Source of the DNA: Streptomyces sp. NBC_00271
Lineage (GTDB): Bacteria; Actinomycetota; Actinomycetes; Streptomycetales; Streptomycetaceae
Assembly: GCF_036178845.1 (NCBI RefSeq)
Contig: NZ_CP108070.1
Coordinates: forward strand, 186,001-250,000
Length of the DNA stretch: 64,000 nt
Direction: 5' to 3'
In this document: positions 1-64,000 of the stretch, in pieces
Layout: each line of letters opens with the position of its first letter
How positions within the stretch are numbered: position 1 is the stretch's first letter
Notes under the pieces: model-generated
Database searches by the model: none
Told to the model about the DNA's origin: nothing
Seen by the model: only the letters and a program-made list of their open reading frames with translations
Translations under genes and position numbers: made by a program

Positions 1-1
1 C

Positions 2-1309
2 TTCCTCGACGTACGGCTGCTCGTCGCCAACGGCGCCCTGACCCGCACCTACCTGCGCAACGGCCTGACCCTGATGGGCACCTACGTGATCCTGTACGGG
101 CTCACCCAGTGGCTGGAGGTGGCCCGCGGCCTGTCCGCCTACCAGGCCGGGCTGATGCTGATGCCGATGGGTGTGCTGACCGCCCTGGCCGCCCGGGTGG
201 TGTCGCGGCGGGCGGTGGTGCGGTGGCCGCTGATCGCCTGCGCGGTCCTGCTGCTCGTCGGCGCGGTGGCCACGCTGTTCGTGGGCAGCGGCACCCCGAT
301 CGCGGCGGTCATCTGTGTCACCGCGGTCTTCGGCCTGACCTCCGGCGCCGGGACGGTCGCCAACCAGACCGTCCTCTACCAGGAGGCCCCCGCCGCCGCG
401 CTGGGCACCGCTTCCGGACTGCTGCGCACCTTCGGCTACATCGGGTCCATCGCCTCGGCGGCGATCACCGGCACCGCCTTCCACCGCGGCGTGAGCGACA
501 GCGGCCTGCACTCCATAGCGTGGGTGCTGGTCGCGATCTCCGCTCTCGTCCTCGTCATGACCGTCCTCGACCGGCAGTTGGCCCGCGCCGACCGGCACCA
601 CACGAACCAGCCCCCGGCCGGGGCCCGGAATCCGGGCCCCGCGCCCAGCACAGAACCCACTCACACAGAACCCCCTCGCACAGAAAGCCGATCCGCCGAC
701 ATGACCACTGGTACGCACACCGCCCCCGCCCTCGACCCGGCCCGCACCGCGCTGCTGCTGATGGACTTCCAGCCCGTCGTGCTCGGCGCCGTGCCCGACC
801 CGCAGGGCGTGCTCGCCCGCGCGGGCGAGGCACTGGCCTGGGCCCGCGCCCACGGGGCGCACGTCGTCTTCGTACGCGTCGCGCTCGCGGAGAAGGACGC
901 CGCCGCCGTGCCCGCCCACAACAAGACGTTCTCCCAGGCCGTCGCGGCCGGGTACCTCACCGACGGCACCGCGGCGACGGCCGTGCACGAGTCCCTGAAG
1001 GCCGGGGAGGACGATCTGACCGTGCGCAAGACACGCATCAGCGCCTTCGCCAGCGACACCGACCTGCGCGCCGAACTCCGCGCCCGCGGCGTGGACACCC
1101 TGGTCCTCGCCGGGCTGTCCACCAGCGGCGTGGTGCTGACCACCCTGCGGCAGGCGGCCGATGAGGACTACCGCCTGTTCCTCCTGGCCGACGCCACCGC
1201 CGACCCCGATCCGGAGGTGCACCGGGTGCTCATGGAGAAGGTCTTCCCCCACCAGGCCGAGATCATCAGCACCGCGGACCTCGCCGCCCTGAGCACGGCA
1301 GCGGCGTAA
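2..1309 (+). CDS. MFS (DHA2-like) transporter, 5' partial, fused in frame to an isochorismatase-like hydrolase
   Basis: The reading frame is open from base 2, so the start lies outside the window. The first ~185 residues are hydrophobic membrane segments of an MFS drug-efflux C-terminal half (AGLMLMPMG, GAGTVANQT, ALGTASGLLRT). After a Pro/Thr-rich linker of ~40 residues, an internal ATG at 701 begins a complete ~200-residue isochorismatase/cysteine-hydrolase fold (LLLMDFQPV, VRKTRISAF, LLADATAD). No stop codon separates the two halves. The catalytic Cys position of cysteine hydrolases reads Gly (GLSTSGVVLTT), as in true isochorismatases of the EntB/PhzD type. It may be a real fusion, or two genes whose separating stop was lost; the ATG at 701 lacks a convincing ribosome site. 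Confidence 0.75.
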   Translation, partial: FLDVRLLVANGALTRTYLRNGLTLMGTYVILYGLTQWLEVARGLSAYQAGLMLMPMGVLTALAARVVSRRAVVRWPLIACAVLLLVGAVATLFVGSGTPIAAVICVTAVFGLTSGAGTVANQTVLYQEAPAAALGTASGLLRTFGYIGSIASAAITGTAFHRGVSDSGLHSIAWVLVAISALVLVMTVLDRQLARADRHHTNQPPAGARNPGPAPSTEPTHTEPPRTESRSADMTTGTHTAPALDPARTALLLMDFQPVVLGAVPDPQGVLARAGEALAWARAHGAHVVFVRVALAEKDAAAVPAHNKTFSQAVAAGYLTDGTAATAVHESLKAGEDDLTVRKTRISAFASDTDLRAELRARGVDTLVLAGLSTSGVVLTTLRQAADEDYRLFLLADATADPDPEVHRVLMEKVFPHQAEIISTADLAALSTAAA

Positions 1310-1446
1310 CCGGCACGACGCCGGGCGGCCCTCGGTACTGGTGGGGTCTCGTATTCAACTGCCGCCAGATCTCTGCGGGGCTCAGTCTCGGCTGTCACCG
1401 TCAGTGATATCGGGCAACAGTGTGGTTCGAGCCGCGCCCGGGTGTC

Positions 1447-1845
1447 TCAGCAGTTGGCGCTGTAGCGGATACACCCGGGCGAGGGGGCGTGGTCGGTATC
1501 CCACTGGTGCTGTGTGGCCCCCAGTATCAGGCCAGCCAGGAGAGCCACCAGCAGGTGTGCGATCGCCGTCCAGGGGGCACGGAACAGTCCCGCGAGTACT
1601 GCCACGATGAGTACGGCGACCAACAGCACCCACACCCGATTGATGTGCGCGAGGGTTGCCGCGTCGACCTGCGCCTTGTCGCCTTGCGCCGCCCATACCT
1701 CCATGCCGAGGCCGAACATCCAGTCCAGCACCAGCCACGCGGTCTCCAGTAGGGACAGCGGTACCGCGAGGGCAAGGTCCGCGCCCCGGCGTGTTCGGTG
1801 CGCCCAGGGGCGCCAGCGATTCGGCGCTGGAAGGGGATTCGTCAT
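1447..1845 (-). CDS. small membrane protein, function unknown
   Basis: About 132 residues from the ATG at 1845 (an in-frame start 17 codons upstream is possible). Two or three hydrophobic stretches are visible (LALAVPLSLLETAWLVLDWMF, VWVLLVAVLIVAVLAGLF, AIAHLLVALLAGLILGA), with a short polar loop rich in Ala/Asp between the first two. I do not recognise a family. The gene is convergent with the fused transporter gene and stands alone. The ribosome site is weak. Confidence 0.5.
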   Translation of the reverse strand: MTNPLPAPNRWRPWAHRTRRGADLALAVPLSLLETAWLVLDWMFGLGMEVWAAQGDKAQVDAATLAHINRVWVLLVAVLIVAVLAGLFRAPWTAIAHLLVALLAGLILGATQHQWDTDHAPSPGCIRYSANC

Positions 1846-2043
1846 GGCTGCAGGGTGCCGAGCCTGGTGTTGACACGCATGAGTACGCGTACCCAATTCC
1901 GCGTCGACGGCGGCGAGCGGCAGGAGCGCCGATCACGCGAGGGAAGGGCTGTGCGGATGGCTGCCTTCGCGAAGGCCGCAGCCGGATGGCGACGGCATTT
2001 TCTGGCGGCCCTGGTATGACCGCGCATCGCGCGGTCCGACGCT

Positions 2044-3243
2044 TCACGGGATGAACTTCACCTCTGGGAAGGCCGTACTCGGGCCGTCGAGCAGACGCTC
2101 CCTGCGGTGCCGCAGGTGCAGGTCGAAGAACGCGAGCGGGTAGGCCTGTTGGATCCGTACCGCCCGGGCCGGATCGAGGGTGCCGATCATGTCCTGGATC
2201 TGCTGGTCGGTCATGCCGAGGATCTTGCCCGCTTGCGGGATCAGCGTCACGTTGTCGCCGTATGAGGGGTGGATGGCCCCGCCGGCCTGGATGTCGAGCC
2301 GCCAGCCGCGAAGGTGTGTCCAGAACTCGGCGACGTCCGGCATGGCGTCCCGGGTGAACACGGCGGTCATCATCATGAACGGCCGGTCCAGGTCGGCGGT
2401 GATGGTCGGCTGCATCGGGCCGTCGAGGCTGAGCCCGGCACGGACGCGCTGGTCGGCGAGCATGGTGAGCGCGGTGGCGGTGCCGCCCTTCGACCAGCCG
2501 AACGCGCCGATGCGCTTCGGGTCGAGGGCGCCGAGAAGGCCCTGGGGCAGCGGCTTGCCGTCGGCGTCGGGGTTGCGCCCGGCGGCGAGCCCCTCCACGC
2601 AGTCGAGCAGGAACCGGAGGTCTGCGGCGAAGTCCCTCGGGTACATCGGGACGTCGTCCGGGGTGAGCACCCGGCCGTCGGGGAATTCGGTGAACGTGTC
2701 GTGGGTGTGGTCGACGGTGACCACGGCGTAGCCGCGGCTGGCGAGTTCCTGGACCATGATGGTGTGGTCGCCGCGGTGGCTGCCCGAGCCGTGCGAGTAC
2801 ACGATGACGGGCAGGCGGTGGCCGGCATGGTGCACGGGTGCGCCCACGTGTGCGGCGGTGAGCGGGCCGAGGGCGGGGTCGAGGGAGAAGCCGGCGTCCG
2901 TGAGGAGCGCCCGCAACGCGCCCTCGGTCATCCAGGGGGCGCGCGGCAGGCCCTCCGCCCTGCGGGCGGGGTACCAGACGCCGGCCATCAACTCGCGGTG
3001 ATGCCCGGGGCCGGCCACGGGATCGGGACGTGAGGTGTCGACGAGGTGGAGCGGCACCGTGCCCACGGGGTGCGGCCCGGTGGGCCTGGGCAGCGTGAGT
3101 CGAGACGAGCCGGGGGCGGTGGGAGCTGCCCACGCCTGGCGCGCTGCGCTGATCGGCACGGCGGCCCCGACCCCCGCCGCCAGCGCGGCTGCGAACATGC
3201 GACGGCGCGTCAAGTCCGTCTTGGTGACCGATGTGATGCTCAC
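2044..3243 (-). CDS. secreted PAF-acetylhydrolase / dienelactone-hydrolase-like alpha/beta hydrolase
   Basis: The GTG at 3243 is chosen because a strong ribosome site (GGGGAGGA) lies 4 bases upstream. The N-terminus carries a twin-arginine signal (TDLTRRRMFAAAL) ending near AWAAP, so the enzyme is probably exported folded. The mature part has an oxyanion stretch VIVYSHGSGSHRGDH, a nucleophile elbow GWSKGG, an Asp in SLDGPM and a candidate His in GGAIHPSYGD. This is the layout of PAF-acetylhydrolase-like lipases/esterases that cut short-chain or oxidised esters. A winged-helix regulator lies upstream on the same strand, about 100 bp away. The substrate is unknown. Confidence 0.8.
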   Translation of the reverse strand: MSITSVTKTDLTRRRMFAAALAAGVGAAVPISAARQAWAAPTAPGSSRLTLPRPTGPHPVGTVPLHLVDTSRPDPVAGPGHHRELMAGVWYPARRAEGLPRAPWMTEGALRALLTDAGFSLDPALGPLTAAHVGAPVHHAGHRLPVIVYSHGSGSHRGDHTIMVQELASRGYAVVTVDHTHDTFTEFPDGRVLTPDDVPMYPRDFAADLRFLLDCVEGLAAGRNPDADGKPLPQGLLGALDPKRIGAFGWSKGGTATALTMLADQRVRAGLSLDGPMQPTITADLDRPFMMMTAVFTRDAMPDVAEFWTHLRGWRLDIQAGGAIHPSYGDNVTLIPQAGKILGMTDQQIQDMIGTLDPARAVRIQQAYPLAFFDLHLRHRRERLLDGPSTAFPEVKFIP

Positions 3244-3346
3244 GTGTCCTCCCCAGGTTTCTTGGACGGTGTTCGGCGTGCTGTCCGGGTCCGCCGGACG
3301 TCGGCGGGAGCCGCTCACGGCTCACCACGGCTTGCAGGAGCCCAGA

Positions 3347-3685
3347 TCAGGACTCCGGGGCTGAACTGCCTTGCTCGATCTGATGGATGAGCCGCTTGAG
3401 CTGGGTGACCTCGTCCTGCAGGGCGCGGTAGCCGGCCGGGGTGAGGGAGAGCCAGGTGCGGGCACGTTTGCCCTCGTAGCCCTTCTCGATCTCGACCAGT
3501 CCGGCCTTCTCCAGGACGGCCAGGTGCTGGCTGAGATTTCCGGCGGTGAGTCCGAGCGCCGTGCGCAGGAAGCCGAACTCGACCCGGCGCGCCTGGTGGG
3601 CGACGGTGAGGATGCCGAGGCGGACACGCTGGTGGACCACGTCGTCCAGGCCGGTGACGGGGTGCGGGGCGGGCTGATCGGTCAT
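3347..3685 (-). CDS. winged-helix transcriptional regulator (MarR/ArsR-like)
   Basis: A 112-residue single-domain DNA-binding protein. The helix-turn-helix is LTAGNLSQHLAVLEKAGLVEIEK, followed by the wing KGYEGKRARTWLSLTPAGYRAL and a C-terminal helix that may dimerise. It resembles the stand-alone winged-helix (PF13601-type) regulators that often sit next to small membrane proteins. Its ATG overlaps the stop of the upstream membrane protein gene by four bases (ATGA), so the two are translationally coupled. Confidence 0.8.
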   Translation of the reverse strand: MTDQPAPHPVTGLDDVVHQRVRLGILTVAHQARRVEFGFLRTALGLTAGNLSQHLAVLEKAGLVEIEKGYEGKRARTWLSLTPAGYRALQDEVTQLKRLIHQIEQGSSAPES

Positions 3686-4437
3686 GAGACGTCGCGCTGA
3701 CGGGACAGCTCGGCCAGAGCGAACCCGAGCGCGCCGAGCAGGAGCAGCACACCGGGTACGCCGTAGCGGGGCACGGCGGACCAGGGTGAGGTGAACGGGA
3801 TCCCCGCCCAGCCGGTGGTGAGCGGCACCAGCTCGATGGCCAGGTACACCACTGTGAGTAGCAGTAGGGTGCGGCTGCGTTCCACCCAGGCCAGCACCAG
3901 CAGCGGCAGCCCGACGGCTGTGGCGTTCCCGGTGAGTCGGTGGAGGAACGCCGTCACCCCGGAGGCGGGGTCGAGGTGCAGGCCCCAGAAGTCGATCGGG
4001 GCGCCGGGCTGCGGCATCCCCTGACGGATGCTCCAGATCTCGGTGGCGGTCACCAGACCGACCAGGGCGGTCCCGGTGAGGATGTACGGCCGGACCGGGG
4101 TTCCGACACCGCGGTTGCGGGAGCGGCGGATGTAGAAGAACGCCGTCGCGGCGTAGGCGAGGGCGAGCCCGATGGGCCAGTAGACCGGCGAGCCCTGCGT
4201 GACCTGCGTGACCTGGGTGCAGCCGGTGCCTGCCGCGGGTGCGGTCGCCGGGCAGGGCACGGTCTCGACCTTGAAGGTGAAGCGGCTGACCAGGATCCCG
4301 CCCAGCGTGAGCACGCCCAGCAGCAGGAGGGGAAACCAGGCGCCGCGCTGCGCGGCACGGACCCGGCGGGTCAAGTCACCAAGGCCGGCGAGGACTTCGT
4401 GAGGAGTGCCCGGAGAGGGCATCGATGCATCTGCCAT
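3682..4437 (-). CDS. multi-pass membrane protein, operon partner of a winged-helix regulator
   Basis: 251 residues from the ATG at 4437. Hydrophobic segments are at about residues 35-52, 85-103, 118-136, 163-182, 190-210 and 225-243, giving six predicted membrane spans. An extracytoplasmic loop after span 1 has two cysteines (VPCPATAPAAGTGCTQVTQ) that could form a disulfide. It overlaps the downstream regulator gene by 4 bp. Membrane protein plus PF13601-like regulator pairs are common in actinomycetes, but the signal they sense is unknown. Confidence 0.65.
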   Translation of the reverse strand: MADASMPSPGTPHEVLAGLGDLTRRVRAAQRGAWFPLLLLGVLTLGGILVSRFTFKVETVPCPATAPAAGTGCTQVTQVTQGSPVYWPIGLALAYAATAFFYIRRSRNRGVGTPVRPYILTGTALVGLVTATEIWSIRQGMPQPGAPIDFWGLHLDPASGVTAFLHRLTGNATAVGLPLLVLAWVERSRTLLLLTVVYLAIELVPLTTGWAGIPFTSPWSAVPRYGVPGVLLLLGALGFALAELSRQRDVS

Positions 4438-4774
4438 GGCATCAGCTTTGCATCACAAACCCGTTGGGGCAAGAAATCCGTGTGCGCTCCAAGATCAGGC
4501 CGGGAGAATCCGGCGGTCCGTGGTCGGCCCCGCCGGCTTGCGGTGATGCCCGGGTGATGCCTGTGGGCTGCCAAGTCCTCGTTCCGGCACCTGCAGACGC
4601 ACGTCGGCAGAGACATCGGCTTCAACAAGCCATCGTTTCCTGAAGGCCGGCTGCCGACCTGCCTGAGCACCCCTCAGGGCCTTCACCGAGATCCACATCG
4701 GCTACGCGCGGGTGAAGCAGCTCACTACCGGCTGACCGCTACCGTCAAAATCCGGTCCGCTCCTCCCCGCGGGC
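4438..4774. other. intergenic, no supported gene
   Basis: A 337-base stretch between two minus-strand genes. The AT-richer segment at 4440-4475 is the likely promoter of the membrane-protein operon. Short open frames across 4550-4735 have no recognisable domain and no ribosome site, so I see no gene here. Confidence 0.4.
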
Positions 4775-5227
4775 CTAGACGGTCTCGGAGTCCGCCAGGC
4801 GATTCATGATCTCGGCGGCCTTGTCGAGCGTCCGACGCTCGGGGGCTCGAAGCGCGGACCCGATCACCTCGGCCAGCCACGCCTCACGGGCCGCCGGGAT
4901 CCGCTCGGTCAGCGTCCGCCCGGCCGGGGTCGCACTCACCAGGACCTTGCGCCCGTCGTTGGGGTCCTTCGCGGTGGTGATCAGCTCGCCGGCGCGCAGC
5001 GCGGCCACGGTCTCCGCCATCGACTGCCGCCGCACGTGCTCGGCCTGCGCGAGCTCGCTCACGGTCATCGGGCCGTCCGTGACGATCCGGTGCAGCGTGG
5101 TCAGATGCGACCAGTTCCACGGCAGGTCGTCGATCGGCGCCTCGGTGCGCAGCCGCGCGCGCAGCCGCGTCATCGCCCGCATCAGCTCGACGGCGGTGCC
5201 CTCTGGCGGTACCGGTTCGCTACTCAC
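4775..5227 (-). CDS. MarR-family transcriptional regulator
   Basis: 150 residues from a GTG start. It has the MarR winged helix: recognition region MTVSELAQAEHVRRQSMAETVAALRAGELI, then the wing with DPNDGRKVLVSATPAG, then a long C-terminal dimerisation helix (ERRTLDKAAEIMNRLAD). The DxRxxxV wing motif is intact. No intact target gene lies beside it; the neighbour on the same strand is the truncated hydroxy-acid oxidase. The ligand is unknown. Confidence 0.85.
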   Translation of the reverse strand: MSSEPVPPEGTAVELMRAMTRLRARLRTEAPIDDLPWNWSHLTTLHRIVTDGPMTVSELAQAEHVRRQSMAETVAALRAGELITTAKDPNDGRKVLVSATPAGRTLTERIPAAREAWLAEVIGSALRAPERRTLDKAAEIMNRLADSETV

Positions 5228-5356
5228 CGAGTCAGCATATTGCAGGGCGAAGACGCCCTGACCAGGGACGGGAACCGGGAGAGGTGGATCCCCGGGCAGG
5301 CGGACCCGATGTCCCGTCAGCGGCCCGTCGGACAGGCCCGGTTGCCCGTACGGAGC

Positions 5357-6124
5357 TCACCTGTTCCGTGGCGGGCCTACCGCGGCCCGCACATCCTCCT
5401 CGGGGGCTTTGACCAGCCGGGCCCTGAAGACCGGGTCGGACGTGTAGTCGGCAAGGCAGTGGCCGCGCAGCTGCGGGAAGTTGCCGGTTGCCAGGTCGCG
5501 GGGGCGCCATCCGGTGATCCAGGTGTCCAGCGTCACCACGATGCCCTTGAAGCCCGCCGTTTCGGCCCGGCGCACCAGGCTCTGGGCCAGCTCCCGGTCG
5601 GTGGGGGTGTACAGCGAGAAGAATCCCGGGGTGTCCCCGAACTCGGCCGCGACCTCCTCCAGCGGATCGACGCTGAGGGTGGAGGCCATCATCGGCACGC
5701 CCGTACGGGCGGCTGCGCGGGCCGTGGCCAGGTCGCCGCGGCCGTCCTGCGCGCACAGCCCGATCACCCCGACGGGTGCCATGAACAGCGGGGACGGCAG
5801 ACGCGTCCCGAACAGGTTCACCGACATGTCGCGCCGGGCCGCACCGGCCATCATCCGCGGCACCAGCCCCCACCGCAGGAACGCCGAGACGTTGGCCCGC
5901 TGGGTGGACTCGTCTCCTGCGCCACCGGCGACATACGACAGCAGCGACAGCAGCGACAGCGCCGCCCGCGCTCGCGCCTCCAGCTCCTGGAACTCCATCG
6001 GCAGGGCGGGCAGCACGCCGGACAGCCCGCCGGTGTAGATCTCGTTCTGGTAGTCACCGAACTGCCCGTCGAGCTCCCGGTTCACCCGCGGGGTCACCGC
6101 CCTCGCCTCACCTGCCCCGGCCAT
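5357..6124 (-). pseudogene. FMN-dependent alpha-hydroxy-acid oxidase / lactate 2-monooxygenase-like, C-terminal half missing
   Basis: The N-terminal part matches the lactate 2-monooxygenase / FMN hydroxy-acid dehydrogenase family: FGDYQNEIYTGGLSG, LFMAPVGVIGL, PMMASTLSVDPLEEVA, GIVVTLDTWITGWRPRDL. About 255 residues remain of an expected ~390. The frame stops soon after DPVFRARLVKAPEEDVRAAVG, before the region that normally carries the active-site His and the phosphate-binding end of the FMN barrel. None of the missing part is found in any frame in the 130 bases that follow. The start is uncertain; the ATG at 6124 or a GTG ten codons on is likely. A mandelate or lactate oxidase role would fit the neighbouring benzoylformate decarboxylase-like gene. 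Confidence 0.75.
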
Positions 6125-6303
6125 CGGGGGCCAGTGGCTTTTCATCGTGCGGCCGGGACGGGACGGCGGCCAGGCCACAGCGGTACGGACCGCGCTGAAG
6201 GGGTTGTGGCCGGCGTACATTGATCCGCCGCGGCCCCCGGTCACGTCCCGCGCGCGCGGTCCGCCGATGAGCAGCCGGTGATCTCGTTTTGTACGATCGG
6301 GGC

Positions 6304-6663
6304 ATGGCTGCGGAGTATCCCGAGGCCGCAAAGCAGCTGTCCGTGGTCGCGGAGCGCGTGGGGGCACATCTTTCGGACGTCAGCCGTGACATCGGGGAGC
6401 AGCTGCTCGCGGAGATCCCGGAGCTCCGGGGTGACGGGACCGTCATCAAGATCCTCGAGGCGAGCGTCGCGGAGAACGTCGCCACGCTGCTGCACATTTT
6501 CGAGAACGACATACCGCTGGACAACGTCGAGGGGCTCCCGGTCGCCTCGGAGTACGCCAGGAGACTGGCCCAGCACCGCTGGGGGCACCCCCTGCTCGAA
6601 GAGCTTGGGGGAGGGCGTGCCGGGCCCCCGCGTCTGCGGCATGACCGGCCGGGCAGGCCCTAG
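6304..6663 (+). pseudogene. PucR/RsbRD-N-type regulator, N-terminal fragment cut by a repeat element
   Basis: The ATG at 6304 opens a helical domain typical of the N-terminus of PucR-type actinobacterial regulators (QLSVVAERVGAHLSDVSRDI, EASVAENVATLLHIFE, EYARRLAQ). After residue ~95 the protein turns abruptly into a translated repeat (HPLLEELGGG) and stops. The sensor-helix middle and the C-terminal DNA-binding domain are absent. The breakpoint coincides with the left edge of the MITE-like fragment at 6584. Confidence 0.6.
6584..6663. repeat. right-end fragment of a MITE-like element
   Basis: These 80 bases match the right end of the complete element at 39964-40221 at roughly 85 percent by eye, including the hairpin built on GGGGG/CCCCC and the terminal GGCAGGCCCTAG. 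Only the right part is present. It ends the PucR fragment on the left, and its terminal CTAG supplies the TAG stop of the SDR gene on the right. Confidence 0.7.
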
Positions 6664-7421
6664 AAGCTCCTGCGCACACCCCCGTCGACCGACAGCATCA
6701 CGCCCGTGAGGTAGGACGCGGCGGGCGACAGCAGGAAGGCGGCGCTGCGGCCGAACTCCTCGGGGGTTCCGTAGCGGCGCAGGGGGACGCCGGCGGTCGC
6801 ACGGGCGCGGGCGGCGTCGGCGTGGCCGGTGTGCGCGTCGAGTTCGCGGACCCGGTCGGTCTCGATGTGGGCGGGCACGAGACCGACGACGCGGATACCC
6901 CGGGGACCCAGCTCGTTCGCCAGGTTCTTCGCGTAACCGGCCAGGCCCGGCCGGAAGGCGTTGGAGAGCGCGAGGCCGGGAATCGGCTCGTACACGGAGC
7001 TGGAGAGGACGAAGCCGATGACCCCTCCCCCGTCCAGCTCCGCCGCGACGGCGCGCGACAGCCGCACCGCACCGAGGAAGACCGACTCGAAGGCGGCGCG
7101 CCACAGGTCGTCGTCGATGGTGTCCGACGTACCTGGCGGCGGGCCGCCGACGCTGATGAGCACCCCGTCCAGCCGCTTGAAGGCATCGCGTGCCGCGCCG
7201 ATGAGCCGGTCCGGGGCAGCGGGGTCGGCGTTGTCGGCCACGACACCGACCGCCTGCCCCCGGCCGCCGAGCTCCGCCTCGGCGGCGGCCACCGACTTCT
7301 CGCCGCGGCCGCTGACGACCACCCTCGCCCCGTCCGCCACCAGTTCGCGCGCGGCGGCCCTGCCCAGACCGCGGGTGCCGCCGGTGACGATGTACACCCG
7401 GTCCTTCAGTCCAAGGTCCAT
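6660..7421 (-). CDS. SDR-family oxidoreductase with atypical active site
   Basis: About 253 residues from the ATG at 7421. The nucleotide-binding motif TGGTRGLG and the downstream VVADNAD stretch show a Rossmann fold, and the C-terminal LTGVMLSVDGG is typical of SDRs. The usual YxxxK is not seen. The aligned region reads GLALSNAFRPGLAGYAK, so Tyr and Lys are replaced by Leu and Arg or the active site is rearranged. It lies 38 bp downstream of the benzoylformate decarboxylase-like gene on the same strand, so they are probably one operon. Its stop codon lies in the edge of a repeat element. Confidence 0.8.
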   Translation of the reverse strand: MDLGLKDRVYIVTGGTRGLGRAAARELVADGARVVVSGRGEKSVAAAEAELGGRGQAVGVVADNADPAAPDRLIGAARDAFKRLDGVLISVGGPPPGTSDTIDDDLWRAAFESVFLGAVRLSRAVAAELDGGGVIGFVLSSSVYEPIPGLALSNAFRPGLAGYAKNLANELGPRGIRVVGLVPAHIETDRVRELDAHTGHADAARARATAGVPLRRYGTPEEFGRSAAFLLSPAASYLTGVMLSVDGGVRRSF

Positions 7422-7459
7422 GACCGCTGTCTCCTGTCCCGCCGTGCCGGTCGCACGGC

Positions 7460-9070
7460 CTACAGCATCGCCTTCTGGGGCTGGGTGGGCACCACGATGA
7501 CGGTGGCGGTGCCGGCGCTCAGGGCCGCCTTGAACTCCCGCTCCAGGTCCCCCGTGGTCTCCACGTCGACCGCACGGCATCCGAATCCGCGGGCCACCGA
7601 GGCGATGTCGAGCCCGGGCAGGTCAAGTCCCGGAACGCCCGGCGTCTCCTCCAGTACCGCGAACGACTTGAGGATGGAGTACTCCTGGTTGCGCATGACC
7701 ACATACACGATGGGGAGGTTGTGCCGGGCCGCCGTCCAGATGGCCTGCACGGAGTACTGGAAGGAACCGTCGCCGATCAGGCCGACCACCGGCCGGTCGA
7801 CGCCCCGGTCCCGGTCGCCCAGCGCGACGCCCACCGCGGCCGGGGTGGCCCAGCCGATCCCTCCGCTGGCCGTGGCGAAGAACGATCCGCTCCTGACCGT
7901 CGGAAGCCACTCGACCTGCTGCGCCATCGTGGAGGTCGATTCGTTGACGATGACCGCGTCCGGCGGCCGGACCCTGCTCAGGGCGGCGTACACCTCCGGC
8001 GGGGTGAGCGGGCTGCCCGGCACCTGCGGCAGCTCACGGGGCCGCGCCATCGGCTCCGGAGCGGTCCGCGCAGACCCCTCGGCGACCATGTCCAGGAGCA
8101 GCTCGGTCGCCGTCGCGGGATCGCCCAGGAGGCTGTCGCCCACCCGCGCCGCCGCGGCAACCCCCGGATTGCCGGTGATCTGCAGGAGCTCGGTGCCGTC
8201 GGGGAGGTAGTCGCCGGGCACGTAGGGGTAGTAGCGGAACGCCTCCGCGCCGATCACGACCACCAGGTCGTGCCCGGCCAGCCGGTCGCTGATGGTCTTC
8301 ACCGACATGCCGAGCGGGCCGCGGAAGAGGGGGTGGTCCTCGGGGAAGGAGGCGCGGTCCAGCAGCGGGGCGCCGTAGACGGAAGCGCGCAGCTTCTCCG
8401 CCAGGGCCACCGCCGCGTCCCAGCCGCCGGCCCGGTCCACCTCCGGCCCGAAGACCAGCGCGGGACGGCGGCTTGCGGAGATGCGGTCGGCGAACAGCCG
8501 CAGGCGCTGCGCATCGGGGACGACCCGGTCGCTGACGGTCCGGACCCGGGTGAATCCGGACAGCGGCCGCTTCCAGTCGTCCATGGGAATCGACAGGTAG
8601 ACCGGTCCCGCCGGCGGCTGCAGTGCCTCCGCATAGGCCCGCATGAAAGCCTCGGGGACGTCTTCGGCGCGGGCCGGCTCGTAGGACCATTTCACCCACG
8701 GCTTCGGCAGCGTGGTGGCCTCGCGGTTGCCGAGATACGGCTCCCCGATCACGAGTTCACGGTGCTGCTGTCCCGAGGTGATGATCAGCGGCGTGTTTCC
8801 GTGGTAGGCCGCCACCAGGTTGCCCATCGCGTTTCCCACCCCGGCCGAGGAGTGCACGTTGACCAGTGCCGGGCGGCGCGTGACCTGGGCGAAGGCGTCG
8901 GCCATCGCGATGACGGACGCCTCCTGCAGCGCCAGGACGTAGGTGAAGTCCTCGGGGAAATCCTGCAGGAAGGTCTGCTCGGTCGAGCCGGGATTGCCGA
9001 AGACCGTGGTGAGTTTCAGGGTCCGCAGCAGGTCGTAGGTCACGCTGTGGACGGTGGATCGCTCGGTCAT
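7460..9070 (-). CDS. mdlC: thiamine-diphosphate enzyme, benzoylformate decarboxylase-like
   Basis: 536 residues, the usual length for benzoylformate decarboxylase. The N-terminal Pyr domain has FGNPGST (Ser29), LALQEASV (Glu50) and NVHSSAGVGN (His73), matching Ser26, Glu47 and His70 of the Pseudomonas enzyme with a constant offset of three. A stretch VKWSYEPA is shared with the family. The C-terminal PP domain has GDGSFQY and the metal-binding Asn in VMRNQEYSIL. The second catalytic His of the Pseudomonas enzyme (His281, in RYHQYDPG) appears as Tyr281 (RYYPYVPG), so the substrate may not be benzoylformate. It sits between an SDR and a crotonase remnant and close to a broken hydroxy-acid oxidase, which suggests an aromatic acid pathway. 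Confidence 0.85.
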   Translation of the reverse strand: MTERSTVHSVTYDLLRTLKLTTVFGNPGSTEQTFLQDFPEDFTYVLALQEASVIAMADAFAQVTRRPALVNVHSSAGVGNAMGNLVAAYHGNTPLIITSGQQHRELVIGEPYLGNREATTLPKPWVKWSYEPARAEDVPEAFMRAYAEALQPPAGPVYLSIPMDDWKRPLSGFTRVRTVSDRVVPDAQRLRLFADRISASRRPALVFGPEVDRAGGWDAAVALAEKLRASVYGAPLLDRASFPEDHPLFRGPLGMSVKTISDRLAGHDLVVVIGAEAFRYYPYVPGDYLPDGTELLQITGNPGVAAAARVGDSLLGDPATATELLLDMVAEGSARTAPEPMARPRELPQVPGSPLTPPEVYAALSRVRPPDAVIVNESTSTMAQQVEWLPTVRSGSFFATASGGIGWATPAAVGVALGDRDRGVDRPVVGLIGDGSFQYSVQAIWTAARHNLPIVYVVMRNQEYSILKSFAVLEETPGVPGLDLPGLDIASVARGFGCRAVDVETTGDLEREFKAALSAGTATVIVVPTQPQKAML

Positions 9071-9108
9071 TGTTGCCACCGACTTTCGTGCTGGAGCCGG
9101 GCGCCGGG

Positions 9109-9280
9109 TCAGCGGCCCTGCCCGTGGGGTGCGCGCTTCTCGGTGAAGGCCCGGGCGCCTTCCCTCGCGTCGTGGGACGCCGGAACCAAGCGCCGATCCG
9201 ATCCTGCTCGACACCGGCGCCCTCGTCGCGAAATGCGGTCCGTTCGGTGACGGCACGTCCGGCGGCCGCCACGGCCGGCG
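9109..9280 (-). pseudogene. enoyl-CoA hydratase/isomerase (crotonase), C-terminal remnant
   Basis: The frame ending at 9109 reads LVPASHDAREGARAFTEKR, the hallmark C-terminus of crotonases (S-x-DAREG-x-x-AF-x-EKR). The preceding part, TERTAFRDEGAGVEQDRIGA, lies in another frame, so there is at least one frameshift. The rest of the ~260-residue enzyme is missing upstream. A separate short frame further upstream (MNAADGTAAG, around 9410) could be the old N-terminus, which would mean a large internal deletion. The fragment lies 38 bp upstream of the ThDP enzyme start. Confidence 0.6.
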
Positions 9281-9434
9281 GGGCGACGCCGCAGCGGACC
9301 TCCGTCCGGCCGAAGCCCGGCGCTCCGCGGGGCCACGCTCATGCCGCGGGCGGGCGCCGTCCCGGGGCCCGCGACGGGCCGGCCGCCGTGCCGTCTGCCG
9401 CGTTCATGCACCGCTCCTTTGCCGCGCTCATGTA

Positions 9435-9480
9435 CCGGTCCTTCCGGTCCTTCCGGTCCTTCCGGTCCGGGGACCGGAAG
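9435..9480. repeat. 9-bp tandem repeat running into a 10-bp palindrome
   Basis: CCGGTCCTT is repeated about four times from 9435. The last copy forms a perfect inverted repeat, CTTCCGGTCC at 9459 and GGACCGGAAG at 9471, separated by GG. It lies upstream of the crotonase remnant on the minus strand and upstream of the LLM gene on the plus strand. It could be a transcript hairpin or a protein site. Confidence 0.6.
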
Positions 9481-9602
9481 GAGCGTTTCCGTGAGGACGA
9501 CGCTAGAAGCGTGCACGGATGGAGCCATTGGGCGACGAACACCACATTTGCCGGGAAATTGGTTTCTTGGCACCAATATGCGCGGCACTCACCGGTATTT
9601 CC

Positions 9603-9617
9603 TTGCTTGACAAAGCA
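9603..9617. promoter_or_regulatory. predicted MarR operator, site 1
   Basis: TTGCTTGACAAAGCA, 51 bases before the LLM start codon. Near-identical sites lie before the GMC gene (10623) and yceI (13074), and a related one lies before the marR gene itself (12883). Confidence 0.6.
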
Positions 9618-9668
9618 GATGAATGCCTAAGCATACTCGGTCGGTCGGTCCGGCACACGGGAGCCCGC

Positions 9669-10547
9669 ATGAACCTCGGCATGGCCATCGCTGACTTCAC
9701 CCAGCCCCAGGGCCCGGCAGGCATCGCACGTCACGTGGGCCGGCTCGCCCGCACCGCGGAGGAGTACGGGTTCACACGCATCGCCGTCATGGACCATCTC
9801 TTCCAGATCGGGATCGTGGGGACGTCCGAACAGGAAATGCTGGAGGCGTACACCACGCTGGGCTACCTGGCGGCGAGCACCGAACGCGTGGAGCTTCTCG
9901 CCCTGGTGACCTCGGCCGGCTACCGCGAGCCCGGCCTGCTGGCCAAGATGGTCACCACGCTCGACGTGCTGTCCGAGGGCCGGGCGGCCCTGGGCATCGG
10001 TGTCGGCGCGGGGTTCAACGTCGCCGAGGCGCGCGGACTGGGCCTGCCCTTCCCGCCCGTCGCCGAGCGGTTCGAACGCCTCGAGGAGACGCTGCGGATC
10101 TGCCTGCAGATGTGGAGCGACGACGAAGGGCCCTTCAACGGCCGCCACTACCGGCTCGAGCGCACCCTCAACTCCCCCGCCACGGTACGGCGCCCCCACC
10201 CGCCGATCCTGATCGGCGGGTCCGGCGAGCAGAAGACGCTGCGGCTCGTCGCGGAGTACGGCAACGCCTGCAACCTCTTCCACGGACCGGACCTCCGGCA
10301 CAAACTCGACGTGCTGCGCGGACACTGCGACCGGGCCGGGCGGGACTACGACACGATCGAGAAGACCGTCCTCCTCCCCCTCGACCCCGGGCCGCGGGGC
10401 AAGCACGTGCCGGGCCTGCTCGCCGAACTGCGCCGGCTGCACCGGATCGGCATCGACCACGTCATCGGCCCGGTACGGGGAGCCGACCAGCAGGCGGCCC
10501 TCCAGCTGCTCGGAGAACGCGTCGTTCCCGAGGCAGCGCATTTCTGA
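9669..10547 (+). CDS. LLM-class F420-dependent oxidoreductase
   Basis: 292 residues from the ATG at 9669; upstream in-frame starts look unlikely. A luciferase-like TIM barrel with MDHLFQIG, LLALVTSAGYREPGLLAKMVTTLDVLSEGRA, LGIGVGAGFNVAEARGLGLPFPP and RRPHPPILIGGSGEQKTLRLVA, the last being a signature of the F420-using branch. The family oxidises or reduces small molecules with F420 or FMN in the cytosol; the substrate cannot be read. Placed head-to-tail before the GMC oxidoreductase and preceded by a predicted MarR operator. Confidence 0.85.
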   Translation: MNLGMAIADFTQPQGPAGIARHVGRLARTAEEYGFTRIAVMDHLFQIGIVGTSEQEMLEAYTTLGYLAASTERVELLALVTSAGYREPGLLAKMVTTLDVLSEGRAALGIGVGAGFNVAEARGLGLPFPPVAERFERLEETLRICLQMWSDDEGPFNGRHYRLERTLNSPATVRRPHPPILIGGSGEQKTLRLVAEYGNACNLFHGPDLRHKLDVLRGHCDRAGRDYDTIEKTVLLPLDPGPRGKHVPGLLAELRRLHRIGIDHVIGPVRGADQQAALQLLGERVVPEAAHF

Positions 10548-10622
10548 GATACCGCACCTCTGAGGCACCGCATCCCCGACCTCAGTACGTGGCAGGAACC
10601 TGACCAACCCCGCAGTATCAAT

Positions 10623-10637
10623 TTGCTTGAAGAAGCA
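10623..10637. promoter_or_regulatory. predicted MarR operator, site 2
   Basis: TTGCTTGAAGAAGCA, differing from site 1 at two of 15 positions, 40 bases before the GMC start codon and just upstream of its ribosome site. Confidence 0.55.
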
Positions 10638-10677
10638 TTCAAAGAGCATCCACTGACAAGTCCTCGGAGGAAAGTCC

Positions 10678-12208
10678 GTGAAGTGACAGCAACGACCGGC
10701 CGGGCAAGGACGCCGATGTCATCGTCGTCGGAGGCGGATCCGCGGGCGCCGTGCTCGCTGCCCGGCTCAGCGAGGACCCGCAGCGCGAGGTCCTGCTGAT
10801 CGAGGCAGGCCCGGACTACCCCGCGGGGCAGTTCCCCCACGGGCTGCGGACCCCGCATCTGCTGGCCGATCCGGACCACGACTGGGGCTACACCGCGCGG
10901 GGCACCGACCGGGCCCCGGGCATCCCCGCTCCGCGCGGCCGGACCATGGGGGGCAGTTCCGCCGTCAACGCGGGGGTGGCCATCCGGGCGCGTCCCGGGG
11001 ACTTCGCCGCCTGGGCGGACCGTTACGGCATCAAGGGCTGGTCCTACGAGGACGTCCTCCCCACGTTCAGGCGCATGGAGAACACACCGGCCGGCGACGA
11101 CGCCTACCACGGGCGCCTGGGCCCCTTCCCCGTCCGCCAGTGGTCCTACGAGCAACTCACGTCGCCTCTGCGGGCGTTCGTCGACGGCTCGGCGGACCGC
11201 GGGTTCCGGCGTGTCGAGGACTTCAACGGGGCCGAGCAGGAGGGCGTCGGCGGCTATCCCGTCAACATCGTCGGCGGGGTGCGGCAGAACACCGCCCTGG
11301 CCTATCTGACGCCACCGGTGCGCCAGCGCCCCAATCTCCGGGTGCTGAGCGAGGTCACCGCCGACACCGTACTCATCAAGGACGGCACGGCGCGCGGCGT
11401 GGTGAGTGCCTCCGGCACCGTGTACCGGGCCGCCGAGGTGATACTCGCCGCCGGCAGCTACGGCAGTCCGGCCATCCTGCTGCGCTCCGGCGTCGGACCG
11501 GCGAAGGACCTGCGGGCACTGGGCATCGGTGTGGTCGCCGACCTGCCGGTCGGCCGGCGGTTGCAGGACCATCCCTTCTTCCACTCGCTGTTCGCCCTGG
11601 CGCCCGGGCACCAGACGATGACGGACGCCTTCTCGGCGGGTCTGTGGTGCGCCTCGACCGAGGCTCAGGCCGGCGAACTGGACCTCGGCATCGTGGCCGT
11701 GCACCTGCTGGACGGCTCCTTCAGTCCGACCGGCGGAGCCCTGCTCCTGGCGACGGCCGTCACCCGGCCGGAGTCACGAGGCTCCCTCCGCCTGGCCGGC
11801 CGGGACCCCTACGCCGCTCCGGTCATCGACGACAACTACCTCGCCACCGCCAGGGACCGCCGCCGCATGCTGGAGGGCGTGAAGCTCGTGCGCGGCCTCG
11901 TGGGCACGCCGCGGTTCGCACGGGTACTGGCCGGCGAACTCGTTCCCGGCGACGCGGTCCGGGGCGACGAGGAACTGCTGGACACGATCGAGGCCGGGAT
12001 CTCCACTTACGGTCACCCCACCTCGACCGTGCCCATGGGAGGGCCCGAGGACGAATGGTCCGTGGTCGACGAGTCGGGCGCGGTCAAGGGGGTCGAGCGG
12101 CTGCGCGTCGTGGACGCCTCCATCATGCCGGAGGTCCCGTCCACCGTGACCAACGCGACCACCATCATGATCGCGGAGCACATCGCCCGCCGCGTGTACC
12201 GGGCCTGA
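10678..12208 (+). pseudogene. GMC-family FAD oxidoreductase with a one-base frameshift at its start codon
   Basis: A strong ribosome site (GGAGGA at 10666) precedes GTG at 10678, but the frame reads GTG-AAG-TGA. Removing one A after the GTG restores a frame that begins SDSNDRPGKDADVIVVGGG and continues into the complete enzyme. From the repaired start the protein is ~509 residues with the FAD fold (VIVVGGGSAGAVLAARLSED), the GMC signatures GRTMGGSSAVNAG and GSYGSPAILLRSGVGP, and the C-terminal GHPTSTVPMGG and VPSTVTNATTIMIAEHIA. The next available start, GTG 10751, would delete the FAD-binding glycine motif. It is either inactivated or a sequence error. It belongs to the predicted MarR regulon. 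Confidence 0.75.
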
Positions 12209-12237
12209 CGGAACGTCGCGTGTACCGGGCCTGACGG
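12191..12237. repeat. 26-bp-period tandem duplication over the GMC stop codon
   Basis: The 21 bases that encode the last residues VYRA and the stop, starting CGCGTGTACC, occur at 12191 and again at 12217. The duplication does not change the protein. Confidence 0.8.
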
Positions 12238-12324
12238 GGCGTGGGGAACCCCCGGCGCCGGGGAGCGCGGCGCGGACCGCCCGGCGCTGGTGCGGTCCGC
12301 GTCGGCTCCACCGCGCGGGCGGCG

Positions 12325-12420
12325 ACGAAATTTGTCGAACAGGACGGCGGGTGGCTCTTCGCCGAGCGCGGACTGATGGCCGACCGGACCGGGACACGGC
12401 CGTCCGTGGCCTGGTTCAGT
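12325..12420 (+). pseudogene. possible SnoaL/NTF2-like protein, C-terminal fragment
   Basis: A short open stretch reads KFVEQDGGWLFAERGL, then DRTGTRPSVAW, which resembles the C-terminus of SnoaL-like polyketide-cyclase-fold proteins (DGGW-x-FAER). No N-terminal part is found upstream. It lies between the GMC gene and marR. The match is short, so the call is tentative. Confidence 0.3.
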
Positions 12421-12868
12421 CCAGCTTTTTCACAACGGCCTCGAACTGCCTCACCAGAGCGGGCAGGGAGCGTCCGTCGAGCTGGTCGACGACCCGCTTA
12501 CGGGCACTCGCCAGATGAACGGGGTAGGCGGCCTGAAGACGCTTCAGCCCCTCGGGGGTCAAAGAGGCCACATTGCCCCGCCCGTCGCCTTCGTGGCGCC
12601 GCTTGGTCACCTGGCCCCGGGCCTGGAGCGTGTCCACGATCCGGGTGATCCGGCTTGCCGACAGGGCGCTGGCCGCGGCGAGATCCGTCATCCGCAGCTC
12701 CTGGTTCTCCGCTTCGGAGAGACTCATGAGGACGACGTACTCGGTGAGCGTCAGACCCGTGGCCCGCAGCAGATCGTCGTCCAGCGAGCGCGGGAGCGCG
12801 ATGATGACGCGCATCAGGGCACGCCAGAATCGCTCTTCCTCGGCGGCCAGCGGATCAACGTCACTCAT
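12416..12868 (-). CDS. MarR-family regulator, probable controller of the adjacent redox genes
   Basis: 150 residues from the ATG at 12868. Winged helix with recognition helix ALSASRITRIVDTLQARGQV, wing RRHEGDGRGNVASLTPEGL and flanking dimerisation helices. It is divergent from yceI. The same inverted motif (TTGCTTGA/AAGCA) appears 15 bases before its own start and before LLM, GMC and yceI, so autoregulation and control of these genes is the simplest reading. The gene is intact while three of the four proposed targets are frameshifted. Confidence 0.85.
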   Translation of the reverse strand: MSDVDPLAAEEERFWRALMRVIIALPRSLDDDLLRATGLTLTEYVVLMSLSEAENQELRMTDLAAASALSASRITRIVDTLQARGQVTKRRHEGDGRGNVASLTPEGLKRLQAAYPVHLASARKRVVDQLDGRSLPALVRQFEAVVKKLD

Positions 12869-12882
12869 CCGTGCAGCTTACA

Positions 12883-12896
12883 TGCTCAAGCAAGCA
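12883..12896. promoter_or_regulatory. predicted MarR operator, autoregulatory site
   Basis: TGCTCAAGCAAGCA; on the minus strand it reads TGCTTGCTTGAGCA. It lies 15 bases before the marR start codon, where binding would block initiation. Confidence 0.45.
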
Positions 12897-12970
12897 AGCT
12901 CAAGCGGTGATCGGATCCCGGGCCCCGCGCAGCCTGCGGCGCCGACAGGGCCGGCCGACGGCCGACCGCA

Positions 12971-12994
12971 CCTGCGCCTGCGCCTGCGCCTGCG
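12971..12994. repeat. hexamer tandem repeat
   Basis: CCTGCG repeated four times in the divergent region between marR and yceI. Confidence 0.8.
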
Positions 12995-13073
12995 CGGCGA
13001 ACGGGCTGGCGGTCGCGGGATCCAGTCGACCATGGCACGCCTGCGGGCACTGGCCCGACAAGCCTCAATTTAC

Positions 13074-13119
13074 TTGCTCGACAAAGCATCACCACCCTAG
13101 AGATGCTTGCTTACGCAAG
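13074..13119. promoter_or_regulatory. two predicted MarR operators before yceI
   Basis: TTGCTCGACAAAGCA at 13074-13088 differs from site 1 by one base. A second site at 13106-13119, CTTGC-TTAC-GCAAG, is a perfect 5-bp inverted repeat. Both lie 55 to 100 bases before the yceI ATG. Confidence 0.55.
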
Positions 13120-13173
13120 GAACAATCTGCCGGGGATCGCCGTGTGCGACGACGAGTGAGAGGCCAGAAGGGC

Positions 13174-13804
13174 ATGAGTGTCCAGTTGCCGCCCGCCGGG
13201 ACCTACCAGGTCGATCCGGCGCGATCGTCCATCACCTTCACCACCCGGCACCTGTTCGGCCTCGGCAGGGTGAACGGCACTTTCACGCTGGAGTCGGCGA
13301 GCATCTCCGTCGCCGAGCCGGTGCCCGGGTCGGCCGTGCACGCGGTCGTCGCGGCGGGCAGTTTCCACACCGGTGCGGCTCGCCGACGATCACGTGCGCT
13401 CGCCCGCGTTCCTGGACGCGGACCGGCACCCGGCCATCCGCTTCGAGTCGAGCGGGGCGGTCCGCGGCGACGACGGCATCTGGACGGTGGAGGGATCGCT
13501 CACGGTCCGTGGGCACCGGGCTCCCCTCCGGCTGACGATCGACTCACTGACCGTCAGGGACGGATCGCTGCGGCTCTCGGCCTCGGCGACCGTCGACCGG
13601 CACCGCCACGGCCTGACAGCCGCCCGCGGGATGGCGGCGCGCCGGCTGCGGCTCTCCCTGACCGCCACCGCTCACCCCACCACCAGTCCCACCGCCGGCC
13701 CCATCACGAACGCGACCACGCGCCCGGCCCTCAGCACGGCGACTCGCGCCGTCGCGCCGGCAGAAGAAGAAAGGGACCTTCTGATGTCTCCCAAGTCGCA
13801 GTGA
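13174..13804 (+). pseudogene. YceI-family protein, frameshifted
   Basis: From the ATG at 13174 the protein reads as YceI: GTYQVDPARSSITFTTRHLFGLGRV, then VVAAGSFHTG. At about 13370 the homology moves to the next frame: VRLADDHVRSPAFLDADRHPAIRFES, WTVEGSLTVRG and LRLTID. One or a few bases have been lost where the family usually has TGN-x-x-RD. YceI proteins bind isoprenoid-like lipids in a beta barrel. The shifted frame also runs past the usual end of the family up to 13804, so the 3' end may be damaged too. Confidence 0.7.
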
Positions 13805-14385
13805 TCTACTACTCCTCCACCGGGACGGTCCACGAGCTGGCGGAGTCGGTGGCCGAGGGCGCCCGCAAGGAAGGCGCGGAGGTACGGCTTCTGCGCGTCG
13901 CCGAACTGGCCCCCAAGGAGGCCATCGCCACCAACGAGGCCTGGGCGGCGCACATGGTGGCCACCGAGGACATCCCCATGGCGACCCCGGACGACATCGA
14001 GTGGGCGGACGCCGTCATCTTCGGCTCCCCCACCCGGTTCGGCAACATCGCCAGCCAGCTCAAGCAGTTCATCGACACCCTCGGCGGCCTGTGGGCCCAG
14101 GGCAAGCTGGCCGACAAGATCTACAGCGGCTTCACCGCCACCGCCACCGCGCACGGCGGGCAGGAGTCCACGCTGCTGGCCCTGTACAACTCCGTCCACC
14201 ACTTCGGCGGCATCATCGTCACGCCCGGGTACACCGACCCCGTGAAGTTCGCCGACGGCAACCCCTACGGCACCAGCCACGTCAACGGCCAGGGAGCGGT
14301 CCCCGTCGACGACACCGCCCGTGCCGCCGCCGTCTACCAGGGCAAGCGCGTGGCCGCCGTCACCGCGCAGTTCAAGAACGCCTGA
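13784..14385 (+). pseudogene. wrbA: NAD(P)H:quinone oxidoreductase (WrbA type) with a two-base insertion after the start codon
   Basis: The ATG at 13784 has a purine-rich ribosome site but reads ATG-TCT-CCC-AAG and meets TGA at codon 7. The WrbA frame, SQVAVIYYSSTGTVHELAE, joins the ATG only if one TC of the TCTC is removed. The rest is intact: FMN loop SSTGT, FGSPTRFGNIASQLKQFID, then TATAHGGQESTLL and GYTDPVKFADGNPYGTSHV, total ~199 residues. In-frame initiation at GTG 13801 would lose part of the first beta strand but keep the FMN loop, so weak function cannot be excluded. Type IV quinone reductases protect against quinone stress. Confidence 0.75.
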
Positions 14386-14452
14386 CAGGACGTTCCGGGC
14401 CGCGTCACGGCGCGCGGGCCGGGGCCGGGCTCGACCGCTCGGTCGGCGGGGG

Positions 14453-14640
14453 TCAGTGCTGGGCAAACTGAACGCGCGTCGGCTGCACGGCGTCCGGCCG
14501 CAGGGCGATCCCGTTGAGCACCAGCGGTTCTCCGTAGATGTCGGTGATCCTGATCGCGCCCCCGCACCCGCTGCCCTGGTCGGAGAGGAAGTAGTTGTAG
14601 TCGGGGGCGATCCGGTCTGTACCCCGCTGCCGGGTCGGGG
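14453..14640 (-). pseudogene. expansin-like or cellulose-binding C-terminal fragment
   Basis: The minus strand encodes GCGGAIRITDIYGEPLVLNG, then IALRPDAVQPTRVQFAQH and a stop. The pattern RITDIYG, a Gly-Ile-x-Leu turn, then VQxTxVQF is like the end of bacterial expansin-type or carbohydrate-binding domains. The upstream part is not recognisable, so only a fragment is present. The family call is tentative. Confidence 0.35.
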
Positions 14641-14681
14641 CTGCGGCGGAGGGGGTGAAGTTCCCTGCGCGGGGCCGAACA

Positions 14682-15092
14682 TCAGGTCAGCGGAGGGCTG
14701 AAGGGCCCCGCGGCCCTCTCGAAGACTTCGAGGGTGATCTCCGGGACGAAAACAGCATCGCTCTCCAGGCCCTCGGGAAGGTGTCCCCGCATGTCCTCAC
14801 GGCACAAGAGCGTGCCGTCGGGAATGAGGATCCCCGCGCCGAGCCGGTCCGCCAGCTCGATGATGATCTTCCACACGTCGCCGGTCTGCGGGCGTTCGAC
14901 GCCGATGCCGCCGCCAAAGACGAACACCTCGGCCTCGCTGCCGTCGGCGGCACGGATCCAGAACTCCGTATCGCCCTCGGCCGCCTTCTCGGGCGCGGCG
15001 TCGCAGGGCGAAAGGACCGCCCGGACCACGTCCATGTCCGGCTCGGCCGGCTCACCGTCCAAGAACCGGTAGAGGCTCAGGTTGTAGCTCAT
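14682..15092 (-). CDS. conserved-looking hypothetical protein
   Basis: 136 residues from the ATG at 15092 (MSYNLSLYRFLDGEPAEP). Acidic, soluble, no membrane segment. The middle reads ADGSEAEVFVFGGGIGVERP and DVWKIIIELADRLGAGIL, which suggests a small alpha/beta fold. I do not recognise a family. Codon bias and composition are those of a real gene. Confidence 0.6.
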   Translation of the reverse strand: MSYNLSLYRFLDGEPAEPDMDVVRAVLSPCDAAPEKAAEGDTEFWIRAADGSEAEVFVFGGGIGVERPQTGDVWKIIIELADRLGAGILIPDGTLLCREDMRGHLPEGLESDAVFVPEITLEVFERAAGPFSPPLT

Positions 15093-15433
15093 TGCGGCGG
15101 CCCCGGTCTGCACACGAGCCCGATTGCCCTGACGTCGTCGCCGAGGGGCCCGATGTCCCCGCTGCCCAAGAGGGGCCTCCTTCGCTGTCGTGTGCGGGGA
15201 TCATCGCATCGGCGACTGACAGCAGGCGCCAGAACTCCCGAACCAGCCGGACCGCTTCGGCCTTGACCGGCACGGCCGTCGCGGCGAGCGCTTCGCGGCG
15301 CCCTGCGACGTCCGGGGAACGGGGAACGGGTGCCGGACGTCCTGGCGGCCCGACGGCATGAGCACTCTCGACAGCCGGGGTCCGGACCGCTCCCCGGTCC
15401 GGGGAGGAACGCGCCTCGCACTAGCGTGGCCGC
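15093..15433. other. intergenic, one doubtful short minus-strand frame
   Basis: A GTG at 15273 opens MPVKAEAVRLVREFWRLL, but the frame soon becomes low-quality and overlaps the hypothetical gene. It may be the start of a degraded gene. Nothing else is supported. Confidence 0.35.
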
Positions 15434-16087
15434 ATGCGTTTTGCTTTCAAGACGTCACCGCAGAGTACGACTTGGGACGCCATGCTCCAGGTGTGGCGGG
15501 CCGCCAACGACACATGGCGGCAACGCTCGACATCGTGTCCGGCGGCCGGCTGGAGCTCGGCCTCGGGACCGGCTGGAACCAGGAGGAGTCCAGTGCCTAC
15601 GGCATCGAGCTGGGCACCCCGAAAGAGCGCAGCGACCGGTTCGAGGAGGCGTGCGAGGTCATCACCGGTCTGCTCAGCCGGGAGAGCACGACGTTCAAAG
15701 GCAGCTCCTACGAGCTGACCGGCGCCCGCTGCAACCCCAAGCCCGTGCAGCGGCCGTACCCGTCGCTGTGCATCGGCGGCAGCGGCGAGAAGCGCACCCT
15801 GCGCACCGCCGCCCGCTTCGCACAGCACTGGAACTTCGACAGCGGCACGGTCGGGCGGTTCATCCGCGCGCGACGTACTCCACCAGTACTGCGCCGACGT
15901 CCGCCGGGGCCCGGCGGAGATCCTGCTGTCGAGCCAGGTGCGGTTCAGCGGCGATCCGGCCGCGACGGCGGCCAGCGCCGCCGAGCTCGGCGAGGCCGGT
16001 GCGGAGCTTGCCATCGTCTATCTGCCGCCGCCCTGCACCGCCGCCGTGCTGGAACCGCTGGCAACAGCGCTGGGCCGGCCGGCCTGA
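15434..16087 (+). pseudogene. LLM-class F420-dependent oxidoreductase, decayed
   Basis: The ATG at 15434 starts MRFAFKTSPQSTTWDAMLQV, the typical N-terminus of this subfamily. About 70 residues are then missing, and the homology resumes in another frame with MAATLDIVSGGRLELGLG, RPYPSLCIGGSGEKRTLRTA and ARFAQHWNF. After ~15890 it moves again to DVLHQYCADVRRGPAEILLS and ends with ATALGRPA at 16087. So there is an internal deletion of ~200 bases and at least two frame changes. It is a different subfamily from the intact LLM gene at 9669. Confidence 0.75.
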
Positions 16088-16259
16088 GCCCAGGACCGGC
16101 GCCCTCCGCAGCCCTGCGCCGACCTGGATGACGGGAGCTGTACCAGTCACGGCTGCAGCGCTGTCACAAAACCAACCACTATCCGGTCATTAGGGGAGAA
16201 AAGGGGCACATCGCTGGAGCCCCGCACCGCCGGCTTTCCCAGACTCCCGAGGACAGCAC

Positions 16260-18737
16260 TTGACGACTACGACCAGCCTCGACGCAGTGACACTCGGTAA
16301 GCAGTTGAACGCGTCCGACATATCCGACACGGCCATCGCGCTGCTCGACGAGCAGGGGATGGTCGCCGCATGGACACACACCGCCGAGCGGCTCGTCGGA
16401 TTCTGTGCCGGGGACGTCGTGGGCCGGTCCGCCGCACTCGTGCTGCCGTCTTTCAAGGAAGCGACGACGACATCAGCGTTTGTCGAGCGGTGCCGTGCCG
16501 AGAACGGGTGGTCAGGGGCGACGGCAGTGCGCCACGGGGACGGCCGCGTACTCGACGCCAGCGTACGGCTCACGATGCTGCACGGTCAGGACGGGACAGC
16601 GCGATGGCTCGCGTCCGTGACCGACGCCGTCCCGCAGTCCGGGGACGCGATCGACAGATCGGTGCGGGGACCGCTTCTCGCCCGCGCGCCGATCGGTGTC
16701 GGCATTCGCGACCGGCAACTGCGGTCCACCTACGTGAACGACGTTGCCGAGAACCACGACGGCCTTTCCCGTGACCGACGTCTCGGACGTCGATTCACCG
16801 AGGTACTGCCCGGTGTCAATGCCGAAACCATCGAGGCGGTGATGCGGCAGGTTCTCCAGAACGGTGCGACCAAGATCCACGAGTACCGGACGTGGCTGCC
16901 GACGAGTCAGGGCCCGGAGCACCAGTTCGCGGTTTCGTTCCAGTGCCTCCAGGGCGCCGACGGCCGAGCGCTGGGGGTGTGCATCATCGGCGCTGACGTC
17001 ACCGCGAGCCGGCGGACGCGTGAGCGCCTCGCCGTCCTCAGCCAGGCCAGTACGCGTCTGGGCAGCACCCTGGATGTGACGCAGGCCAGCCAGGAACTGG
17101 CCGACCTGGCCGTGCCGTTGCTCGCCGACCACGTCGCCGTGGACCTGGAGCAGTCGATCTCGTTCGGGGAGGGGCCCCCGGTCCGCATCGGCGCGACGGG
17201 CAAGCATCTCCCCGGTCTCCGGCGTGCCGGTCTGGCCTCGATCCACCAGGGGGTCCCGGAATCCCCCTGGGCGTGCGGCGAGCCGGTGTTCGTGCCGCCG
17301 GTCTCACCCTTCACCGACGTCCTGCGTGCCGGGAAGTCCTTCCTGGAGCCGGTCCTGGACACCGCCTCGGGCGCATGGATCGACGAGATGCCGGAACTGG
17401 CGCGCAGCGTCCGTGAGCACGGCGCGCACTCGATCATGATCGTACCCATCCGTGTACGGCGCTCCCTGCTGGGCGTGGCGCTGTTCGTCCGCACGAAGGA
17501 TCCCGTGCCGTTCCATGAGGTCGATCTCCTCCTGGCCGAAGAACTCGTCGGCCGCGCCGCGCAGTCGTTGCACAACGCCCGTCAGTACGCCCGCAAACAC
17601 ACCGCCGCCCTCACGCTGCAACGCCATCTGCTGCCCCGCCGGTTGACAGGCGGCACAGCGGTCGAGGCGGCGTCGCGCTACCTGCCCGCGGACCTGGACC
17701 ACGGTGTCGGCGGCGACTGGTTCGACGTGATCCCGCTGTCCGGCGCACGGGTGGCGCTCGTCGTCGGCGACGTGATCGGACACGGCCTCCACGCCGCCGC
17801 GACCATGGGCAGGCTCCGCACCGCCGTCCACACCCTCGCCGCCATGGAGCTGCCTCCCGACGAACTGCTGGCCCAGCTCGACGACACGGTCCAACGGCTG
17901 GGCGAGGAAGACGCCGACACCCCGGACCAGCCCCCCGCGGTGGTGGGCGCCACCTGCCTGTACGCCGTCTACGACCCGGCCACCCGCCGGTGCACCATGG
18001 CGAGCGCCGGGCATCCCCCGCCCGCGATCATCGACCCGCAGGGGCAGGTCACGTACCTCGGCCTTCCCCCCGGAGCCCCCCTGGGTGTCGGCCTGGGGGA
18101 CCCTCCCGAATCCGTGGAACTGGAACTGGCCGAGGGAAGCATCCTCGCCCTGTACACCGACGGCCTGATCGAGACCCGCGACCACGACATCGAAGAGGGA
18201 ATGCGCCGGCTGGGCAGCGTCCTCGCACAACCGGGCCGGTCTCTTGAAGACCTCTGCGACATCGCAACGCAGTCCCTTCCGGACCAGGCACCGTGCGACG
18301 ACGTCACACTCCTGCTCGTCCGCACCCGCTCCCTCGGCCCGGCCCGGGTCGCCTCCTGGACACTGCCCGGTGACCGGTCCGCCGTCAGCAGCGCCCGCAC
18401 CCTGGCCGCACGACAGCTGACGGAATGGGGCCTGCAAGGTCTTCAGGACGCCACGAAACTGATCGTCAGCGAACTCGTCACCAACGCCATCCGCCACGGC
18501 ACCGGACAGATCGAGCTACGGCTCGTCCGGCACCAAGTCCTGACCTGCGAAGTGTCCGACACCGGTCCCTGCACCCCGCGTCCGCGTCGCGCACGCACCA
18601 TGGACGAGAACGGCCGCGGCCTCTTCCTCGTCACCAACCTGTCCCGCAGGTGGGGCTCCCGCCCGATACCGGGCGGCAAGGTCGTCTGGGCCGAACAGAA
18701 CCTCCCCCACACATCCGGCCTCCGATCGGCCGCCTGA
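16260..18737 (+). CDS. multidomain sensor phosphatase: PAS-PAS-GAF-SpoIIE/PP2C-HATPase
   Basis: 825 residues from TTG at 16260, with GAGGA seven bases upstream. In order: PAS-like domains at ~20-130 and ~140-245, a GAF domain at ~265-440, a SpoIIE-type PP2C phosphatase at ~455-680 (GGDWFDVIPLSGARVALVVGD, SAGHPPP, LYTDGL, CDDVTLLL) and a C-terminal RsbW-like ATPase at ~690-815 (SELVTNAIRHG, then ENGRGLFLV). Such proteins dephosphorylate anti-sigma-factor antagonists and may also act as the kinase or anti-sigma module. A paralogue of the same plan is at 42837. It is followed by an SDR gene about 60 bp downstream. Confidence 0.85.
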   Translation: MTTTTSLDAVTLGKQLNASDISDTAIALLDEQGMVAAWTHTAERLVGFCAGDVVGRSAALVLPSFKEATTTSAFVERCRAENGWSGATAVRHGDGRVLDASVRLTMLHGQDGTARWLASVTDAVPQSGDAIDRSVRGPLLARAPIGVGIRDRQLRSTYVNDVAENHDGLSRDRRLGRRFTEVLPGVNAETIEAVMRQVLQNGATKIHEYRTWLPTSQGPEHQFAVSFQCLQGADGRALGVCIIGADVTASRRTRERLAVLSQASTRLGSTLDVTQASQELADLAVPLLADHVAVDLEQSISFGEGPPVRIGATGKHLPGLRRAGLASIHQGVPESPWACGEPVFVPPVSPFTDVLRAGKSFLEPVLDTASGAWIDEMPELARSVREHGAHSIMIVPIRVRRSLLGVALFVRTKDPVPFHEVDLLLAEELVGRAAQSLHNARQYARKHTAALTLQRHLLPRRLTGGTAVEAASRYLPADLDHGVGGDWFDVIPLSGARVALVVGDVIGHGLHAAATMGRLRTAVHTLAAMELPPDELLAQLDDTVQRLGEEDADTPDQPPAVVGATCLYAVYDPATRRCTMASAGHPPPAIIDPQGQVTYLGLPPGAPLGVGLGDPPESVELELAEGSILALYTDGLIETRDHDIEEGMRRLGSVLAQPGRSLEDLCDIATQSLPDQAPCDDVTLLLVRTRSLGPARVASWTLPGDRSAVSSARTLAARQLTEWGLQGLQDATKLIVSELVTNAIRHGTGQIELRLVRHQVLTCEVSDTGPCTPRPRRARTMDENGRGLFLVTNLSRRWGSRPIPGGKVVWAEQNLPHTSGLRSAA

Positions 18738-18801
18738 GGCGAACCCACCCGCCCCCCACACACGATCGATGCGCAGATCAGCGCAGCGAAGGAGTGAACC
18801 C

Positions 18802-19521
18802 GTGATCCGCAGACGAGTACTCGTCACGGGCGCGTCCAAAGGCATCGGCCGCGCCCTCGCCGAGCAGCTGGCAGGAGAAGGCCACACCCTCGTGGGCATC
18901 GCCCGCAGCGCACCGCAGTCCTTTCCCGGCGAGTTCCACGAAGCCGACCTTGCCGACCGTGCGGCCACCGATCAGGTCCTGGGCGAAGTGATGGGCGCGG
19001 GGCCGGTCGACGCCGTGGTCAACAATGTGGGGATGGTGCGGCCCGCGCCCGTCGGGGAGGTCGCTCTGTCCGACCTCGACGCGGTTCTCGACATGAACGT
19101 GCGCACCGCGGTCCAGATCGTCCAGGCCGTCCTGCCCGGCATGCTGGAGCGGTCCTGGGGCCGCGTGGTGAACGTCACCAGCCTGGTCACCCTGGGGCTG
19201 CCCGATCGAACGTCCTACGGTGCGGCCAAGGCCGCCCTGGAGTTCTTGACGCGAGGCTGGGCCGGAGAGCTTGCCGCACACGGGATCACCGTCAACGCGG
19301 TCGCCCCGGGCCCCACCGAGACCGAGTTGTTCCGGGAGAACAACCCGCCCGGGTCGGCCTCAGCCGCCCGCTACCTGGCGACCGTTCCCATGGGAAGGTT
19401 CGGGCGCCCGGACGAGCTCGCAGCCGCCATCGCCTTCCTGCTCTCCGAGAAGGCGGGTTTCATCACCGGCCAGATCCTGCGCGTCGACGGCGGTGCGAGC
19501 ATCGGCCGCAACAGCGTCTGA
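18802..19521 (+). CDS. SDR-family oxidoreductase
   Basis: 239 residues from GTG at 18802, chosen because AAGGAG lies seven bases upstream. Canonical SDR: TGASKGIG, NNVG, the active-site Ser in NVTSLVTLG, SYGAAKAAL (YxxxK) and GQILRVDGG. It is probably a 3-oxoacyl-ACP-reductase-like alcohol dehydrogenase using NADP(H). Same direction as the sensor phosphatase gene. The substrate is unknown. Confidence 0.85.
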   Translation: MIRRRVLVTGASKGIGRALAEQLAGEGHTLVGIARSAPQSFPGEFHEADLADRAATDQVLGEVMGAGPVDAVVNNVGMVRPAPVGEVALSDLDAVLDMNVRTAVQIVQAVLPGMLERSWGRVVNVTSLVTLGLPDRTSYGAAKAALEFLTRGWAGELAAHGITVNAVAPGPTETELFRENNPPGSASAARYLATVPMGRFGRPDELAAAIAFLLSEKAGFITGQILRVDGGASIGRNSV

Positions 19522-19608
19522 AAACGGCACAGCGGTGCGGGGTACGCGGCTCTCACCGCGCACCCCGCACCGCCCGGACGACGTTCTTCAGCCCGGTCCT
19601 AGCGGCTG

Positions 19609-19992
19609 CTATTCATTATTGTTGTTGCCGTTGTTTCCAGCGATTTTGATGAACTTGACATTCTTGGTCGTCGTGACGACCTTCTTGATCACGACACCCT
19701 TGGAATTCTTGGTTATTTTGGTCGTCTTGGTGATCTTGGTGATCTTGAGGCCGTTGGTGGTCAGTTCCTTCTTGACCGTCGTCTTGGTGATGGTGGTCGT
19801 ACTGTTCTTGACCAGCCCCGTGATCTCGGCGGCCTGGTGGCCCTGGTGGCTTGCCGTGACCGCGGCCACGGGCCCGGTGTGCGGCGTCGCCGGGGCGGCG
19901 AAAGCGCTGGAGGGTACCAGCGCGCCTCCCGCCGCCAGGGCGGTCGAGGCGGCAAGCATCACAAGGCGCTGAGTACGGGAAGTGCGGGTCAT
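19609..19992 (-). CDS. small secreted Lys/Thr-rich protein
   Basis: 127 residues from the ATG at 19992 with a perfect ribosome site (GGAGGAG). A Sec signal peptide (LVMLAASTALAAGGALVP, cleaved near AFAAP) precedes a mature part dominated by alternating Lys, Thr, Ile and Val (TTTITKTTVKKELTTNGLKI and TKITKTTKITKN), ending in an Asn-rich tail (GNNGNNNNE). The alternation suggests a highly basic beta-rich or fibrous secreted protein. No family is recognised. It stands alone. Confidence 0.75.
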   Translation of the reverse strand: MTRTSRTQRLVMLAASTALAAGGALVPSSAFAAPATPHTGPVAAVTASHQGHQAAEITGLVKNSTTTITKTTVKKELTTNGLKITKITKTTKITKNSKGVVIKKVVTTTKNVKFIKIAGNNGNNNNE

Positions 19993-20351
19993 GGGAATTC
20001 TCCTCCGTGAGAAATAATCAGGGTTTCCGAACAGTCCTGGAAATTCGCGGCCATTCGGTGAGGGCCAGCTGCTGTTGAACGGGCCCGCATCTCCATTAGG
20101 CACCGGCGGACGAAAGGAGTCATGCCCCTGGAATGCGTGGCAGGAGAACTCGGGACTTGACGGACGACGGCAGCTCTGCTGCGGACGCGCGGCACATCAA
20201 GCGGCACATCAAGGGGCCCGGAGCCGGGGCGGGACGGGTGCGGGTTAGCCTGGCAGATCCGGGCTGGATCATCACCGGCACCTGACCGCCCGATGCCGGC
20301 GGAGCACCCCGCCGCTGTCCGCCCGGGACGGACGAGAACGGAGCAGCCTGC
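19993..20351. other. intergenic, no gene
   Basis: Contains the promoter and leader of the Lys/Thr-rich protein (AT-richer, 19993-20040) and a short direct repeat, CGGCACATCAAG, near 20190-20215. No supported coding sequence. Confidence 0.5.
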
Positions 20352-20861
20352 GTGAGCGACGCCCAAGCCAGCACCCAGGAAAAAGCCGCGGCACCGGCGG
20401 CCGCGGCCGATCTGCCCGAGCGGATACGCCGGCACCGGCGCCACACGCTGGAGCTGCTCACCGTCTGCGCCCTCGGCCTTGTCCCCTGGACGGTCCTGCT
20501 GGCGATGACGCTGCCGTCCGTGTACGAGGTCCGCCAGTGGCGCGTGACATGGGTCGGGTTCGACGCCCTGCTCATGGTCGCGATGGCGGCCACGGCGCTG
20601 CTCGGGTGGCTGCGGCACCGCGCTGTGATCGTGTCGGCGACCACGACGGCGGTGCTGTTGATCTGCGACGCGTGGTTCGACGTGTCGCTCGCTTTCGGCA
20701 CCTCGGGGGTGTGGCTGTCGGCGGTGCTCGCGGCGTGTGTCGAACTGCCGCTGGCCTTCTACCTCATCCGCCGGGTGATGGGGATGCTCTCGCTGGCGCA
20801 GTGGCCCACCGCCAAGGCCGCCGCCGACAACAGCACCCAGCCGGCCCGCCCGGACGCCTGA
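20352..20861 (+). CDS. four-span membrane protein, function unknown
   Basis: 169 residues from GTG at 20352. A charged N-terminus (ERIRRHRRH) is followed by four hydrophobic segments: LLTVCALGLVPWTVLLAM, FDALLMVAMAATALLGWL, VSATTTAVLLICDAWFDVSL and VWLSAVLAACVELPLAFYL. No catalytic motif is seen. Sixty bases of this gene (20467-20526) recur at 24296-24355 with two differences. Confidence 0.7.
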   Translation: MSDAQASTQEKAAAPAAAADLPERIRRHRRHTLELLTVCALGLVPWTVLLAMTLPSVYEVRQWRVTWVGFDALLMVAMAATALLGWLRHRAVIVSATTTAVLLICDAWFDVSLAFGTSGVWLSAVLAACVELPLAFYLIRRVMGMLSLAQWPTAKAAADNSTQPARPDA

Positions 20862-20949
20862 ACCCGCCCTGCCTTCCCGCGGCGGAGACGACCGGCGACG
20901 GTTCCTGGCTGCGCTCACCGGGCGCACCCCAGACGCTGCCGACGGAGCC

Positions 20950-21152
20950 GGCCCCTGGGAACGCAGCGCTTCCCGCCCGCCGGACGCCCAAGCGCGGCGC
21001 CACTGGTCGACCGACTTCTCGCCCACCCGCAACTCCCGGGCGACGCACGGGACTTTTACGTCCTCCTCGAAGAGGTCAGCGGCCCGCATACACACCTCTT
21101 CGCGGCGCTTGCGCTGCCCGGCGGTCAGGCCGCCCTCCTCCGGATACCGCAT
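20950..21152 (-). pseudogene. IS630-family transposase, N-terminal fragment
   Basis: The ATG at 21152 starts MRYPEEGGLTAGQRKRREEV, followed by AADLFEEDVKVPCVARELRV and KSVDQWRRAWASGGREALRS, the helix-turn-helix head of actinobacterial IS630 transposases. After ~65 residues the homology ends; no DDE domain follows. No inverted repeats were found. Confidence 0.6.
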
Positions 21153-21261
21153 ACTTCCGGGCTGCCAGCCAAGACGGACCCTGCCACCAGGCCCGACAAA
21201 GACCCAGCCGCTATAACGCCAAGGTCAGTAACAGCGCTGCGAGAATGAGCGAGGAGACTTC

Positions 21262-22314
21262 ATGCCAGACACCAGCAGGTTCGCCCCGGGTCTACGAGCA
21301 CGGCTGGCGGGAGCGGTCCGGCAACACCCCATCCTCTCGATCGCCCTCGCACTCAAACTGACAACAGCCGTGGCGCTGGGCGCTGTGTGGCAAACCAAGA
21401 TCCGCCACTCCGGAGACCTCAACGACTACCGCGACCTTCTCGTGGACGACCCCGGCGGACCAAGTGGAGCCACGGTCAAGGTGACCTCATTCGGCACCAC
21501 CATGATGCTCGTCGACGACGGCACCACCCAGATCCTCATCGACGCTTTCATCACCCCGGCCGGCCTTCTCGATGCCGCGCTCGGCCGACCGGTCTCCACC
21601 GACCCCGACGCAGTGGACACCGCACTCGACAAGGTGGGCGCGGACCGCGTACGCGCCATCTTCATCTCTCACTCCCACCACGACCACGCGCTGGACGTCG
21701 CCTACATCGCCAACCGCACAGAAGCCACCGTCTACGGCTCACCGTCCACGTTGAACATCGCCAGGGGCGGCAACGTCCCCGAGGACCGCTTGGCACTTCT
21801 GGACCCGGAGAAATCCGTCACGGTGGGCAGCTTCACGGTGCGCACCATCGCCTCCAAACACTCCCCCAACCCGATGGGCGGTGAGGGCGCGACCATTGAC
21901 AAGCCCCTCCTGCAGCCCGCGCCCATCAGCGCATACAAGGAGGGCGGCACCTACGACTTCCTCGTGGCGGCACCAGAGACGAGCATGCTGTTCAAAGGTT
22001 CAGCCAACTGGATCCCCGGCGCGCTCGCCGGAGTTCACGCTGACGCCCTGTTCCTCGGCATCGGCGGTCTCGGACGCGCCGAACAAAGTTTCAGCAAGAA
22101 CTTCCTCGACGCGACCATCGGCACCGTTCAGCCTGCCATGGTCATCCCCACCCACTGGAACGACTTCTTCTGCCCGGTTCACGAGGGCCTTTTGCTGCAA
22201 CGCAAACTAGTCGACAACACTCCCGCCGCGTTCGACACCGTGCTCGCCCGCACCAAAGCCGACGGCGTCGACATAGCCCTGCTAGAAGCATTCGCCAGCA
22301 TCACGATCCACTGA
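21262..22314 (+). CDS. membrane-anchored metallo-beta-lactamase-fold hydrolase
   Basis: 350 residues from the ATG at 21262 (GAGGAG upstream). An N-terminal hydrophobic segment at ~24-42 may act as signal anchor. The zinc motif HSHHDH is at 137-142, with later metal-ligand candidates SKHSPNP and IPTHWNDFF. The arrangement resembles UlaG/YtnP-like MBL hydrolases, but the substrate is unclear. It points toward the WYL regulator gene. Confidence 0.75.
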   Translation: MPDTSRFAPGLRARLAGAVRQHPILSIALALKLTTAVALGAVWQTKIRHSGDLNDYRDLLVDDPGGPSGATVKVTSFGTTMMLVDDGTTQILIDAFITPAGLLDAALGRPVSTDPDAVDTALDKVGADRVRAIFISHSHHDHALDVAYIANRTEATVYGSPSTLNIARGGNVPEDRLALLDPEKSVTVGSFTVRTIASKHSPNPMGGEGATIDKPLLQPAPISAYKEGGTYDFLVAAPETSMLFKGSANWIPGALAGVHADALFLGIGGLGRAEQSFSKNFLDATIGTVQPAMVIPTHWNDFFCPVHEGLLLQRKLVDNTPAAFDTVLARTKADGVDIALLEAFASITIH

Positions 22315-22321
22315 TCGATTC

Positions 22322-23041
22322 TCATGACGGAGGTCTGAATGAGGTCAGTGCAGTGGGTTGTACTGCGCCGACGGCGGCCGAGCCGAGCAGTAGCTCGGTC
22401 AGGCTATGCGGCTGTGCCTGTTCACTGGTCGGAGCCGCTGCTGCGATCCGGTCCAGCCGGAAACCCCGGCCCGCCCGGCGTGTACGGCACCAGGCGATGA
22501 GGTACCAGCGGCCGTCGGCGGTGAGCAATCCGGCCGGTTCCACGACGCGGTCGCTTTCGTGTCCGGCCGCGTCGGTATAGGACAGCCGCAACACCAGGTT
22601 GTTGGCGAGGGCCTGCTCCACCGCGGTACGGACCGCGCAGTCGCTGCGCGTCGGCAGGGTAACGATCCGTGCGGCGAGTTCCTGCGCCGCCGCCGAGGCG
22701 GGGCCGGTCATCGAGGCCGCAATCTTCTGGGCCGCCGTGCGGGCCGCACCGACGTAGGGGGTGGAGGCGTCAACCGCGGCGAGCGCAGTAATCAGTGCCG
22801 CGGCTTCGTCGGCGGTGAGGCGGACCGGGGGCAGGGTCATCTCCGGGTCGATCGACCAACCGCCGCCTCGCCCCGGTATGGAGCGCACCGGGACACCGGT
22901 CTCCAACAGGGATTGCAGGTCACGCTGCACCGTGCGTGTGCTGATCTCGAACCGCGTGGCGAGCACCGCGACCGTCAGCGGCCGCGGCGCCACCGCGCGC
23001 AAGTCCTCCACCAGCGCGTACAGCCGGGCAGTTCGGTTCAT
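22322..23041 (-). CDS. WYL-domain transcriptional regulator (DeoR/YafY type)
   Basis: 239 residues. N-terminal winged helix (TVAVLATRFEISTRTVQRDL), a linker with GRGGGWSID, and a C-terminal WYL-like domain (RLSYTDAAGHESDRVVEPAG and DGRWYLIAWCRTRRAGRGFR). WYL proteins bind nucleic acid or small ligands to change DNA binding. It lies 16 bp downstream of an esterase gene on the same strand, so the two are probably co-transcribed. Confidence 0.8.
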   Translation of the reverse strand: MNRTARLYALVEDLRAVAPRPLTVAVLATRFEISTRTVQRDLQSLLETGVPVRSIPGRGGGWSIDPEMTLPPVRLTADEAAALITALAAVDASTPYVGAARTAAQKIAASMTGPASAAAQELAARIVTLPTRSDCAVRTAVEQALANNLVLRLSYTDAAGHESDRVVEPAGLLTADGRWYLIAWCRTRRAGRGFRLDRIAAAAPTSEQAQPHSLTELLLGSAAVGAVQPTALTSFRPPS

Positions 23042-23057
23042 GCCGCCGACGCTACCG

Positions 23058-23990
23058 TCACGCAGCGGCCAGGAAATCCCGCTCGCGCCGCAGTTCCCGC
23101 TCGGTGATGGTCAGGGGGAACAGAGTGAAGCCGTGCATCGCGCCGGCGACGACGCCGAGCTGCACAGGCGCGCCCGCCGCCTGCCACCGTTGGGCCAGGA
23201 ACAGCGAGTCGTCCAGCAGCGGATCCTCGGTGCCGACGACGATCCGGGCAGGCGGCAACCTGGTCAGGTTCGCGAACAGGGGCGACACCTCGGGAGCGCG
23301 GCGCTGCTCCTGCCCCATCCCTGGCGTGAACAGCTCATAGCTGCCCCGGATCGCGTCGGTGTTGCTCAGCAGTTGTCGGGAGCCAAACGACCGCTGGCTT
23401 GGTGTCATCGACAGGTCATAGGGGCCGAAGAGCAGGTGGGCCGCCCGAAACGCGCCGGTGATGCCGTACCGGTCACGAAGGCGCAGCAGCGTCACGACGC
23501 TGAGATGGGCACCGGCCGATTCACCGCCGATCAGCAGCCGTTCGGTACCGAACTCGGCCGCGGCGTGTTTCGCCAGCCATCGGGCAGCCGCTTCGCAGTC
23601 GTCGGGCCCGGCGGGGAACGGGTGTTCCGGCGCGAGGCGGTACTCCACGCTCACCACGGCCAGCCGCGCCTGCTCGGCGAGCCGCCAGAGCCGCTCGTCC
23701 TGTCCGTCCGCGGACCCGAACGCCCAGCCGCCTCCGTGGATGTGCAGGTACACGCCGTCGGCATGGTCCGGCACGAAGACCCGTACCTTCACTCCGCCCT
23801 CAACAACGCGGTCCCGCCCGTGCGGCAGTCTTACCGGTGGCGTGTCACCGCCGAGCCGGTTGCGCCGCAGGAGCGCCAGCACGGCTGGGCTCGGCACCTG
23901 CCCTCGAGCCGGACGGCTCACGGCGGCAGCCTCAAAGTGCTCGTTGAACGCCAGGGTCTCGGGGAGACAGTCCTCATCTGTGATCGTCAT
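23058..23990 (-). CDS. alpha/beta hydrolase, hormone-sensitive-lipase family esterase
   Basis: 310 residues from the ATG at 23990. The HSL signature is clear: oxyanion HGGGWAFG, nucleophile elbow GGESAGAHL, Asp in VGTEDPLLDD and His in AMHGFTLFP. No signal peptide, so it is cytosolic. This family hydrolyses short-chain carboxyl esters. The adjacent WYL regulator probably controls it. Confidence 0.85.
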   Translation of the reverse strand: MTITDEDCLPETLAFNEHFEAAAVSRPARGQVPSPAVLALLRRNRLGGDTPPVRLPHGRDRVVEGGVKVRVFVPDHADGVYLHIHGGGWAFGSADGQDERLWRLAEQARLAVVSVEYRLAPEHPFPAGPDDCEAAARWLAKHAAAEFGTERLLIGGESAGAHLSVVTLLRLRDRYGITGAFRAAHLLFGPYDLSMTPSQRSFGSRQLLSNTDAIRGSYELFTPGMGQEQRRAPEVSPLFANLTRLPPARIVVGTEDPLLDDSLFLAQRWQAAGAPVQLGVVAGAMHGFTLFPLTITERELRRERDFLAAA

Positions 23991-24023
23991 GCCGCCGACA
24001 GTCGCAGCCGCCCGCGACAACAC

Positions 24024-24412
24024 CCTGTCACCCTTTCTTTGTGAACCACGTCACAACCTTGCCGCGCTCCTGGTGTGATCGGGCGCGAACACCGGGTCGT
24101 ACGTTCAGGCGGCGAGTGGTCGTCCGCCCCAGCGGATGCATTCCTCGCCGCGGACGCGGGCGCTCTCGCATCGCTGGGCGGCCGGGACGTCGGGGTGCCG
24201 AGCATTCCGGCTGCGCCGGCGCAGGTAGCGGTGCAACTCCCGCGTCTGGGGGACAGCGACGGGCATCCCTCAGGCACTTCGAGGTGGTCGGCGCGGCGCC
24301 CTCGGTCCTGTCCCCTGGACGGTCCTGCTGGCGATGACGCTGCCGTCCGTGTACGTCACGAACCGTCCGGCCGCATACCGAGAGCGCACCCGCCCCCAAC
24401 ACGCCCGCCCCT
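24024..24412. other. intergenic with a duplicated fragment of the 20352 membrane gene
   Basis: Sixty bases at 24296-24355 match 20467-20526 with two mismatches, encoding LVPWTVLLAMTLPSVY in that gene. The sequence around it does not continue the match. The rest has no supported gene; one plus-strand frame (ADAFLAADAGALASLGGRDV) could be an unrecognised fragment. Confidence 0.6.
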
Positions 24413-25360
24413 CTACCGGTACTTTCGCCACCGGTTCGGGTCCTCTTCCAGGGCCGCCCGGTCCCAGCCGCCGTGCTCCGCGGCCGCCTCGTAGGTCGTG
24501 TGCAGGAAACCGGCCAGTGCCCGGTCCGGGTCGGCCGCGGTGCGCACCGCCTCGTACGGCAGAAGGAACTGGCTGAAGTCAGAGCTGTAGAACGCGTCGG
24601 CCGGGGTGACCGGGTGGCCGGCGAAGCCACCCGGCTCGGGATAGGCGTACGAGTAGAAGGCTCCCTCTTCACCGCCGCCGGGCCAGAAACCACAGCTGCT
24701 CAACTCGCGGGAGTAGCCCTCCACCATCACCCAGTCACCGCAGTTCGGGGCGCTGCCGGGATACGGCGGCGCCACCCGTCCGGAGAACCTCGTGCAGGCC
24801 ATGTCCATGCCGCCCCAGAAGAAGTGCACCGGGCTCACCTTGCCGACGAAGTACGAGCGGAACTCCCCCAGCGCCCGGTTGGCCTGCAGCAACTGCCGCC
24901 AGAAGAGCTGCGCGGCCCTCGGGTCGTAGGAAGTGTGCCGCTGGTCCTCGTCGAAGGGGATCGCCGGCTCCACCTCGTTGGGAGACGCCTGGATCTTCGT
25001 CTCGATTCCCAGCTCACTCAGGGCCCGCATCGTCTCGCGGTAGAAGTCGGCCACCGGCCTCGGCTCCAGGGCCACGCTGCGGTGGGCGCCGTCGCTGCCA
25101 CGGATACGCAGCTGATGGTCGAGGAAGTCGAACTCGATGTCGAAGACCCCTGAGCGGTAGGGGATCGCCGACGTGGTGAGGCCGCACGGGCTGACATAGA
25201 AGGTGACCTGCCACCAGTGATTGACCAGGGGCGCGTGGGCCAGCCGGATCTTGCCGACGATCTGGGCCCACATGTGCAGTGTGTCCCGGGTCTCGGTCCA
25301 GTCGGCGACGCGCAGCCGCGGCCACGTCGCCTGCGACGCCCCATCGGAGATCACGGCCAC
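24413..25360 (-). CDS. DUF5996-family protein
   Basis: 315 residues from GTG at 25360, chosen for the ribosome site GGAGGAG. Conserved-looking stretches include TLHMWAQIVGKIRLAHAPLV, NHWWQVTFYVS, HFFWGGMDMACTRFSGR, FWPGGG and FYSYAYPEPGG, which match my recollection of DUF5996. Soluble, Trp/Phe-rich; function unknown. Confidence 0.75.
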   Translation of the reverse strand: MAVISDGASQATWPRLRVADWTETRDTLHMWAQIVGKIRLAHAPLVNHWWQVTFYVSPCGLTTSAIPYRSGVFDIEFDFLDHQLRIRGSDGAHRSVALEPRPVADFYRETMRALSELGIETKIQASPNEVEPAIPFDEDQRHTSYDPRAAQLFWRQLLQANRALGEFRSYFVGKVSPVHFFWGGMDMACTRFSGRVAPPYPGSAPNCGDWVMVEGYSRELSSCGFWPGGGEEGAFYSYAYPEPGGFAGHPVTPADAFYSSDFSQFLLPYEAVRTAADPDRALAGFLHTTYEAAAEHGGWDRAALEEDPNRWRKYR

Positions 25361-25579
25361 AGCACACTCCTCCCGGGACAACCGGCCGACACCGACCACG
25401 CTGCCCTCAGCCGAGGAATCAGGCAACCCGGCAGGCCCCCGGCGCGCCTCACCGGCCACCGGACCGGGACGCTTGCATGCTCCACGAGCAGCCGTGCGCC
25501 CGCATCGCAAGCAGTGATCCAGCGGCTCAGTCCCACCCGCGGCGAGGCCCTCCGGGGCCGACCGAAAGGAGCCTTCCCC

Positions 25580-26434
25580 ATGAATGTCGACCAGTCGGTA
25601 CTGGTTCTCGGAGCGACCGGAGGACAGGGCGGCGCCGTCGTCAGCGCGTTGCTGTCCCGCGGCGCCGCCGTCCGTGGCCTGGTCCGCAACCCTCGATCCA
25701 CTGCGGCCCGCGCCCTGGCCGCCCGCGGCGTCGAGGTGGTGGGCGGGGATCTCATGGACCGCGAGTCCCTGGCCTCAGCCATGCGGGGCGTAGCCGGTGT
25801 GTTCGCGATGACCACGCCCTTCGAGTCAGGACCGGCCGCCGAGATCGCACAGGGCCGGACCATTCTCGCCGCCGCCCGTCATGCTCGTGTGCCACACCTG
25901 GTCTTCAGTTCCGTGGCAGGTGCCGACCAGGACACGGGCGTACCGCACTTCGAGACCAAGGCCGTCATCGAGCGGGAACTGGCCGCAGGCGAGGTGCCCT
26001 ACACGATCCTGGGGCCCACCTACTTCTTCGACAACGCCCTCGGCGGCGAGGACCGGATCCGCCAGGGGGTGCTCGATCTGCCCCTGCCACCGGACCGTCC
26101 GCTGCAGCAACTGGCACGCCCCGATCTGGGCGAGTTCGCTGCCGCCGTCTTCGCCGCGCCCGACGCGTTCGCCGGGCAGCGCATCGAGCTGGCCGGCGAC
26201 GCCCCCACGCCCGATGACATGGCAGCCGCGTTGAGCACGGCAGTCGGTGCGACCGTCCGCCACCACGAAGTACAGCTCGACGAGATCGGCAACGACGACA
26301 TGCGGGCGATGTGGACGTTCCTGCGTGGCCCCGGCTACCGCGTCGACCTGCCGGCGCTGCACGCCGCCCCTCCCCGTCTGCGCTGGACGTCGTTCGCCGA
26401 CTGGGCCGAAAACACCTTCTCAACGACACCATGA
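25580..26434 (+). CDS. NmrA-like NAD(P)-binding protein
   Basis: 284 residues from the ATG at 25580, with GAAAGGAG upstream. The N-terminal Rossmann motif GATGGQGG, then RGLVRNPRS, VGGDLMDRESL and HFETKAVIERELAAG, is typical of NmrA/HSCARG-type atypical SDRs, which sense redox state or reduce quinones and aldehydes. The SDR Tyr is absent, as in the family. No obvious partner. Confidence 0.85.
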   Translation: MNVDQSVLVLGATGGQGGAVVSALLSRGAAVRGLVRNPRSTAARALAARGVEVVGGDLMDRESLASAMRGVAGVFAMTTPFESGPAAEIAQGRTILAAARHARVPHLVFSSVAGADQDTGVPHFETKAVIERELAAGEVPYTILGPTYFFDNALGGEDRIRQGVLDLPLPPDRPLQQLARPDLGEFAAAVFAAPDAFAGQRIELAGDAPTPDDMAAALSTAVGATVRHHEVQLDEIGNDDMRAMWTFLRGPGYRVDLPALHAAPPRLRWTSFADWAENTFSTTP

Positions 26435-26700
26435 CAACGGCCCTGCCGGTCCGCTGAAAGGCGGCGCCACCGTGTGCCGAGCTGGCGGCGTCGAGCCCTC
26501 AGCGCCTCGAACGCCCCGGCCCGGGGTGATCCACGCTCTGCCCGAGGCATGCGGCCGAGTGTGCCCGGGAAGTCCGCCGTGTTGGAGGTGCGCGGTTCCG
26601 GGCGCGCACAGCGGGCCTCCCGGCCACACCGTTCTCCTGCCCCGCTCCCCGCCACCCGCGCACCGGCGCCGGCATTTTTACACAAGAGTCACATGCGGGC
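26435..26700. other. intergenic, no gene
   Basis: No reading frame with a ribosome site or recognisable domain in this stretch. Confidence 0.5.
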
Positions 26701-26736
26701 GGGGCGGCCCCGGACGTTGACGTCCGGGGCCGCCCC
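26701..26736. terminator. strong hairpin, likely bidirectional terminator
   Basis: A perfect 16-bp stem, GGGGCGGCCCCGGACG with its complement, and a TTGA loop. It lies between the convergent NmrA gene and the small hydrophobic protein gene. There is no U-run, as usual in actinomycetes. Confidence 0.8.
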
Positions 26737-26762
26737 GCACCAGGGGGTGGAATTGCTGTTCG

Positions 26763-26933
26763 CTACCAGCGGTACCAACGGCCACGGCCGCCGCCGGTTC
26801 CGGCGGAACGCATGACGAAACCGAGCAGCCACACGGCCAGCACGATCACGGCCACGATCCACAGAGCCTTCAGCGCGAAACCGGCACCGAAGAGAACCAG
26901 CGCAAGCAGAAGAACGAGAAGCAGGGGAACCAT
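26763..26933 (-). CDS. small hydrophobic membrane protein
   Basis: 56 residues from the ATG at 26933 with GGAGG nine bases upstream. Two membrane segments (VPLLLVLLLALVLFGAGF and LWIVAVIVLAVWLLGFV) and a basic tail, GGGRGRWYRW. Short proteins with this end are widespread in Streptomyces; their function is not known. Followed by a strong terminator. Confidence 0.75.
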   Translation of the reverse strand: MVPLLLVLLLALVLFGAGFALKALWIVAVIVLAVWLLGFVMRSAGTGGGRGRWYRW

Positions 26934-27100
26934 AGTTATCAACCTCCGATGCAGCGAGTTCCCCGGCAACACACCGCCATGCACCCGAAATTTATGGGTT
27001 TCTTATCCTTCGGTGCGGGAATGCGGTACCGCTCCTGGCACTTCACCCGTCCGGCAGGCAGGCCTGTGGACCTGCGGGTCAGGCTGCGAAGCCGATGGTG

Positions 27101-27260
27101 TTGACGCCTCCCCCGGCTAAAGCAGGGGGATTCCTAGCTCACGTCGCCTGCCCCCCGGCGGGGGTGCAGGTCTTGCACGATCAGCACTAGCCGGGTTGCA
27201 GACCAGCCCGGACCAGCATCACGCGGGCGGAGTTCTTGTCCCGAGGGCTCACGACTCCGC
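27101..27260 (-). ncRNA. predicted omega (reRNA) guide RNA and right end of TnpB element 1
   Basis: The minus strand downstream of tnpB ends in a hairpin (TCCCCC at 27109-27114 with GGGGGA at 27125-27130) and the right-end tail GTCAA at 27101, as in IS605/IS1341 elements. By analogy with known TnpB loci, the RNA would start inside the 3' part of tnpB and read into the flank. The guide would begin CACCATCGGCTTCGCAGCCT (27100 down to 27081). The 5' boundary is a guess. Confidence 0.55.
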
Positions 27261-28344
27261 ACGCGGTGCAGGTATACGTCCTTTCGGAAAGAGGCAGTGC
27301 GTGCTTGGTTCTCGCTCCGCACTGCGCACAGTCCATCGTGGTGCGCGCGGGGTGTACCAGATGCACGGTCCGGCCGTGCTTGCGGGCCATCTCGACCAAC
27401 GCGGCCTTCGTCGCTCCGATCGCGGCGTCAGCGGCCTTGCGGGCCATGGTCGACTTCGCGAGGAACTTGGGGCGGAAGTCCTCGACCGCCACAGCGTCAT
27501 GGTCGCGGACGACCTTCTTGGCCCACTTGCGGGCAGCGTCCTGACGCTGCCGTGCCACCTTCTTGTGCAGCTTCGCGGCCTGGGCCTGCGCGGTGCGGTA
27601 GCCCTTCGAGGCAGCCCTGCCCTCCGGGGGACGACGGCGGGACATCATCCGCTGGTAGCGGGCGAGGCGCTGGGCGGCGTTCTTCCCGTGCTGGGGGTGG
27701 GGAAGGTCGTGCTCGTCGCTGGTGGTGGTCGCGGTCTCCTTGACACCCCAGTCGATACCGATCACTGCGCCGGTCTCCGGCAGGGCCCCGGTCACGGCCG
27801 GGACGACAAAGGACGCGTACCACGCTCCGGTGCCCTCGCGGTACACGCGGACGCTGGACGGAGGTTCGGGCAGGTCCCGCGACCACACCACCGTCACCGC
27901 GATGCCCCCGGCCAGGTGCAGACGACCGTTTTTGAGACGGAAGCCACGCCGGGTGTAATTCAGGCTGGGGGCGTCCTGGTGCTTTTTCTTGTACCGGGGC
28001 ATACCGGCCCGCTGCCGCATCGGCAACCGGGCCTTGATGTCCTTGAGTGCTTTGGCCCGGGACTTCGCGAAGTCGCGTATCAACTGCTGCTGAGGAACCG
28101 AGGAGCCTTCACGCAGCCACAACATTGCGGTGCGGGCCTGCGTCAGCATCTTGTCCAGCCGTGCCGGACCGCACTTCTCCCCGTCCCGGTGGGCTTTCTT
28201 CGACCAGGCGGAGCATTCGTTCCACAACCACCTACAGCGCGACCACTCCGCCTCCAGAGCCGTGCGGGCGCCAGAAGAGACACGCAGGCGATAGGTGGAG
28301 CGGGCGTGCCCGTCACCTTCCGATTCCTGCGTAATCGCCGTCAT
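27187..28344 (-). CDS. tnpB: TnpB, RNA-guided nuclease of an IS605/IS1341-type element (element 1)
   Basis: 385 residues, intact. Catalytic RuvC residues are visible: Asp198 in GIDWG, Glu288 in AVEDF and Asp369 in RDKNSA. The zinc finger is Cys339, 342, 359 and 362. N-terminal WED/REC-like part has LRVSSGARTALEAEW and SSVPQQQLIRDF. It is very similar to element 3 at 61963 and only distantly like element 2. There is no tnpA beside it. Unlike elements 2 and 3, its divergent RHH gene is lost, with only the left-end tail remaining upstream. Confidence 0.9.
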   Translation of the reverse strand: MTAITQESEGDGHARSTYRLRVSSGARTALEAEWSRCRWLWNECSAWSKKAHRDGEKCGPARLDKMLTQARTAMLWLREGSSVPQQQLIRDFAKSRAKALKDIKARLPMRQRAGMPRYKKKHQDAPSLNYTRRGFRLKNGRLHLAGGIAVTVVWSRDLPEPPSSVRVYREGTGAWYASFVVPAVTGALPETGAVIGIDWGVKETATTTSDEHDLPHPQHGKNAAQRLARYQRMMSRRRPPEGRAASKGYRTAQAQAAKLHKKVARQRQDAARKWAKKVVRDHDAVAVEDFRPKFLAKSTMARKAADAAIGATKAALVEMARKHGRTVHLVHPARTTMDCAQCGARTKHALPLSERTYTCTACGVVSPRDKNSARVMLVRAGLQPG

Positions 28345-28375
28345 GACGTCAACCTATCCGGGACGACTGACAGTT

Positions 28376-28535
28376 GAGAGCTCCCGACCGGTGAGGACAG
28401 CCTCACCGCCGTTGCGGGTGGGCACCGAATCGCCCTGCCGGCGATTCGGCCACCTCTGCCCTGCCCCGCAGGAGCCCGATTCCTCCCCGCCCTAAAAGAC
28501 GGAGCACCCTCGGAGCAACTCGGTGAGCCGAGGAC
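28376..28535. mobile_element. left end of TnpB element 1, with remnant of an RHH gene tail
   Basis: From 28410 this matches the 3' end of the RHH gene and left end of element 3 (63316-63430). It includes a perfect 10-bp hairpin, CCGAATCGCC at 28425-28434 and GGCGATTCGG at 28440-28449, and the ATTCCTCCCCG-CCCTAAAAGAC motif near the outer edge. The hairpin stem differs from element 3 by one compensatory pair. The N-terminal coding part of the RHH gene is missing here. Confidence 0.65.
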
Positions 28536-28545
28536 AATCGTCGCC

Positions 28546-29280
28546 ATGAGTGACGGTACGGGTGATGCCGAGAGCCGCCTGGCGCGGATCGAGCGGCTGC
28601 TGGAGAGCGGTGAGCGTGAGGTGGTGCCCGCGTGGCGGCGGGCGACGCGGGGTGAGCCGCGCTGGGCGGTGACCGCGGTGATCCTGGTGGCGGTCGCTCT
28701 GCAGTGGATGCTGCCGCACCGGCTCGCCTTCCATCCGTACTGGGCTTTGCCGGCCCTGGAGTTGGTGCTGCTGGCCGGTCTGATCGCGGCCAATCCCCGG
28801 CGGGTCGAACCCCGCACCCGGTGGCTGCGGTGGTGGGGGCTGGCTCTGACCGGTGTGATCAGTCTGGCCAACGGCTGGTCGGCGGTCCGGCTGGTGGCGG
28901 GTCTGGTCAACGGCACCGCGGCGACGGAGGCCGGGCCGCTGCTGCTGAGCGGCGGCGGTATCTGGCTGACGAACGTCATCGTGTTCGCCCTGTGGTACTG
29001 GGAGTGGGACCGCGGCGGGCCGATGGCGCGGGTCCGCGGCCAGAGTCAGTACGCCGACTTCCTCTTCGTACAGATGCAGAGCCCGCAGACCGCGCCGCCG
29101 GACTGGGAGCCGGCGTTTCTGGACTACCTGTATCTGTCGTTCACCAACTCCACCGCCTTCAGCCCGACCGATGTGATGCCGCTGTCGCGGTGGGCCAAGA
29201 TGCTGATGATGCTGCAGTCCTCGGTCTCCTTGGTGACGGTGGTGCTGGTGGTCGCCCGGGCCGTCAACATTCTCAAATGA
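28546..29280 (+). CDS. multi-pass membrane protein, DUF1345-like / ion-channel-like
   Basis: 244 residues from the ATG at 28546. Membrane segments at about 40-58, 65-83, 97-118, 131-150 and 214-240. Between the last two is a pore-loop-like stretch, YLSFTNSTAFSPTDVMPLSR, which aligns in layout with the TVGYGD filter of potassium channels but lacks the GYG. This suggests the DUF1345-type membrane proteins. The gene begins just outside the left end of TnpB element 1. Confidence 0.7.
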   Translation: MSDGTGDAESRLARIERLLESGEREVVPAWRRATRGEPRWAVTAVILVAVALQWMLPHRLAFHPYWALPALELVLLAGLIAANPRRVEPRTRWLRWWGLALTGVISLANGWSAVRLVAGLVNGTAATEAGPLLLSGGGIWLTNVIVFALWYWEWDRGGPMARVRGQSQYADFLFVQMQSPQTAPPDWEPAFLDYLYLSFTNSTAFSPTDVMPLSRWAKMLMMLQSSVSLVTVVLVVARAVNILK

Positions 29281-29590
29281 CCAGGCCGCGTGGCCGCGTG
29301 CGGGCGGGTGATGGCGGGTGTGTGTGCCGTGCGGGGGCAGGCGCGCCGTGGTTCGGGTCGATCCGGGCACGCCACGGGTGACCGCTTTAGGCGGATAAGC
29401 GGAACAGCCGCCGATTCAGCGTCGGCAACACCGGCCTGGAGCGGTCCCCCGTCACGATCACGTTCGTCCGCATCGGCCAGGGCCTGCCGTCACCTTCCCG
29501 CCGTGCGCCCGCACAGGGCGGACGGGGACCGCCCTGTGGCCGCTGACATGAGCTGCCGGCGGACGAGCCGGTCCGCGCCACGCACCGGGG
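29281..29590. other. intergenic between convergent genes, no gene
   Basis: 310 bases with no credible frame. Contains short inverted repeats around 29386-29410 but no clear terminator. Confidence 0.45.
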
Positions 29591-30514
29591 TCAGTTCATC
29601 TGTCGGCGGGCCTGCTTCACCTCGCGGTCGACGGCCCAGGCGTCGGCGACCGGCCCGAGGTGGCCGAGCTTGTCGGGATTGATCACCGTGCGGATGGTCT
29701 GGATCTGCCCGTCGAGCACGTCGAGGGCCAGGGTGTGGAGCACCTTGCCGTCCCGGTCCCGGAAGATCGCGCCGGGCTGGCCGTTGACCTCGTGCGGCTC
29801 GAACGTCACGTCGATCCGGCTCATCAAGGGGAAGACCGTGCCCAGCACCCGGGCCACGTTCTGCGCGCCCATGACGGCCTTGGCCAGCTGCGGGGCCTTG
29901 CCGCCACCGTCCCCGACCAGTTGTACGTCGGCGGCCAGCAGATCCCGCAGCCCGTCCACATCGCCGCTCTTCAGCGCGTCGAAGAACCGCGTCGCCAGCT
30001 CGTGCCGCTCCTGCCGGTCCGCTTCGAACCGCGGCCGCCCGGCCTCCATGTGTCGCCGCGCCCGCACCAGCAGCTGCCGGCACGCCACCGCCGAACGCCC
30101 CACCGCCGCGGCGACCTCGTCGAACTCGAAGGCGAAGACCTCCCGCAGCACGAACACCGCCCGCTCCAGCGGGCTGAGCCGCTCCAGCAGCAACAGCGCC
30201 GCCATCGACACCGAGTCGGCCAGCTCCACCGCCCGTGCCGGATCCTGGTACGGATCGCTCAGCAGCGGCTCGGGAAACCACGGGCCCACGTACTCCTCCC
30301 GCCGCACCCGTGCGGAACGCAGCACATCGATGGAGATCCGTGTCACCGCGGCCGACAGGAAAGCCTTGGTCGACGTGGGCCGGGTCGACGAGCCGTCAAA
30401 ACGCAGCCATGTCTCCTGCACCGCGTCCTCGGCCTCGCCCACGCTGCCCAGAATCCGGTAGGCGATCGAAAACAGCAGCGGCCGCAGCTCCTCGAACTCC
30501 TCGACCTTGCTCAC
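29591..30514 (-). CDS. sigJ: ECF sigma factor, ECF41 (SigJ) type
   Basis: 307 residues from GTG at 30514 (GGGAAGGGGG upstream). Sigma region 2 (RPLLFSIAYRILGSVGEAED) and region 4 (LSPLERAVFVLREVFAFEFD) are followed by a C-terminal SnoaL-like domain that in ECF41 factors replaces a separate anti-sigma factor. The ECF41 marks are present: WFPEPLL in the linker, DGGGK and NPDKL in the C-terminal domain. The partner gene for ECF41, a carboxymuconolactone-decarboxylase-like protein, lies 51 bp upstream on the same strand. Confidence 0.9.
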   Translation of the reverse strand: MSKVEEFEELRPLLFSIAYRILGSVGEAEDAVQETWLRFDGSSTRPTSTKAFLSAAVTRISIDVLRSARVRREEYVGPWFPEPLLSDPYQDPARAVELADSVSMAALLLLERLSPLERAVFVLREVFAFEFDEVAAAVGRSAVACRQLLVRARRHMEAGRPRFEADRQERHELATRFFDALKSGDVDGLRDLLAADVQLVGDGGGKAPQLAKAVMGAQNVARVLGTVFPLMSRIDVTFEPHEVNGQPGAIFRDRDGKVLHTLALDVLDGQIQTIRTVINPDKLGHLGPVADAWAVDREVKQARRQMN

Positions 30515-30565
30515 GCCGAGCCCCCTTCCCTCGAACGCCCGCCCCCGACATCTCCCCTCCACCTC

Positions 30566-31039
30566 TCAATGGAACTGCCCCGCCTCGTAGTTGCCGGCCG
30601 GCTGCCGGGTGATGATGTTCAGCCGGTTCACCGCGTTCATGAAGGAGACCAGGACCACCAGGGCGGTGAGCTGGTCCTCGTCATAGTGCTTGGCAGCATG
30701 CGCCCACACCTCGTCGCCGACCCCACGGGCCGCGTCCGCGATGCGGGTCCCCTCCTCCGCCAGCTCCAGCGCGGCACGCTCGGCCTCGGTGAAGACCGTG
30801 GCCTCACGCCACACCGCGACCAGGTTGAGGCGCACCGAGGTCTCGCCGGCAGCGGCGGCCTCCTTGGTGTGCATGTCGATGCAGGCGGCGCATCCGTTGA
30901 TCTGGCTCACGCGCAGTGCCACCAGCTCCTGCGTCGCGGCCGGCAGCGGCGAGTCCTTGAGCGCCTTGCCTGCCGACATGAAGTATTTGAGGGCCTTTCC
31001 GGCGGTCGGGTCGGCGAAGTAGTTCAGTCGCGCGTCCAT
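30566..31039 (-). CDS. carboxymuconolactone decarboxylase / AhpD-like protein
   Basis: 157 residues from the ATG at 31039. It has the AhpD/CMD redox motif CAACIDMH and helices such as LPAATQELVALRVSQING. Proteins of this type are the usual target and neighbour of ECF41 sigma factors; they probably act as thiol-dependent peroxide or quinone reductases. Expected to be transcribed by the adjacent SigJ-like factor. Confidence 0.85.
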   Translation of the reverse strand: MDARLNYFADPTAGKALKYFMSAGKALKDSPLPAATQELVALRVSQINGCAACIDMHTKEAAAAGETSVRLNLVAVWREATVFTEAERAALELAEEGTRIADAARGVGDEVWAHAAKHYDEDQLTALVVLVSFMNAVNRLNIITRQPAGNYEAGQFH

Positions 31040-31253
31040 GCTGTGCTCCTCTGGGGCCGTCCGTGGCTACATCCCCTGAGACGAGGTAGCCCGGCCTCCT
31101 GTGACGCGGCGCGATGTGACCCGCGTCTCCTCTCCGCCGGCCGCCCGTCAACCGCCGGAACGCTCGCCATCCGCAGGGGTTCCGGGTGGGGGCGCCCGGT
31201 CTTTCAGGGCCGGGGTGAATGCCCGCTCCCGCGTATCGGGGCAGAGGCAGTCG

Positions 31254-31406
31254 CTACGCCCCCTGGGCGGAGGGGCGTTCATCATCCGCGACAGCGCGGC
31301 GTACGAGCGATACAAGCCATGAGTTCAGGGAGCGGTCGTCAGCGTCGGCGGCGGCCTTGGCCTGCTCGTGCAGATCGTCAGGGAGTCTCAGGTTCACATG
31401 CTTCAT
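31254..31406 (-). CDS. ribbon-helix-helix (Arc/CopG-type) DNA-binding protein, divergent from tnpB
   Basis: 50 residues from the ATG at 31406: MKHVNLRLPDDLHEQAKAAA then DADDRSLNSWLVSLVRRAV. The N-terminal beta strand NLRLP and two helices with RSLNSWL are a classic RHH dimer fold. The start codon lies inside one arm of a perfect 12-bp palindrome whose other arm holds the tnpB start. RHH proteins bind such palindromes as dimers of dimers, so it probably represses itself and tnpB. Confidence 0.8.
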   Translation of the reverse strand: MKHVNLRLPDDLHEQAKAAADADDRSLNSWLVSLVRRAVADDERPSAQGA

Positions 31407-31437
31407 GGGACCATTATTGAGCTAAAATGGTCCCATG
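31404..31437. promoter_or_regulatory. perfect 12-bp palindrome covering both start codons of RHH and tnpB
   Basis: Left arm CATGGGACCATT (31404-31415) and right arm AATGGTCCCATG (31426-31437) with a 10-base spacer. The first three bases are the complement of the RHH ATG; the last three are the tnpB ATG. A bound protein would block both initiation sites, and the spacer leaves no room for separate promoters. Confidence 0.75.
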
Positions 31438-32725
31438 TCACGTTTCCGTATGTACCCGACGCCGCAGCAGGAGCAGCAGATGCTCCTGCACTGCGCGCAT
31501 GCCCGGTACGTGTGGAACCTCGCCGTCGAACAGCACTCGCACTGGTACCGGGGCCGCAAGGCCGCGCCGGGCTTCGCCGGGCAGTGCAGGCAACTCACCG
31601 AAGCCCGGCGCGACAACGAGTGGCTCGGCAGCGGGAACGCGGACGTTCAGCAGCAAGCGCTGAAAGACTTCGCCCAGGCCAAGAACGCCAGGTTCACCTC
31701 CGGGTTCGGTGAGCCGACCTGGCGTAAGAAGTACCGGCACGAGGGATTCCGCGTCATCGGCACCGACCGGGTCCCGGAGTTCGCCACTGACGGTGGCCCG
31801 AAGCTGAGCGCGAAGACCGGCAGGCAGGTCATGGGCCGGTCCGTGGTGGTGCACAAGCTCAACCGCCGGTGGGCTCAGGTCAAGGTGCCCGGCTGCGGCT
31901 GGGTCCGCTTCCGGCTCACCCGGTCCGAACTGCCCGCGGCGAAGACTTTCCGTGTCACCTTGCGCAACGGCCAGTGGCACGTGGCGTTCGCGGTCATCCC
32001 CGCACCGGCCGAGGCACCCGGTACGGACGAGGTCATCGGTATCGACCGGGGCGTGAAGATCACGGCCGCCCTTTCGGACGGGCGGAAGCTGAACTGCCCG
32101 CAGCTCACCGTGAAGGAGCGCGCTCAGGTCCGCAAACACCCGCGACGTGCCGCACGCGCCCCGAAGGGAAGCGAGCAGAAGACCGCCGAGTACGCCAAGG
32201 TGGCCAGGCTCAAAGCCCGTGAAGCCGGCCGGCGCAAGGACTGGTGCGAGAAGACCAGCACGATGCTGGCCCGCACCTACGGCCTGGTGCGGTTCGAGAA
32301 GCTGAACATCAAGAACATGACCCGCTCGGCCAGGGGAACCGCCGGGCAGCCCGGCAGGCAGGTCAAGCAGAAAGCCGGACTGAACCGGGCGATCCTCGCG
32401 CAGGGCTGGGGCCTGCTGCGGCAGCGCACCGAACACAAGGCCCCCCGGCCGGGTCGAAGACGTCCCCGCCCCCTACACCTCCCTGCGTTGCTCCGCCTGC
32501 GGATGGATCGACAAGAACTCGCGCAAGAGCCAAGCCGAGTTCGTCTGCTCCTTCTGCGGCTTCACCTGCAACGCAGATACCAACGCAGCAACCAACGTCG
32601 CGGCAGGACAGGGCGGGATTCCCCGCCCCCGGCGATCAGCCGGTGCCGGAGGGATGACAACGGCCACCAGCCGTTCGAGCATCCGTGAACCTCAACCCAC
32701 CCGGGTTGGAATCCCCCTCTTTTAA
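31435..32725 (+). pseudogene. tnpB: TnpB of element 2, frameshifted in a run of six C
   Basis: From the ATG at 31435 the protein carries RuvC Asp204 (GIDRG) and Glu288 (VRFEKLN). At 32441-32446 a C6 run shifts the frame; with one C removed the protein continues GRVEDVPAPYTSLRCSACGW, IDKNSRKSQAEFVCSFCGF and NADTNAATN, giving the zinc finger and the last RuvC Asp. The corrected frame ends at 32725, inside the right-end hairpin. Unshifted, it runs to 32688 with a nonsense tail. It could be inactivated, misread, or use slippage. It is a distinct TnpB lineage from elements 1 and 3. Confidence 0.8.
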
Positions 32726-32748
32726 TAATAAGAGGGGGAGGATGTCAA
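32560..32748 (+). ncRNA. predicted omega guide RNA and right end of TnpB element 2
   Basis: Ends in a perfect 9-bp hairpin, CCCCCTCTT and AAGAGGGGG around an AT loop, then GTCAA at 32748. The guide would start CACGACCTTGATGTTGCGGG (32749-32768). The 5' limit is a guess by analogy with TnpB loci. Confidence 0.5.
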
Positions 32749-33014
32749 CACGACCTTGATGTTGCGGGCGGTCCGGTGTTCCCGGGCACGACGGCGACCG
32801 GCAGGACGAAGGCGCCGTTCTCGGCCTTCGCGCCCTCGTCGGCGTTGTACATGACGAACGTCCCGGGGGCCTCGAACCGCAGCCCGGTCTCACCGGACCC
32901 GGCGGCGACGGCGAACCCGGCGGGTGTGGCGGCCGTGAGGAGAAGTGCGGCGAGGAGTGCGACGAGGGCTCCCCGCCACCTGCCCTTTTGTGGGCGCGCG
33001 GTCCGTATCGGCAT
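32745..33014 (-). pseudogene. secreted protein truncated by TnpB element 2
   Basis: The ATG at 33014 starts a protein with a Sec signal (ALVALLAALLLTAATPAGF, cleaved near AVAAG). The mature part, TGLRFEAPGTFVMYNADEG, then AFVLPVAVVPGN, is cut after about 75 residues at the right end of the element; the frame reads a few more codons and stops in element sequence. The missing 3' part is not recognised beyond the left end of the element. Confidence 0.65.
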
Positions 33015-33256
33015 GCGGGGCACTATGCCATCGGCCTCCGGCGTCCCCTCAACACGGCCCGGGGCGCATGGACTTGGCGAACCTGCTTGGCAAACGGGCC
33101 CGGCGGACGGGCCTGGCGGGGGCAAAGGCGCTGGACAGGAGCGGGCGGGGTCTGGTCCCGGCCGCGTGGTTCAGGGGCTTGTCGCTGCCCCTGTCACCTG
33201 GTCTTCTGTACGCCGGGTGATCCGTGACGCGTGTTCGCCCGCCGGCTGCAGGCGGA
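33015..33256. other. intergenic, no gene
   Basis: Frames here are low-quality and have no recognisable domain. Confidence 0.4.
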
Positions 33257-33290
33257 ACCGGGCACCGGGCACCGGGCACCGGGCACCGGG
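33257..33290. repeat. 7-bp tandem repeat
   Basis: ACCGGGC repeated almost five times in a row, about 30 bases before the maleylpyruvate-isomerase-like gene. Confidence 0.85.
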
Positions 33291-33319
33291 ACGGGAACGA
33301 AAAGTGGGGATGAGGCGGC

Positions 33320-34141
33320 GTGGAACCAGTGGCGGGACCGGACGTACGGGGTGCGGTGCCCGAGGGGCTCGGTGCGGCGATACGGGATACGGCCGAGGAG
33401 ATCGCCGCACTGCTGCGGGCGGGCGCCGGCATGGAACGCCGGGTGCCGCAGTCGCAGTGGAGCGTCGGGGAGGCGGCCGCGCATCTGGCACTGGCCAACG
33501 AGCTGATGGCGGACATCGCGGCGGGCCGTGCGCGCAGCTACGGGGACGGCACGGCGCAGAGTCTCGCCGCGGCCAACGAGCAGGCGCTCGCCGCGTTCGG
33601 TGAGCGCGGGGCCGAGCCGCTGGCCGGGATGATCGTGGAGCAGGCCGGTGCGTGTCTGAAGGCGCTGGAGGAGCGGAGCGCGGAGGGGACGGTGGTCACT
33701 CCGCTGGGCCCGATGGGACCGGATGTGCTGGGGTCGTATCTGCTCACGCACATGCTGGGACACGGTTACGATCTCGCCCGTGCGCTGGGGCGTGCGCACA
33801 TGATCGACCGGGAGCGGGTACGGCTGACGCTGCCGTTCTTGATGACGGTGATGCCACGGGTGACCGACACGGCCCGCACGGCCGGGCTGAGCGCCTGCTA
33901 TGCGATCCGCCTGTGGGGTGGCGGCCGGTTCGGTGTGCGGGTGGCCGGCGGTGCGGTGTCGGTCGGTGAGCGGCTGCCGGGGCGTACGGACTGCACCATC
34001 CTCATCGAGCCGGTCACGTTTCTCCTGATGGCGCTCGGGCGCCAAGGCCAGTGGGGTCCCCTCGCTCAGGGCCGCATCCTGGTCGGGGGGCGCAAGCCCT
34101 GGCTCGCTCCGCGTTTCCCGGCTCTGTTCAAGGCGCCCTGA
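33320..34141 (+). CDS. maleylpyruvate-isomerase-N-domain (DinB-like) protein
   Basis: 273 residues from GTG near 33320. The N-terminal helical bundle (QSQWSVGEAAAHLALANELM, then HMLGHGYDLARALGR) has the His pattern of mycothiol-dependent isomerases. The C-terminal part (GVRVAGGAVSVGERLPGR and CTILIEPVTFLLMALGRQGQ) resembles the SCP2-like domain found in the same proteins. They are thought to use mycothiol as cofactor. The substrate is not evident from neighbours. Confidence 0.75.
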   Translation: MEPVAGPDVRGAVPEGLGAAIRDTAEEIAALLRAGAGMERRVPQSQWSVGEAAAHLALANELMADIAAGRARSYGDGTAQSLAAANEQALAAFGERGAEPLAGMIVEQAGACLKALEERSAEGTVVTPLGPMGPDVLGSYLLTHMLGHGYDLARALGRAHMIDRERVRLTLPFLMTVMPRVTDTARTAGLSACYAIRLWGGGRFGVRVAGGAVSVGERLPGRTDCTILIEPVTFLLMALGRQGQWGPLAQGRILVGGRKPWLAPRFPALFKAP

Positions 34142-34202
34142 GCGCGACGGGCCGCGGCGGCCGGACGGTGGCCGGCTGCCTGTGGTCGTACGGGCTCGGT
34201 GG

Positions 34203-34739
34203 TCACCTGGGTTCGGGGGCGGTGACGGCCGGGGCGGCGCCGAGGAGGCTGAGGAGGGTCTCGCGGTGGAGGTCCGCGATCGGGCCGAGGAAGTCCGGGT
34301 GGCGCAGCAGGGGGGCCGCGCGGTGGTCGCGCGGGCTGGGGATGGTCAGCCGGCGCGCGTCGCCCACGCTGTCGGGGCCGTGGTGGGTGGCGGCCAGGCA
34401 GGCGGCGGCCAGGGCGGCGAGGTCGGCGTCGGCCAGCAGGCAGGCCGCCCAGCTGACGACGGTCTCGTCGACCTGGGTGCGCCAGGCGTGGGTGGCGTCC
34501 GTCAGCGGGGGTGCGTCGGCGCCGGTGACGAAGTCCAGCCGGCCGGAGCCGCCGGGGCCGAGCAGGTCCAGCAGTTCGGCGTCCAGCGCGGTGGGGTAGC
34601 GCAGGGCGGCGGCGATGGTGGCCGCATGGCCTGCCTGGGCCTCGGCCAGGGCCTGGTTCAGCGGGCCGGTGGCCGGGGGGAAGGCCGCCAGCAGCCAGCG
34701 TGCGGAGGCGGCGATGACGGGCGAGAGAGCGGTGAGCAT
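34203..34739 (-). CDS. hypothetical helical protein
   Basis: 178 residues from the ATG at 34739. Ala/Leu-rich, predicted mostly helical, with LNQALAEAQAGHAATIAAAL, TVVSWAACLLADADLAALAA and PDFLGPIADLHRETLLSLLG. No signal peptide or membrane segment. No family recognised. Confidence 0.5.
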   Translation of the reverse strand: MLTALSPVIAASARWLLAAFPPATGPLNQALAEAQAGHAATIAAALRYPTALDAELLDLLGPGGSGRLDFVTGADAPPLTDATHAWRTQVDETVVSWAACLLADADLAALAAACLAATHHGPDSVGDARRLTIPSPRDHRAAPLLRHPDFLGPIADLHRETLLSLLGAAPAVTAPEPR

Positions 34740-34969
34740 GGTGGACCGTCCTGTGCGTGTGCCCGCCTGTCCTGGGTGTTCCGGTGTGGGTGATCCGGTC
34801 GCGGGCACGGCGCGCCCGGGCGGAGAGGTGCGGGGCGGACAACGGTACGGCGGCCTCCCGCGGGGGCGACAGGAGCTGCGTCACAGCCGGGGCGGTGGGG
34901 CGGCGCGGGCGGGGGCTGCGGCAGGGAGACGCGCGTCACCGATCCCTGATCGCCTACGACCAGTGATCA

Positions 34970-35112
34970 CCATGGCAAGCAGCGCCTCGAGAGCCTTGTA
35001 CGCGGCGATGGTCTTCTCGAAGCGGTCCGGCGCGGGCCGCAGGATCAGCAGGTCGATCTGCTCGACGCCGAGTTTGCGGAAGACGCCGCGCCCCGGAAGA
35101 CGCCGCGCCCCG
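34970..35112 (-). pseudogene. aldo/keto reductase remnant with a 17-bp direct repeat
   Basis: The minus strand encodes RKLGVEQIDLLILRPAPDRF and EKTIAAYKALEALLA, matching the middle of aldo/keto reductases (LGVxxIDLLxLHxP, then AxxALExL). Nothing on either side continues it. The unit GGAAGACGCCGCGCCCC occurs twice in tandem at about 35079-35112 at its upstream edge. Confidence 0.6.
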
Positions 35113-35140
35113 GGAGAGGCGGTGGCTCCGACCGCGGTGG

Positions 35141-35737
35141 TCAACGCTTTTCGCGTCGGCTGCGGATGCTCAGGGCGATGACGGAGACAAGGAACCACAA
35201 GGCACCGAAGGCTGAGTATCCGGCGACGGAGGAGAGGCTGCTCGTCGCCGAGGCGGACATGGCAGCGAAGGAGGCACCGGCGAGGACGGACAGTCCGCCG
35301 CTGATGACCATGGGCCACTGGGCGCCGACGGTGCGTCGGCGCCGGATCGCCACGACGAGCTGGATCGCTCCGGAAAGGAGGGCCCAGATGCCGAACACGA
35401 GCAGGGCCGTCCCGATGGTGGAGAAGACGGCAACGGTCATCCCGGCGGTGGTGGCGAGGCCGAGAGCCATGTTGGTGGTACCGAGGCGGTCCGTGGAGCC
35501 GGTGCCAGCCATGCGGCGCTCGAGGAGTGTGGCGATGACGTCCCACAGGGGGTAGGTGACGAGCAGCACGGCCGCGATCACGGTGGGTTTGTCCGCCGGC
35601 ACGAGCGAGGTGGAGGTCGCGGCGACGAGTGCCACCCAGATCAGGGAGAAGGCGACTCGGATCAGATAGAGCGATCGGAGCCCGGAGGACGTCGTCGTGG
35701 TCGTGTGCGTGCTCGAAGTCATGGTGGTCTGAGTCAT
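35141..35737 (-). CDS. DUF308/HdeD-like membrane protein
   Basis: 198 residues from the ATG at 35737, after a Thr/Ser-rich N-terminus. Paired hydrophobic helices follow: LIRVAFSLIWVALVAATS, VIAAVLLVTYPLWDVIATLL, MALGLATTAGMTVAVFSTIG, ALLVFGIWALLSGAIQLVVA, WPMVISGGLSVLAGASFAAM and YSAFGALWFLVSVIALSI. It is divergent from a two-component system, with shared operators between, so it is probably its target. Confidence 0.7.
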   Translation of the reverse strand: MTQTTMTSSTHTTTTTSSGLRSLYLIRVAFSLIWVALVAATSTSLVPADKPTVIAAVLLVTYPLWDVIATLLERRMAGTGSTDRLGTTNMALGLATTAGMTVAVFSTIGTALLVFGIWALLSGAIQLVVAIRRRRTVGAQWPMVISGGLSVLAGASFAAMSASATSSLSSVAGYSAFGALWFLVSVIALSIRSRREKR

Positions 35738-35812
35738 CGGGTGTCCCGTTTTGTGATCGTGATGGTGTGAGACGGTCGCCTCGGTGAGGAGTCTCAGCGG
35801 CCTCGGGAGGAG

Positions 35813-35920
35813 CCGTGTACTTCGAACGAAGTAGTTCTGCCATCCACTTCGAATCGAATGAGTTCTGCCGTCCCCATCGCCCGGACCGGGCTCGCCGTCT
35901 ACTTCATTCGAAGTACACGG
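35813..35920. promoter_or_regulatory. repeated TTCGAA-centred sites between DUF308 gene and two-component system
   Basis: GTACTTCGAACGAAGTAG (35817-35834) and CTACTTCATTCGAAGTAC (35899-35916) are inverted copies with one mismatch; the match extends to CCGT at the outer ends. A third site, CACTTCGAATCGAATGAG, is at 35845. A TTCTGCC follows the first and third sites as part of a direct repeat. This is a likely binding array for the adjacent response regulator. Confidence 0.65.
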
Positions 35921-35949
35921 CCGCAGCGCACGTGGACGAGAATCGGACC

Positions 35950-37134
35950 ATGGTCGAGGCGCAGAGCAATCAGGACGGGCCCGTGGCACCCCTGTGGGTT
36001 CGCCGCCCCAAGTCGCTGCACCTCATCGCCTATTCGGTGGCCGCGCTGGTGTTCACCGGCCAGATCGCGGCAGTGATCCTGCGAGGGTCGGATTGGCCGA
36101 CGGCCCTCTCCGTGCTCCTCGCCGGTGGCGGTGTCGCCCTCTCGTGGTGGAGGCCGTGGGCAGGACTGGTCGTGACGAGCGCGGCGTCCTTCGCCGTCAC
36201 AGCGGTGGGCCACGACCCCCTGTCGGTGTGGATGATGGCAGTGCTCGTGCTGTTCTCGGTCACCCTCAGGGGAAAGCAGCCGCTGGCCGGAACCGGCATC
36301 GTGGCGGCGTTCTTCCTGGGGGCGTTCATGACGCTGGGAGGATTCCGCGGCGGCGCGATCGTGGGAGCCGCCGCACTCTTCTCGGCCATAGCTGGAGGTG
36401 CGACAGGGGCCGCGCTGCGCATCCATCGAGAGCACTGGCGCACCCTGGAGGAACGGGCCGAAAGCGCCATCGCCACCCGCGAGATCGAAGCCACCCGACG
36501 GGTGACCGAGGAACGGCTCCGCATCGCCCGGGACCTCCACGACGTCATCGGCCACCAGGTCGCGATGCTGAGCCTGCATCTCGGTGCCGCGGAGATCGGG
36601 CTGCCTGCAGACGCCGAGTCCTCCCGGCAGGCCCTGGTCTCAGCCAGGTCCAGCGCCCGCGCCGTCGTCGTCGAAACGCAACGGATTCTCGCGCTCCTCC
36701 GCCTCGCAGACGACATCTCCGAGGACGAGGCGCTCCGGCCGACCCCGGCGCTCAGCGGCCTGGAAGGCCTTGTCGCCTCTTTCGAGAGCATCGGCCTCGA
36801 CGTCCATCCCTCCATCGACATCCCCGCCGGTTTCGTGGAGCCCAGCGTCGGCGTGACGGTCTACCGGGTCGTTCAGGAAGCGCTCACGAATGCTTACCGG
36901 CATGGAGAGGGGGCGGCAACGGTGGATGTGGGCCAGCGCGACGGCAGGATCTGCGTCACCGTGGAGAACCGCGTCGGTCACTCACTGCGCGGCTCCGGCT
37001 CGGGCAGCGGACTCGGGCTCGTGGGGATGCGCGAACGCGTCGAGTCCTCCAGCGGGCGGCTGACGATCGACAGTGACGACGGGCGATTCCGGGTCCATGC
37101 GGAGTTCAGCCCCCTGGGAGCCGTCGTCCGATGA
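35950..37134 (+). CDS. sensor histidine kinase, NarL-type (HisKA_3)
   Basis: 394 residues from the ATG at 35950. Several membrane segments in the first ~150 residues, no large extracellular domain, then RIARDLHDVIGHQVAMLSLH with the phospho-accepting His, and an ATPase domain (VVQEALTNAYRHG, GSGLGLVGMRERV). It overlaps the response-regulator start by 4 bp (ATGA). The sensed signal is probably in or at the membrane. Confidence 0.85.
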   Translation: MVEAQSNQDGPVAPLWVRRPKSLHLIAYSVAALVFTGQIAAVILRGSDWPTALSVLLAGGGVALSWWRPWAGLVVTSAASFAVTAVGHDPLSVWMMAVLVLFSVTLRGKQPLAGTGIVAAFFLGAFMTLGGFRGGAIVGAAALFSAIAGGATGAALRIHREHWRTLEERAESAIATREIEATRRVTEERLRIARDLHDVIGHQVAMLSLHLGAAEIGLPADAESSRQALVSARSSARAVVVETQRILALLRLADDISEDEALRPTPALSGLEGLVASFESIGLDVHPSIDIPAGFVEPSVGVTVYRVVQEALTNAYRHGEGAATVDVGQRDGRICVTVENRVGHSLRGSGSGSGLGLVGMRERVESSSGRLTIDSDDGRFRVHAEFSPLGAVVR

Positions 37135-37790
37135 CGCGGATTCTGATCGTCGACGACCAGGACGAGATAAGGGCCGGCATCAAAGCGATGCTCCGGCTCG
37201 ACCCAAGTCTCGTTGTTGCGGGTGATCTCTCCGATGGGCTCCAGGTCGTCCCCTTCCTCCGGGACCACCCCGTCGACCTGGTCCTGATGGACATCCGGAT
37301 GCCCGGCATCGACGGTGTCGAAGCCACCCGCCGGATCCGCAAAGAGCACCCGCCCGAAAAGATGCGGGTGATCGTGCTGACCACCTTTGACCAGGACGAC
37401 ATCGTTCTCGCCGCCCTTCGCGCGGGCGCCAACGGCTTCCTGAGCAAGACCGTGAGCCCCGCTGAACTCGTCGCCGGAATCACCGAGGTCGTTGGCGGTG
37501 GCGGTGCGCTGTCGGCCGCCGCGACGGCCGCGCTCATCGGTCACATGACCGGCAGTCTGCCCCCGGTGATCGACCAGGAACTGCTGCGACGCTTCGACGC
37601 TCTGACACCCAAGGAGCGGGACGTGGTCGTTCTCGTCGCGAGCGGTCTCGGCAACGACGAGATCGCGGCCCAGATGTCCGTGTCGCCGTTCACCGTGAAG
37701 ACGCATGCGGTGCGGGCCATGACGAAGGTCGGCGCACGTGATCGAGCGCAACTCGTCTCGTTCGTCTTCCGGGCCGGCCTCTACTCCTGA
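37131..37790 (+). CDS. response regulator, NarL/LuxR family
   Basis: 219 residues. Receiver domain with LIVDDQDEIRAG, phospho-acceptor Asp in LVLMDIRMPGIDG, the switch Thr in LTTFD and Lys in LSKTVSP. The C-terminal LuxR HTH has LTPKERDVVVLVASGLGNDE and SVSPFTVKTHAVRAM. Coupled to the upstream kinase. It probably binds the TTCGAA repeats upstream of the operon. Confidence 0.9.
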   Translation: MTRILIVDDQDEIRAGIKAMLRLDPSLVVAGDLSDGLQVVPFLRDHPVDLVLMDIRMPGIDGVEATRRIRKEHPPEKMRVIVLTTFDQDDIVLAALRAGANGFLSKTVSPAELVAGITEVVGGGGALSAAATAALIGHMTGSLPPVIDQELLRRFDALTPKERDVVVLVASGLGNDEIAAQMSVSPFTVKTHAVRAMTKVGARDRAQLVSFVFRAGLYS

Positions 37791-38037
37791 ACCTGCCGGG
37801 CAGAACCCCGAAGCAGGTGGCCGCCGTGGCGATGCCGAGCAGTCCGGCGGGCGGGACGGCGTGGGCACGTACCTGGAAGACCTCGCCGTCGCGCTGCGCG
37901 AGCGGCGTGCCCGGACCTGTGCCTGCGGGGCAGGGCTTGCGCCAGGGCAAGGCAGACGGGTTGCGTCACAACATGGTCTTGAGCGTCCTCTCTTACGCTC
38001 GCGCACCGGCCCCGGCATCGGCATCGGACTCATTCGT
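37791..38037. other. intergenic between convergent genes
   Basis: A plus-strand stretch (GTYLEDLAVALRERRARTCA) looks coding-like but has no start and no family. No gene is called. Confidence 0.4.
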
Positions 38038-39918
38038 CTAGCCGAGCATGCGGTCGAGGTTGAAGGCGGCGCTGATCAGGGCGAGGTGGGTGAAGGCCTG
38101 GGGGAAGTTTCCGCGCTGTTCGCCGGTGTGGCCGATCTCCTCCGCGTAGAGGCCGAGGTGGTTGGCGTAGGTGAGCATCTTCTCGAAGGCGAGGCGGGCC
38201 TCGTCCAGGCGGCCGGCGCGGGTGAGTGCCTCGACGTACCAGAAGGAGCAGATCGAGAAGGTGCCTTCCTCGCCCTGGAGGCCGTCGGGGCTGGCCTGGG
38301 GGTCGTAGCGGTAGACCAGGGAGTCGGACACCAGGTCCTCGCCGAGGGCGTCGAGGGTGGCGAGCCATTTGGGGTCGGTCGGGGCGATGAACTTCGCCAG
38401 CGGCATCATCAGCAGGGAGGCGTCGAGGATGTCGCTGTCCTCGTACTGGGTGAAGGCGTGGCGTTCGGCGGACCAGCCGTGGCTCATGATCCGCCGGTAG
38501 ATCGTGTCGCGGACGGCGCCCCAGCGGACCATGTCGGCGGGCAGGCCGCGGTGCCGGGCCAGCCGCATGGCGCGTTCGATCGCCACCCAGCACATGAGGC
38601 GGGAGTAGAGGAACGTCTTGCGGCCGCCGCGGGTCTCCCAGACTCCCTCGTCGGGCTGGTCCCAGTGGTCGCACACCCAGTCGACGAGCTCGCTGATGCT
38701 GTCCCAGTGGGCGCTGGAGATGGGCTTGCCCCACTTGTCGTAGAGGTAGAGGGAGTCGACGAGTGCCCCGTAGATGTCGAGCTGGAGCTGGTCGACGGCG
38801 GCGTTGCCGACGCGTACGGGGGCTGAGCCGCGGTAGCCCTCGAGGTGGGGCAGTTCGCGTTCGGGCAGGTCACGGCATCCGTCGATGCCGTACATGATCT
38901 GCAGGGGGCCGGTGGGTCCGCACGGGCCGTCGGGGGCGCGCTGGACATGCTCGGTGACGAAGCCCATGAAGGCTTCGGCCTCGGCGGTGAAGCCGAGTCT
39001 GAGCATCGCGTACACGCAGAACGCGGCGTCGCGGATCCACACGTAGCGGTAGTCCCAGTTGCGTTCGCCGCCGATCTGTTCGGGCAGGCTGGTGGTCGGC
39101 GCGGCGACGATGGCGCCGGTGGGGGCGTAGGTGAGGAGTTTGAGGGTGAGGGCGGAGCGGTGGACCATTTCCCGCCAGCGGCCGCGGTAGCGGGACTGGG
39201 ACAGCCAGCGGCGCCAGTAGCACACGGTCGCGTTGAATTCTCTTTCCGCCTCGGCGACGGCGCAGAAGCGGGGTGCCACGTCGCCGCCGATCTTGTCGAT
39301 GGTGAAGACGGCCGCCTCGCCCTCGTGCAGTTTGAACAGGGCCCAGACGTCCGGGCCGTCGACCTCGATGGGCACGGTGGAGGTCAGGGCGAGGCGCAGC
39401 GAGGCGGAGGCGAAGACCGCCTGGCCGGCCTCGGCGTGCACGGTGTGGGGTGCGGTGCCGTACTCGAAGCGGGGGGCGACGCGGGCGCGGAAGGGGAGTG
39501 CTCCGCGGACGCACACCACGCGGCGGATGAGGCGGTGGCGGTCGGCCTCGCGTGAGTCGTCGACGACGGGCATGAAGTCCTGGATCTCGCCGACTCCGTC
39601 GTCCGCGAAGAAGCGGGTGATCAGGACGTTGGTGTCGGGGAAGTAGAACTGTTTGGTGCGGGTGGGGACGTCGGGGGCGAGTTCGAAGGATCCGCCCCGT
39701 TCGGCGTCGAGGATCGAGGCGAAGACGCTGGGTGCGTCGAAGCGGGGGCAGCAGTACCAGTCGATGGTGCCGTTCGTGCCGACGAGGGCGGCGCTGCGCA
39801 GGTCGCCGATCAGGCCGTGCTCGGCGATGGGCAGGTAGCCGGGGGTGCCGGTGCCGCGGGGGCCGGCGGATATCCGGTCACTGTCCTTCGCTCCGGCCTC
39901 AGGAGTCGCTTCAGCCAC
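38038..39918 (-). CDS. glycoside hydrolase family 15 (glucoamylase/trehalase-like)
   Basis: 626 residues from GTG at 39918 with GGAGG five bases upstream. N-terminal beta-sandwich (GLIGDLRSAALVGTNGTIDW) and C-terminal (alpha/alpha)6 barrel (ERNWDYRYVWIRDAAF). The family acid and base appear in DEGVWE and GEEGTFS. No signal peptide, so intracellular; related actinobacterial enzymes act on trehalose or on alpha-glucans. Ends convergent with the two-component system. Confidence 0.9.
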   Translation of the reverse strand: MAEATPEAGAKDSDRISAGPRGTGTPGYLPIAEHGLIGDLRSAALVGTNGTIDWYCCPRFDAPSVFASILDAERGGSFELAPDVPTRTKQFYFPDTNVLITRFFADDGVGEIQDFMPVVDDSREADRHRLIRRVVCVRGALPFRARVAPRFEYGTAPHTVHAEAGQAVFASASLRLALTSTVPIEVDGPDVWALFKLHEGEAAVFTIDKIGGDVAPRFCAVAEAEREFNATVCYWRRWLSQSRYRGRWREMVHRSALTLKLLTYAPTGAIVAAPTTSLPEQIGGERNWDYRYVWIRDAAFCVYAMLRLGFTAEAEAFMGFVTEHVQRAPDGPCGPTGPLQIMYGIDGCRDLPERELPHLEGYRGSAPVRVGNAAVDQLQLDIYGALVDSLYLYDKWGKPISSAHWDSISELVDWVCDHWDQPDEGVWETRGGRKTFLYSRLMCWVAIERAMRLARHRGLPADMVRWGAVRDTIYRRIMSHGWSAERHAFTQYEDSDILDASLLMMPLAKFIAPTDPKWLATLDALGEDLVSDSLVYRYDPQASPDGLQGEEGTFSICSFWYVEALTRAGRLDEARLAFEKMLTYANHLGLYAEEIGHTGEQRGNFPQAFTHLALISAAFNLDRMLG

Positions 39919-39963
39919 GTCAGCCTCCTTGGGCTTCGCCCGAGCCGCCCCCTGGTGTCCAGG

Positions 39964-40221
39964 CTAGGGCCTGTCCGGCGGATCAGGTCGGAGGAAAGTA
40001 ACGGCGCCTCATAAGTGCAGGTGAGCGGGGTCTGGTGCGTGCAGCTGCAAGGCAGGGAAGGGCGTCGACGCGATGGGGGTCCCCCTGCTCGAGCGAAGCC
40101 GAGAGCTCGGGGGAGTCGGCGACCGACGACAACGCCGCTGGGGGTACCCCCTGCTCGAAGAGCTTGGGGGAGGGCGTGCCAGACCCCGCGTCTCCGGCAT
40201 GATCCGCCGGACAGGCCCTAG
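39964..40221. mobile_element. complete MITE-like element, 258 bp, CTAG ends
   Basis: The outer ends are perfect inverted repeats beginning CTAGGGCCTGTCCGGCGGAT (left 39964, right 40221). CTAG at both edges would fit the target duplication of IS5-type transposases. The interior has no gene but two long hairpins built on GGGGGTCCCCC and GGGGGTACCCCC. A right-end fragment is at 6584-6663. Confidence 0.8.
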
Positions 40222-40311
40222 CGAGTTGTCGCGCCCGTGGGCCTGCGGAGCGGGGGCTGCGGCGGTACGCGTTCCTCTCCCCCGCGCGCCGGTGCCGCCT
40301 CGCGGGGGTGG

Positions 40312-40665
40312 TCAGCGGGCCGCGGGCTGGGCGGGCAGGTTGAAGACGTGGCCCGGGGAGACGATCTTCGTGATCGCCTCCCCGAAGAGGGTGCTGGGCT
40401 CCGCGCCGTTGTGGTCGATGTCGATGTTCAACAGGACGACGAGGGTCGCCTGCGCCGCGGGGAGGTAGACGGTCAGGGATTCGTAGCCGGGCAGGGAGCC
40501 GTGGTGCCCGATCCAGCCCTGGACGTCGAAGATGCCCAGGCCGTACCCGGTGCCCGGAATCGTGGTGGGAGGCGTGGTCAGCCGCTGTTTCTGTGTGGCC
40601 GGGCTGATCAGGGTGGTGCCGTCGGGCAGGACGCCGGTGGCCACCGTGCGCGTGCGGGCAACCGG
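40312..40665 (-). pseudogene. serine hydrolase (beta-lactamase / DD-peptidase family), C-terminal fragment
   Basis: The minus strand reads TVATGVLPDGTTLISPATQ, GYGLGIFDVQGWIGHHGSLP, then GYESLTVYLPAAQATLVVLL, the end of class C beta-lactamase-like proteins including the HHGSLPGY motif (KTG-box equivalent). The N-terminal part with SxxK is absent. The fragment lies about 90 bp from the MITE. The 5' limit is approximate. Confidence 0.65.
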
Positions 40666-40931
40666 CCTGCGGGCACGGCTTTGTGAGGGGCCGTCAGCCA
40701 TGGCGGGCCGTGTGCCGCGGCCGCCGGCCCGGCGTCGGACGAAAAACGGGCGGGACGGGACCGCGGTCTCCCGCGGCGTGCGGGACGGTGCCGCTTGCCG
40801 GCCACCGGATCGGGCCCGTGCAACCGCCCGCCCTCCCTTGATCGTCCCCGCCCCCGGGGAACCGTGACGGGAGGGGATCGTGTGGTGCGGGATCACATAC
40901 GTCTTGAGGACGAGGGCCGGGGGGAGATGAC
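40666..40931. other. intergenic, no gene
   Basis: Frames continuing the serine hydrolase fragment upstream are low-complexity Arg/Pro-rich shadow sequence. AT-poor; the promoter of the following gene pair is near 40880-40925. Confidence 0.4.
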
Positions 40932-41393
40932 GTGAGTTTCCTGCTCTGTCTGCTGGTCGTCCTGGTCGCGGTCGTCTCCGGCGTGGTGTTCCTGGGCCGG
41001 GGACTGGCCCGCGTCTGGAGAGGCGGGCTCGCGCGCTCGCTGCGCGGTCTCGCGTATGTCGTCGCGGCGGGCGCGGCCGTGATGTACGCCTGGGGAATGC
41101 TGTACGTCGCGGGCGCGGCGCTGGAGGCGGACGACGGCGGGGCGGATTCCTCGCCCATCCGGCCGTGCCGCACGGGCGTGCAGGAACGCGACTACTGGAT
41201 CGACGACTACCACGTCTGGTGGGTACCGGTCCGGTTCGTGTGCCATCGAAGCGACGGGACCACCTACGACCGGGAGGTCCCCGGATACGTGAACCCGGCG
41301 CTGGCCGGCCTCACGGTCAGCGCAGTGGCCCTGGCCGTGTCCGCCCGGTCCGTCTCCGCCCGGTCCGCGGACGAGCGCGCGCGGAGGCCGTGA
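40932..41393 (+). CDS. membrane protein with extracytoplasmic Cys-containing loop
   Basis: 153 residues from GTG at 40932. Two N-terminal hydrophobic segments (FLLCLLVVLVAVVSGVVFLG and AYVVAAGAAVMYAWGMLYVA), a loop with two Cys (IRPCRTGVQERDYWID, VRFVCHRSD), and a third hydrophobic segment near the end (NPALAGLTVSAVALAVS). It overlaps the next gene by four bases (GTGA), so it is coupled. No family recognised. Confidence 0.65.
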   Translation: MSFLLCLLVVLVAVVSGVVFLGRGLARVWRGGLARSLRGLAYVVAAGAAVMYAWGMLYVAGAALEADDGGADSSPIRPCRTGVQERDYWIDDYHVWWVPVRFVCHRSDGTTYDREVPGYVNPALAGLTVSAVALAVSARSVSARSADERARRP

Positions 41394-42142
41394 GCATGCT
41401 GCTGTTCTACGCCGTGCCGCTGATCAGTCTCTTCCTGTGCGCGGCCGGATCGGTTGCGTACCTTCTGTGGGCGGCCCTGCGCCGTCCGTCCCGGCAGGTC
41501 CGCTGGGCCGTCATCGGCGCGGGTGTGGCGGTGCTCGGATACGCGGGTGCCGTGGTGTACGGGCTGGCCTTCACCGACCCCGTGCAGGTGTGCGGCGAGA
41601 AGACCCTCGACAACGACTTCCCGCTGGTGCGCGTGCGCGTGGACGCCTTCCCGCCCGACGTCGCGTGCTACTGGAGCGACTCGGGGGCTTATGGGCCGTC
41701 GCACCCCACGGTCCTGGGCACGTGGATCATGTGGGCGGGCACGGGGGTTCTGGTCGTGGCCCTCTCCGTCATCCTGATCGGGCGGAGGTCGCGGGCCTCG
41801 CGCTGGGTGCGGGCCGGTGCGATCTGGTCGCCGTTGGTGGCCGTCATGATCTGGGTGACCGGTATTGGCCCCTCGATGGAACTCTCACAGACGGAGCTCT
41901 ACGACGAGTGCCTGCACGCGAAGACAATCCCCCCGGACACCAAGCTGATCCGGATCGACGTACGGGACATCGAAAGAACGGTCTTTCCGCCCTCCCTCAC
42001 CTGCACCTACTCCGACAGCGAGGCCGACCTCCTCGCACCCGAGCGGACCGGCCTGCTCGGGTGCGGCGTCGCCTTCGTGGCGTTTACGGGGGTCGCCCTG
42101 TCCCAGGCCGCACGAGCGGGCCGGGCCAGGCCAAGCATGTGA
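41390..42142 (+). CDS. membrane protein, coupled partner of the preceding gene
   Basis: 250 residues from GTG 41390, or 248 from ATG 41396. Hydrophobic segments at ~5-27, 38-58, 103-122, 130-150 and 220-240. Two extracytoplasmic loops each carry a Cys pair or CYWSDSG/CTYSDSEA motif, so the protein looks like an internal duplication (VQVCGEKTLDNDFPLVRVRV against YDECLHAKTIPPDTKLIRID). Function unknown. Confidence 0.65.
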   Translation: MSMLLFYAVPLISLFLCAAGSVAYLLWAALRRPSRQVRWAVIGAGVAVLGYAGAVVYGLAFTDPVQVCGEKTLDNDFPLVRVRVDAFPPDVACYWSDSGAYGPSHPTVLGTWIMWAGTGVLVVALSVILIGRRSRASRWVRAGAIWSPLVAVMIWVTGIGPSMELSQTELYDECLHAKTIPPDTKLIRIDVRDIERTVFPPSLTCTYSDSEADLLAPERTGLLGCGVAFVAFTGVALSQAARAGRARPSM

Positions 42143-42297
42143 GACGGGCCGGGCACGGCCTTCTGCCACCGGGGCGGTGCCGGAACGGCGCCGGCGTGCC
42201 GCTGCTGACGGGGCCGGGCCGAGGGGAGTTCGGCACGGGCCGGTGAGCAGCGGCGGTGCGGCGCGGCGGTCACATCGCGGCCGCGGGAGCGTGGTGG

Positions 42298-42528
42298 TCA
42301 CAGGCCCAGGGAGATGGCCAGCCGGGTGAGTTCGGCGGTGCTGTTGATGTTGAGCTTGGCCCGGATACGGCGGAGGTAGGCGTCGACGGTGTGCTTGGAG
42401 AGCCCCATGTGGCGGGCCGTCTGCAGGTAGGTGCGCCCTGCGGCGATATGTCGCAGCGTCTCCTGCTCGCGGGGGGCCAGCGCGGGGACGGGGGCTTCGG
42501 CGTGCGGCGTGGCGAGTGTGAGGCTCAT
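42298..42528 (-). CDS. stand-alone LuxR-type helix-turn-helix protein
   Basis: 76 residues from the ATG at 42528 with GGAGGAAA upstream. It consists of little more than a GerE/LuxR DNA-binding domain (LAPREQETLRHIAAGRTYLQ, MGLSKHTVDAYLRRIRAKLN). No receiver or ligand domain. Divergent from a sensor phosphatase; regulation of that gene is plausible. Confidence 0.8.
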   Translation of the reverse strand: MSLTLATPHAEAPVPALAPREQETLRHIAAGRTYLQTARHMGLSKHTVDAYLRRIRAKLNINSTAELTRLAISLGL

Positions 42529-42836
42529 GGGATTTCCTCCGACGTGTCGGCTCGGTCGTCGCTGCTCACACCCTTGAAAGCAGGGGACATATGACCGAAT
42601 AAGGCTTTTTGTCCGCTTTACATAAAGAGTGGCCGGGGGACTTCATGACGGTGTCCGCCGGCTGTCACAGGCCTGTCACAGGCAATCCCCGCGGGTTTGC
42701 AGCGGCGCGGTCATGGACGAGGCGGCGGGCCGCGCCCCCGGTGACGGCGCCGGGTTGGTGCTCCGTGCCCCCCGGGATCATGCTTGTCAGGAGAGCCCCC
42801 GGCCGTGCAGGTTCCCGAAGGGCGAGATGAGCGGCG
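42529..42836. other. divergent intergenic region
   Basis: AT-richer around 42570-42630, including CATAAAGAG, which is the likely promoter area for the LuxR-type gene and the phosphatase. A direct repeat GGCCTGTCACA/GGC occurs near 42661-42682. No gene. Confidence 0.45.
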
Positions 42837-45362
42837 ATGGAGCGACTTCCCACCCATCCTGGTGAGCGGCCACACGAGTCGGACGCCTCCCCCGGTCCGG
42901 CCCGCACGGTCCCTCCCACTCCCCCTCCCACGGCCACCGCCGCCGTCGACGCGCGGGGCATCGTGACGGAGTGGAGCGAAGGGGCCCGGCAGTTGCTCGG
43001 CTACCTGCCCTCGGAGGTCGTGGGACAGCCCGCCGCCCGTCTGCTCGCCGACGACGCCGGCACGGCCGACGCGGCGGCGCTGCGGGACGCGGCCGGACGG
43101 GAGCGGTGGAGCGGCACCGTGGCACTGCGGCACCGCGACGGCCGCCGGCTGCGGCGGGAACTGCTGGCGCACCGCCGTACGGCGGACGGCCCCGTCACCG
43201 AGTGGCTCGTGGTGTCCGCCGTCACCGGCACACCCGAGGGACAAGCGCCCCCCGGCCCGCCCGAAGGAGAAGCAGCCGGGAGCGGGACGTACGGGAGCGA
43301 GGCGGCCGGGAGCGGTCGGCTGGGGGAATGGGCGTTTCGCCAGTCGCCCTGCGTCCTGGCCGTCTTCGACGCGGACCTGCGGCTGGTGCGGGCCAACGCC
43401 GGTATGGAGCAGGTGCTGTCCCTCACCGAGGACCAGATGCGCGGGCGGCGTCTGCCGGAGATCGTGCCGCATCCGGTGAGCGACGAGACCGAGGCGAAGA
43501 TGCGCCGGGTGCTGGAGGGCGGCGGCCCGCAGCATCTGCGGGCGGGCACCGGCCCCGCGGGCACCGGGGCGGACGACGGCTGGTCGACCTCCCTCGTCCC
43601 GCTGAAGGACCCCGCCGGGCGCGTGCGCGCGGTGTGCCTGGCGGCGCACCAGCGGCTCCAGGAGCATCTCGCCCGGCAGCGGATGCTCCTGCTGAGCGAG
43701 GCCTCGGCCCGCATCGGCACCACCGCAGACAGCGGGCGCACCGCGCAGGAACTGGCCGACATCGCCGTCCCGCGGCTCGCGGACTTCGCCGCCGTCGATC
43801 TGCTGGACGCCCCCCGGCACGGCGGCGAGCCCTCCCCCGCCGCCCCGGCCAGGGCCCTCGCCACGACCCGTACCGCGGTGCGCTCGGTCCTCGACGACGT
43901 GCCCGCCGCCTCCGCGGCGGGCACAAAGACCCTCTACCCGGCCCTGTCACCGGTGGCCCGGTGCCTGGCCCAGGGCCACGGCGCCCTGTACGACGCGGCC
44001 GACCCCGACCTCCTGCGGTGGGCGCGGCAGGACCCGGGGGCCGCCCGGCTCCTGGGCAGCGGAACGCACTCGGTGATGGTGGTGCCAATGCGGGCCCACG
44101 GCGCCACGCTCGGCGTGGCCCTCTTCGGCCGGCACCGGCGCGCGGAGCCCTTCGAGGCGGACGACCTGTGGCTGGCCGAGGAACTCACCGCCAAGGCGGC
44201 CGTCAGTATCCACACCACCCGCCGCGACAGCCGCGAGCACACCAGCACCATGACCCTGCAGCGCAGCCTGCTCCCGCAGACGCTGCCCGACCAGGGAGCC
44301 CTGGACATCGCCACCCGCTATCTGCCCGCCGGCACCCGGGCCGGCGTGGGCGGCGACTGGTTCGACGTCATCCCGCTGTCCGGTGCGCGGGTGGCGCTCG
44401 TCGTGGGCGACGTGGTCGGCCACGGCATCCGCGCCTCCGCCACCATGGGCCGGCTGCGCACCGCGGTGCGCACCCTGGCGGATGTCGACCTGCCGCCCGA
44501 CGAACTGCTCACCCACCTCGACGACCTCGTCCTGCACCTGTCCGCCGACGAGGGCGGCACGGACGGCGCCGAAGAGAGTGCCGGGGGCATCGGCACCACC
44601 TGTCTGTACGCGGTCTACGACCCGGTCTCGCGCCGCTGCGCCCTCGCCCGGGCCGGCCACCCGCCGCCCGCCGCGGTCACCCCGGACGGCGCCGTCCGCT
44701 TCCTCGACGTCCCGGCCGGCCCGCCGCTGGGCCTGGGCGGCCTGCCGTTCGAGACCTTCGAGACCGAACTGCCCGAGGGCAGCCTCCTGGCCCTCTACAC
44801 CGACGGTCTGCTCGCCGCCCGCGACCACGACATCGACGAGGCGCTGGACAAGATGTTCGCCGCCCTCGCCCGCCCCGCGAAGACCCTCGACACGGTCTGC
44901 GACAGAGTCCTCACCGCCATGCTGACCCACCGTCCCGACGACGACATCGCCCTGCTCGTCGCCCGCACCCGGGCCCTGCACGCCGACCGGGTCGCCGCCT
45001 GGGACCTGCCCTCCGACCCGGCCGTCGTCGCCCGGGCCCGCAAGCACGCCACCGAGCAGCTGACCGCCTGGGGGCTGGACGACGCCGCCTTCATCACCGA
45101 ACTGACGGTCAGTGAACTGGTCACCAACGCCATCCGCTACGGCCGGCCGCCCATCCAGCTGCGGCTGATCCACGAGGACTCCACGCTGACCTGCGAGGTC
45201 TTCGACTCCAGCAGCACCGCCCCGCACATGCGGCGCGCCCGGACCTTCGACGAGGGCGGGCGGGGCCTGCTGCTGGTCGGCCAGCTCGCCCGGCGCTGGG
45301 GCACCCGGCACGCCCTCACCGGCAAGACCGTCTGGGCCGAGCAGTCCCTCTCCCCCGGCTGA
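42837..45362 (+). CDS. multidomain sensor phosphatase: PAS-PAS-GAF-SpoIIE/PP2C-HATPase (paralogue of 16260)
   Basis: 841 residues from the ATG at 42837. Same plan as the gene at 16260: PAS (~33-130), PAS (~160-270), GAF (~290-455), SpoIIE/PP2C (GGDWFDVIPLSGARVALVVGD, RAGHPPP, LYTDGL, PDDDIALLVAR) and an RsbW-like ATPase (SELVTNAIRYG, then GGRGLLLV). Many blocks are identical to the paralogue, which implies duplication. It probably acts in partner switching for a sigma factor not present here. Confidence 0.85.
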   Translation: MERLPTHPGERPHESDASPGPARTVPPTPPPTATAAVDARGIVTEWSEGARQLLGYLPSEVVGQPAARLLADDAGTADAAALRDAAGRERWSGTVALRHRDGRRLRRELLAHRRTADGPVTEWLVVSAVTGTPEGQAPPGPPEGEAAGSGTYGSEAAGSGRLGEWAFRQSPCVLAVFDADLRLVRANAGMEQVLSLTEDQMRGRRLPEIVPHPVSDETEAKMRRVLEGGGPQHLRAGTGPAGTGADDGWSTSLVPLKDPAGRVRAVCLAAHQRLQEHLARQRMLLLSEASARIGTTADSGRTAQELADIAVPRLADFAAVDLLDAPRHGGEPSPAAPARALATTRTAVRSVLDDVPAASAAGTKTLYPALSPVARCLAQGHGALYDAADPDLLRWARQDPGAARLLGSGTHSVMVVPMRAHGATLGVALFGRHRRAEPFEADDLWLAEELTAKAAVSIHTTRRDSREHTSTMTLQRSLLPQTLPDQGALDIATRYLPAGTRAGVGGDWFDVIPLSGARVALVVGDVVGHGIRASATMGRLRTAVRTLADVDLPPDELLTHLDDLVLHLSADEGGTDGAEESAGGIGTTCLYAVYDPVSRRCALARAGHPPPAAVTPDGAVRFLDVPAGPPLGLGGLPFETFETELPEGSLLALYTDGLLAARDHDIDEALDKMFAALARPAKTLDTVCDRVLTAMLTHRPDDDIALLVARTRALHADRVAAWDLPSDPAVVARARKHATEQLTAWGLDDAAFITELTVSELVTNAIRYGRPPIQLRLIHEDSTLTCEVFDSSSTAPHMRRARTFDEGGRGLLLVGQLARRWGTRHALTGKTVWAEQSLSPG

Positions 45363-45418
45363 CCGCCGCCCGCACGGGGCCGCGGCCGCCAGGTCCTGTG
45401 GGAACGTGACGACAGGGC

Positions 45419-46654
45419 CTAGAGGCGCACGACGACCAGGGCGACGTCGTCGCGTCCGCCGCTGCTGACACCGAGGCGGGCAAGCAGCGTGTCGGCCAGG
45501 CGTTCGGGAGCAAGACGGGTGTGGCGGGTGAGAGTGTCGGTGAGCCGGCGCAGGCCGACGTCGATGTCCTCTCCCCGGCGTTCGATGAGCCCGTCGGTGT
45601 AGAGCACGAGGGTGTCTCCCGGGGTGTAGGGCAGCTCGGCCTGGGGGCGGGGCACGTGGCGGGGGCGGGCGCCCAGCGGGGGGTCGGTGGCCTGGTCGAG
45701 CAGGCCGAAGGAGCCGTCGGGATGCACCAGGACGGGCGGGAGATGGCCCGCGCTGCTGTAGCGGATGCGGTGGACCCGGTTGTCGATGACGGCCTCGGCC
45801 GCGGTGGTGGCCAGCGCCCCTTCCACCGAGCGGGCATACAGGCCCAGCACCTCCAGCGCTCTGGCCGGCTCGTGCAGGGCGCGGACCGCCGCGGACAGGG
45901 CGCTGCGGAGCATGCCCATCGTCGCGGCGGCCTCCAGGCCGTGCCCGACGACGTCGCCGACGGCCACGGCGAAGCCGCCGGGCAGATCGACCACGTCGTA
46001 CCAGTCGCCGCACACGTTCAGGGACCCGGCGGCGGGCATGTAGCGCACCGCGATGTCCTGGTGGCCCGCCAGGTCGGGCGAGTGCAGCATGGCCTCCTGC
46101 AGGGTGACGGCGACCTGGCGTTCCCGGGCGTGTGCCTTGCGCAGTTCGTCGTTCAGCTGCTGCAGTGCGCGCGCCCGCGCATACAGCTCGGCCTCCATCG
46201 CCTCCCGCTCGCCCAGCACGCTGATTCTCTGCGCGAGCCGGGGGCGGGACAGGACGAACTCGGTCACGTCCTCCACCCGGTGGATGATCCACTCCACCTG
46301 TCCGTCCGGCCCGAGCACCGGGGTGTTGACCGGCGACCACCAGCGCTCCTCGAACTCGCCCGGACGGCCGGTGACGGGGATGTCGTACTTCTGCACCGCC
46401 ATGGTGTCCGGTTCCTTCGAACGCAGCACCCAGTGCAGGGAGGCGCTCAGATTCCGCACCCCGTCGGCGCCCGGGTCCGCGGGATTGTCGGGGAAGGCGT
46501 CGAACAGGTACCGCCCGACCAGTTCCGTCCGGGTGCGGGCGGTCGCCAGGAGGTAGGCCTGGTTGACGTCCACGATCACCAGGTCGCGGCCCAGCACCAG
46601 GTACGGGCTGGGGGTGGCGGCGAACAGCGCCCGGTAGTCGATCCGCTCCCTCAC
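45419..46654 (-). CDS. PAS-SpoIIE/PP2C serine phosphatase
   Basis: 411 residues from GTG at 46654. PAS domain at ~5-130 (ATPSPYLVLGRDLVIVDVNQ, then WWSPVNTPVLGPDGQVEWII), a coiled-coil linker at ~140-180, and a SpoIIE-type PP2C domain (CGDWYDVVDLPGGFAVAVGD, SSAGHLPP, LYTDGLIERRGEDID, RDDVALVVV). Lacks GAF and ATPase modules. Convergent with the larger phosphatase. Confidence 0.85.
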   Translation of the reverse strand: MRERIDYRALFAATPSPYLVLGRDLVIVDVNQAYLLATARTRTELVGRYLFDAFPDNPADPGADGVRNLSASLHWVLRSKEPDTMAVQKYDIPVTGRPGEFEERWWSPVNTPVLGPDGQVEWIIHRVEDVTEFVLSRPRLAQRISVLGEREAMEAELYARARALQQLNDELRKAHARERQVAVTLQEAMLHSPDLAGHQDIAVRYMPAAGSLNVCGDWYDVVDLPGGFAVAVGDVVGHGLEAAATMGMLRSALSAAVRALHEPARALEVLGLYARSVEGALATTAAEAVIDNRVHRIRYSSAGHLPPVLVHPDGSFGLLDQATDPPLGARPRHVPRPQAELPYTPGDTLVLYTDGLIERRGEDIDVGLRRLTDTLTRHTRLAPERLADTLLARLGVSSGGRDDVALVVVRL

Positions 46655-46814
46655 CGCACTCGCTCCCTACCGCCCCGACGCCACGGTCCTCACCCCGCCC
46701 ACGAACCCACTCGACCACGACACGGGGCCGTCCGCGCTGCGGGAACCCCGGCCCGAGTCCGCCGCCGGCTGGACCGCGCCGCTGGGCGGGGCGTTCCATC
46801 GAAGGGCGGCTCCT

Positions 46815-47022
46815 TTGCGTATCGACGTGCACGCCCGCCTGTGGACCGCAGGGCTCGATACGGGTACCCCGCGCGGGACCGGTGCCGACGCGACGCGGCC
46901 GATCTGGACCGTCGTTTCGCGCGGCCGTGGACCACATCGCCGACTCGGGGCTCACCCCGGAGGAAGCCACGATGATCCTCGACACCAACGCGGCGAACCT
47001 GCTCGGCCTGTCCGCGCCCTGA
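46815..47022 (+). pseudogene. amidohydrolase (TIM-barrel metal hydrolase), both ends fused by an internal deletion
   Basis: A TTG at 46815 begins LRIDVHARLWT, the metal-binding N-terminus of amidohydrolase-2 proteins (normally HxH). About 40 codons later the frame ending at 47022 reads VDHIADSGLTPEEATMILDT and NAANLLGL, the family C-terminus. The ~270 residues between are missing and the two parts are in different frames. Confidence 0.6.
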
Positions 47023-47083
47023 CCCCGCGGGCGCAACCACTCCCGCCGCACCGCGGGCCGGGCCCCCCGGGGGCGGGCGGACG

Positions 47084-47707
47084 TCAGCCGGCGCCGCCGG
47101 TGCCGCCGCGGCCGCCCATGCCGCCGCTCTCACAGCCGAGCCCGAGGCAGATCCCGCCGGTGCCGCCCTTGCCACCGCGGCCGCCGTCGCCGGTGCCCAC
47201 CGCGGCTCCGCCCGTGCCGCCGGTGCCGCCGTTGGCGCTGCCGCCGCAGATCCCGGCGCAGATCCCGCCCTGGCCACCGATACCGCCCTCGCGGCCCGGC
47301 GCGCCGGTCGTGCCGGTGCCGCCGTTGGCGCTGCCGTTGCACAGCCCGGCGCAGATCCCGCCCTGGCCGCCGTTGCTCCCGTTGACGGTCCCGTTGCAGT
47401 TGCCCGCACACACCCGGTCGCCGATCCGCACGCTGCCGTCGCCCACCTTGACGGTGCCGAACTGGCCACTGCCGAACTGGCCGTTCACGAACTGACCGCT
47501 GGCGAACTGGCCGCCGCCCGGCCAGCTGCCGCCGCCCGGCTGGGCGCCGTCGGCGGGGAGCTGCCGGGCGGCGGCCACCACGGCCGTATGGCCCTGCGGC
47601 ACCGGCGCGGCCATCGCGGCCGGCGCCAGCGCGCCGGCCGCCACACCGGCGGTCAGAGCGGTCGAGACCGTGAGACCGAGACGGACCTTCCAAGAACGCA
47701 TACGCAT
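47084..47707 (-). CDS. secreted Gly-rich protein with paired-Cys repeats
   Basis: 207 residues from the ATG at 47707 (AGAGGAA upstream). Sec signal, cleaved near AMAAP. Then short GQF-N-GQF repeats (FASGQFVNGQFGSGQFG) and repeats of the type GGICAGLCNGSANGGTG: CAGNC, CAGLC, CAGIC, CLGLGC. Four closely spaced Cys pairs in a PGRS-like matrix suggest disulfide staples or metal binding on a cell-surface filament. First of three secreted repeat proteins on this strand. Confidence 0.7.
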   Translation of the reverse strand: MRMRSWKVRLGLTVSTALTAGVAAGALAPAAMAAPVPQGHTAVVAAARQLPADGAQPGGGSWPGGGQFASGQFVNGQFGSGQFGTVKVGDGSVRIGDRVCAGNCNGTVNGSNGGQGGICAGLCNGSANGGTGTTGAPGREGGIGGQGGICAGICGGSANGGTGGTGGAAVGTGDGGRGGKGGTGGICLGLGCESGGMGGRGGTGGAG

Positions 47708-47859
47708 GGCATTCCTCTTCCCAAAGAATTATTTTCCGTACCGCGGTTTCCGCTGTATCGAATAAACCCGGCCAAGGACCTCGCCGTCACGGCCCGTGAA
47801 TTCGGGGCTTGACAGGAACGCCCCGGCCCGCACCGGGCCGGGGCGTCGGAGGAAGTCCC

Positions 47860-48315
47860 TCAGGAGCCGAAGAGGGAATTCAAACCCATCAGCGCGGCCC
47901 AGTCCCCGTCGCGGAACTGCTTGTCCCAGGTGTCGAACTCCTTCTCGGAGATCTTGTACTTCTTGGCGACGTCGGCCTTCTTCGCCTGCCCGGACTCCAC
48001 GGTCAGCACGATCCGTATCTTGTCCACGCCCGTGAGCTCCGACTTGGGCTTGTCGGGCAGGTCGTCGAACTTGAAGCAGCCGAGCCGGCCGGGCTCGCCG
48101 GGCTCCCCCGGCCGACCGGGCTCACCACCCTTGCCGCCTTCCCCGCCCTTGCCGCCTTCCCCGCCATGGCCGCAGTGGGACGGGTCGGCCGGGACCATCT
48201 GGCTGATGCCTGTGGTGACGCCCGGCGCCGCCTGGGCTGCGCACGCGGTGCCGGTGGCGAGGGCCACCGAGGCCACCGCCAGGACGAGCGGACGCTGCCA
48301 GCGAGTTCTGGACAT
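47860..48315 (-). CDS. secreted collagen-like protein ending in a helix-turn-helix-like domain
   Basis: 151 residues from the ATG at 48315. A signal peptide (LVLAVASVALATGTACAAQA) is followed by a His/Gly stretch and a collagen-like run (GEPGRPGEPGEPGRLG). The C-terminal ~70 residues read VDKIRIVLTVESGQAKKADV, then KKYKISEKEFDTWDKQFRDG, which looks like the helix-turn-helix head of DUF1153/transposase-type proteins. A DNA-binding-like module on an exported protein is odd. The family is not recognised. Confidence 0.65.
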   Translation of the reverse strand: MSRTRWQRPLVLAVASVALATGTACAAQAAPGVTTGISQMVPADPSHCGHGGEGGKGGEGGKGGEPGRPGEPGEPGRLGCFKFDDLPDKPKSELTGVDKIRIVLTVESGQAKKADVAKKYKISEKEFDTWDKQFRDGDWAALMGLNSLFGS

Positions 48316-48481
48316 GGGGGTTCTCCGTTTTCCTTGAGCAAGGTTGTGGTTCTGCGGGGCGCAGCGCCGGCCGTCCGGCTCCGCGTCCTGGTCAATGGGG
48401 GTGCGGGGGGAAGGGGTGAGGGGGTGAGGGGTCCGGTGGGGCGCAGGCCGTGCGGGCCTTCGCCCCACCGGGGCGGAACGG

Positions 48482-49075
48482 TCAGAAGATGCTGCCGCCG
48501 CCGGCGCCACCGCCGCCGCCCAGGCCGCCGAAGAGGACGCCGAGCCCGCCCGCGCCGCCCTTGCCTCCGTCGCCGCCCTGGAAGACACCGAAGCCGCCGT
48601 TGCCGCCCTTGCCTCCGTTGCCGCCGATGAAACCGTCGCCGCCGGAGCCGCCGGAGCCGGCGCTGCCGCCGAACAGGCCGGTGCCGCCGTCGCCGCCCCT
48701 GCCTCCGTCGCCGCCGATGACACCGTCGCCGCCGCCACCACCGCCACCGCCACCACCGCCGGACAGGATGCCGTCGCCTCCGTTGCCGCCCTTGCCTCCG
48801 TCACCGCCGACGCCCAGGACGCTGCCGCCGCCGGAGCCGCCGGAGCCCCCGCCGCCGCCGATGAAGCCGTCGCCTCCGGCACCGCCGTCACCGCCGGCGC
48901 CGCCGCCGTGGACGAAGCTCACGACATGCGCGGCGGGCATCGGGGCGGCCATCGCGGCGGACGCCGGAAGGACGATGCCTCCGGTGATCACCGCGGCCGA
49001 GGCGGCGAGTGTCGCGAGGCGGAAGCCCCGGCGCTTGGAGCGGACGTCGCTGTGGGTGTGAAAAATACGGGTCAT
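48482..49075 (-). CDS. secreted PGRS-like Gly-rich protein
   Basis: 197 residues from the ATG at 49075. Signal peptide (LATLAASAAVITGGIVLPAS, cleaved near AMAAP), a short linker AHVVSFVHG, then ~140 residues of GGDGGxGG and FIGGNGGKGGNGG repeats up to the end. This composition is like mycobacterial PE_PGRS domains without the PE part. Third in the run of secreted repeat proteins. Confidence 0.7.
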   Translation of the reverse strand: MTRIFHTHSDVRSKRRGFRLATLAASAAVITGGIVLPASAAMAAPMPAAHVVSFVHGGGAGGDGGAGGDGFIGGGGGSGGSGGGSVLGVGGDGGKGGNGGDGILSGGGGGGGGGGGDGVIGGDGGRGGDGGTGLFGGSAGSGGSGGDGFIGGNGGKGGNGGFGVFQGGDGGKGGAGGLGVLFGGLGGGGGAGGGSIF

Positions 49076-49415
49076 GGGTTTTCTCCTACCGATTCAGGGG
49101 ACTCTTCTGCCCGTCCCGAAAATTCGGGACGACAGCCGGCGGACCGTTTTACCGGGACCGCCGCACCGGGACAATTCGCGGTTTCGGTGAAAGAGAAAAC
49201 CCTCTGCCGAAGATTTCCGTCCTACCGTCCTGCCTCATCTATTTTCCGGATTTCCTTTCCGGTGAGGCCCGCACTTCAAGTAGGCCCCACGGGCACCGCA
49301 CGGTCACGTTCCGAGGAGTCGTGACTTGACCCAGCGGGACGAGTCGGGTAAAGCGCGCAAAAAGATGCCGCACGGTGGTCCTGGGACACCCTGCGGCGTA
49401 TGTGCGCCAGCGCTG
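49076..49415. other. intergenic, no gene
   Basis: AT-richer leader of the Gly-rich gene at 49085-49260, with several AAATT-type tracts. No supported frame. Confidence 0.5.
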
Positions 49416-51119
49416 CTAGGACCCCTCGGGGCCCGGCGGTTGCTGCTGCTCCTGCTCCTGCTGTTGCTGCTGTTCTGTGTCGGCGGGCGGGGGGCCGGAA
49501 TTCTGGGGCTCCGTGTTCTGGGGCGCGGAGGACAGGGGCTCGGAGGACAGGGGTGCCGAGGACAGGGGCGGAGGCTCGGAGGTCTGGGGCGCGGACGTCT
49601 TTGGCTCGGGCTGCGAGGAGGGCGGTTCGGAGGACGGGGCCTGCGGCTTCGAGGACTTCTCGGACGGCGACGGCGGCGATGACGACGGCTGGGAGGAGCC
49701 CGGTGAGGACGGCCCGGACGACGGAGAGGACGGCTTGCCCGACTCCGACGAGGACTTGTCCTTCGACGGTGACGACTCCTTGCCGGACTTCGACGACTCG
49801 GAGGACTTGGAGGGCTTGCCTGACTCGGACGACTTGGAGGGCTTGCCCGACTCCGACGACTTGCCCGACTCCGAGGACTTCGACGACTTGTCCGACTCGG
49901 ACGGCTTACCCGACTCGGACGGCTTCGACGGCTTGCCCGACTCCGACGACTTCGACGACTTGTCCGACTCCGACGGCTTCGACGGCTTCGACGGCTTACC
50001 CGACTCCGACGACTTCGACGACTTGCCCGACTCCGACGGCTTGGACGGCTTGCCCGGTCCCTGCGAGGTGTCGCCGTTCGAGGGTGTCTGTTCCCTGCCC
50101 GTCGTGGACGGCTTCGGTGGCGGCGGAGGCGGTGGCGGTGGCGGTGTCGTCTTCTTGTCGTACTCGCCGCGGTGGTCTCCCTGGTCCCGGGTGAACCATT
50201 CGCCCTTCTTCTGGCCCGCCACGACGAACTTCTTCACCGGGCGGGGCGCCGGCGCGACGACGACCACGTGCGAGGGCCGGTAGCCGGACCACGACTGGCC
50301 CACCGGCCTGGGGGCGGCACTCTGCTGCGCGGCCGGCGGTGTCAGCGGGTTCCCGCAGGCGCAGCGCACCCGCGGTACCCCGCGCTCGTCGACCAGGACG
50401 GCGGTGCCCGCCTGCAGCACGGCCTGATAGGTGGTGGCAGAACCGTTGCGGTAGCCGTGGTTGGTGACCCGGGTGTCCGCCCGGAGCTGTACGGAGGTGA
50501 GGGTGCGCAGATAGCCGGGGACGGCGGAGGGCTGGATGCCCAGCACCGAGGCGAAGGCCGCGTTCTTCGACGGTTCCGCCTTGAGGGCGGTGATCTGCTT
50601 CTCCACGTCGCAGCTGGCGACGTTGCGTGTCCCGCCGTAGAGGCCGGGGGCGTCACCGCTCACGCTCTGTACCGCGTTGTCCGTGCCCGTGGCCGTGGAG
50701 GGCAGCGAGGGTGTCGCCGTCGGCGCGGTGCTCTCCTTCGCGGTCGACTCCGTGAACGGGTCCGCGCCCGTGCTCCCGGCGGACTGCAGGAAGACCTCGC
50801 CCCGCTGCTGGTTCGAGGTGTCGTCGGAACGGGTGAACACGAGGATCAGGGCCACCGCCGCCACGATGGCGGTGGCGACCACGGCCACCCGGGGCGCGGA
50901 CTTCCACCACGGGTGGTGCGGGCCCTCGCCGCCGCCCGGGCCCCCGCCGCCGGATCCGCCGGGCGGTCCGACCGGCGGTCCCGACCGCCCGCCGCCGAGG
51001 CGGGTTTCGGCGTCCGGGGGTGTGGGCCGGTCCGGCTGGGAAGGCCCCGCCAGCGGCCCCGACGGAGGACCTTTGGGACGGCCGGACGGCGGTTGGGACG
51101 ACGACGGTTCGATGCTCAC
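49416..51119 (-). CDS. membrane-anchored DUF6777-like protein with long Ser/Lys/Pro low-complexity tail
   Basis: About 567 residues from GTG 51119, chosen for GGAGTGGAG upstream; ATG 51137 is an alternative. A Pro/Gly-rich cytosolic N-terminus, one membrane span (VAVVATAIVAAVALILVF), then an extracytoplasmic domain (GEVFLQSAGSTGADPF, APGLYGGTRNVASCDVEKQI, VRCACGNPLTPP) that recalls DUF6777. A proline run and ~200 residues of SKSSESGKPSKPSES-type repeats follow, ending in a Gln-rich tail. Probably a cell-wall-spanning stalk. Lies 248 bp downstream of a Ser/Thr kinase on the same strand. Confidence 0.7.
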   Translation of the reverse strand: MSIEPSSSQPPSGRPKGPPSGPLAGPSQPDRPTPPDAETRLGGGRSGPPVGPPGGSGGGGPGGGEGPHHPWWKSAPRVAVVATAIVAAVALILVFTRSDDTSNQQRGEVFLQSAGSTGADPFTESTAKESTAPTATPSLPSTATGTDNAVQSVSGDAPGLYGGTRNVASCDVEKQITALKAEPSKNAAFASVLGIQPSAVPGYLRTLTSVQLRADTRVTNHGYRNGSATTYQAVLQAGTAVLVDERGVPRVRCACGNPLTPPAAQQSAAPRPVGQSWSGYRPSHVVVVAPAPRPVKKFVVAGQKKGEWFTRDQGDHRGEYDKKTTPPPPPPPPPPKPSTTGREQTPSNGDTSQGPGKPSKPSESGKSSKSSESGKPSKPSKPSESDKSSKSSESGKPSKPSESGKPSESDKSSKSSESGKSSESGKPSKSSESGKPSKSSESSKSGKESSPSKDKSSSESGKPSSPSSGPSSPGSSQPSSSPPSPSEKSSKPQAPSSEPPSSQPEPKTSAPQTSEPPPLSSAPLSSEPLSSAPQNTEPQNSGPPPADTEQQQQQEQEQQQPPGPEGS

Positions 51120-51367
51120 GAGCTCCACTCCCGGCATCGGGGCCTGCGGCACACAGGCCAGCGGCACAGCCTCAGGAAACCCGCAACACAACCTCCTGCC
51201 GTCGGCCCCGCGCCCGCCCCCTCGCCCTCCGCCCGCCGGTGCCTCTTCACACCATTGTGTGCGGCCGTGCCGCACACCTCGCAAGCCGACGGCCCACACC
51301 CGGCAGGAGCGGGCAGGGCCCGCACCGGGGCGGGCGGCGCACGGCCGGACGGACGTACGGCGTGCGG

Positions 51368-52381
51368 CTATCCGGGGGTACGGCCGAAGACCGGCCGGGC
51401 CCACCCCGGCGGCTCCGGCACCGGCTCGGGTGCCCGCGGGGCTTCGGCGACCGCGGGGACCACCTGGGTCGGCGCGTGCACGTCCTTGCCGACCGCGGCA
51501 GCGGCGGCGGCGCCCGCGCCGCTCGCGGCGGCCCGCAGTGCCGCCACGAACTCCAGGCAGGAGTCGTAACGGTCCTCGGGGACCTTCGCCAGGGCCTTGG
51601 CCAGCACGCCGTCCAGCGCCGGCGGGATGCCCGGCCGTTGCTCGCTCAGGGGCGGCGGCTGGTCGTACTGGTGCGCCCACAGCAGCGCCATGTCGTCGTC
51701 CCGCTGGAAGGGCGGGGCGCCCGCGAGGGTTTCGTAGACGACGCAGGCGAAGCCGTACAGATCGCACCGGCCGTCCACCGGGCGGCCCGAGATCTGCTCC
51801 GGGGCCACGTAGTCGAGCGTGCCGACGAACTCGCCGACGGTCGTGAACCCGGTCAGCGACAGCGACTTCTTCGTCAGCCCGAAATCCGTGAGGTAGACGT
51901 ACTCGGGATGATCACTGTCCGTGCCCCGGGCCACCAGGATGTTGCCGGGCTTGACGTCCCGGTGCACCAGGTCGTGTTCATGGGCCGCGTCCAGCGCCGA
52001 CGCCACCTGCCCGGCGATCCGCAGCGCGGTCGTCACCGGCAGCGGGCCGTCCCGGTCGAGCAGGGCCCGCAGATCCAGCCCCGAGACGTACCGCATGGCG
52101 ATGTACAGGACACCGTCCGTCTCACCGGCCTCGAAGACCGGCACGATGTGCGGGTGGTCGATGGCGGCGGCCACCAGCGACTCGTGCGTGAAGCGGCGCC
52201 GGAAGGTGTCGTTGCGGGCCAGTTCCGGGGCGAGCAGTTTCAGCGCGACCGTACGGTCCAGACGCAGGTCCTTGGCGCAGTACACGACGGCCATGCCCCC
52301 GCGGCCGATCTCGCGCTCCACCCGGTAGCCCGCGATCTGGGCCCCGATCAGGCCCGAGGCCCGGCCGGAGTACAGCTCCAT
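51368..52381 (-). CDS. Hanks-type serine/threonine protein kinase
   Basis: About 337 residues from ATG 52381; ATG 52402 is also possible. Complete kinase domain: GRGGMAVVY (P-loop), AVALK-type Lys in TVALKLLAPE, HRDVKPGNIL (catalytic loop), DFGLTKK, GTLDYVAPEQ and GRCDLYGFACVVYE. A short Ala/Pro-rich tail and no membrane span, so cytosolic. It may phosphorylate the Ser/Thr-rich partner encoded next. Confidence 0.9.
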   Translation of the reverse strand: MELYSGRASGLIGAQIAGYRVEREIGRGGMAVVYCAKDLRLDRTVALKLLAPELARNDTFRRRFTHESLVAAAIDHPHIVPVFEAGETDGVLYIAMRYVSGLDLRALLDRDGPLPVTTALRIAGQVASALDAAHEHDLVHRDVKPGNILVARGTDSDHPEYVYLTDFGLTKKSLSLTGFTTVGEFVGTLDYVAPEQISGRPVDGRCDLYGFACVVYETLAGAPPFQRDDDMALLWAHQYDQPPPLSEQRPGIPPALDGVLAKALAKVPEDRYDSCLEFVAALRAAASGAGAAAAAAVGKDVHAPTQVVPAVAEAPRAPEPVPEPPGWARPVFGRTPG

Positions 52382-52423
52382 GCCCCCCGACGCCGCGCCC
52401 ATCACACACCGCCGCCGGCCCAC

Positions 52424-52609
52424 CGTGCGAGCGCCCCGGGACAGCCCCCCGCGCCGCCGGAACCGACTCCCGGAGCGGGTCCCGGCGCAGCCGTGTGAAC
52501 GGGCCGCTCACCCATGCCCGAATTCTATCCAGCGCTTTCTCCGGGCGCTTGATCACGGCCGGTCCGCAGACGGGCGTCCCGGACGCATCCTTCAGATTCG
52601 GGGGCGGGG
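52424..52609. other. intergenic, no gene
   Basis: Promoter space for the kinase; no supported frame. Confidence 0.4.
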
Positions 52610-53983
52610 TCAGGGCGTGGGGCACAGGGTCAGGTGGCGGCGGGCGGACGGCCGGGGCCGGGGCCCCGCGGGCGGGACCGGGGCCGGGGCAGAGGCGAGG
52701 GCGGGAGTGGGGGTCGGGGTGGGGGTGGGAGGGAGGGTGCGGGCGGGGCGGGGGCGTTGCGCACCGGCGGTCTCCTCGCGGACGACTTCCCGCAGGGCGC
52801 GGCCGAAGCGGGCGATGTCCTGGGGGGTGGTGTCGGGGCCGAGGGAGGCGCGCAGGGCCGTGGTGGCGCCGGAACGGGGCAGGTGGAGCGGGGTTTCCTG
52901 CGCGACCGTCTTCCACAGGACGACACCGCGGGCCGCCAGCCGGCGGCGGACGAGCGCGGCGGGCAGGTCGCGGTGGCGGAAGGCGAGGATGGCGGACTGG
53001 ACCCGGCCCGGGGCGATCAGTTCGGTGCCGGGGCACTCCTCGACGGCGGCGCGCAGGGCGGGCAGGAGCCCCTGCCCGGCCAGGCCGGCGGGTCCGTCGG
53101 TGGTGGCCGTGGCGGTGGTGGCGGTGGTGGCGGTGTGGTGGGCCAGGGCGGCGTTCAGGCCCGCGACGGCCGCGTTCGGCGGCAGGGGGCGGTGGGCGGC
53201 GGCGTCCTCGAACGCGGCACGCAGCCGGGGCGCCAGGAAGGCGAACCCGACGGCGTACGGGCCGCGCAGGAAGCGCCAGCCGTCCCCCGTCAGCAGCTGG
53301 CAGCCGATGCGGCCGGCATCCACGGGGAGCTGGCCGGCGGAGTAGGAGGCGTCGACGGCGTACACGCACCGGTACGGGGCGAGGATCTGCCCGATCTCCT
53401 CGACCGGGTTGACGATTCCGCAGCCGGAGGGGACGTGGACGACCGAGACGAGGGCGACGTCGTCGTCGATGTGCCGGGCCATCCACTCCAGGTCCAGGTC
53501 CCCGTCCTCGCGCAGCGGAACGACCTCCACCGTGCAGCGGGTGCGGTCGCGCAGGGCGTAGAGGGCGGTCAGGCGGGCGGCGCTCTCGTAGGGGGTCGTC
53601 CAGACGCGCTCGCCGCGGCCGGGGGTGAGGCGGGAGACCAGCGCGTCGAAGGCGCCGGCGGCGTCCGTGACGACGGCGGTGTCGGCGGCCGGGACGCCGA
53701 GCAGAGCGCCGAGGCGCTCGTGGACCTCGGTGCGCAGGACGTCCTCGAGGTCCTCCTCGAGCTCGTGCGGGCCGTAGCGGTCCTCGCGGCTCGCGCAGTC
53801 GGCGACGAGTGCGCGGACGGCGGCGGGCATGGTGCCCCAGCCCGCCGTGTCCAGGTGGACCGTCCGGCCCTCCCGGTCCGCGGGCTCCGTGCGGTCCGTG
53901 CCGTCCGTGCCGTCCGTGCCGTACGCGTGGTCCGTGCCGTACGTGTGGTCCCTGTGGTCCGTGGATGACGGCGTCGCGTTCAT
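52610..53983 (-). CDS. class V aminotransferase fold lacking the PLP lysine
   Basis: 457 residues from the ATG at 53983. The fold is class V aminotransferase / cysteine-desulfurase-like: [54 protein letters not shown] and [20 protein letters not shown]. At the site where PLP normally binds Lys (TGxGRKFLRGP in relatives) it reads [11 protein letters not shown], with Arg at the Lys position. The N-terminus has repeats of YGTDxxDGT, and the C-terminus is a Thr/Pro-rich tail. A triple half-site operator lies 32 bases before its start, shared with the IGWP and carrier-condensation genes. Confidence 0.75.
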
Positions 53984-54014
53984 TTCCGGGGCCTCCCCCC
54001 GCTGTCGCCAAATA

Positions 54015-54044
54015 TTGCCAACTTGCTTGGCAATACATTGCCAA
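54015..54044. promoter_or_regulatory. triple half-site operator, copy 1 (aminotransferase-like gene)
   Basis: TTGCCAA at 54015, TTGGCAA at 54027 and TTGCCAA at 54038: two perfect palindromes sharing the middle half-site, spacers 5 and 4. The near edge is 32 bases from the start codon at 53983. Confidence 0.8.
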
Positions 54045-54253
54045 GCGCGAGGCCGTGATGGCAACGGGGGCTCCGGCGGCGCTCTAGCGGAGGGGCCGCG
54101 AAAGTGCAGTTCAACCCCCTCGGGTTCGGCTCCGCGCGACCCGCGGAGCGGGGTGTTTGACAAACTTTGCCAGGCATCCGCGCAGGCGGTACGGCGACTC
54201 TCGCCGGCCTCCAGCCCATCTCCAGCGAATACCGAGCAGATCCCGAGGAGGCA

Positions 54254-54283
54254 TTGCCAAGCTTCTTGGCAAGAAGTTACCAA
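54254..54283. promoter_or_regulatory. triple half-site operator, copy 2 (IGWP peptide gene)
   Basis: TTGCCAA at 54254, TTGGCAA at 54266 and TTACCAA at 54277. Same spacers as copy 1 (5 and 4). It ends 34 bases before the ATG. Confidence 0.8.
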
Positions 54284-54317
54284 CGCAGATTCGCTTCATT
54301 GCCACGGAGGAGCTGTC

Positions 54318-54731
54318 ATGAAGAACCTCGTCGCCCGCCTCGCCGTCACCGCCGCCGTCGCCTCCGCCGTACTCACCGCCGGCGGCATCAGCACCGCCGC
54401 GGACGGCATCGGCTGGCCCAAGGCGGCGAGCACCACGACCGCCTCCTCCTCCATCGGCTGGCCGAGGACGGCCGGCACCGTCTCCGCCGCCTCCGCGGAG
54501 GGCGACATCGGCTGGCCCAAGACCACCGCCACCACCGCCGCGGCCACGGACGACATCGGCTGGCCGAAGGGCACCGTCACCACCGTCTCCGCCACCGACG
54601 ACATCGGCTGGCCCAAGGTCACCGTCGTCTCGGCGAACGGCGACATCGGCTGGCCCAAGACCACCGCCACCACCGCCTCCGCCACCGACGACATCGGCTG
54701 GCCGGTCGCGGGCGGCAGCGCGGCCGTCTGA
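54318..54731 (+). CDS. secreted repeat peptide with seven IGWP motifs
   Basis: 137 residues from the ATG at 54318 with GGAGGAG upstream. A Sec signal peptide (MKNLVARLAVTAAVASAVL, cleaved near ISTAA) leads into seven copies of IGWP, usually (D/G)DIGWPK, about 14 to 17 residues apart, separated by Thr/Ala/Ser-rich linkers (TTATTAAATD, TTATTASATD). Repeats 3 and 6 are almost identical. The last copy is IGWPVAGG. It could be a multi-core precursor peptide or a structural surface protein. No known family is recalled. Shares its operator with the aminotransferase-like and carrier-condensation genes. Confidence 0.85.
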   Translation: MKNLVARLAVTAAVASAVLTAGGISTAADGIGWPKAASTTTASSSIGWPRTAGTVSAASAEGDIGWPKTTATTAAATDDIGWPKGTVTTVSATDDIGWPKVTVVSANGDIGWPKTTATTASATDDIGWPVAGGSAAV

Positions 54732-54996
54732 GGGTGCCGCCCGCCCTCGCACGGCCGCCCCGTCCCCGCGCGTGCGCGGAACGCTTCCCCGCCGCCGCCC
54801 CCGTACGACGTCCACCGGACCACCCGCCGAACCCGTGAGGCCCCCGCCGGCAGCAGCACCGTGGCGGGGGCTTCGGTCATGTCACGGGGCGGGCCCGCGG
54901 CCTGAGCGGGCGTCCACGGCGACTCGAGCGGGACGCGGCACGGTGCTGCCCGGAGCACCGCTTCGCCTCTCCCGTGTCCCGGAAGGAAGTCGCCCA
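54732..54996. other. intergenic, no gene
   Basis: No credible frame. An inverted repeat built on CCCCGCC/GGCGGGG arms around 54840-54895 may end the peptide transcript. Confidence 0.4.
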
Positions 54997-55320
54997 ATGG
55001 CCCACGCACCGTGGAACGCGAAGTTCGAGGACGTCCTGCGCCAGGGCCTGCCGGGGCTCGGCAAGGACAAGGAGCCCGCCGCCGACGTCCCGATGGAGGC
55101 CTACGGGCTGGACTCCATGGCGCTCATCGGCATCGTCAGCGCGCTGGAGTCCGCGTTCCGCGTCAGCCTCGCCGGCCAGATCGTCGTCCCGGTGCACGCC
55201 CTGAGCGCCGGCCAGCTCTGGGGCATCCTCTCCGCCGCGCTGGCCCCGGCATGGGACGAGAGCCGGCCCGCCGCGGCCGCACGCCGCACGCGCGACCTGG
55301 GCCCCTGGGCCGTGGCCTGA
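54997..55320 (+). CDS. acyl carrier protein
   Basis: 107 residues from the ATG at 54997 with GGAAGGAAG upstream. Carrier fold with the phosphopantetheine site YGLDSMALIGIVSALES (Ser conserved), then VPVHALSAGQLWGIL. The C-terminal ~25 residues are an Ala/Arg-rich tail. No ketosynthase or adenylation gene lies nearby; it may serve the adjacent nitroreductase or the carrier-condensation protein. Confidence 0.85.
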   Translation: MAHAPWNAKFEDVLRQGLPGLGKDKEPAADVPMEAYGLDSMALIGIVSALESAFRVSLAGQIVVPVHALSAGQLWGILSAALAPAWDESRPAAAARRTRDLGPWAVA

Positions 55321-55412
55321 GCGCCGACGGCATGCCGGCCCCTTGATGCATATGGACCACTTATGTGCGCGTGGCGGGAAACGGCGCCTTGACCGGCCGA
55401 GGACGGGCGGTG

Positions 55413-56081
55413 TCAGTAGTCACCGACGAACGTGACCGTCTCGTCGAGCGGCGCCCGGCCCGTACGGGTGTATCCCACCGTGACGTCCTCGAACCCGATC
55501 GACATGCCGCAGAAGAGGACGAGCTCGTCCGGGGGTGACAGGACCTCCGCGACGGTCTTGCGGTACTTCGCCCATGCCATCTGCGCGCAGCTGTGCAGCC
55601 CTTCGGCGCGCAGCAGCAGCATGACGGTCTGCAGATACATGCCGACGTCGGACCATTGGGCCGGGCCCAGGTCGCGGTCGATGTAGCAGAACAGGGCGGC
55701 GGGGGCGCCGAAACAGTCCCAGTTCGCGGAAGCGGCCCTCTGGCGCGCCTCCATGTCCTCGCGCGCAATGCCGAGTGCGCCGTAGCGCTGCTCGCCGAAG
55801 GCGGATCGGCGTTCGCGGTACGGGGACTTCAGTGCGGGCGGGTACTGCTCGTACTCCGGCTCGTCCCAGGGGTCGCCCACGGCCAGGCGCTCGCCGGCGC
55901 GCTTCTTGAGTTCGGCCAGCGGTCCGCCGGTCAGCACGTAGGTGTGCCACGGCTGGAGGTTCGATCCGGACGGTGTCCAGGCCGCGCCGGACAGCACCCG
56001 CTCCAGCACCTCCCTCGGGACGGGCCGGTCGGTGAATCCGCGTACCGCCCGCCGGCTCGTGACCGCCTCGTAGACGTTCAC
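55413..56081 (-). CDS. nitroreductase-family flavoprotein
   Basis: 222 residues. N-terminal SRRAVRGFTDRPVPREVLE, then APAALFCYIDRDLG, SDVGMYLQTVMLLLRAEGLH and PPDELVLFCGMSIGFED, typical of FMN-dependent NAD(P)H nitroreductases of the NfnB/BluB-like group. The last ~15 residues match the usual C-terminus. Divergent from an azoreductase remnant and a MarR gene; an AT-rich segment before it (56120-56165) is a likely regulated promoter. Confidence 0.85.
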   Translation of the reverse strand: MNVYEAVTSRRAVRGFTDRPVPREVLERVLSGAAWTPSGSNLQPWHTYVLTGGPLAELKKRAGERLAVGDPWDEPEYEQYPPALKSPYRERRSAFGEQRYGALGIAREDMEARQRAASANWDCFGAPAALFCYIDRDLGPAQWSDVGMYLQTVMLLLRAEGLHSCAQMAWAKYRKTVAEVLSPPDELVLFCGMSIGFEDVTVGYTRTGRAPLDETVTFVGDY

Positions 56082-56226
56082 GGTCGCCCACCTCCCTCCG
56101 CGCGACGAGGCACTTTCGTTTCATTCAATATAGTACCATCCGATACCATCTCGTGTTTAACGATTGTCCCGTACAAACCCTCTGCCCCTGGTCCCCCGCT
56201 CCGGACACCGCTCCTGGAGAGAGCCC

Positions 56227-56304
56227 ATGGCCACGCTGCTGCACATCGACTCGTCCGTGTTCCCCGGCGAGGCGTCCTCGCCCCAAGGCCGGACAACTCG
56301 CTGA
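56227..56304 (+). pseudogene. FMN-dependent NADH-azoreductase, N-terminal stub
   Basis: The ATG at 56227 reads MATLLHIDSSVFPGEASS, the N-terminus of AzoR-like azoreductases, then stops within eight codons. The remaining ~200 residues are absent up to the MarR gene. MarR regulators commonly stand next to azoreductases, so the lost gene may have been its target. Confidence 0.6.
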
Positions 56305-56487
56305 GCGCCTCGCCGCATAACCCCCGGGCCATGGACGCCGCCTGACGCCTCACCCCGGTACGTCACGCGGCGTTCCCGTCGCCTGCGCCCTGCCCGGCGG
56401 TGACGACGGCTGCCGCCCTCAAGGCCGGGTTCGCCGCGACAGCCGCATGAGACGACACGCGCCCACGCGGCCGGTGCGCGGGCGCGC

Positions 56488-56973
56488 TTACGCCTCGCCG
56501 CCTGCGGGATGGGCAAACCGGGTCAGCAGATCCGTCAGCTGCTCGGGCTCGCCGGGCCCCAGTTCGGCGACCAGATGTTCGGCCAGCGGCGCCGCCGCCA
56601 CATGAGCTGCGTCGAAGAGCTCCACGCCCTCGGGCGTGATCTCCACCGCCCGCACCCGCCGGTCCCCCGGAACGTTCTTGCGCACGGCCAGTCCCCTGCG
56701 CTCCAGGTCGTCCACGACCCGCATGATTCCCGCCTTGTCCGACCCCGTCGCCGCCGCCAGGTCCCGCTGCACCGTGGGTCCGCGGTCGACCAGCACGATC
56801 AGCACGGCGAAATGCCGCAGCTCGATGCCGAGCGGCCGAAGCGCCTCCTCCATCACCGCGGCCGCGCGCCAGTGCGCCCGGCGCAGCAGCAGGCCGAGAG
56901 CGAAGGGCGAGGCGTCCCCGGGACGGTCGGTCACACGTGAGGGGGTGGTCCGGTGGGGAACGTCGGCGTTCAT
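56488..56973 (-). CDS. MarR-family transcriptional regulator
   Basis: 161 residues from the ATG at 56973. Winged helix with DLAAATGSDKAGIMRVVDDLERRGL, wing NVPGDRRVRAVEITPEG and C-terminal dimerisation helix. A sequence with GATACxxTCTC occurs before it (57004) and before the nitroreductase (56137), so it may regulate both. It is not an obvious match to the TTGCCAA operators. Confidence 0.85.
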   Translation of the reverse strand: MNADVPHRTTPSRVTDRPGDASPFALGLLLRRAHWRAAAVMEEALRPLGIELRHFAVLIVLVDRGPTVQRDLAAATGSDKAGIMRVVDDLERRGLAVRKNVPGDRRVRAVEITPEGVELFDAAHVAAAPLAEHLVAELGPGEPEQLTDLLTRFAHPAGGEA

Positions 56974-57193
56974 GGGGCCACATTAACGCCATCGATTCGT
57001 TCGATACGGTCTCATTTGAAACTAAATGCGGCTCCGTCCGCTGCGGCCCTGTCGCCTCACGCCAATACGGCTCCACCGGGCCCGGTATCGACCCATCGCC
57101 CATGGGGAACAACGGCCTCGTCGCGTCGTCGGGGCGCCGGGGCAGGAGCTCGAGTGGTGCTCCAGTGGTTCGAGACGGCCCCTCAGGATCCCG

Positions 57194-57222
57194 TTGCCAG
57201 GATCTTGGCAAGGTTTTGCCAA
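57194..57222. promoter_or_regulatory. triple half-site operator, copy 3 (carrier-condensation gene)
   Basis: TTGCCA at 57194, TTGGCAA at 57205 and TTGCCAA at 57216. Same middle-to-last spacing as copies 1 and 2; the first half-site is one base shorter. It ends 39 bases before the ATG. Confidence 0.75.
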
Positions 57223-57261
57223 GCCTTCCTTCTGTAGCCGCTGTCGAAGGAGCAAGCCGCG

Positions 57262-58764
57262 ATGTCACTCTCCGGTCAGAAGCCGCCCGGCCGCCTGGTC
57301 CCCTCCGCACCGACGGCGCTGCCGCGGGGCGCGGGCGGCAGCGGCGACGGCGGCGCCGAGCGCGCCGTGCCGCCCGCGTCCGGCGCCGAACCGCCCGGCA
57401 CTCCCCTGCAGGAGATCGTCCGCGACCTGTTCGCCGAGGCGATCGGCGTGCCGCGGCGCACCGTCCACGCCGACTCCGACTTCTTCCGCCTCGGCGGGCA
57501 CCCCGCGGCCGCGGCCCGGCTGCTGGCCCGGGCCCGCCGGGTGCTGGGCGCCGGCCTGGACGACCGCACCCTGCACGAGGCGCCCACCCCGGCCCGGTTC
57601 GCCGCGGCGGCCGGCGAACGGCCGGCCGCCGCCACCGGGCCCGCCGGGGCGCCCGCCGGGGCATTCGACGGGGAGGGCAGCGCGGTCCTGCCGCTGCGGC
57701 TGCGCGGGGCACTGAACGCAGGGGCGCTGCAGGAGGCGCTGGGAGATGTGGGGCACCGTCACGGGGCGCTGCGCAACAGCCGGCTGGGCTCGGCCGGCAC
57801 CCGGCTGCGCGCCCTGGCCGCCGGGGACCACCTGCTGGAGCTCACCCTCCCGGCCGACCTGGTCGACCTGTGGTCGCACACCCCGCTGGCCGCCGAACTC
57901 GCCCTGGCCTACCGGGCACGGGCCGCGGGCCGGGCGCCGCGCTGGGAGGGCCCGGTGCCCGAGGCGGCGCCCCGGGCGCGGGCCGGCGACCTGGCGCCCA
58001 CCGTGCCGCCGGGCAGCCGGCCCGCCCCGGCCGACGCCCGCGTCGGCCGCCTCGCCCTCGACTGGGATGCCGGCCTGCACCAGCGGCTGGCCCGGCTGGC
58101 CGCCGCGCAGGGCGCCACCCTGTTCATGGTGGTGCACGCCGCGCTCGCGGCCCTGCTCACCCGGCTCGGCGCGGGCCCCGCCATCACCGTGGCCGCGCCG
58201 GTGCCGGCCCGTGACAGTGCCGCCCTGCGCCGGGCCGTGGGCCCCTACGGGCGGGTACTGGCCCTGTCCGTGGACACCTCCGGCGACCCGGCCTTCACCG
58301 CGCTGCTGCGCCGGGTACGCGCCGCGGACCTCGCCGCCTACCGCGCCGGCACCGCGGCGCTGGCCCGGCCCGGCGGCATCGCGCTGAGCGTCCTGGCGGA
58401 CAGCGGCGAGGCGTACGAGGCGGCCGGGCTCACCGTGCGGGCGGCCCCGCCCCTGCTCCCGCTGCGGGCCGCGGCCCTCGGCCTGATCCTGACCGAACGG
58501 CACACGCCGGCCGGCGCGCCCGCGGGCATCGCCGTCACCGCCGCCTACCAGTACGACGCCGTCGGCGAGACGGCCGCCGCCCACCTGACCGGGCAGCTGG
58601 CCGCCCTGCTCGAGGCCGCCCTCGACGCCCCCGCCGCCGCGCTGAGCCGGCTGAACGGCGGGGCCAGGCCGCCGCTCGCCCCGGCCGGGACCGGGGAACA
58701 CGCCGCCCGCTCCCCCGCCCGCCGGCCCGCACCCGCGGCGGTGCCGGTGCCGGTGGCCGGGTGA
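57262..58764 (+). CDS. NRPS-type carrier-condensation didomain with both active sites lost
   Basis: 500 residues from the ATG at 57262. After a Gly/Pro-rich start, a carrier-like domain at ~50-110 reads DSDFFRLGGHPAAAARLLAR; the phosphopantetheine Ser of GGHS is Pro. A condensation-like domain follows (LPLRLRGALNAGALQEALGD, VGHRHGALRN, then DLVDLWSHTPLAAELALAY and VVHAALAALLTRLGAGPAIT). Where active domains have HHxxxDGWS, it has PADLVDLWS, so the catalytic His is missing. No adenylation domain is present. It is therefore probably not a normal NRPS enzyme but a scaffold or binding protein, or a decayed gene. Shares the triple half-site operator. Confidence 0.75.
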   Translation: MSLSGQKPPGRLVPSAPTALPRGAGGSGDGGAERAVPPASGAEPPGTPLQEIVRDLFAEAIGVPRRTVHADSDFFRLGGHPAAAARLLARARRVLGAGLDDRTLHEAPTPARFAAAAGERPAAATGPAGAPAGAFDGEGSAVLPLRLRGALNAGALQEALGDVGHRHGALRNSRLGSAGTRLRALAAGDHLLELTLPADLVDLWSHTPLAAELALAYRARAAGRAPRWEGPVPEAAPRARAGDLAPTVPPGSRPAPADARVGRLALDWDAGLHQRLARLAAAQGATLFMVVHAALAALLTRLGAGPAITVAAPVPARDSAALRRAVGPYGRVLALSVDTSGDPAFTALLRRVRAADLAAYRAGTAALARPGGIALSVLADSGEAYEAAGLTVRAAPPLLPLRAAALGLILTERHTPAGAPAGIAVTAAYQYDAVGETAAAHLTGQLAALLEAALDAPAAALSRLNGGARPPLAPAGTGEHAARSPARRPAPAAVPVPVAG

Positions 58765-58863
58765 GCCCGGGTGGCTCTCCGGCCCCGGTCCTCCGGGGGG
58801 GCGGGCTCGAGAAGCCTTGCCGGGCATCCCCTGCGCCGGGGCAGCGCCGGCGTCACCGGGCTC
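58765..58863. other. short intergenic region between convergent genes
   Basis: GC-rich with CCCCGG/CCGGGG-type inverted repeats (58776-58804), a probable terminator. A lone TTGCCGGGCATCC near 58817 resembles TTGCCAGGCATCC at 54165. Confidence 0.4.
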
Positions 58864-59745
58864 CTAGTCGGGTGCGGTGGCTGCGGTGCGGTAGAACTCG
58901 GCCGCGGTGATGGTGGCGGGGACGCCGAGTTCGGTGGCGACCGCGGTGATCGCGCCGGCCCCGACGGCGAGGTCGGCCTCGCCGCCGGCGGTGAAATACG
59001 GCGCGACGAACGTCTCGTAGTGGGCCCGGACCTCGTCCGCGGTGTGCCGGCCGAGGAATGTCTGCATGTGCCGCACCGTGGTGTCGGGTTCGCCGTGGAT
59101 CACCCGCAGGGCGCGCCGGTGGGCTCGTACGACGGCCCGGACCGCGGGGTCGTCCGGGTGGATGTAGGTGGGGTCGACGGCCACGCCCACGGTGGGGATC
59201 TGGAAGTGGTCGCCGACCCAGGCCAGTACCTGCCAGCCGTGCTCGGCGGCTATCGCCTCCGGTGCCATGGTGCTGCCCACCAGAGCGGCGTCGATGCTGC
59301 CGTCGTGCAGCCGGCGCAGGTCCATGCCGTAGTCGCCGGGCGGGCGGACGACGGTGTGGATGTCGCGGTCCGGGTCGAGGCCGGCCCGGCGCAGCACGAT
59401 CCGGGTGAAGCACCCGGGTGCGGTGCGGGGGGCGTGTACCGCCAGCCGCCGGCCGGCCAGGTCGGCCAGCGAGGCCGGGCCGGGGCGGGCTAGGAACCAG
59501 AACAGCGGGCGGGTGGTGTTGACGTGGAGTGCGACCCAGGGGATGCCGTCGGTCAGCCGGGACAGCAGTGCCCGGCCGAGCCCGATGGTGGCGCCGTGGC
59601 GCAGCCGCTCCTCGTCCCAGGAGCAGCCGTCGCGCAGTGCGACGTGGACGCCCTCGTCGGCGTAGTAGCCCTGCTGGTCGGCGATGTGGGCGACCAGTTC
59701 CTCGTGCAGGCCCCGCCCGACGTAGGCGAGATCGACCGTGTACAT
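58864..59745 (-). CDS. Thi5/NMT1-like periplasmic-binding-fold protein without a signal peptide
   Basis: 293 residues from the ATG at 59745. Type 2 periplasmic-binding fold: VDLAYVGRGLHEELVAHIAD, YYADEGVHVALRDG, RPLFWFLARPGPASLADLAG and GYGMDLRRL-like GDYGMDLRRLHDGSIDAALV. Related proteins are solute receptors for ABC importers or Thi5-type pyrimidine synthases. There is no signal peptide or lipobox and no transporter gene near, so it probably acts in the cytosol. Downstream of the SDR in the TetR operon (37 bp gap). Confidence 0.7.
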   Translation of the reverse strand: MYTVDLAYVGRGLHEELVAHIADQQGYYADEGVHVALRDGCSWDEERLRHGATIGLGRALLSRLTDGIPWVALHVNTTRPLFWFLARPGPASLADLAGRRLAVHAPRTAPGCFTRIVLRRAGLDPDRDIHTVVRPPGDYGMDLRRLHDGSIDAALVGSTMAPEAIAAEHGWQVLAWVGDHFQIPTVGVAVDPTYIHPDDPAVRAVVRAHRRALRVIHGEPDTTVRHMQTFLGRHTADEVRAHYETFVAPYFTAGGEADLAVGAGAITAVATELGVPATITAAEFYRTAATAPD

Positions 59746-59782
59746 GAACGTGTCCCTTGGTCGTGTCACAGGACAGGGGGCG

Positions 59783-60547
59783 TCAGTACATGGACATGCC
59801 GCCGTTGACCGCGGCCGTGGTGCCGGTCATGAAGGCGTTGTCCTCGCCGGCGTAGAAGGCGACCGCCTGGGCGACGTCGTCCGGGTGTGCCAGGCGGCCC
59901 AGGGGGGTGGCGGCGACCTGCCGCTGCTTGTGCTCGTTGTCGAACACGTCCGTCATGTGGGCCATGCGGGTGTCCTCCACCGGGCCGGGCGCGACGATGT
60001 TGACCGTGATGCCCTGCGGGCCCAGTTCCTGGGCGAGGTAGCGGGCGAACTGCTCCAGTGCGGCCTTGGAGGTGCCCAGCGCGATCATGTGCTCCCGGGG
60101 CCGGCGGCTGAGGCCGGTGCCGATGTAGATGATGCGTCCCCAGCCCTGTTCGGTCATGGCGGGCAGGACGGCTTTGGTGACCGCGAACGCCGCATGCATC
60201 TCGGCGTCGAGCTTGCCGCCCAGTTCTTCCCACGTCATGTCCTGGAACGACTTGACCGCATACGGGATGAGCGCGTTGTGCACGAGCACGTGGACGCCGC
60301 CCCATGCCGCCTGGACCTGCCCGACCATGTTCTCGACGGCCGCCTCCTCGCGCACGTCGGCCTGTACGGCCATGGCCTGGCCGCCCGCGGCCTCGATGCC
60401 GGCCACGATCTCCCCGGCCGCCGTGCCGCTGCGGAGGTAGTTGACCACCACGCGCATCCCCCGGGCGGCCAGAAGGCGTGCGGTGGCCGCGCCGATTCCG
60501 CTGCTGGCCCCTGTCACCAAGGCCACCCTGCCGTTTGTCCCGGTCAC
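59783..60547 (-). CDS. FabG-like SDR lacking the catalytic tyrosine
   Basis: 254 residues. Rossmann motif TGASSGIG, NALIPYAVKSF in place of NNAG, and the C-terminal MTGTTAAVNGGMSMY. At the usual YxxxK site it reads HMIALGTSKAAL, so Lys is kept but Tyr is replaced by Leu. This suggests a binding role or an altered reaction. Its ATG overlaps the TetR stop by 4 bp (ATGA). Confidence 0.8.
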   Translation of the reverse strand: MTGTNGRVALVTGASSGIGAATARLLAARGMRVVVNYLRSGTAAGEIVAGIEAAGGQAMAVQADVREEAAVENMVGQVQAAWGGVHVLVHNALIPYAVKSFQDMTWEELGGKLDAEMHAAFAVTKAVLPAMTEQGWGRIIYIGTGLSRRPREHMIALGTSKAALEQFARYLAQELGPQGITVNIVAPGPVEDTRMAHMTDVFDNEHKQRQVAATPLGRLAHPDDVAQAVAFYAGEDNAFMTGTTAAVNGGMSMY

Positions 60548-61230
60548 GGGCCCACCTCCTGCTCCTCGTCGCGGGCTCTCGGCATGACCGCGCGCAGTTG
60601 TTCCTCGCCGATGCCGGAGTGTCCGGGGTGTGCCGGGCGGATCGCCCCGTAGAGCACGGTGTCGACGCCCGCCCGCAGCAGATCGGCCGCGGTCCGGTCG
60701 AGTTCGCGCGGCAGCTGCGAGGTGAGCAGCCGCTCCAGCGCGCCGCGGGTGATCTCACTCAGCAGCTCCGGCGGTGCCGACAGCAGTCCCTGCCGGTGCC
60801 CGTCCCGCAGCAGTTCGTCCAGCCGCCGGTAGACCACCGCGTCCACGCGCTGCTCCACGTACTGGCGCAGCACCGCATCGCCTCGTCCCGTCGCAAGCTG
60901 GACCGCGCCGATCCGCCCGAGCTCGCTGCCCGCCGCGATCAGGAACCGCTGGACCCGCACGCCGAACGGCTGCCCTTGCGCGTCCTGGGCCGCCGCCAGC
61001 GTGCGTTCCACCGCCGTGAACTGCCGGTCCAGCACCGCGGCCAGCAGGCTGCGCTTGTCCGGGAAATGGCGGTAGATCGTCTTCTTGCTCATCCCGAGCT
61101 CACGGGCGAGATCGTCCATGCTCGCCCGCGCGGAGCCCGGCGCGAGGAACAGCCGGCCGGCCGCCTCCACGATCACGTCGGCACGCTGCCCGCCCGTCCC
61201 GGAAACTCGGGAAACTGATTCGGTTTCCAT
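60544..61230 (-). CDS. TetR-family regulator
   Basis: 228 residues from the ATG at 61230. N-terminal TetR HTH (VIVEAAGRLFLAPGSARASM, DLARELGMSKKTIYRHFPDK), then a helical ligand domain. First gene of a coupled operon with the SDR and the Thi5-like gene. GGAAAC repeats cover its start codon, a likely autoregulatory site. Confidence 0.85.
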   Translation of the reverse strand: METESVSRVSGTGGQRADVIVEAAGRLFLAPGSARASMDDLARELGMSKKTIYRHFPDKRSLLAAVLDRQFTAVERTLAAAQDAQGQPFGVRVQRFLIAAGSELGRIGAVQLATGRGDAVLRQYVEQRVDAVVYRRLDELLRDGHRQGLLSAPPELLSEITRGALERLLTSQLPRELDRTAADLLRAGVDTVLYGAIRPAHPGHSGIGEEQLRAVMPRARDEEQEVGP

Positions 61231-61238
61231 AGTTTCCA
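61201..61238. promoter_or_regulatory. predicted TetR autoregulatory operator
   Basis: Four copies of the motif GGAAAC / GTTTCC: two direct (61201, 61210) and two inverted (61222, 61232). The cluster spans the tetR start codon and its first codons. Confidence 0.55.
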
Positions 61239-61414
61239 GGGTGACTCCCCGCCTTTGCGCGCGCCTCTCGGGCACGCAGGGAGCCGGCTCGCAGGGCGGC
61301 GCGCACCCCGGCGGCCGCTCGTCCCGGCCCAGACGGCGGCCGGCCTCACCGGCCGCCGTTCCGGCACGTCCCCAGGCGGAGTGTTCGACGACCGTCTGCG
61401 TCTCGTGCCGCCCG
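61239..61414. other. intergenic, no gene
   Basis: GC-rich with GGCCGGCC-type inverted repeats near 61330-61350. No supported frame. Confidence 0.4.
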
Positions 61415-61898
61415 TCAGCGCGTGGGGAGCTGGTCGTAGGTCCTGAAGGTGTAGGTCGCGTCGTAAGTCATCAGGTTCCCGCTCGGCGCCGGGAGCCCGA
61501 GCCGCCGGTTGAGCGGTCCGGTCATCGGCCCGCAGTTTTCAGCGGCAGGAGCGGCGAAGGTGTCGTCGTACGCCGAGAACCTGATCAGCGGCGGGTTCGT
61601 GGAGATCCACTGCGAAGGGCCCGACCGCTTCAGCTGGAAGTCGACCGGTGCACCGGCGCCGATGGTGCAGCCCTGCGGCAGCCGTGGGCTCATCAGCCTG
61701 AATCGCAGGCTGAACTGCCCGGTGTAGAAGTCGGATCGGCCGCCGTACTCCGGCTGAATCGTCAGCCTCGGCCGCCGCGCGCGCTCACCTTGCGCCGTAC
61801 CGGGCACCTCGCCCGAAACGGCGGTCGGCGCGCTGTGCATCGCACCCCACACCTGCCCTCTGGCGCCGTCCGGGAGCGGACCCTCGGCGTGCGTCATG
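61415..61898 (-). pseudogene. secreted hypothetical protein, 3' part separated by TnpB element 3
   Basis: The minus strand downstream of the element reads PRLTIQPEYGGRSDFYTGQF, SLRFRLMSPRLPQGCTIGAG, LIRFSAYDDTFAAP and LGLPAPSGNLMTYDATYTFR. It looks like the C-terminal domain of a secreted actinobacterial protein with two Cys (GCTIG, ENCGP). The reading frame is open into the right end of the element. An ATG lies exactly at the junction (61898), but it has no ribosome site. No N-terminal part was recognised beyond the left end. Confidence 0.55.
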
Positions 61899-62060
61899 TT
61901 GACTGCTCCCCTCCCTGAAGGGAGGGGATTCCTTCCTCCAGGGCTGAGCGGGGATTCCTGGCTCAGGCTGCCTCTGGGAGCAGCGCTCCCGGTGGTCTTA
62001 CGCCCTCGGCACCAGCCGGGTCCAGACCTGCCCGGACGAGCATCACGCGGGCGGAGTTCT
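61899..62060 (-). ncRNA. predicted omega guide RNA and right end of TnpB element 3
   Basis: Ends in a perfect 9-bp hairpin (TCCCCTCCC at 61907-61915, TGAA loop, GGGAGGGGA) and the tail GTCAA at 61899. The guide would start CATGACGCACGCCGAGGGTC (61898 down to 61879). The 5' limit is a guess. Confidence 0.55.
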
Positions 62061-63183
62061 TGTCTCTGGGGGAGACGGCTCCGCATGCGGTGCAGGTGTA
62101 GGTGCGCTCGGACAACGGCAGTGCGTGCTTGGTTCTCGCTCCGCACGATGCGCAGTCCATGGTGGTGTGCGCGGGATGCACGAGACGGATGTCCCGTCCG
62201 TGCTTGCGGCCCATCTCGATCAGGGCCTTCTTCGTGGCGCCGATCGCGGCGTCCGCCGCCTTGCGCGCCATCGAGGACCTGGCGAGGAACTTCGACCTGA
62301 AGTCCTCGACGGCGATGGCGTCGTGGTCGGTCACGACCTTCTTCGCCCACTTGCGGCCGGTGTCCTGCCGCTGCCGGGCGATCTTCGCGTAGGTCTTCGC
62401 CCGCCACTTCTTCGCCTCGCGGTAGCCCTTCGAGGCGGCCTGCCCCTTCTTCGGCCGGCGGCGGGCCATCATCCGGTCGTAACGCGTCAGCCGGGCCTGC
62501 GCCTTGCGGCCGTGCTGGGCGTGCGGCAGGTCGTGGGCGTTGGAGGTGGTGGTCGCGGTCTCCTTCACGCCCCAGTCCACGCCGAGCACCCGGCCGGTCT
62601 CCGGCAGCGGCTGCACTTCGGCTCGGACGACGAACGATGCGTACCAGTGCCCGACGCTGTCTTGGTACACGCGCACCGAGGAGGGTTCGCCCGGCAGGCT
62701 GCGCGACCACACCACCCTCAGCACGATCCCACCCGCCACATGCAGGCGGTCGTCCTTCAGCCGGAACCCGCGCCGGGTGTAGTTCAGCGTCGGCAACGCC
62801 TCGCGCTTCTTCTTCCACCCCGGCATACCGGCCCGCTGCCGCTGAGGCAGGCGTTCCCGGATGTCCTTGTGCGCCTTCGCGCGGGACCTGCCGAAGTCCC
62901 GGATCAGCTGCTGCTGAGGAACCGAGCTGCCCTCACGCAGCCACGACGTACGCTCCCGCGCCCCGGTCAGCATCTTGTCGAGCTGCGCCGGGCCACAGGT
63001 CCGCTTCTCTCCCGTGGTCCTGTTGTGCAGGTGGACCGCCTTGGACTTGGCGACGCACTCGTTCCAGATCCACCGGCACCGTGCCCACTCCGCCTCCAGC
63101 GCGGTACGGGCACTCGACGACACGCGAAGCCGGTAGGTGTACCGGGCGCGCCCGGCCCCGTCGGCTTCCCTTGGCGTCGTCAT
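61963..63183 (-). CDS. tnpB: TnpB of element 3, intact
   Basis: 406 residues. RuvC residues Asp203 (GVDWG), Glu293 (AVEDF) and Asp374 (RDKNSA) and a CxxC...CxxC zinc finger (CASCG, CTACG) are present. Long blocks are identical to element 1, so they are recent relatives. A 20-residue insertion near HLHNRTTGEKRTCGPAQ and a C-terminal extension are its main differences. Its start is 17 bases from the start of a divergent RHH gene. Confidence 0.9.
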   Translation of the reverse strand: MTTPREADGAGRARYTYRLRVSSSARTALEAEWARCRWIWNECVAKSKAVHLHNRTTGEKRTCGPAQLDKMLTGARERTSWLREGSSVPQQQLIRDFGRSRAKAHKDIRERLPQRQRAGMPGWKKKREALPTLNYTRRGFRLKDDRLHVAGGIVLRVVWSRSLPGEPSSVRVYQDSVGHWYASFVVRAEVQPLPETGRVLGVDWGVKETATTTSNAHDLPHAQHGRKAQARLTRYDRMMARRRPKKGQAASKGYREAKKWRAKTYAKIARQRQDTGRKWAKKVVTDHDAIAVEDFRSKFLARSSMARKAADAAIGATKKALIEMGRKHGRDIRLVHPAHTTMDCASCGARTKHALPLSERTYTCTACGAVSPRDKNSARVMLVRAGLDPAGAEGVRPPGALLPEAA

Positions 63184-63200
63184 AATGCCACCGTAGCGTC

Positions 63201-63407
63201 ATGATTCGTTTCTCACTCCGGATCCCGGCAGACCTGCACGAACAGGTGACCGCCCGCGCCGCTGCGGACCGGCGGTCCCTCAACTCCGAGATCCTGCACC
63301 TCCTGGAGGCCGCCCTCACCGCTCCCCGGCCGGACGCCGGATCGCCCAGCGGCGATCCGGCTTCCCCTGCCCCGCTCCGCGGGAAACCGGATTCCTCCCC
63401 GGCCTGA
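63201..63407 (+). CDS. ribbon-helix-helix DNA-binding protein, divergent from tnpB (element 3)
   Basis: 68 residues from the ATG at 63201: MIRFSLRIPADLHEQVTARA, then ADRRSLNSEILHLLEAAL. It aligns well with the RHH protein of element 2 (LRxPxDLHEQ, RSLNS). The Pro/Ser-rich C-terminal 25 residues are encoded by the left-end hairpin of the element, so coding and transposition signals overlap. Likely repressor of tnpB. Confidence 0.8.
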   Translation: MIRFSLRIPADLHEQVTARAAADRRSLNSEILHLLEAALTAPRPDAGSPSGDPASPAPLRGKPDSSPA

Positions 63408-63438
63408 AGACCAGGGCATCCTCCGGAAATCCCGGTGA
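63337..63438. mobile_element. left end of TnpB element 3
   Basis: Perfect 10-bp hairpin, CCGGATCGCC at 63337 and GGCGATCCGG at 63351 with a CAGC loop, then ATTCCTCCCCGGCCTGAAGA near the outer edge. Elements 1 and 2 have matching outer motifs. The exact boundary is uncertain. Confidence 0.65.
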
Positions 63439-63470
63439 CCTTCCCTCAGCACGACGGCAGGGAGGGAAGG
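63439..63470. terminator. weak hairpin, possible terminator
   Basis: CCTTCCCT and AGGGAAGG separated by 16 bases, just outside the left end of TnpB element 3 and downstream of the RHH gene. Confidence 0.35.
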
Positions 63471-63538
63471 ACGACGATCAGGCCCCGGGCCGCCGGCGGC
63501 AGCGGGACGCCGGCCCGCCGCAGGCGCTTGCGGAGGTG

Positions 63539-63676
63539 TCATACGGCCTCTTCCGGGTCCTTGGGGGACGGCGGGGTGACGGGTCCGGGTGTGACCTGTG
63601 CGCTCGCCGCGCCCGCGGCGGCCAGGAAGAGTCCGGTGACCGCGGCGACGGCCGCGACCGTACGGGAGTGCCTCAT
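63539..63676 (-). CDS. very small secreted peptide
   Basis: 45 residues from the ATG at 63676 with GAAAGG eight bases upstream. Almost all signal peptide (TVAAVAAVTGLFLAAAGAAS, cleaved near ASAQ) followed by a 19-residue Pro-rich mature part (VTPGPVTPPSPKDPEEAV). No family recognised. Confidence 0.5.
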   Translation of the reverse strand: MRHSRTVAAVAAVTGLFLAAAGAASAQVTPGPVTPPSPKDPEEAV

Positions 63677-63882
63677 GGGGTGCCTTTCGTCTGCGTGGGC
63701 CTTGCGTGGACGAACCTCGACGCCCCAGCCTGGCCCGGGGCGTCGCAGGGGTCCTCGAGACCTGCTCGAGAGGGGCTCGAACGATCTCCCGAATCGGGCG
63801 AAGCGTTCGTTCCGGAGTGCTTCAATGGCCCCCGGCAGAGCCTGAATTGACCAGCACTGACCGGCAGGGAGCGAGCACGGGG

Positions 63883-64000
63883 ATGCGGAAGTCGTACTAC
63901 GCGGCACACGTCTACATGATCCTGGGAGTGGTCTCCGGGCTGTATTACCGGGAGTTCACCAAAGCCAACGATTTCACCGGCGACACCCAGCTGGCGCTCA
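63883..64000 (+). CDS. DUF2871 membrane protein, 3' partial
   Basis: The ATG at 63883 starts MRKSYYAAHVYMILGVVSGL, then YYREFTKANDFTGDTQL, the N-terminus of DUF2871 proteins (YxREFTK-x-N-x-F-x-G-x-TQL). GGGAGCGAG precedes it. It continues beyond the window. Confidence 0.75.
   Translation, partial: MRKSYYAAHVYMILGVVSGLYYREFTKANDFTGDTQLAL

What the first reader, a model, noticed from the sequence alone, without database searches (positions are those of the whole stretch)
52610..58764. A co-regulated set with an IGWP repeat peptide and two active-site-less enzyme folds
Three genes share one elaborate operator: a class V aminotransferase fold without the PLP lysine, a secreted seven-repeat IGWP peptide, and an NRPS carrier-condensation didomain without the carrier Ser or the catalytic His. 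The operator and residue changes are directly visible. That they form one functional system, for example peptide export or modification or a surface structure with pseudoenzyme scaffolds, is inference. An intact ACP and a nitroreductase lie between them.
Basis: partly seen in the sequence, partly recalled or inferred. Interest (0 to 1): 0.9.

Follow-up and report, generated by a model that had tools for sequence, protein, structure and literature searches.

The report
Streptomyces peptide-signal regulon with pseudoenzymes
A set of Streptomyces genes under one shared DNA switch includes a predicted secreted protein made of repeated IGWP motifs, and in relatives such motif-bearing peptides sit beside one type of sensor-like regulator, so this looks like a peptide signalling system of a kind known from other bacteria, here with two companion proteins that have lost their enzyme active sites.

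Summary
A class V aminotransferase-fold protein (AT*, PLP lysine replaced by Arg237), a predicted secreted protein with seven IGWP repeats, and a carrier-condensation didomain lacking the carrier Ser and both catalytic His each lie 31-39 bp downstream of a triple TTGSCAA-like operator, in a terminal inverted repeat of a 12.3 Mb Streptomyces genome. The neighbourhood is conserved: 35 of 37 AT* loci have a divergent tandem-repeat gene with a signal-like N-terminus, and 35 of 37 have two or more operator heptamers there. The "scaffold or surface structure" reading is not the best one. Operator and xWP peptides track a third partner, an XRE-HTH plus TPR regulator (XT): all 23 plasmids with AT* carry XT; 10 of 10 genomes with a validated repeat gene have XT (63 of 392 genomes do); 33 of 50 XT loci have a divergent xWP ORF against 1 of 50 in each of two controls. 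Here XT lies about 52 kb away. I propose an RRNPP-like peptide-sensing circuit: exported repeats yield a DIGWP-type signal, XT senses it and acts at the operator; AT*, ACP and the NRPS remnant are targets. The genetic pairing is shown; export, peptide binding, import and DNA binding are inferred.

The parts
52610..53983 (-). AT*: class V aminotransferase/SufS-fold protein without the PLP lysine (Arg237); Pro/Ala-rich linker and C-terminal RRHLTL tail
   Evidence: Pfam; Arg in 121 of 121; PDB profile; AlphaFold pLDDT 81.6 and Foldseek to SufS E 2e-25; tail motif in 90 of 121 against 1.7% of shuffled tails; dN/dS 0.16 against L042, 0.45 against the partial L043 copy
54015..54044 (.). triple heptamer operator TTGCCAA-N5-TTGGCAA-N4-TTGCCAA upstream of AT*
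   Evidence: exact triple at 6 sites in 392 genomes (2 of them this one and its mirror copy), all at xWP peptide loci
54254..54283 (.). triple operator TTGCCAA-N5-TTGGCAA-N4-TTACCAA upstream of the IGWP gene
   Evidence: same arrangement in several relatives
54318..54731 (+). predicted secreted IGWP repeat protein, 137 aa, 7 repeats; proposed tandem signal-peptide precursor
54997..55320 (+). acyl/peptidyl carrier protein with intact GLDSM, downstream of and perhaps co-transcribed with the IGWP gene
   Evidence: Pfam PP-binding; homologue in 11 of 37 AT* loci
57194..57222 (.). triple operator TTGCCAG-N4-TTGGCAA-N4-TTGCCAA upstream of the T-C* gene
   Evidence: heptamers also lie just upstream of NRPS genes of relatives L034, L035, L038, L039
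57262..58764 (+). T-C* didomain: carrier Ser->Pro, both HHxxxDG His lost; corresponds to part of a longer A-(MT)-T-C*-A*-MbtH protein seen in relatives
   Evidence: dN/dS 0.46 against L042

Best explanation
The three genes are targets of a peptide-sensing switch that works like the RRNPP systems of Bacillota. The IGWP protein is exported by its N-terminal signal sequence and cut outside the cell into copies of a short peptide around (D)DIGWP(VAP). The peptide re-enters cells and is bound by the TPR domain of an XRE-HTH/TPR regulator (XT; in this genome G000:C1:293221-294426, about 52 kb from the IGWP gene and outside the window). XT acts at the TTGSCAA operators and so controls its own signal gene (feedback), AT*, the IGWP-ACP unit and the NRPS or its remnant. 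Shown: genetic linkage of xWP peptides, XT and operator in relatives; loss of active-site residues. Inferred: export, processing, import, binding to XT, XT binding to the operator, direction of regulation. AT* and C* are taken as non-catalytic partner proteins of the target pathway; what they do is not explained by this evidence.
For: All 23 Streptomyces/Kitasatospora plasmids with AT* (H1-H23) carry XT. XT is in 63 of 392 Streptomyces genomes; all 10 genomes whose repeat gene I could validate are among them, p 6e-9. In four loci without AT* in the held stretch (L077-L080; tblastn check) and in L067, where AT* is about 11 kb away, the xWP repeat gene lies divergently next to XT. 33 of 50 distinct XT loci have a divergent upstream ORF with [ILV][GDEN]WP against 1 of 50 (same strand, upstream) and 1 of 50 (same strand, downstream), p 9e-13 (recount). 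Many are short ORFs with DDDIGWP; with the start codons that I chose, 27 of 28 (26 of 27 distinct) have an SD-like sequence, against 28% of all ATGs in these regions. The double operator is in 10 of 63 XT+ and 5 of 329 XT- genomes, p 9e-6; the reversed control hit 7 genomes, none XT+. All 6 exact triple operators in 392 genomes are at xWP peptide loci. XT is HTH_31 plus TPR; ComR, a peptide-pheromone receptor, is the best natural PDB match of its profile, by the HTH. Repeat number (2 to 13) and type (IGWP, IDWP, VDWP, TNWP, EDWP, IDHP, DPGLP) vary behind similar signal-like N-termini, as expected of diversifying signals.
Against: No binding, import or expression data. In this genome XT is about 52 kb from the exported precursor, and the ORF beside XT (56 aa, DEDIGWP) has no signal sequence. 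17 of 50 XT loci show no divergent xWP ORF (three of these have under 310 bp of flank), and one of the 33 positives (L068) looks spurious. The XT homologues fetched from outside Streptomycetaceae (G588, G405, G406) show no convincing xWP precursor. Loci whose repeats changed (TNWP, DPGLP) keep DDDIGWP or DDDLDWP in the short ORF by XT, so receptor and secreted repeat do not co-vary simply; a covariation scan found no clean receptor column. The PDB match is only to the HTH; other XRE proteins (a phage immunity repressor, C.AhdI, C.BclI) score between ComR and PlcR. SARP genes are also common near AT* (14 of 29 loci), and the operator resembles a SARP site. The site upstream of XT in this genome is weak (3 mismatches, a level at which the control matches as often).
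Confidence: 0.6

Rival explanations
1. The operator is a SARP (or SARP-LAL) site. A cluster SARP activates AT*, IGWP-ACP and the NRPS as part of a secondary-metabolite cluster; XT is another regulator in the same clusters and the IGWP protein is a secreted accessory (binding or protective) protein.
For: [quoted passage not shown] the 57194 operator has 11-bp steps and contains TGGCAAG. SARP genes are within the held flanks of 14 of 29 loci.
Against: At four XT/xWP loci (L077-L080) no SARP was found within the held flanks with one SARP query, although L077, L078 and L079 carry TTGSCAA pairs or triples at 11-bp steps. The double operator is enriched in XT+ genomes. Two of the three window operators have a 12-bp step, and TTGCCAA-N-TTGGCAA has dyad symmetry, as sites of XRE dimers often do (recalled). 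SARP plus XT acting together is not excluded, and SARPs elsewhere in those genomes were not sought.
Confidence: 0.2
2. One reading: a functional assembly (peptide export, modification or surface structure) in which AT* and C* are non-catalytic scaffolds and the IGWP protein is the structural or modified product.
For: Both pseudoenzymes are conserved: Arg in 121 of 121 AT*, no HH in 33 of 33 readable C* sequences, AT* dN/dS 0.16 against L042. AT* has a frequent C-terminal short motif (90 of 121). The C* model also matches the X-domain of the teicoplanin NRPS, a non-catalytic recruiting domain (recalled).
Against: xWP repeat genes exist without AT*, T-C* or ACP in the held stretch but with XT (L077-L080). 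T-C* was found in 18 and the ACP in 11 of 37 AT* loci within the held flanks, so neither looks obligatory. No export or modifying enzyme was seen to be constant.
Confidence: 0.1
3. The IGWP protein is a multi-core RiPP precursor or a secreted antimicrobial, modified by enzymes of the adjacent cluster (for example ATP-grasp ligases in the AT*-less loci).
For: Tandem cores are known in RiPPs (recalled). ATP-grasp ligases and a hydroxylase-like gene flank the peptide in L077, with similar genes in L078 and L079.
Against: Flanking enzymes differ between loci; the recurring partner is a regulator; several peptides are short ORFs that simply end in WP. A signal-like N-terminus is unusual for RiPPs modified in the cytoplasm (recalled).
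Confidence: 0.07
4. Ordinary decay: the T-C* gene is a dying NRPS fragment that still carries its old promoter, and the set has no present function.
For: Relatives encode a longer A-(MT)-T-C*-A*-MbtH protein; carrier Ser is kept in only 10 of 29 homologues with an alignable carrier; T-C* dN/dS 0.46 is a weaker constraint than that of AT* or ACP against L042, and against L043 the AT* (0.45, partial) and ACP (0.70) values are higher too (few substitutions).
Against: The open frame persists in closely similar T-C proteins (P0006-P0008 stand for 43, 71 and 30 sequences); the operator is intact.
Confidence: 0.1

Closest known systems
RRNPP(A) peptide quorum sensing of Bacillota (Rap, Rgg/ComR, NprR, PlcR, PrgX, AimR)
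   Same: XRE-type HTH plus TPR receptor of about 400 aa; neighbouring small gene for an exported propeptide; tandemly duplicated propeptides are known (PMC11343458, abstract and passages); also on plasmids and inferred to regulate biosynthetic clusters (PMC10075063, abstract and passages)
   Different: Streptomyces/Kitasatospora, not Bacillota; peptide motif [IVL][GDE]WP with up to 13 copies; additional short leaderless DDDIGWP ORFs beside the receptor; pseudoenzymes and NRPS parts as putative targets
SARP-LAL regulators such as PimR and their heptamer operators
   Same: three heptamers about one helical turn apart in a promoter; related heptamer (TGGCAAG) (PMC5930380 passages)
   Different: 12/11-bp steps at two of three sites; found at loci with no SARP seen in the held flanks
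SufS/CsdB cysteine desulfurases (class V aminotransferase fold)
   Same: fold and overall alignment
   Different: catalytic Lys replaced by Arg; the PLP-stacking His region (EHH in SufS) reads ESA, ESV, EGV or similar (seen in the alignments; role of the His recalled)
NRPS X-domains (teicoplanin) and PCP-C didomains
   Same: fold; condensation domain without catalytic His
   Different: no P450 partner known here; carrier Ser also lost in the window

Membership tests
RRNPP(A) quorum-sensing system | receptor with XRE-type HTH and TPR domain | tested here: met
   HTH_31 plus TPR hits in XT; profile matches ComR, PlcR and related regulators by the HTH only, with other XRE proteins scoring in between
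RRNPP(A) quorum-sensing system | adjacent gene for an exported propeptide | tested here: inconclusive
   signal-like N-terminus by eye at loci such as L067, L077-L080, L105, L119; in the window's genome the adjacent ORF is leaderless and the exported precursor is about 52 kb away
RRNPP(A) quorum-sensing system | processed linear peptide binds the TPR domain | not testable with these tools
   no binding data; covariation scan not informative
RRNPP(A) quorum-sensing system | peptide re-import by an oligopeptide permease | not tested
   not examined
RRNPP(A) quorum-sensing system | found in Bacillota | tested here: not met
   Streptomycetaceae; hence 'works like', not filed as a member
SARP-type operator | direct heptamer repeats one helical turn (11 bp) apart | tested here: inconclusive
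   met at 57194-57222; 12 and 11 bp at the other two
SARP-type operator | cluster-situated SARP binds it | tested here: inconclusive
   SARP in 14 of 29 loci, none found in the held flanks of L077-L080; binding not testable
PLP-dependent class V aminotransferase / cysteine desulfurase | PLP-binding catalytic lysine | tested here: not met
   Arg at that column in 121 of 121
NRPS condensation domain (catalytic) | HHxxxDG motif | tested here: not met
   both His absent in 33 of 33 readable sequences of 34 aligned
NRPS carrier domain | phosphopantetheine Ser (GGxS) | tested here: not met
   Pro in the window; Ser kept in 10 of 29 homologues with an alignable carrier
NRPS X-domain | catalytically dead C domain that recruits tailoring enzymes | not testable with these tools
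   fold match only

The most novel reading that the evidence does not exclude
A previously undescribed peptide-pheromone system of Streptomyces: exported tandem-repeat precursors of [IVL][GDE]WP peptides, a dedicated family of XRE-TPR receptors and a TTGSCAA operator. It acts as a portable, pherotype-diversifying switch on linear plasmids and chromosomes, placed next to different biosynthetic clusters (including on plasmid SGLP1 of the C-1027 producer). A second class of short leaderless DDDIGWP ORFs beside the receptor would serve as intracellular ligand or antagonist, and in one branch the switch controls a module of conserved pseudoenzymes.
Probability: 0.5. Interest if true: 0.92.

Novelty: new variant of a known kind. 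Interest (0 to 1): 0.82.

Why it matters
Streptomyces signalling is known mainly through small molecules such as gamma-butyrolactones (recalled); the RRNPP survey read here in passages says that signals of Actinomycetota typically are small molecules made by enzymes (PMC10075063). A genetically encoded peptide signal with its own receptor family, sitting next to antibiotic-type gene clusters on linear plasmids, would give a simple handle (a synthetic hexa- to octapeptide) to test whether silent clusters are switched by peptides. It also gives a context for two families of enzyme-fold proteins that have lost their active-site residues.

Tried and rejected
SARP/LAL as the only regulator: considered first because of PimR's operator; kept as a rival because no SARP was found in the held flanks of four XT/xWP loci (one query).

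LAL (AAA-LuxR) regulators: in the held flanks of 4 of 29 loci by clustering and a fifth, L063, by tblastn; too few to be the common partner.

Peptide-receptor covariation: 17 G-type against 13 acidic-type XT sequences gave no clean column; the best class-level column is R275 (17 of 17 G-type, 4 of 13 acidic). This does not support direct recognition and is reported as a negative.

Encapsulin cargo: the cysteine desulfurase cargo model is a weak hit (31 bits against a cut-off of 800), and the C-terminal tail does not resemble the cargo peptides that I recall; dropped.

RNA switch: no Rfam family at gathering score in 52000-59500.

Spread outside Streptomycetaceae: XT homologues in G405, G406 and G588 had no convincing xWP precursor.

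Rows dropped before counts: of the 15 genomes, G053, G066, G164, G284 and G296 (loci L021, L029, L025, L023, L027 had no repeat ORF and no TTGSCAA). G324 was kept although its 3-kb locus L020 failed that first test; the larger region L082 shows 12 repeats. L063 (broken AT match) was dropped from the 37 AT* loci. One search counted one genome (G091) twice, as L026 and L080; the recount gives 33 of 50 instead of 34 of 51. I first took four of the positives for spurious and ran a test without them; three of those four (L036, L057, L070) carry real DDDIGWP or EDDIGWP ORFs, and only L068 looks spurious. A further arm, downstream on the opposite strand, had 5 hits of 50, and all 5 are secreted IGWP genes of AT* loci, so it is no clean control. 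The motif was chosen after seeing the first loci.

Literature: searches listed no paper that I could recognise as being on IGWP repeats or on an RRNPP-type system in Streptomyces; the library lacks most subscription papers and preprints.

Full report
WHAT IS THERE. The window is G000:C1:186001-250000 of a 12.28 Mb Streptomyces genome whose main contig is 11.93 Mb; the region recurs as a mirror copy near 11.69 Mb, so it lies in a terminal inverted repeat. Each of AT*, IGWP and T-C* has a triple of TTGSCAA-like heptamers ending 31-39 bp before its start codon. Genome-wide the double heptamer TTGSCAA-N5-TTGSCAA is found only at the AT* and IGWP operators and their mirror copies; within 1 mismatch a triple hexamer search finds only the T-C* operator and its mirror copy.

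ACTIVE SITES. The AT* profile aligns to SufS/CsdB cysteine desulfurases with the sequence [10 protein letters not shown] opposite the GHK/PLP-lysine stretch; Arg is present in 121 of 121 sequences compared (the window and the 120 listed of 217 hits). The AlphaFold model (pLDDT 81.6) matches SufS (Foldseek E 2e-25). So this is a conserved family of probable pseudoenzymes, not a local mutation. 90 of 121 end in a RRHLTL-like motif after a variable Pro/Ala linker, against 1.7% of shuffled tails, which suggests a docking tail (inference). In C* neither His of HHxxxDG is present in 33 of 33 readable homologues of 34 aligned. The carrier Ser is kept in 10 of 29. Relatives encode A-(methyltransferase)-T-C*-A*-MbtH proteins; the window protein corresponds to their T-C* part. 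The T-C* model (pLDDT 74) matches PCP-C didomains and the teicoplanin X-domain. dN/dS against S. olivochromogenes L042: AT* 0.16, ACP 0.26, T-C* 0.46, IGWP 1.12, MarR 0.02; against the partial S. diastatochromogenes L043: AT* 0.45 (268 codons), ACP 0.70, IGWP 1.19, MarR 0.08. Substitutions per gene are few, so the constraint on AT* and ACP is suggested, not proven.

CONSERVED NEIGHBOURHOOD. IGWP-type genes were found on 16 Streptomyces plasmids, all among the 23 Streptomyces/Kitasatospora plasmids with AT* (H1-H23; H23 is a partial match; further Streptomyces hits such as H29, H30 and H32 are class V proteins at 33-34% and were not counted). Over 37 AT* loci (window, 13 plasmid loci, 21 genome contigs, 2 genome regions) 32 have a divergent ORF with at least two xWP motifs, and 35 have at least two TTGSCAA heptamers within 700 bp against a mean density of 0.196 per 700 bp in these loci; 21 have a pair at 11 or 12 bp. 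Three of the five exceptions carry the same kind of N-terminus followed by other repeats: DIDHPVAP (L051), AEDWPVAP (L052), GDPGLPVAP (L060). L049 shows no such ORF; in L067 AT* is in another operon. Within the held flanks a T-C* homologue was found in 18 and the ACP in 11 of 37. Gene surroundings otherwise differ widely: polyketide synthase and mycofactocin genes, menaquinone genes, ATP-grasp clusters.

THE THIRD PARTNER. Exact operator triples occur at 6 sites in 392 Streptomyces genomes (reversed control 0). Four are at AT*/IGWP loci (two of them this genome's own) and the other two (G210, G386) are also upstream of an IGWP gene with a signal-like N-terminus. In the larger regions of G210, G386, G001 and G091 (L077-L080; no AT*, T-C* or ACP match), and on the NBC_01006 plasmid (L067, AT* about 11 kb away), the divergent neighbour of the IGWP/IDWP gene is an XRE-HTH plus TPR protein, here called XT; in G001 it is cut by the contig end. 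XT occurs on 36 plasmid records, including all 23 with AT*, and in 63 of 392 genomes. All 10 genomes whose repeat gene I could validate are XT+ (p 6e-9); the other 5 of 15 hits were dropped as false. The double operator TTGCCAA-N4/5-TTGGCAA is in 10 of 63 XT+ and 5 of 329 XT- genomes (p 9e-6); the reversed control hit 7 genomes, none XT+. The window's genome has one close XT (60% identity, G000:C1:293221-294426, with its mirror copy) about 52 kb from the IGWP gene, with a weak operator-like site (3 mismatches) 66 bp upstream; at that tolerance the reversed control matches as often, so the site alone means little. Among 21 genome contigs with AT*, XT was seen in the held flanks of 13; the others were cut short or have it elsewhere or not at all.

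TWO KINDS OF xWP PEPTIDES. 33 of 50 distinct XT loci have a divergent upstream ORF with [ILV][GDEN]WP, against 1 of 50 on the same strand and 1 of 50 downstream (before removal of a double entry gave 34, 1 and 1 of 51). Some are repeated with a signal-like N-terminus (IGWP, IDWP, VEWP); many are short leaderless ORFs with DDDIGWP or DDDIDWP, most starting 216-311 bp from XT. With the start codons that I chose, 27 of 28 printed ORFs of both kinds have an SD-like sequence by a loose test, against 132 of 476 ATGs in these regions. The window's genome has one: 56 aa...SDEDIGWPKRCAPPGP, at G000:C1:294683-294853. In a number of them the motif is the very C-terminus (...NDDIDWP...DDEVEWP...QQASIEWP), where processed pheromones of RRNPP propeptides usually lie (recalled). 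The S. globisporus C-1027 plasmid SGLP1 carries XT and a VEWP peptide about 1 kb apart; a 2009 paper mentions an XRE-family gene sgcR that might have a regulatory role in that cluster (PMC2657911 passages), possibly the same gene (not shown).

MECHANISM. The simplest model that accounts for xWP peptides in two contexts, a dedicated HTH-TPR protein and a shared operator is peptide sensing as in RRNPP systems, where HTH-TPR receptors bind processed, re-imported peptides. In the PDB, XT's profile has ComR as its best natural match and also matches PlcR, but only through the HTH, with other XRE proteins scoring between the two; the TPR part matches designed TPR proteins. Export, cleavage, import, binding and DNA contact are inferred. 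I cannot say whether XT activates or represses, nor what AT* and C* do. The short leaderless ORFs might be intracellular ligands or antagonists (speculation).

LIMITS. The xWP motif was chosen after seeing the first loci; the 50 XT loci are partly related; flanks were often short; 17 of 50 had no divergent xWP ORF. Homologues outside Streptomycetaceae gave no precursor. The G/D state of repeats does not co-vary clearly with XT. SARPs are frequent in AT* loci (14 of 29), so a role of SARPs at the operator remains possible. Signal sequences were judged by eye and hydropathy, not by a predictor.

NOVELTY. No paper on this was recognised in the held library. The RRNPP papers seen in passages concern Firmicutes/Bacillota. 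I file it as a new variant of a known kind: it works like RRNPP signalling but is not filed as a member.

Noticed in passing
L034:2042-2182, L037:13713-13853, L082:12934-13131: A conserved short protein (46 aa; MGIRDTKNAI...DSPKTIMNQISNA) beside two cupin-domain proteins, a GNAT and an MFS transporter in L034 and L037, with a possible relative in L082; looks like a small peptide-modification cassette near AT*.
   Followed up: partly
L120:6816-9236 (S. globisporus C-1027 plasmid SGLP1): VEWP repeat peptide, a two-carrier-domain protein and XT a few kb from genes annotated as a streptomycin-operon-type regulator and an AraC regulator.
   Followed up: partly
window 56125-56155 and 56985-57035: AT-rich, repeat-like promoter regions (GTACCATCCGATACCATC and a similar stretch) next to the nitroreductase and MarR genes, possibly MarR sites.
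   Followed up: no
L065:905-5467 and L066:1843-4002: gamma-butyrolactone synthase and/or ScbR-type receptor genes on the same plasmids within about 16 kb of AT*/IGWP.
   Followed up: no
29 loci compared: A stand-alone condensation-domain protein (9 of 29 loci), a phosphopantetheinyl transferase (6 of 29) and SARPs (14 of 29) recur around AT*; families named by Pfam.
   Followed up: partly
L067:16007-17137 (NBC_01006 plasmid): AT* here lies beside proline dehydrogenase, AMP-binding and P450 genes and has no IGWP gene next to it; may help to find the role of AT*.
   Followed up: no
L042 region matching window 58864-61275: The relatives of the NMT1-like and TetR genes align with an internal stop or frame break in S. 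olivochromogenes.
   Followed up: no
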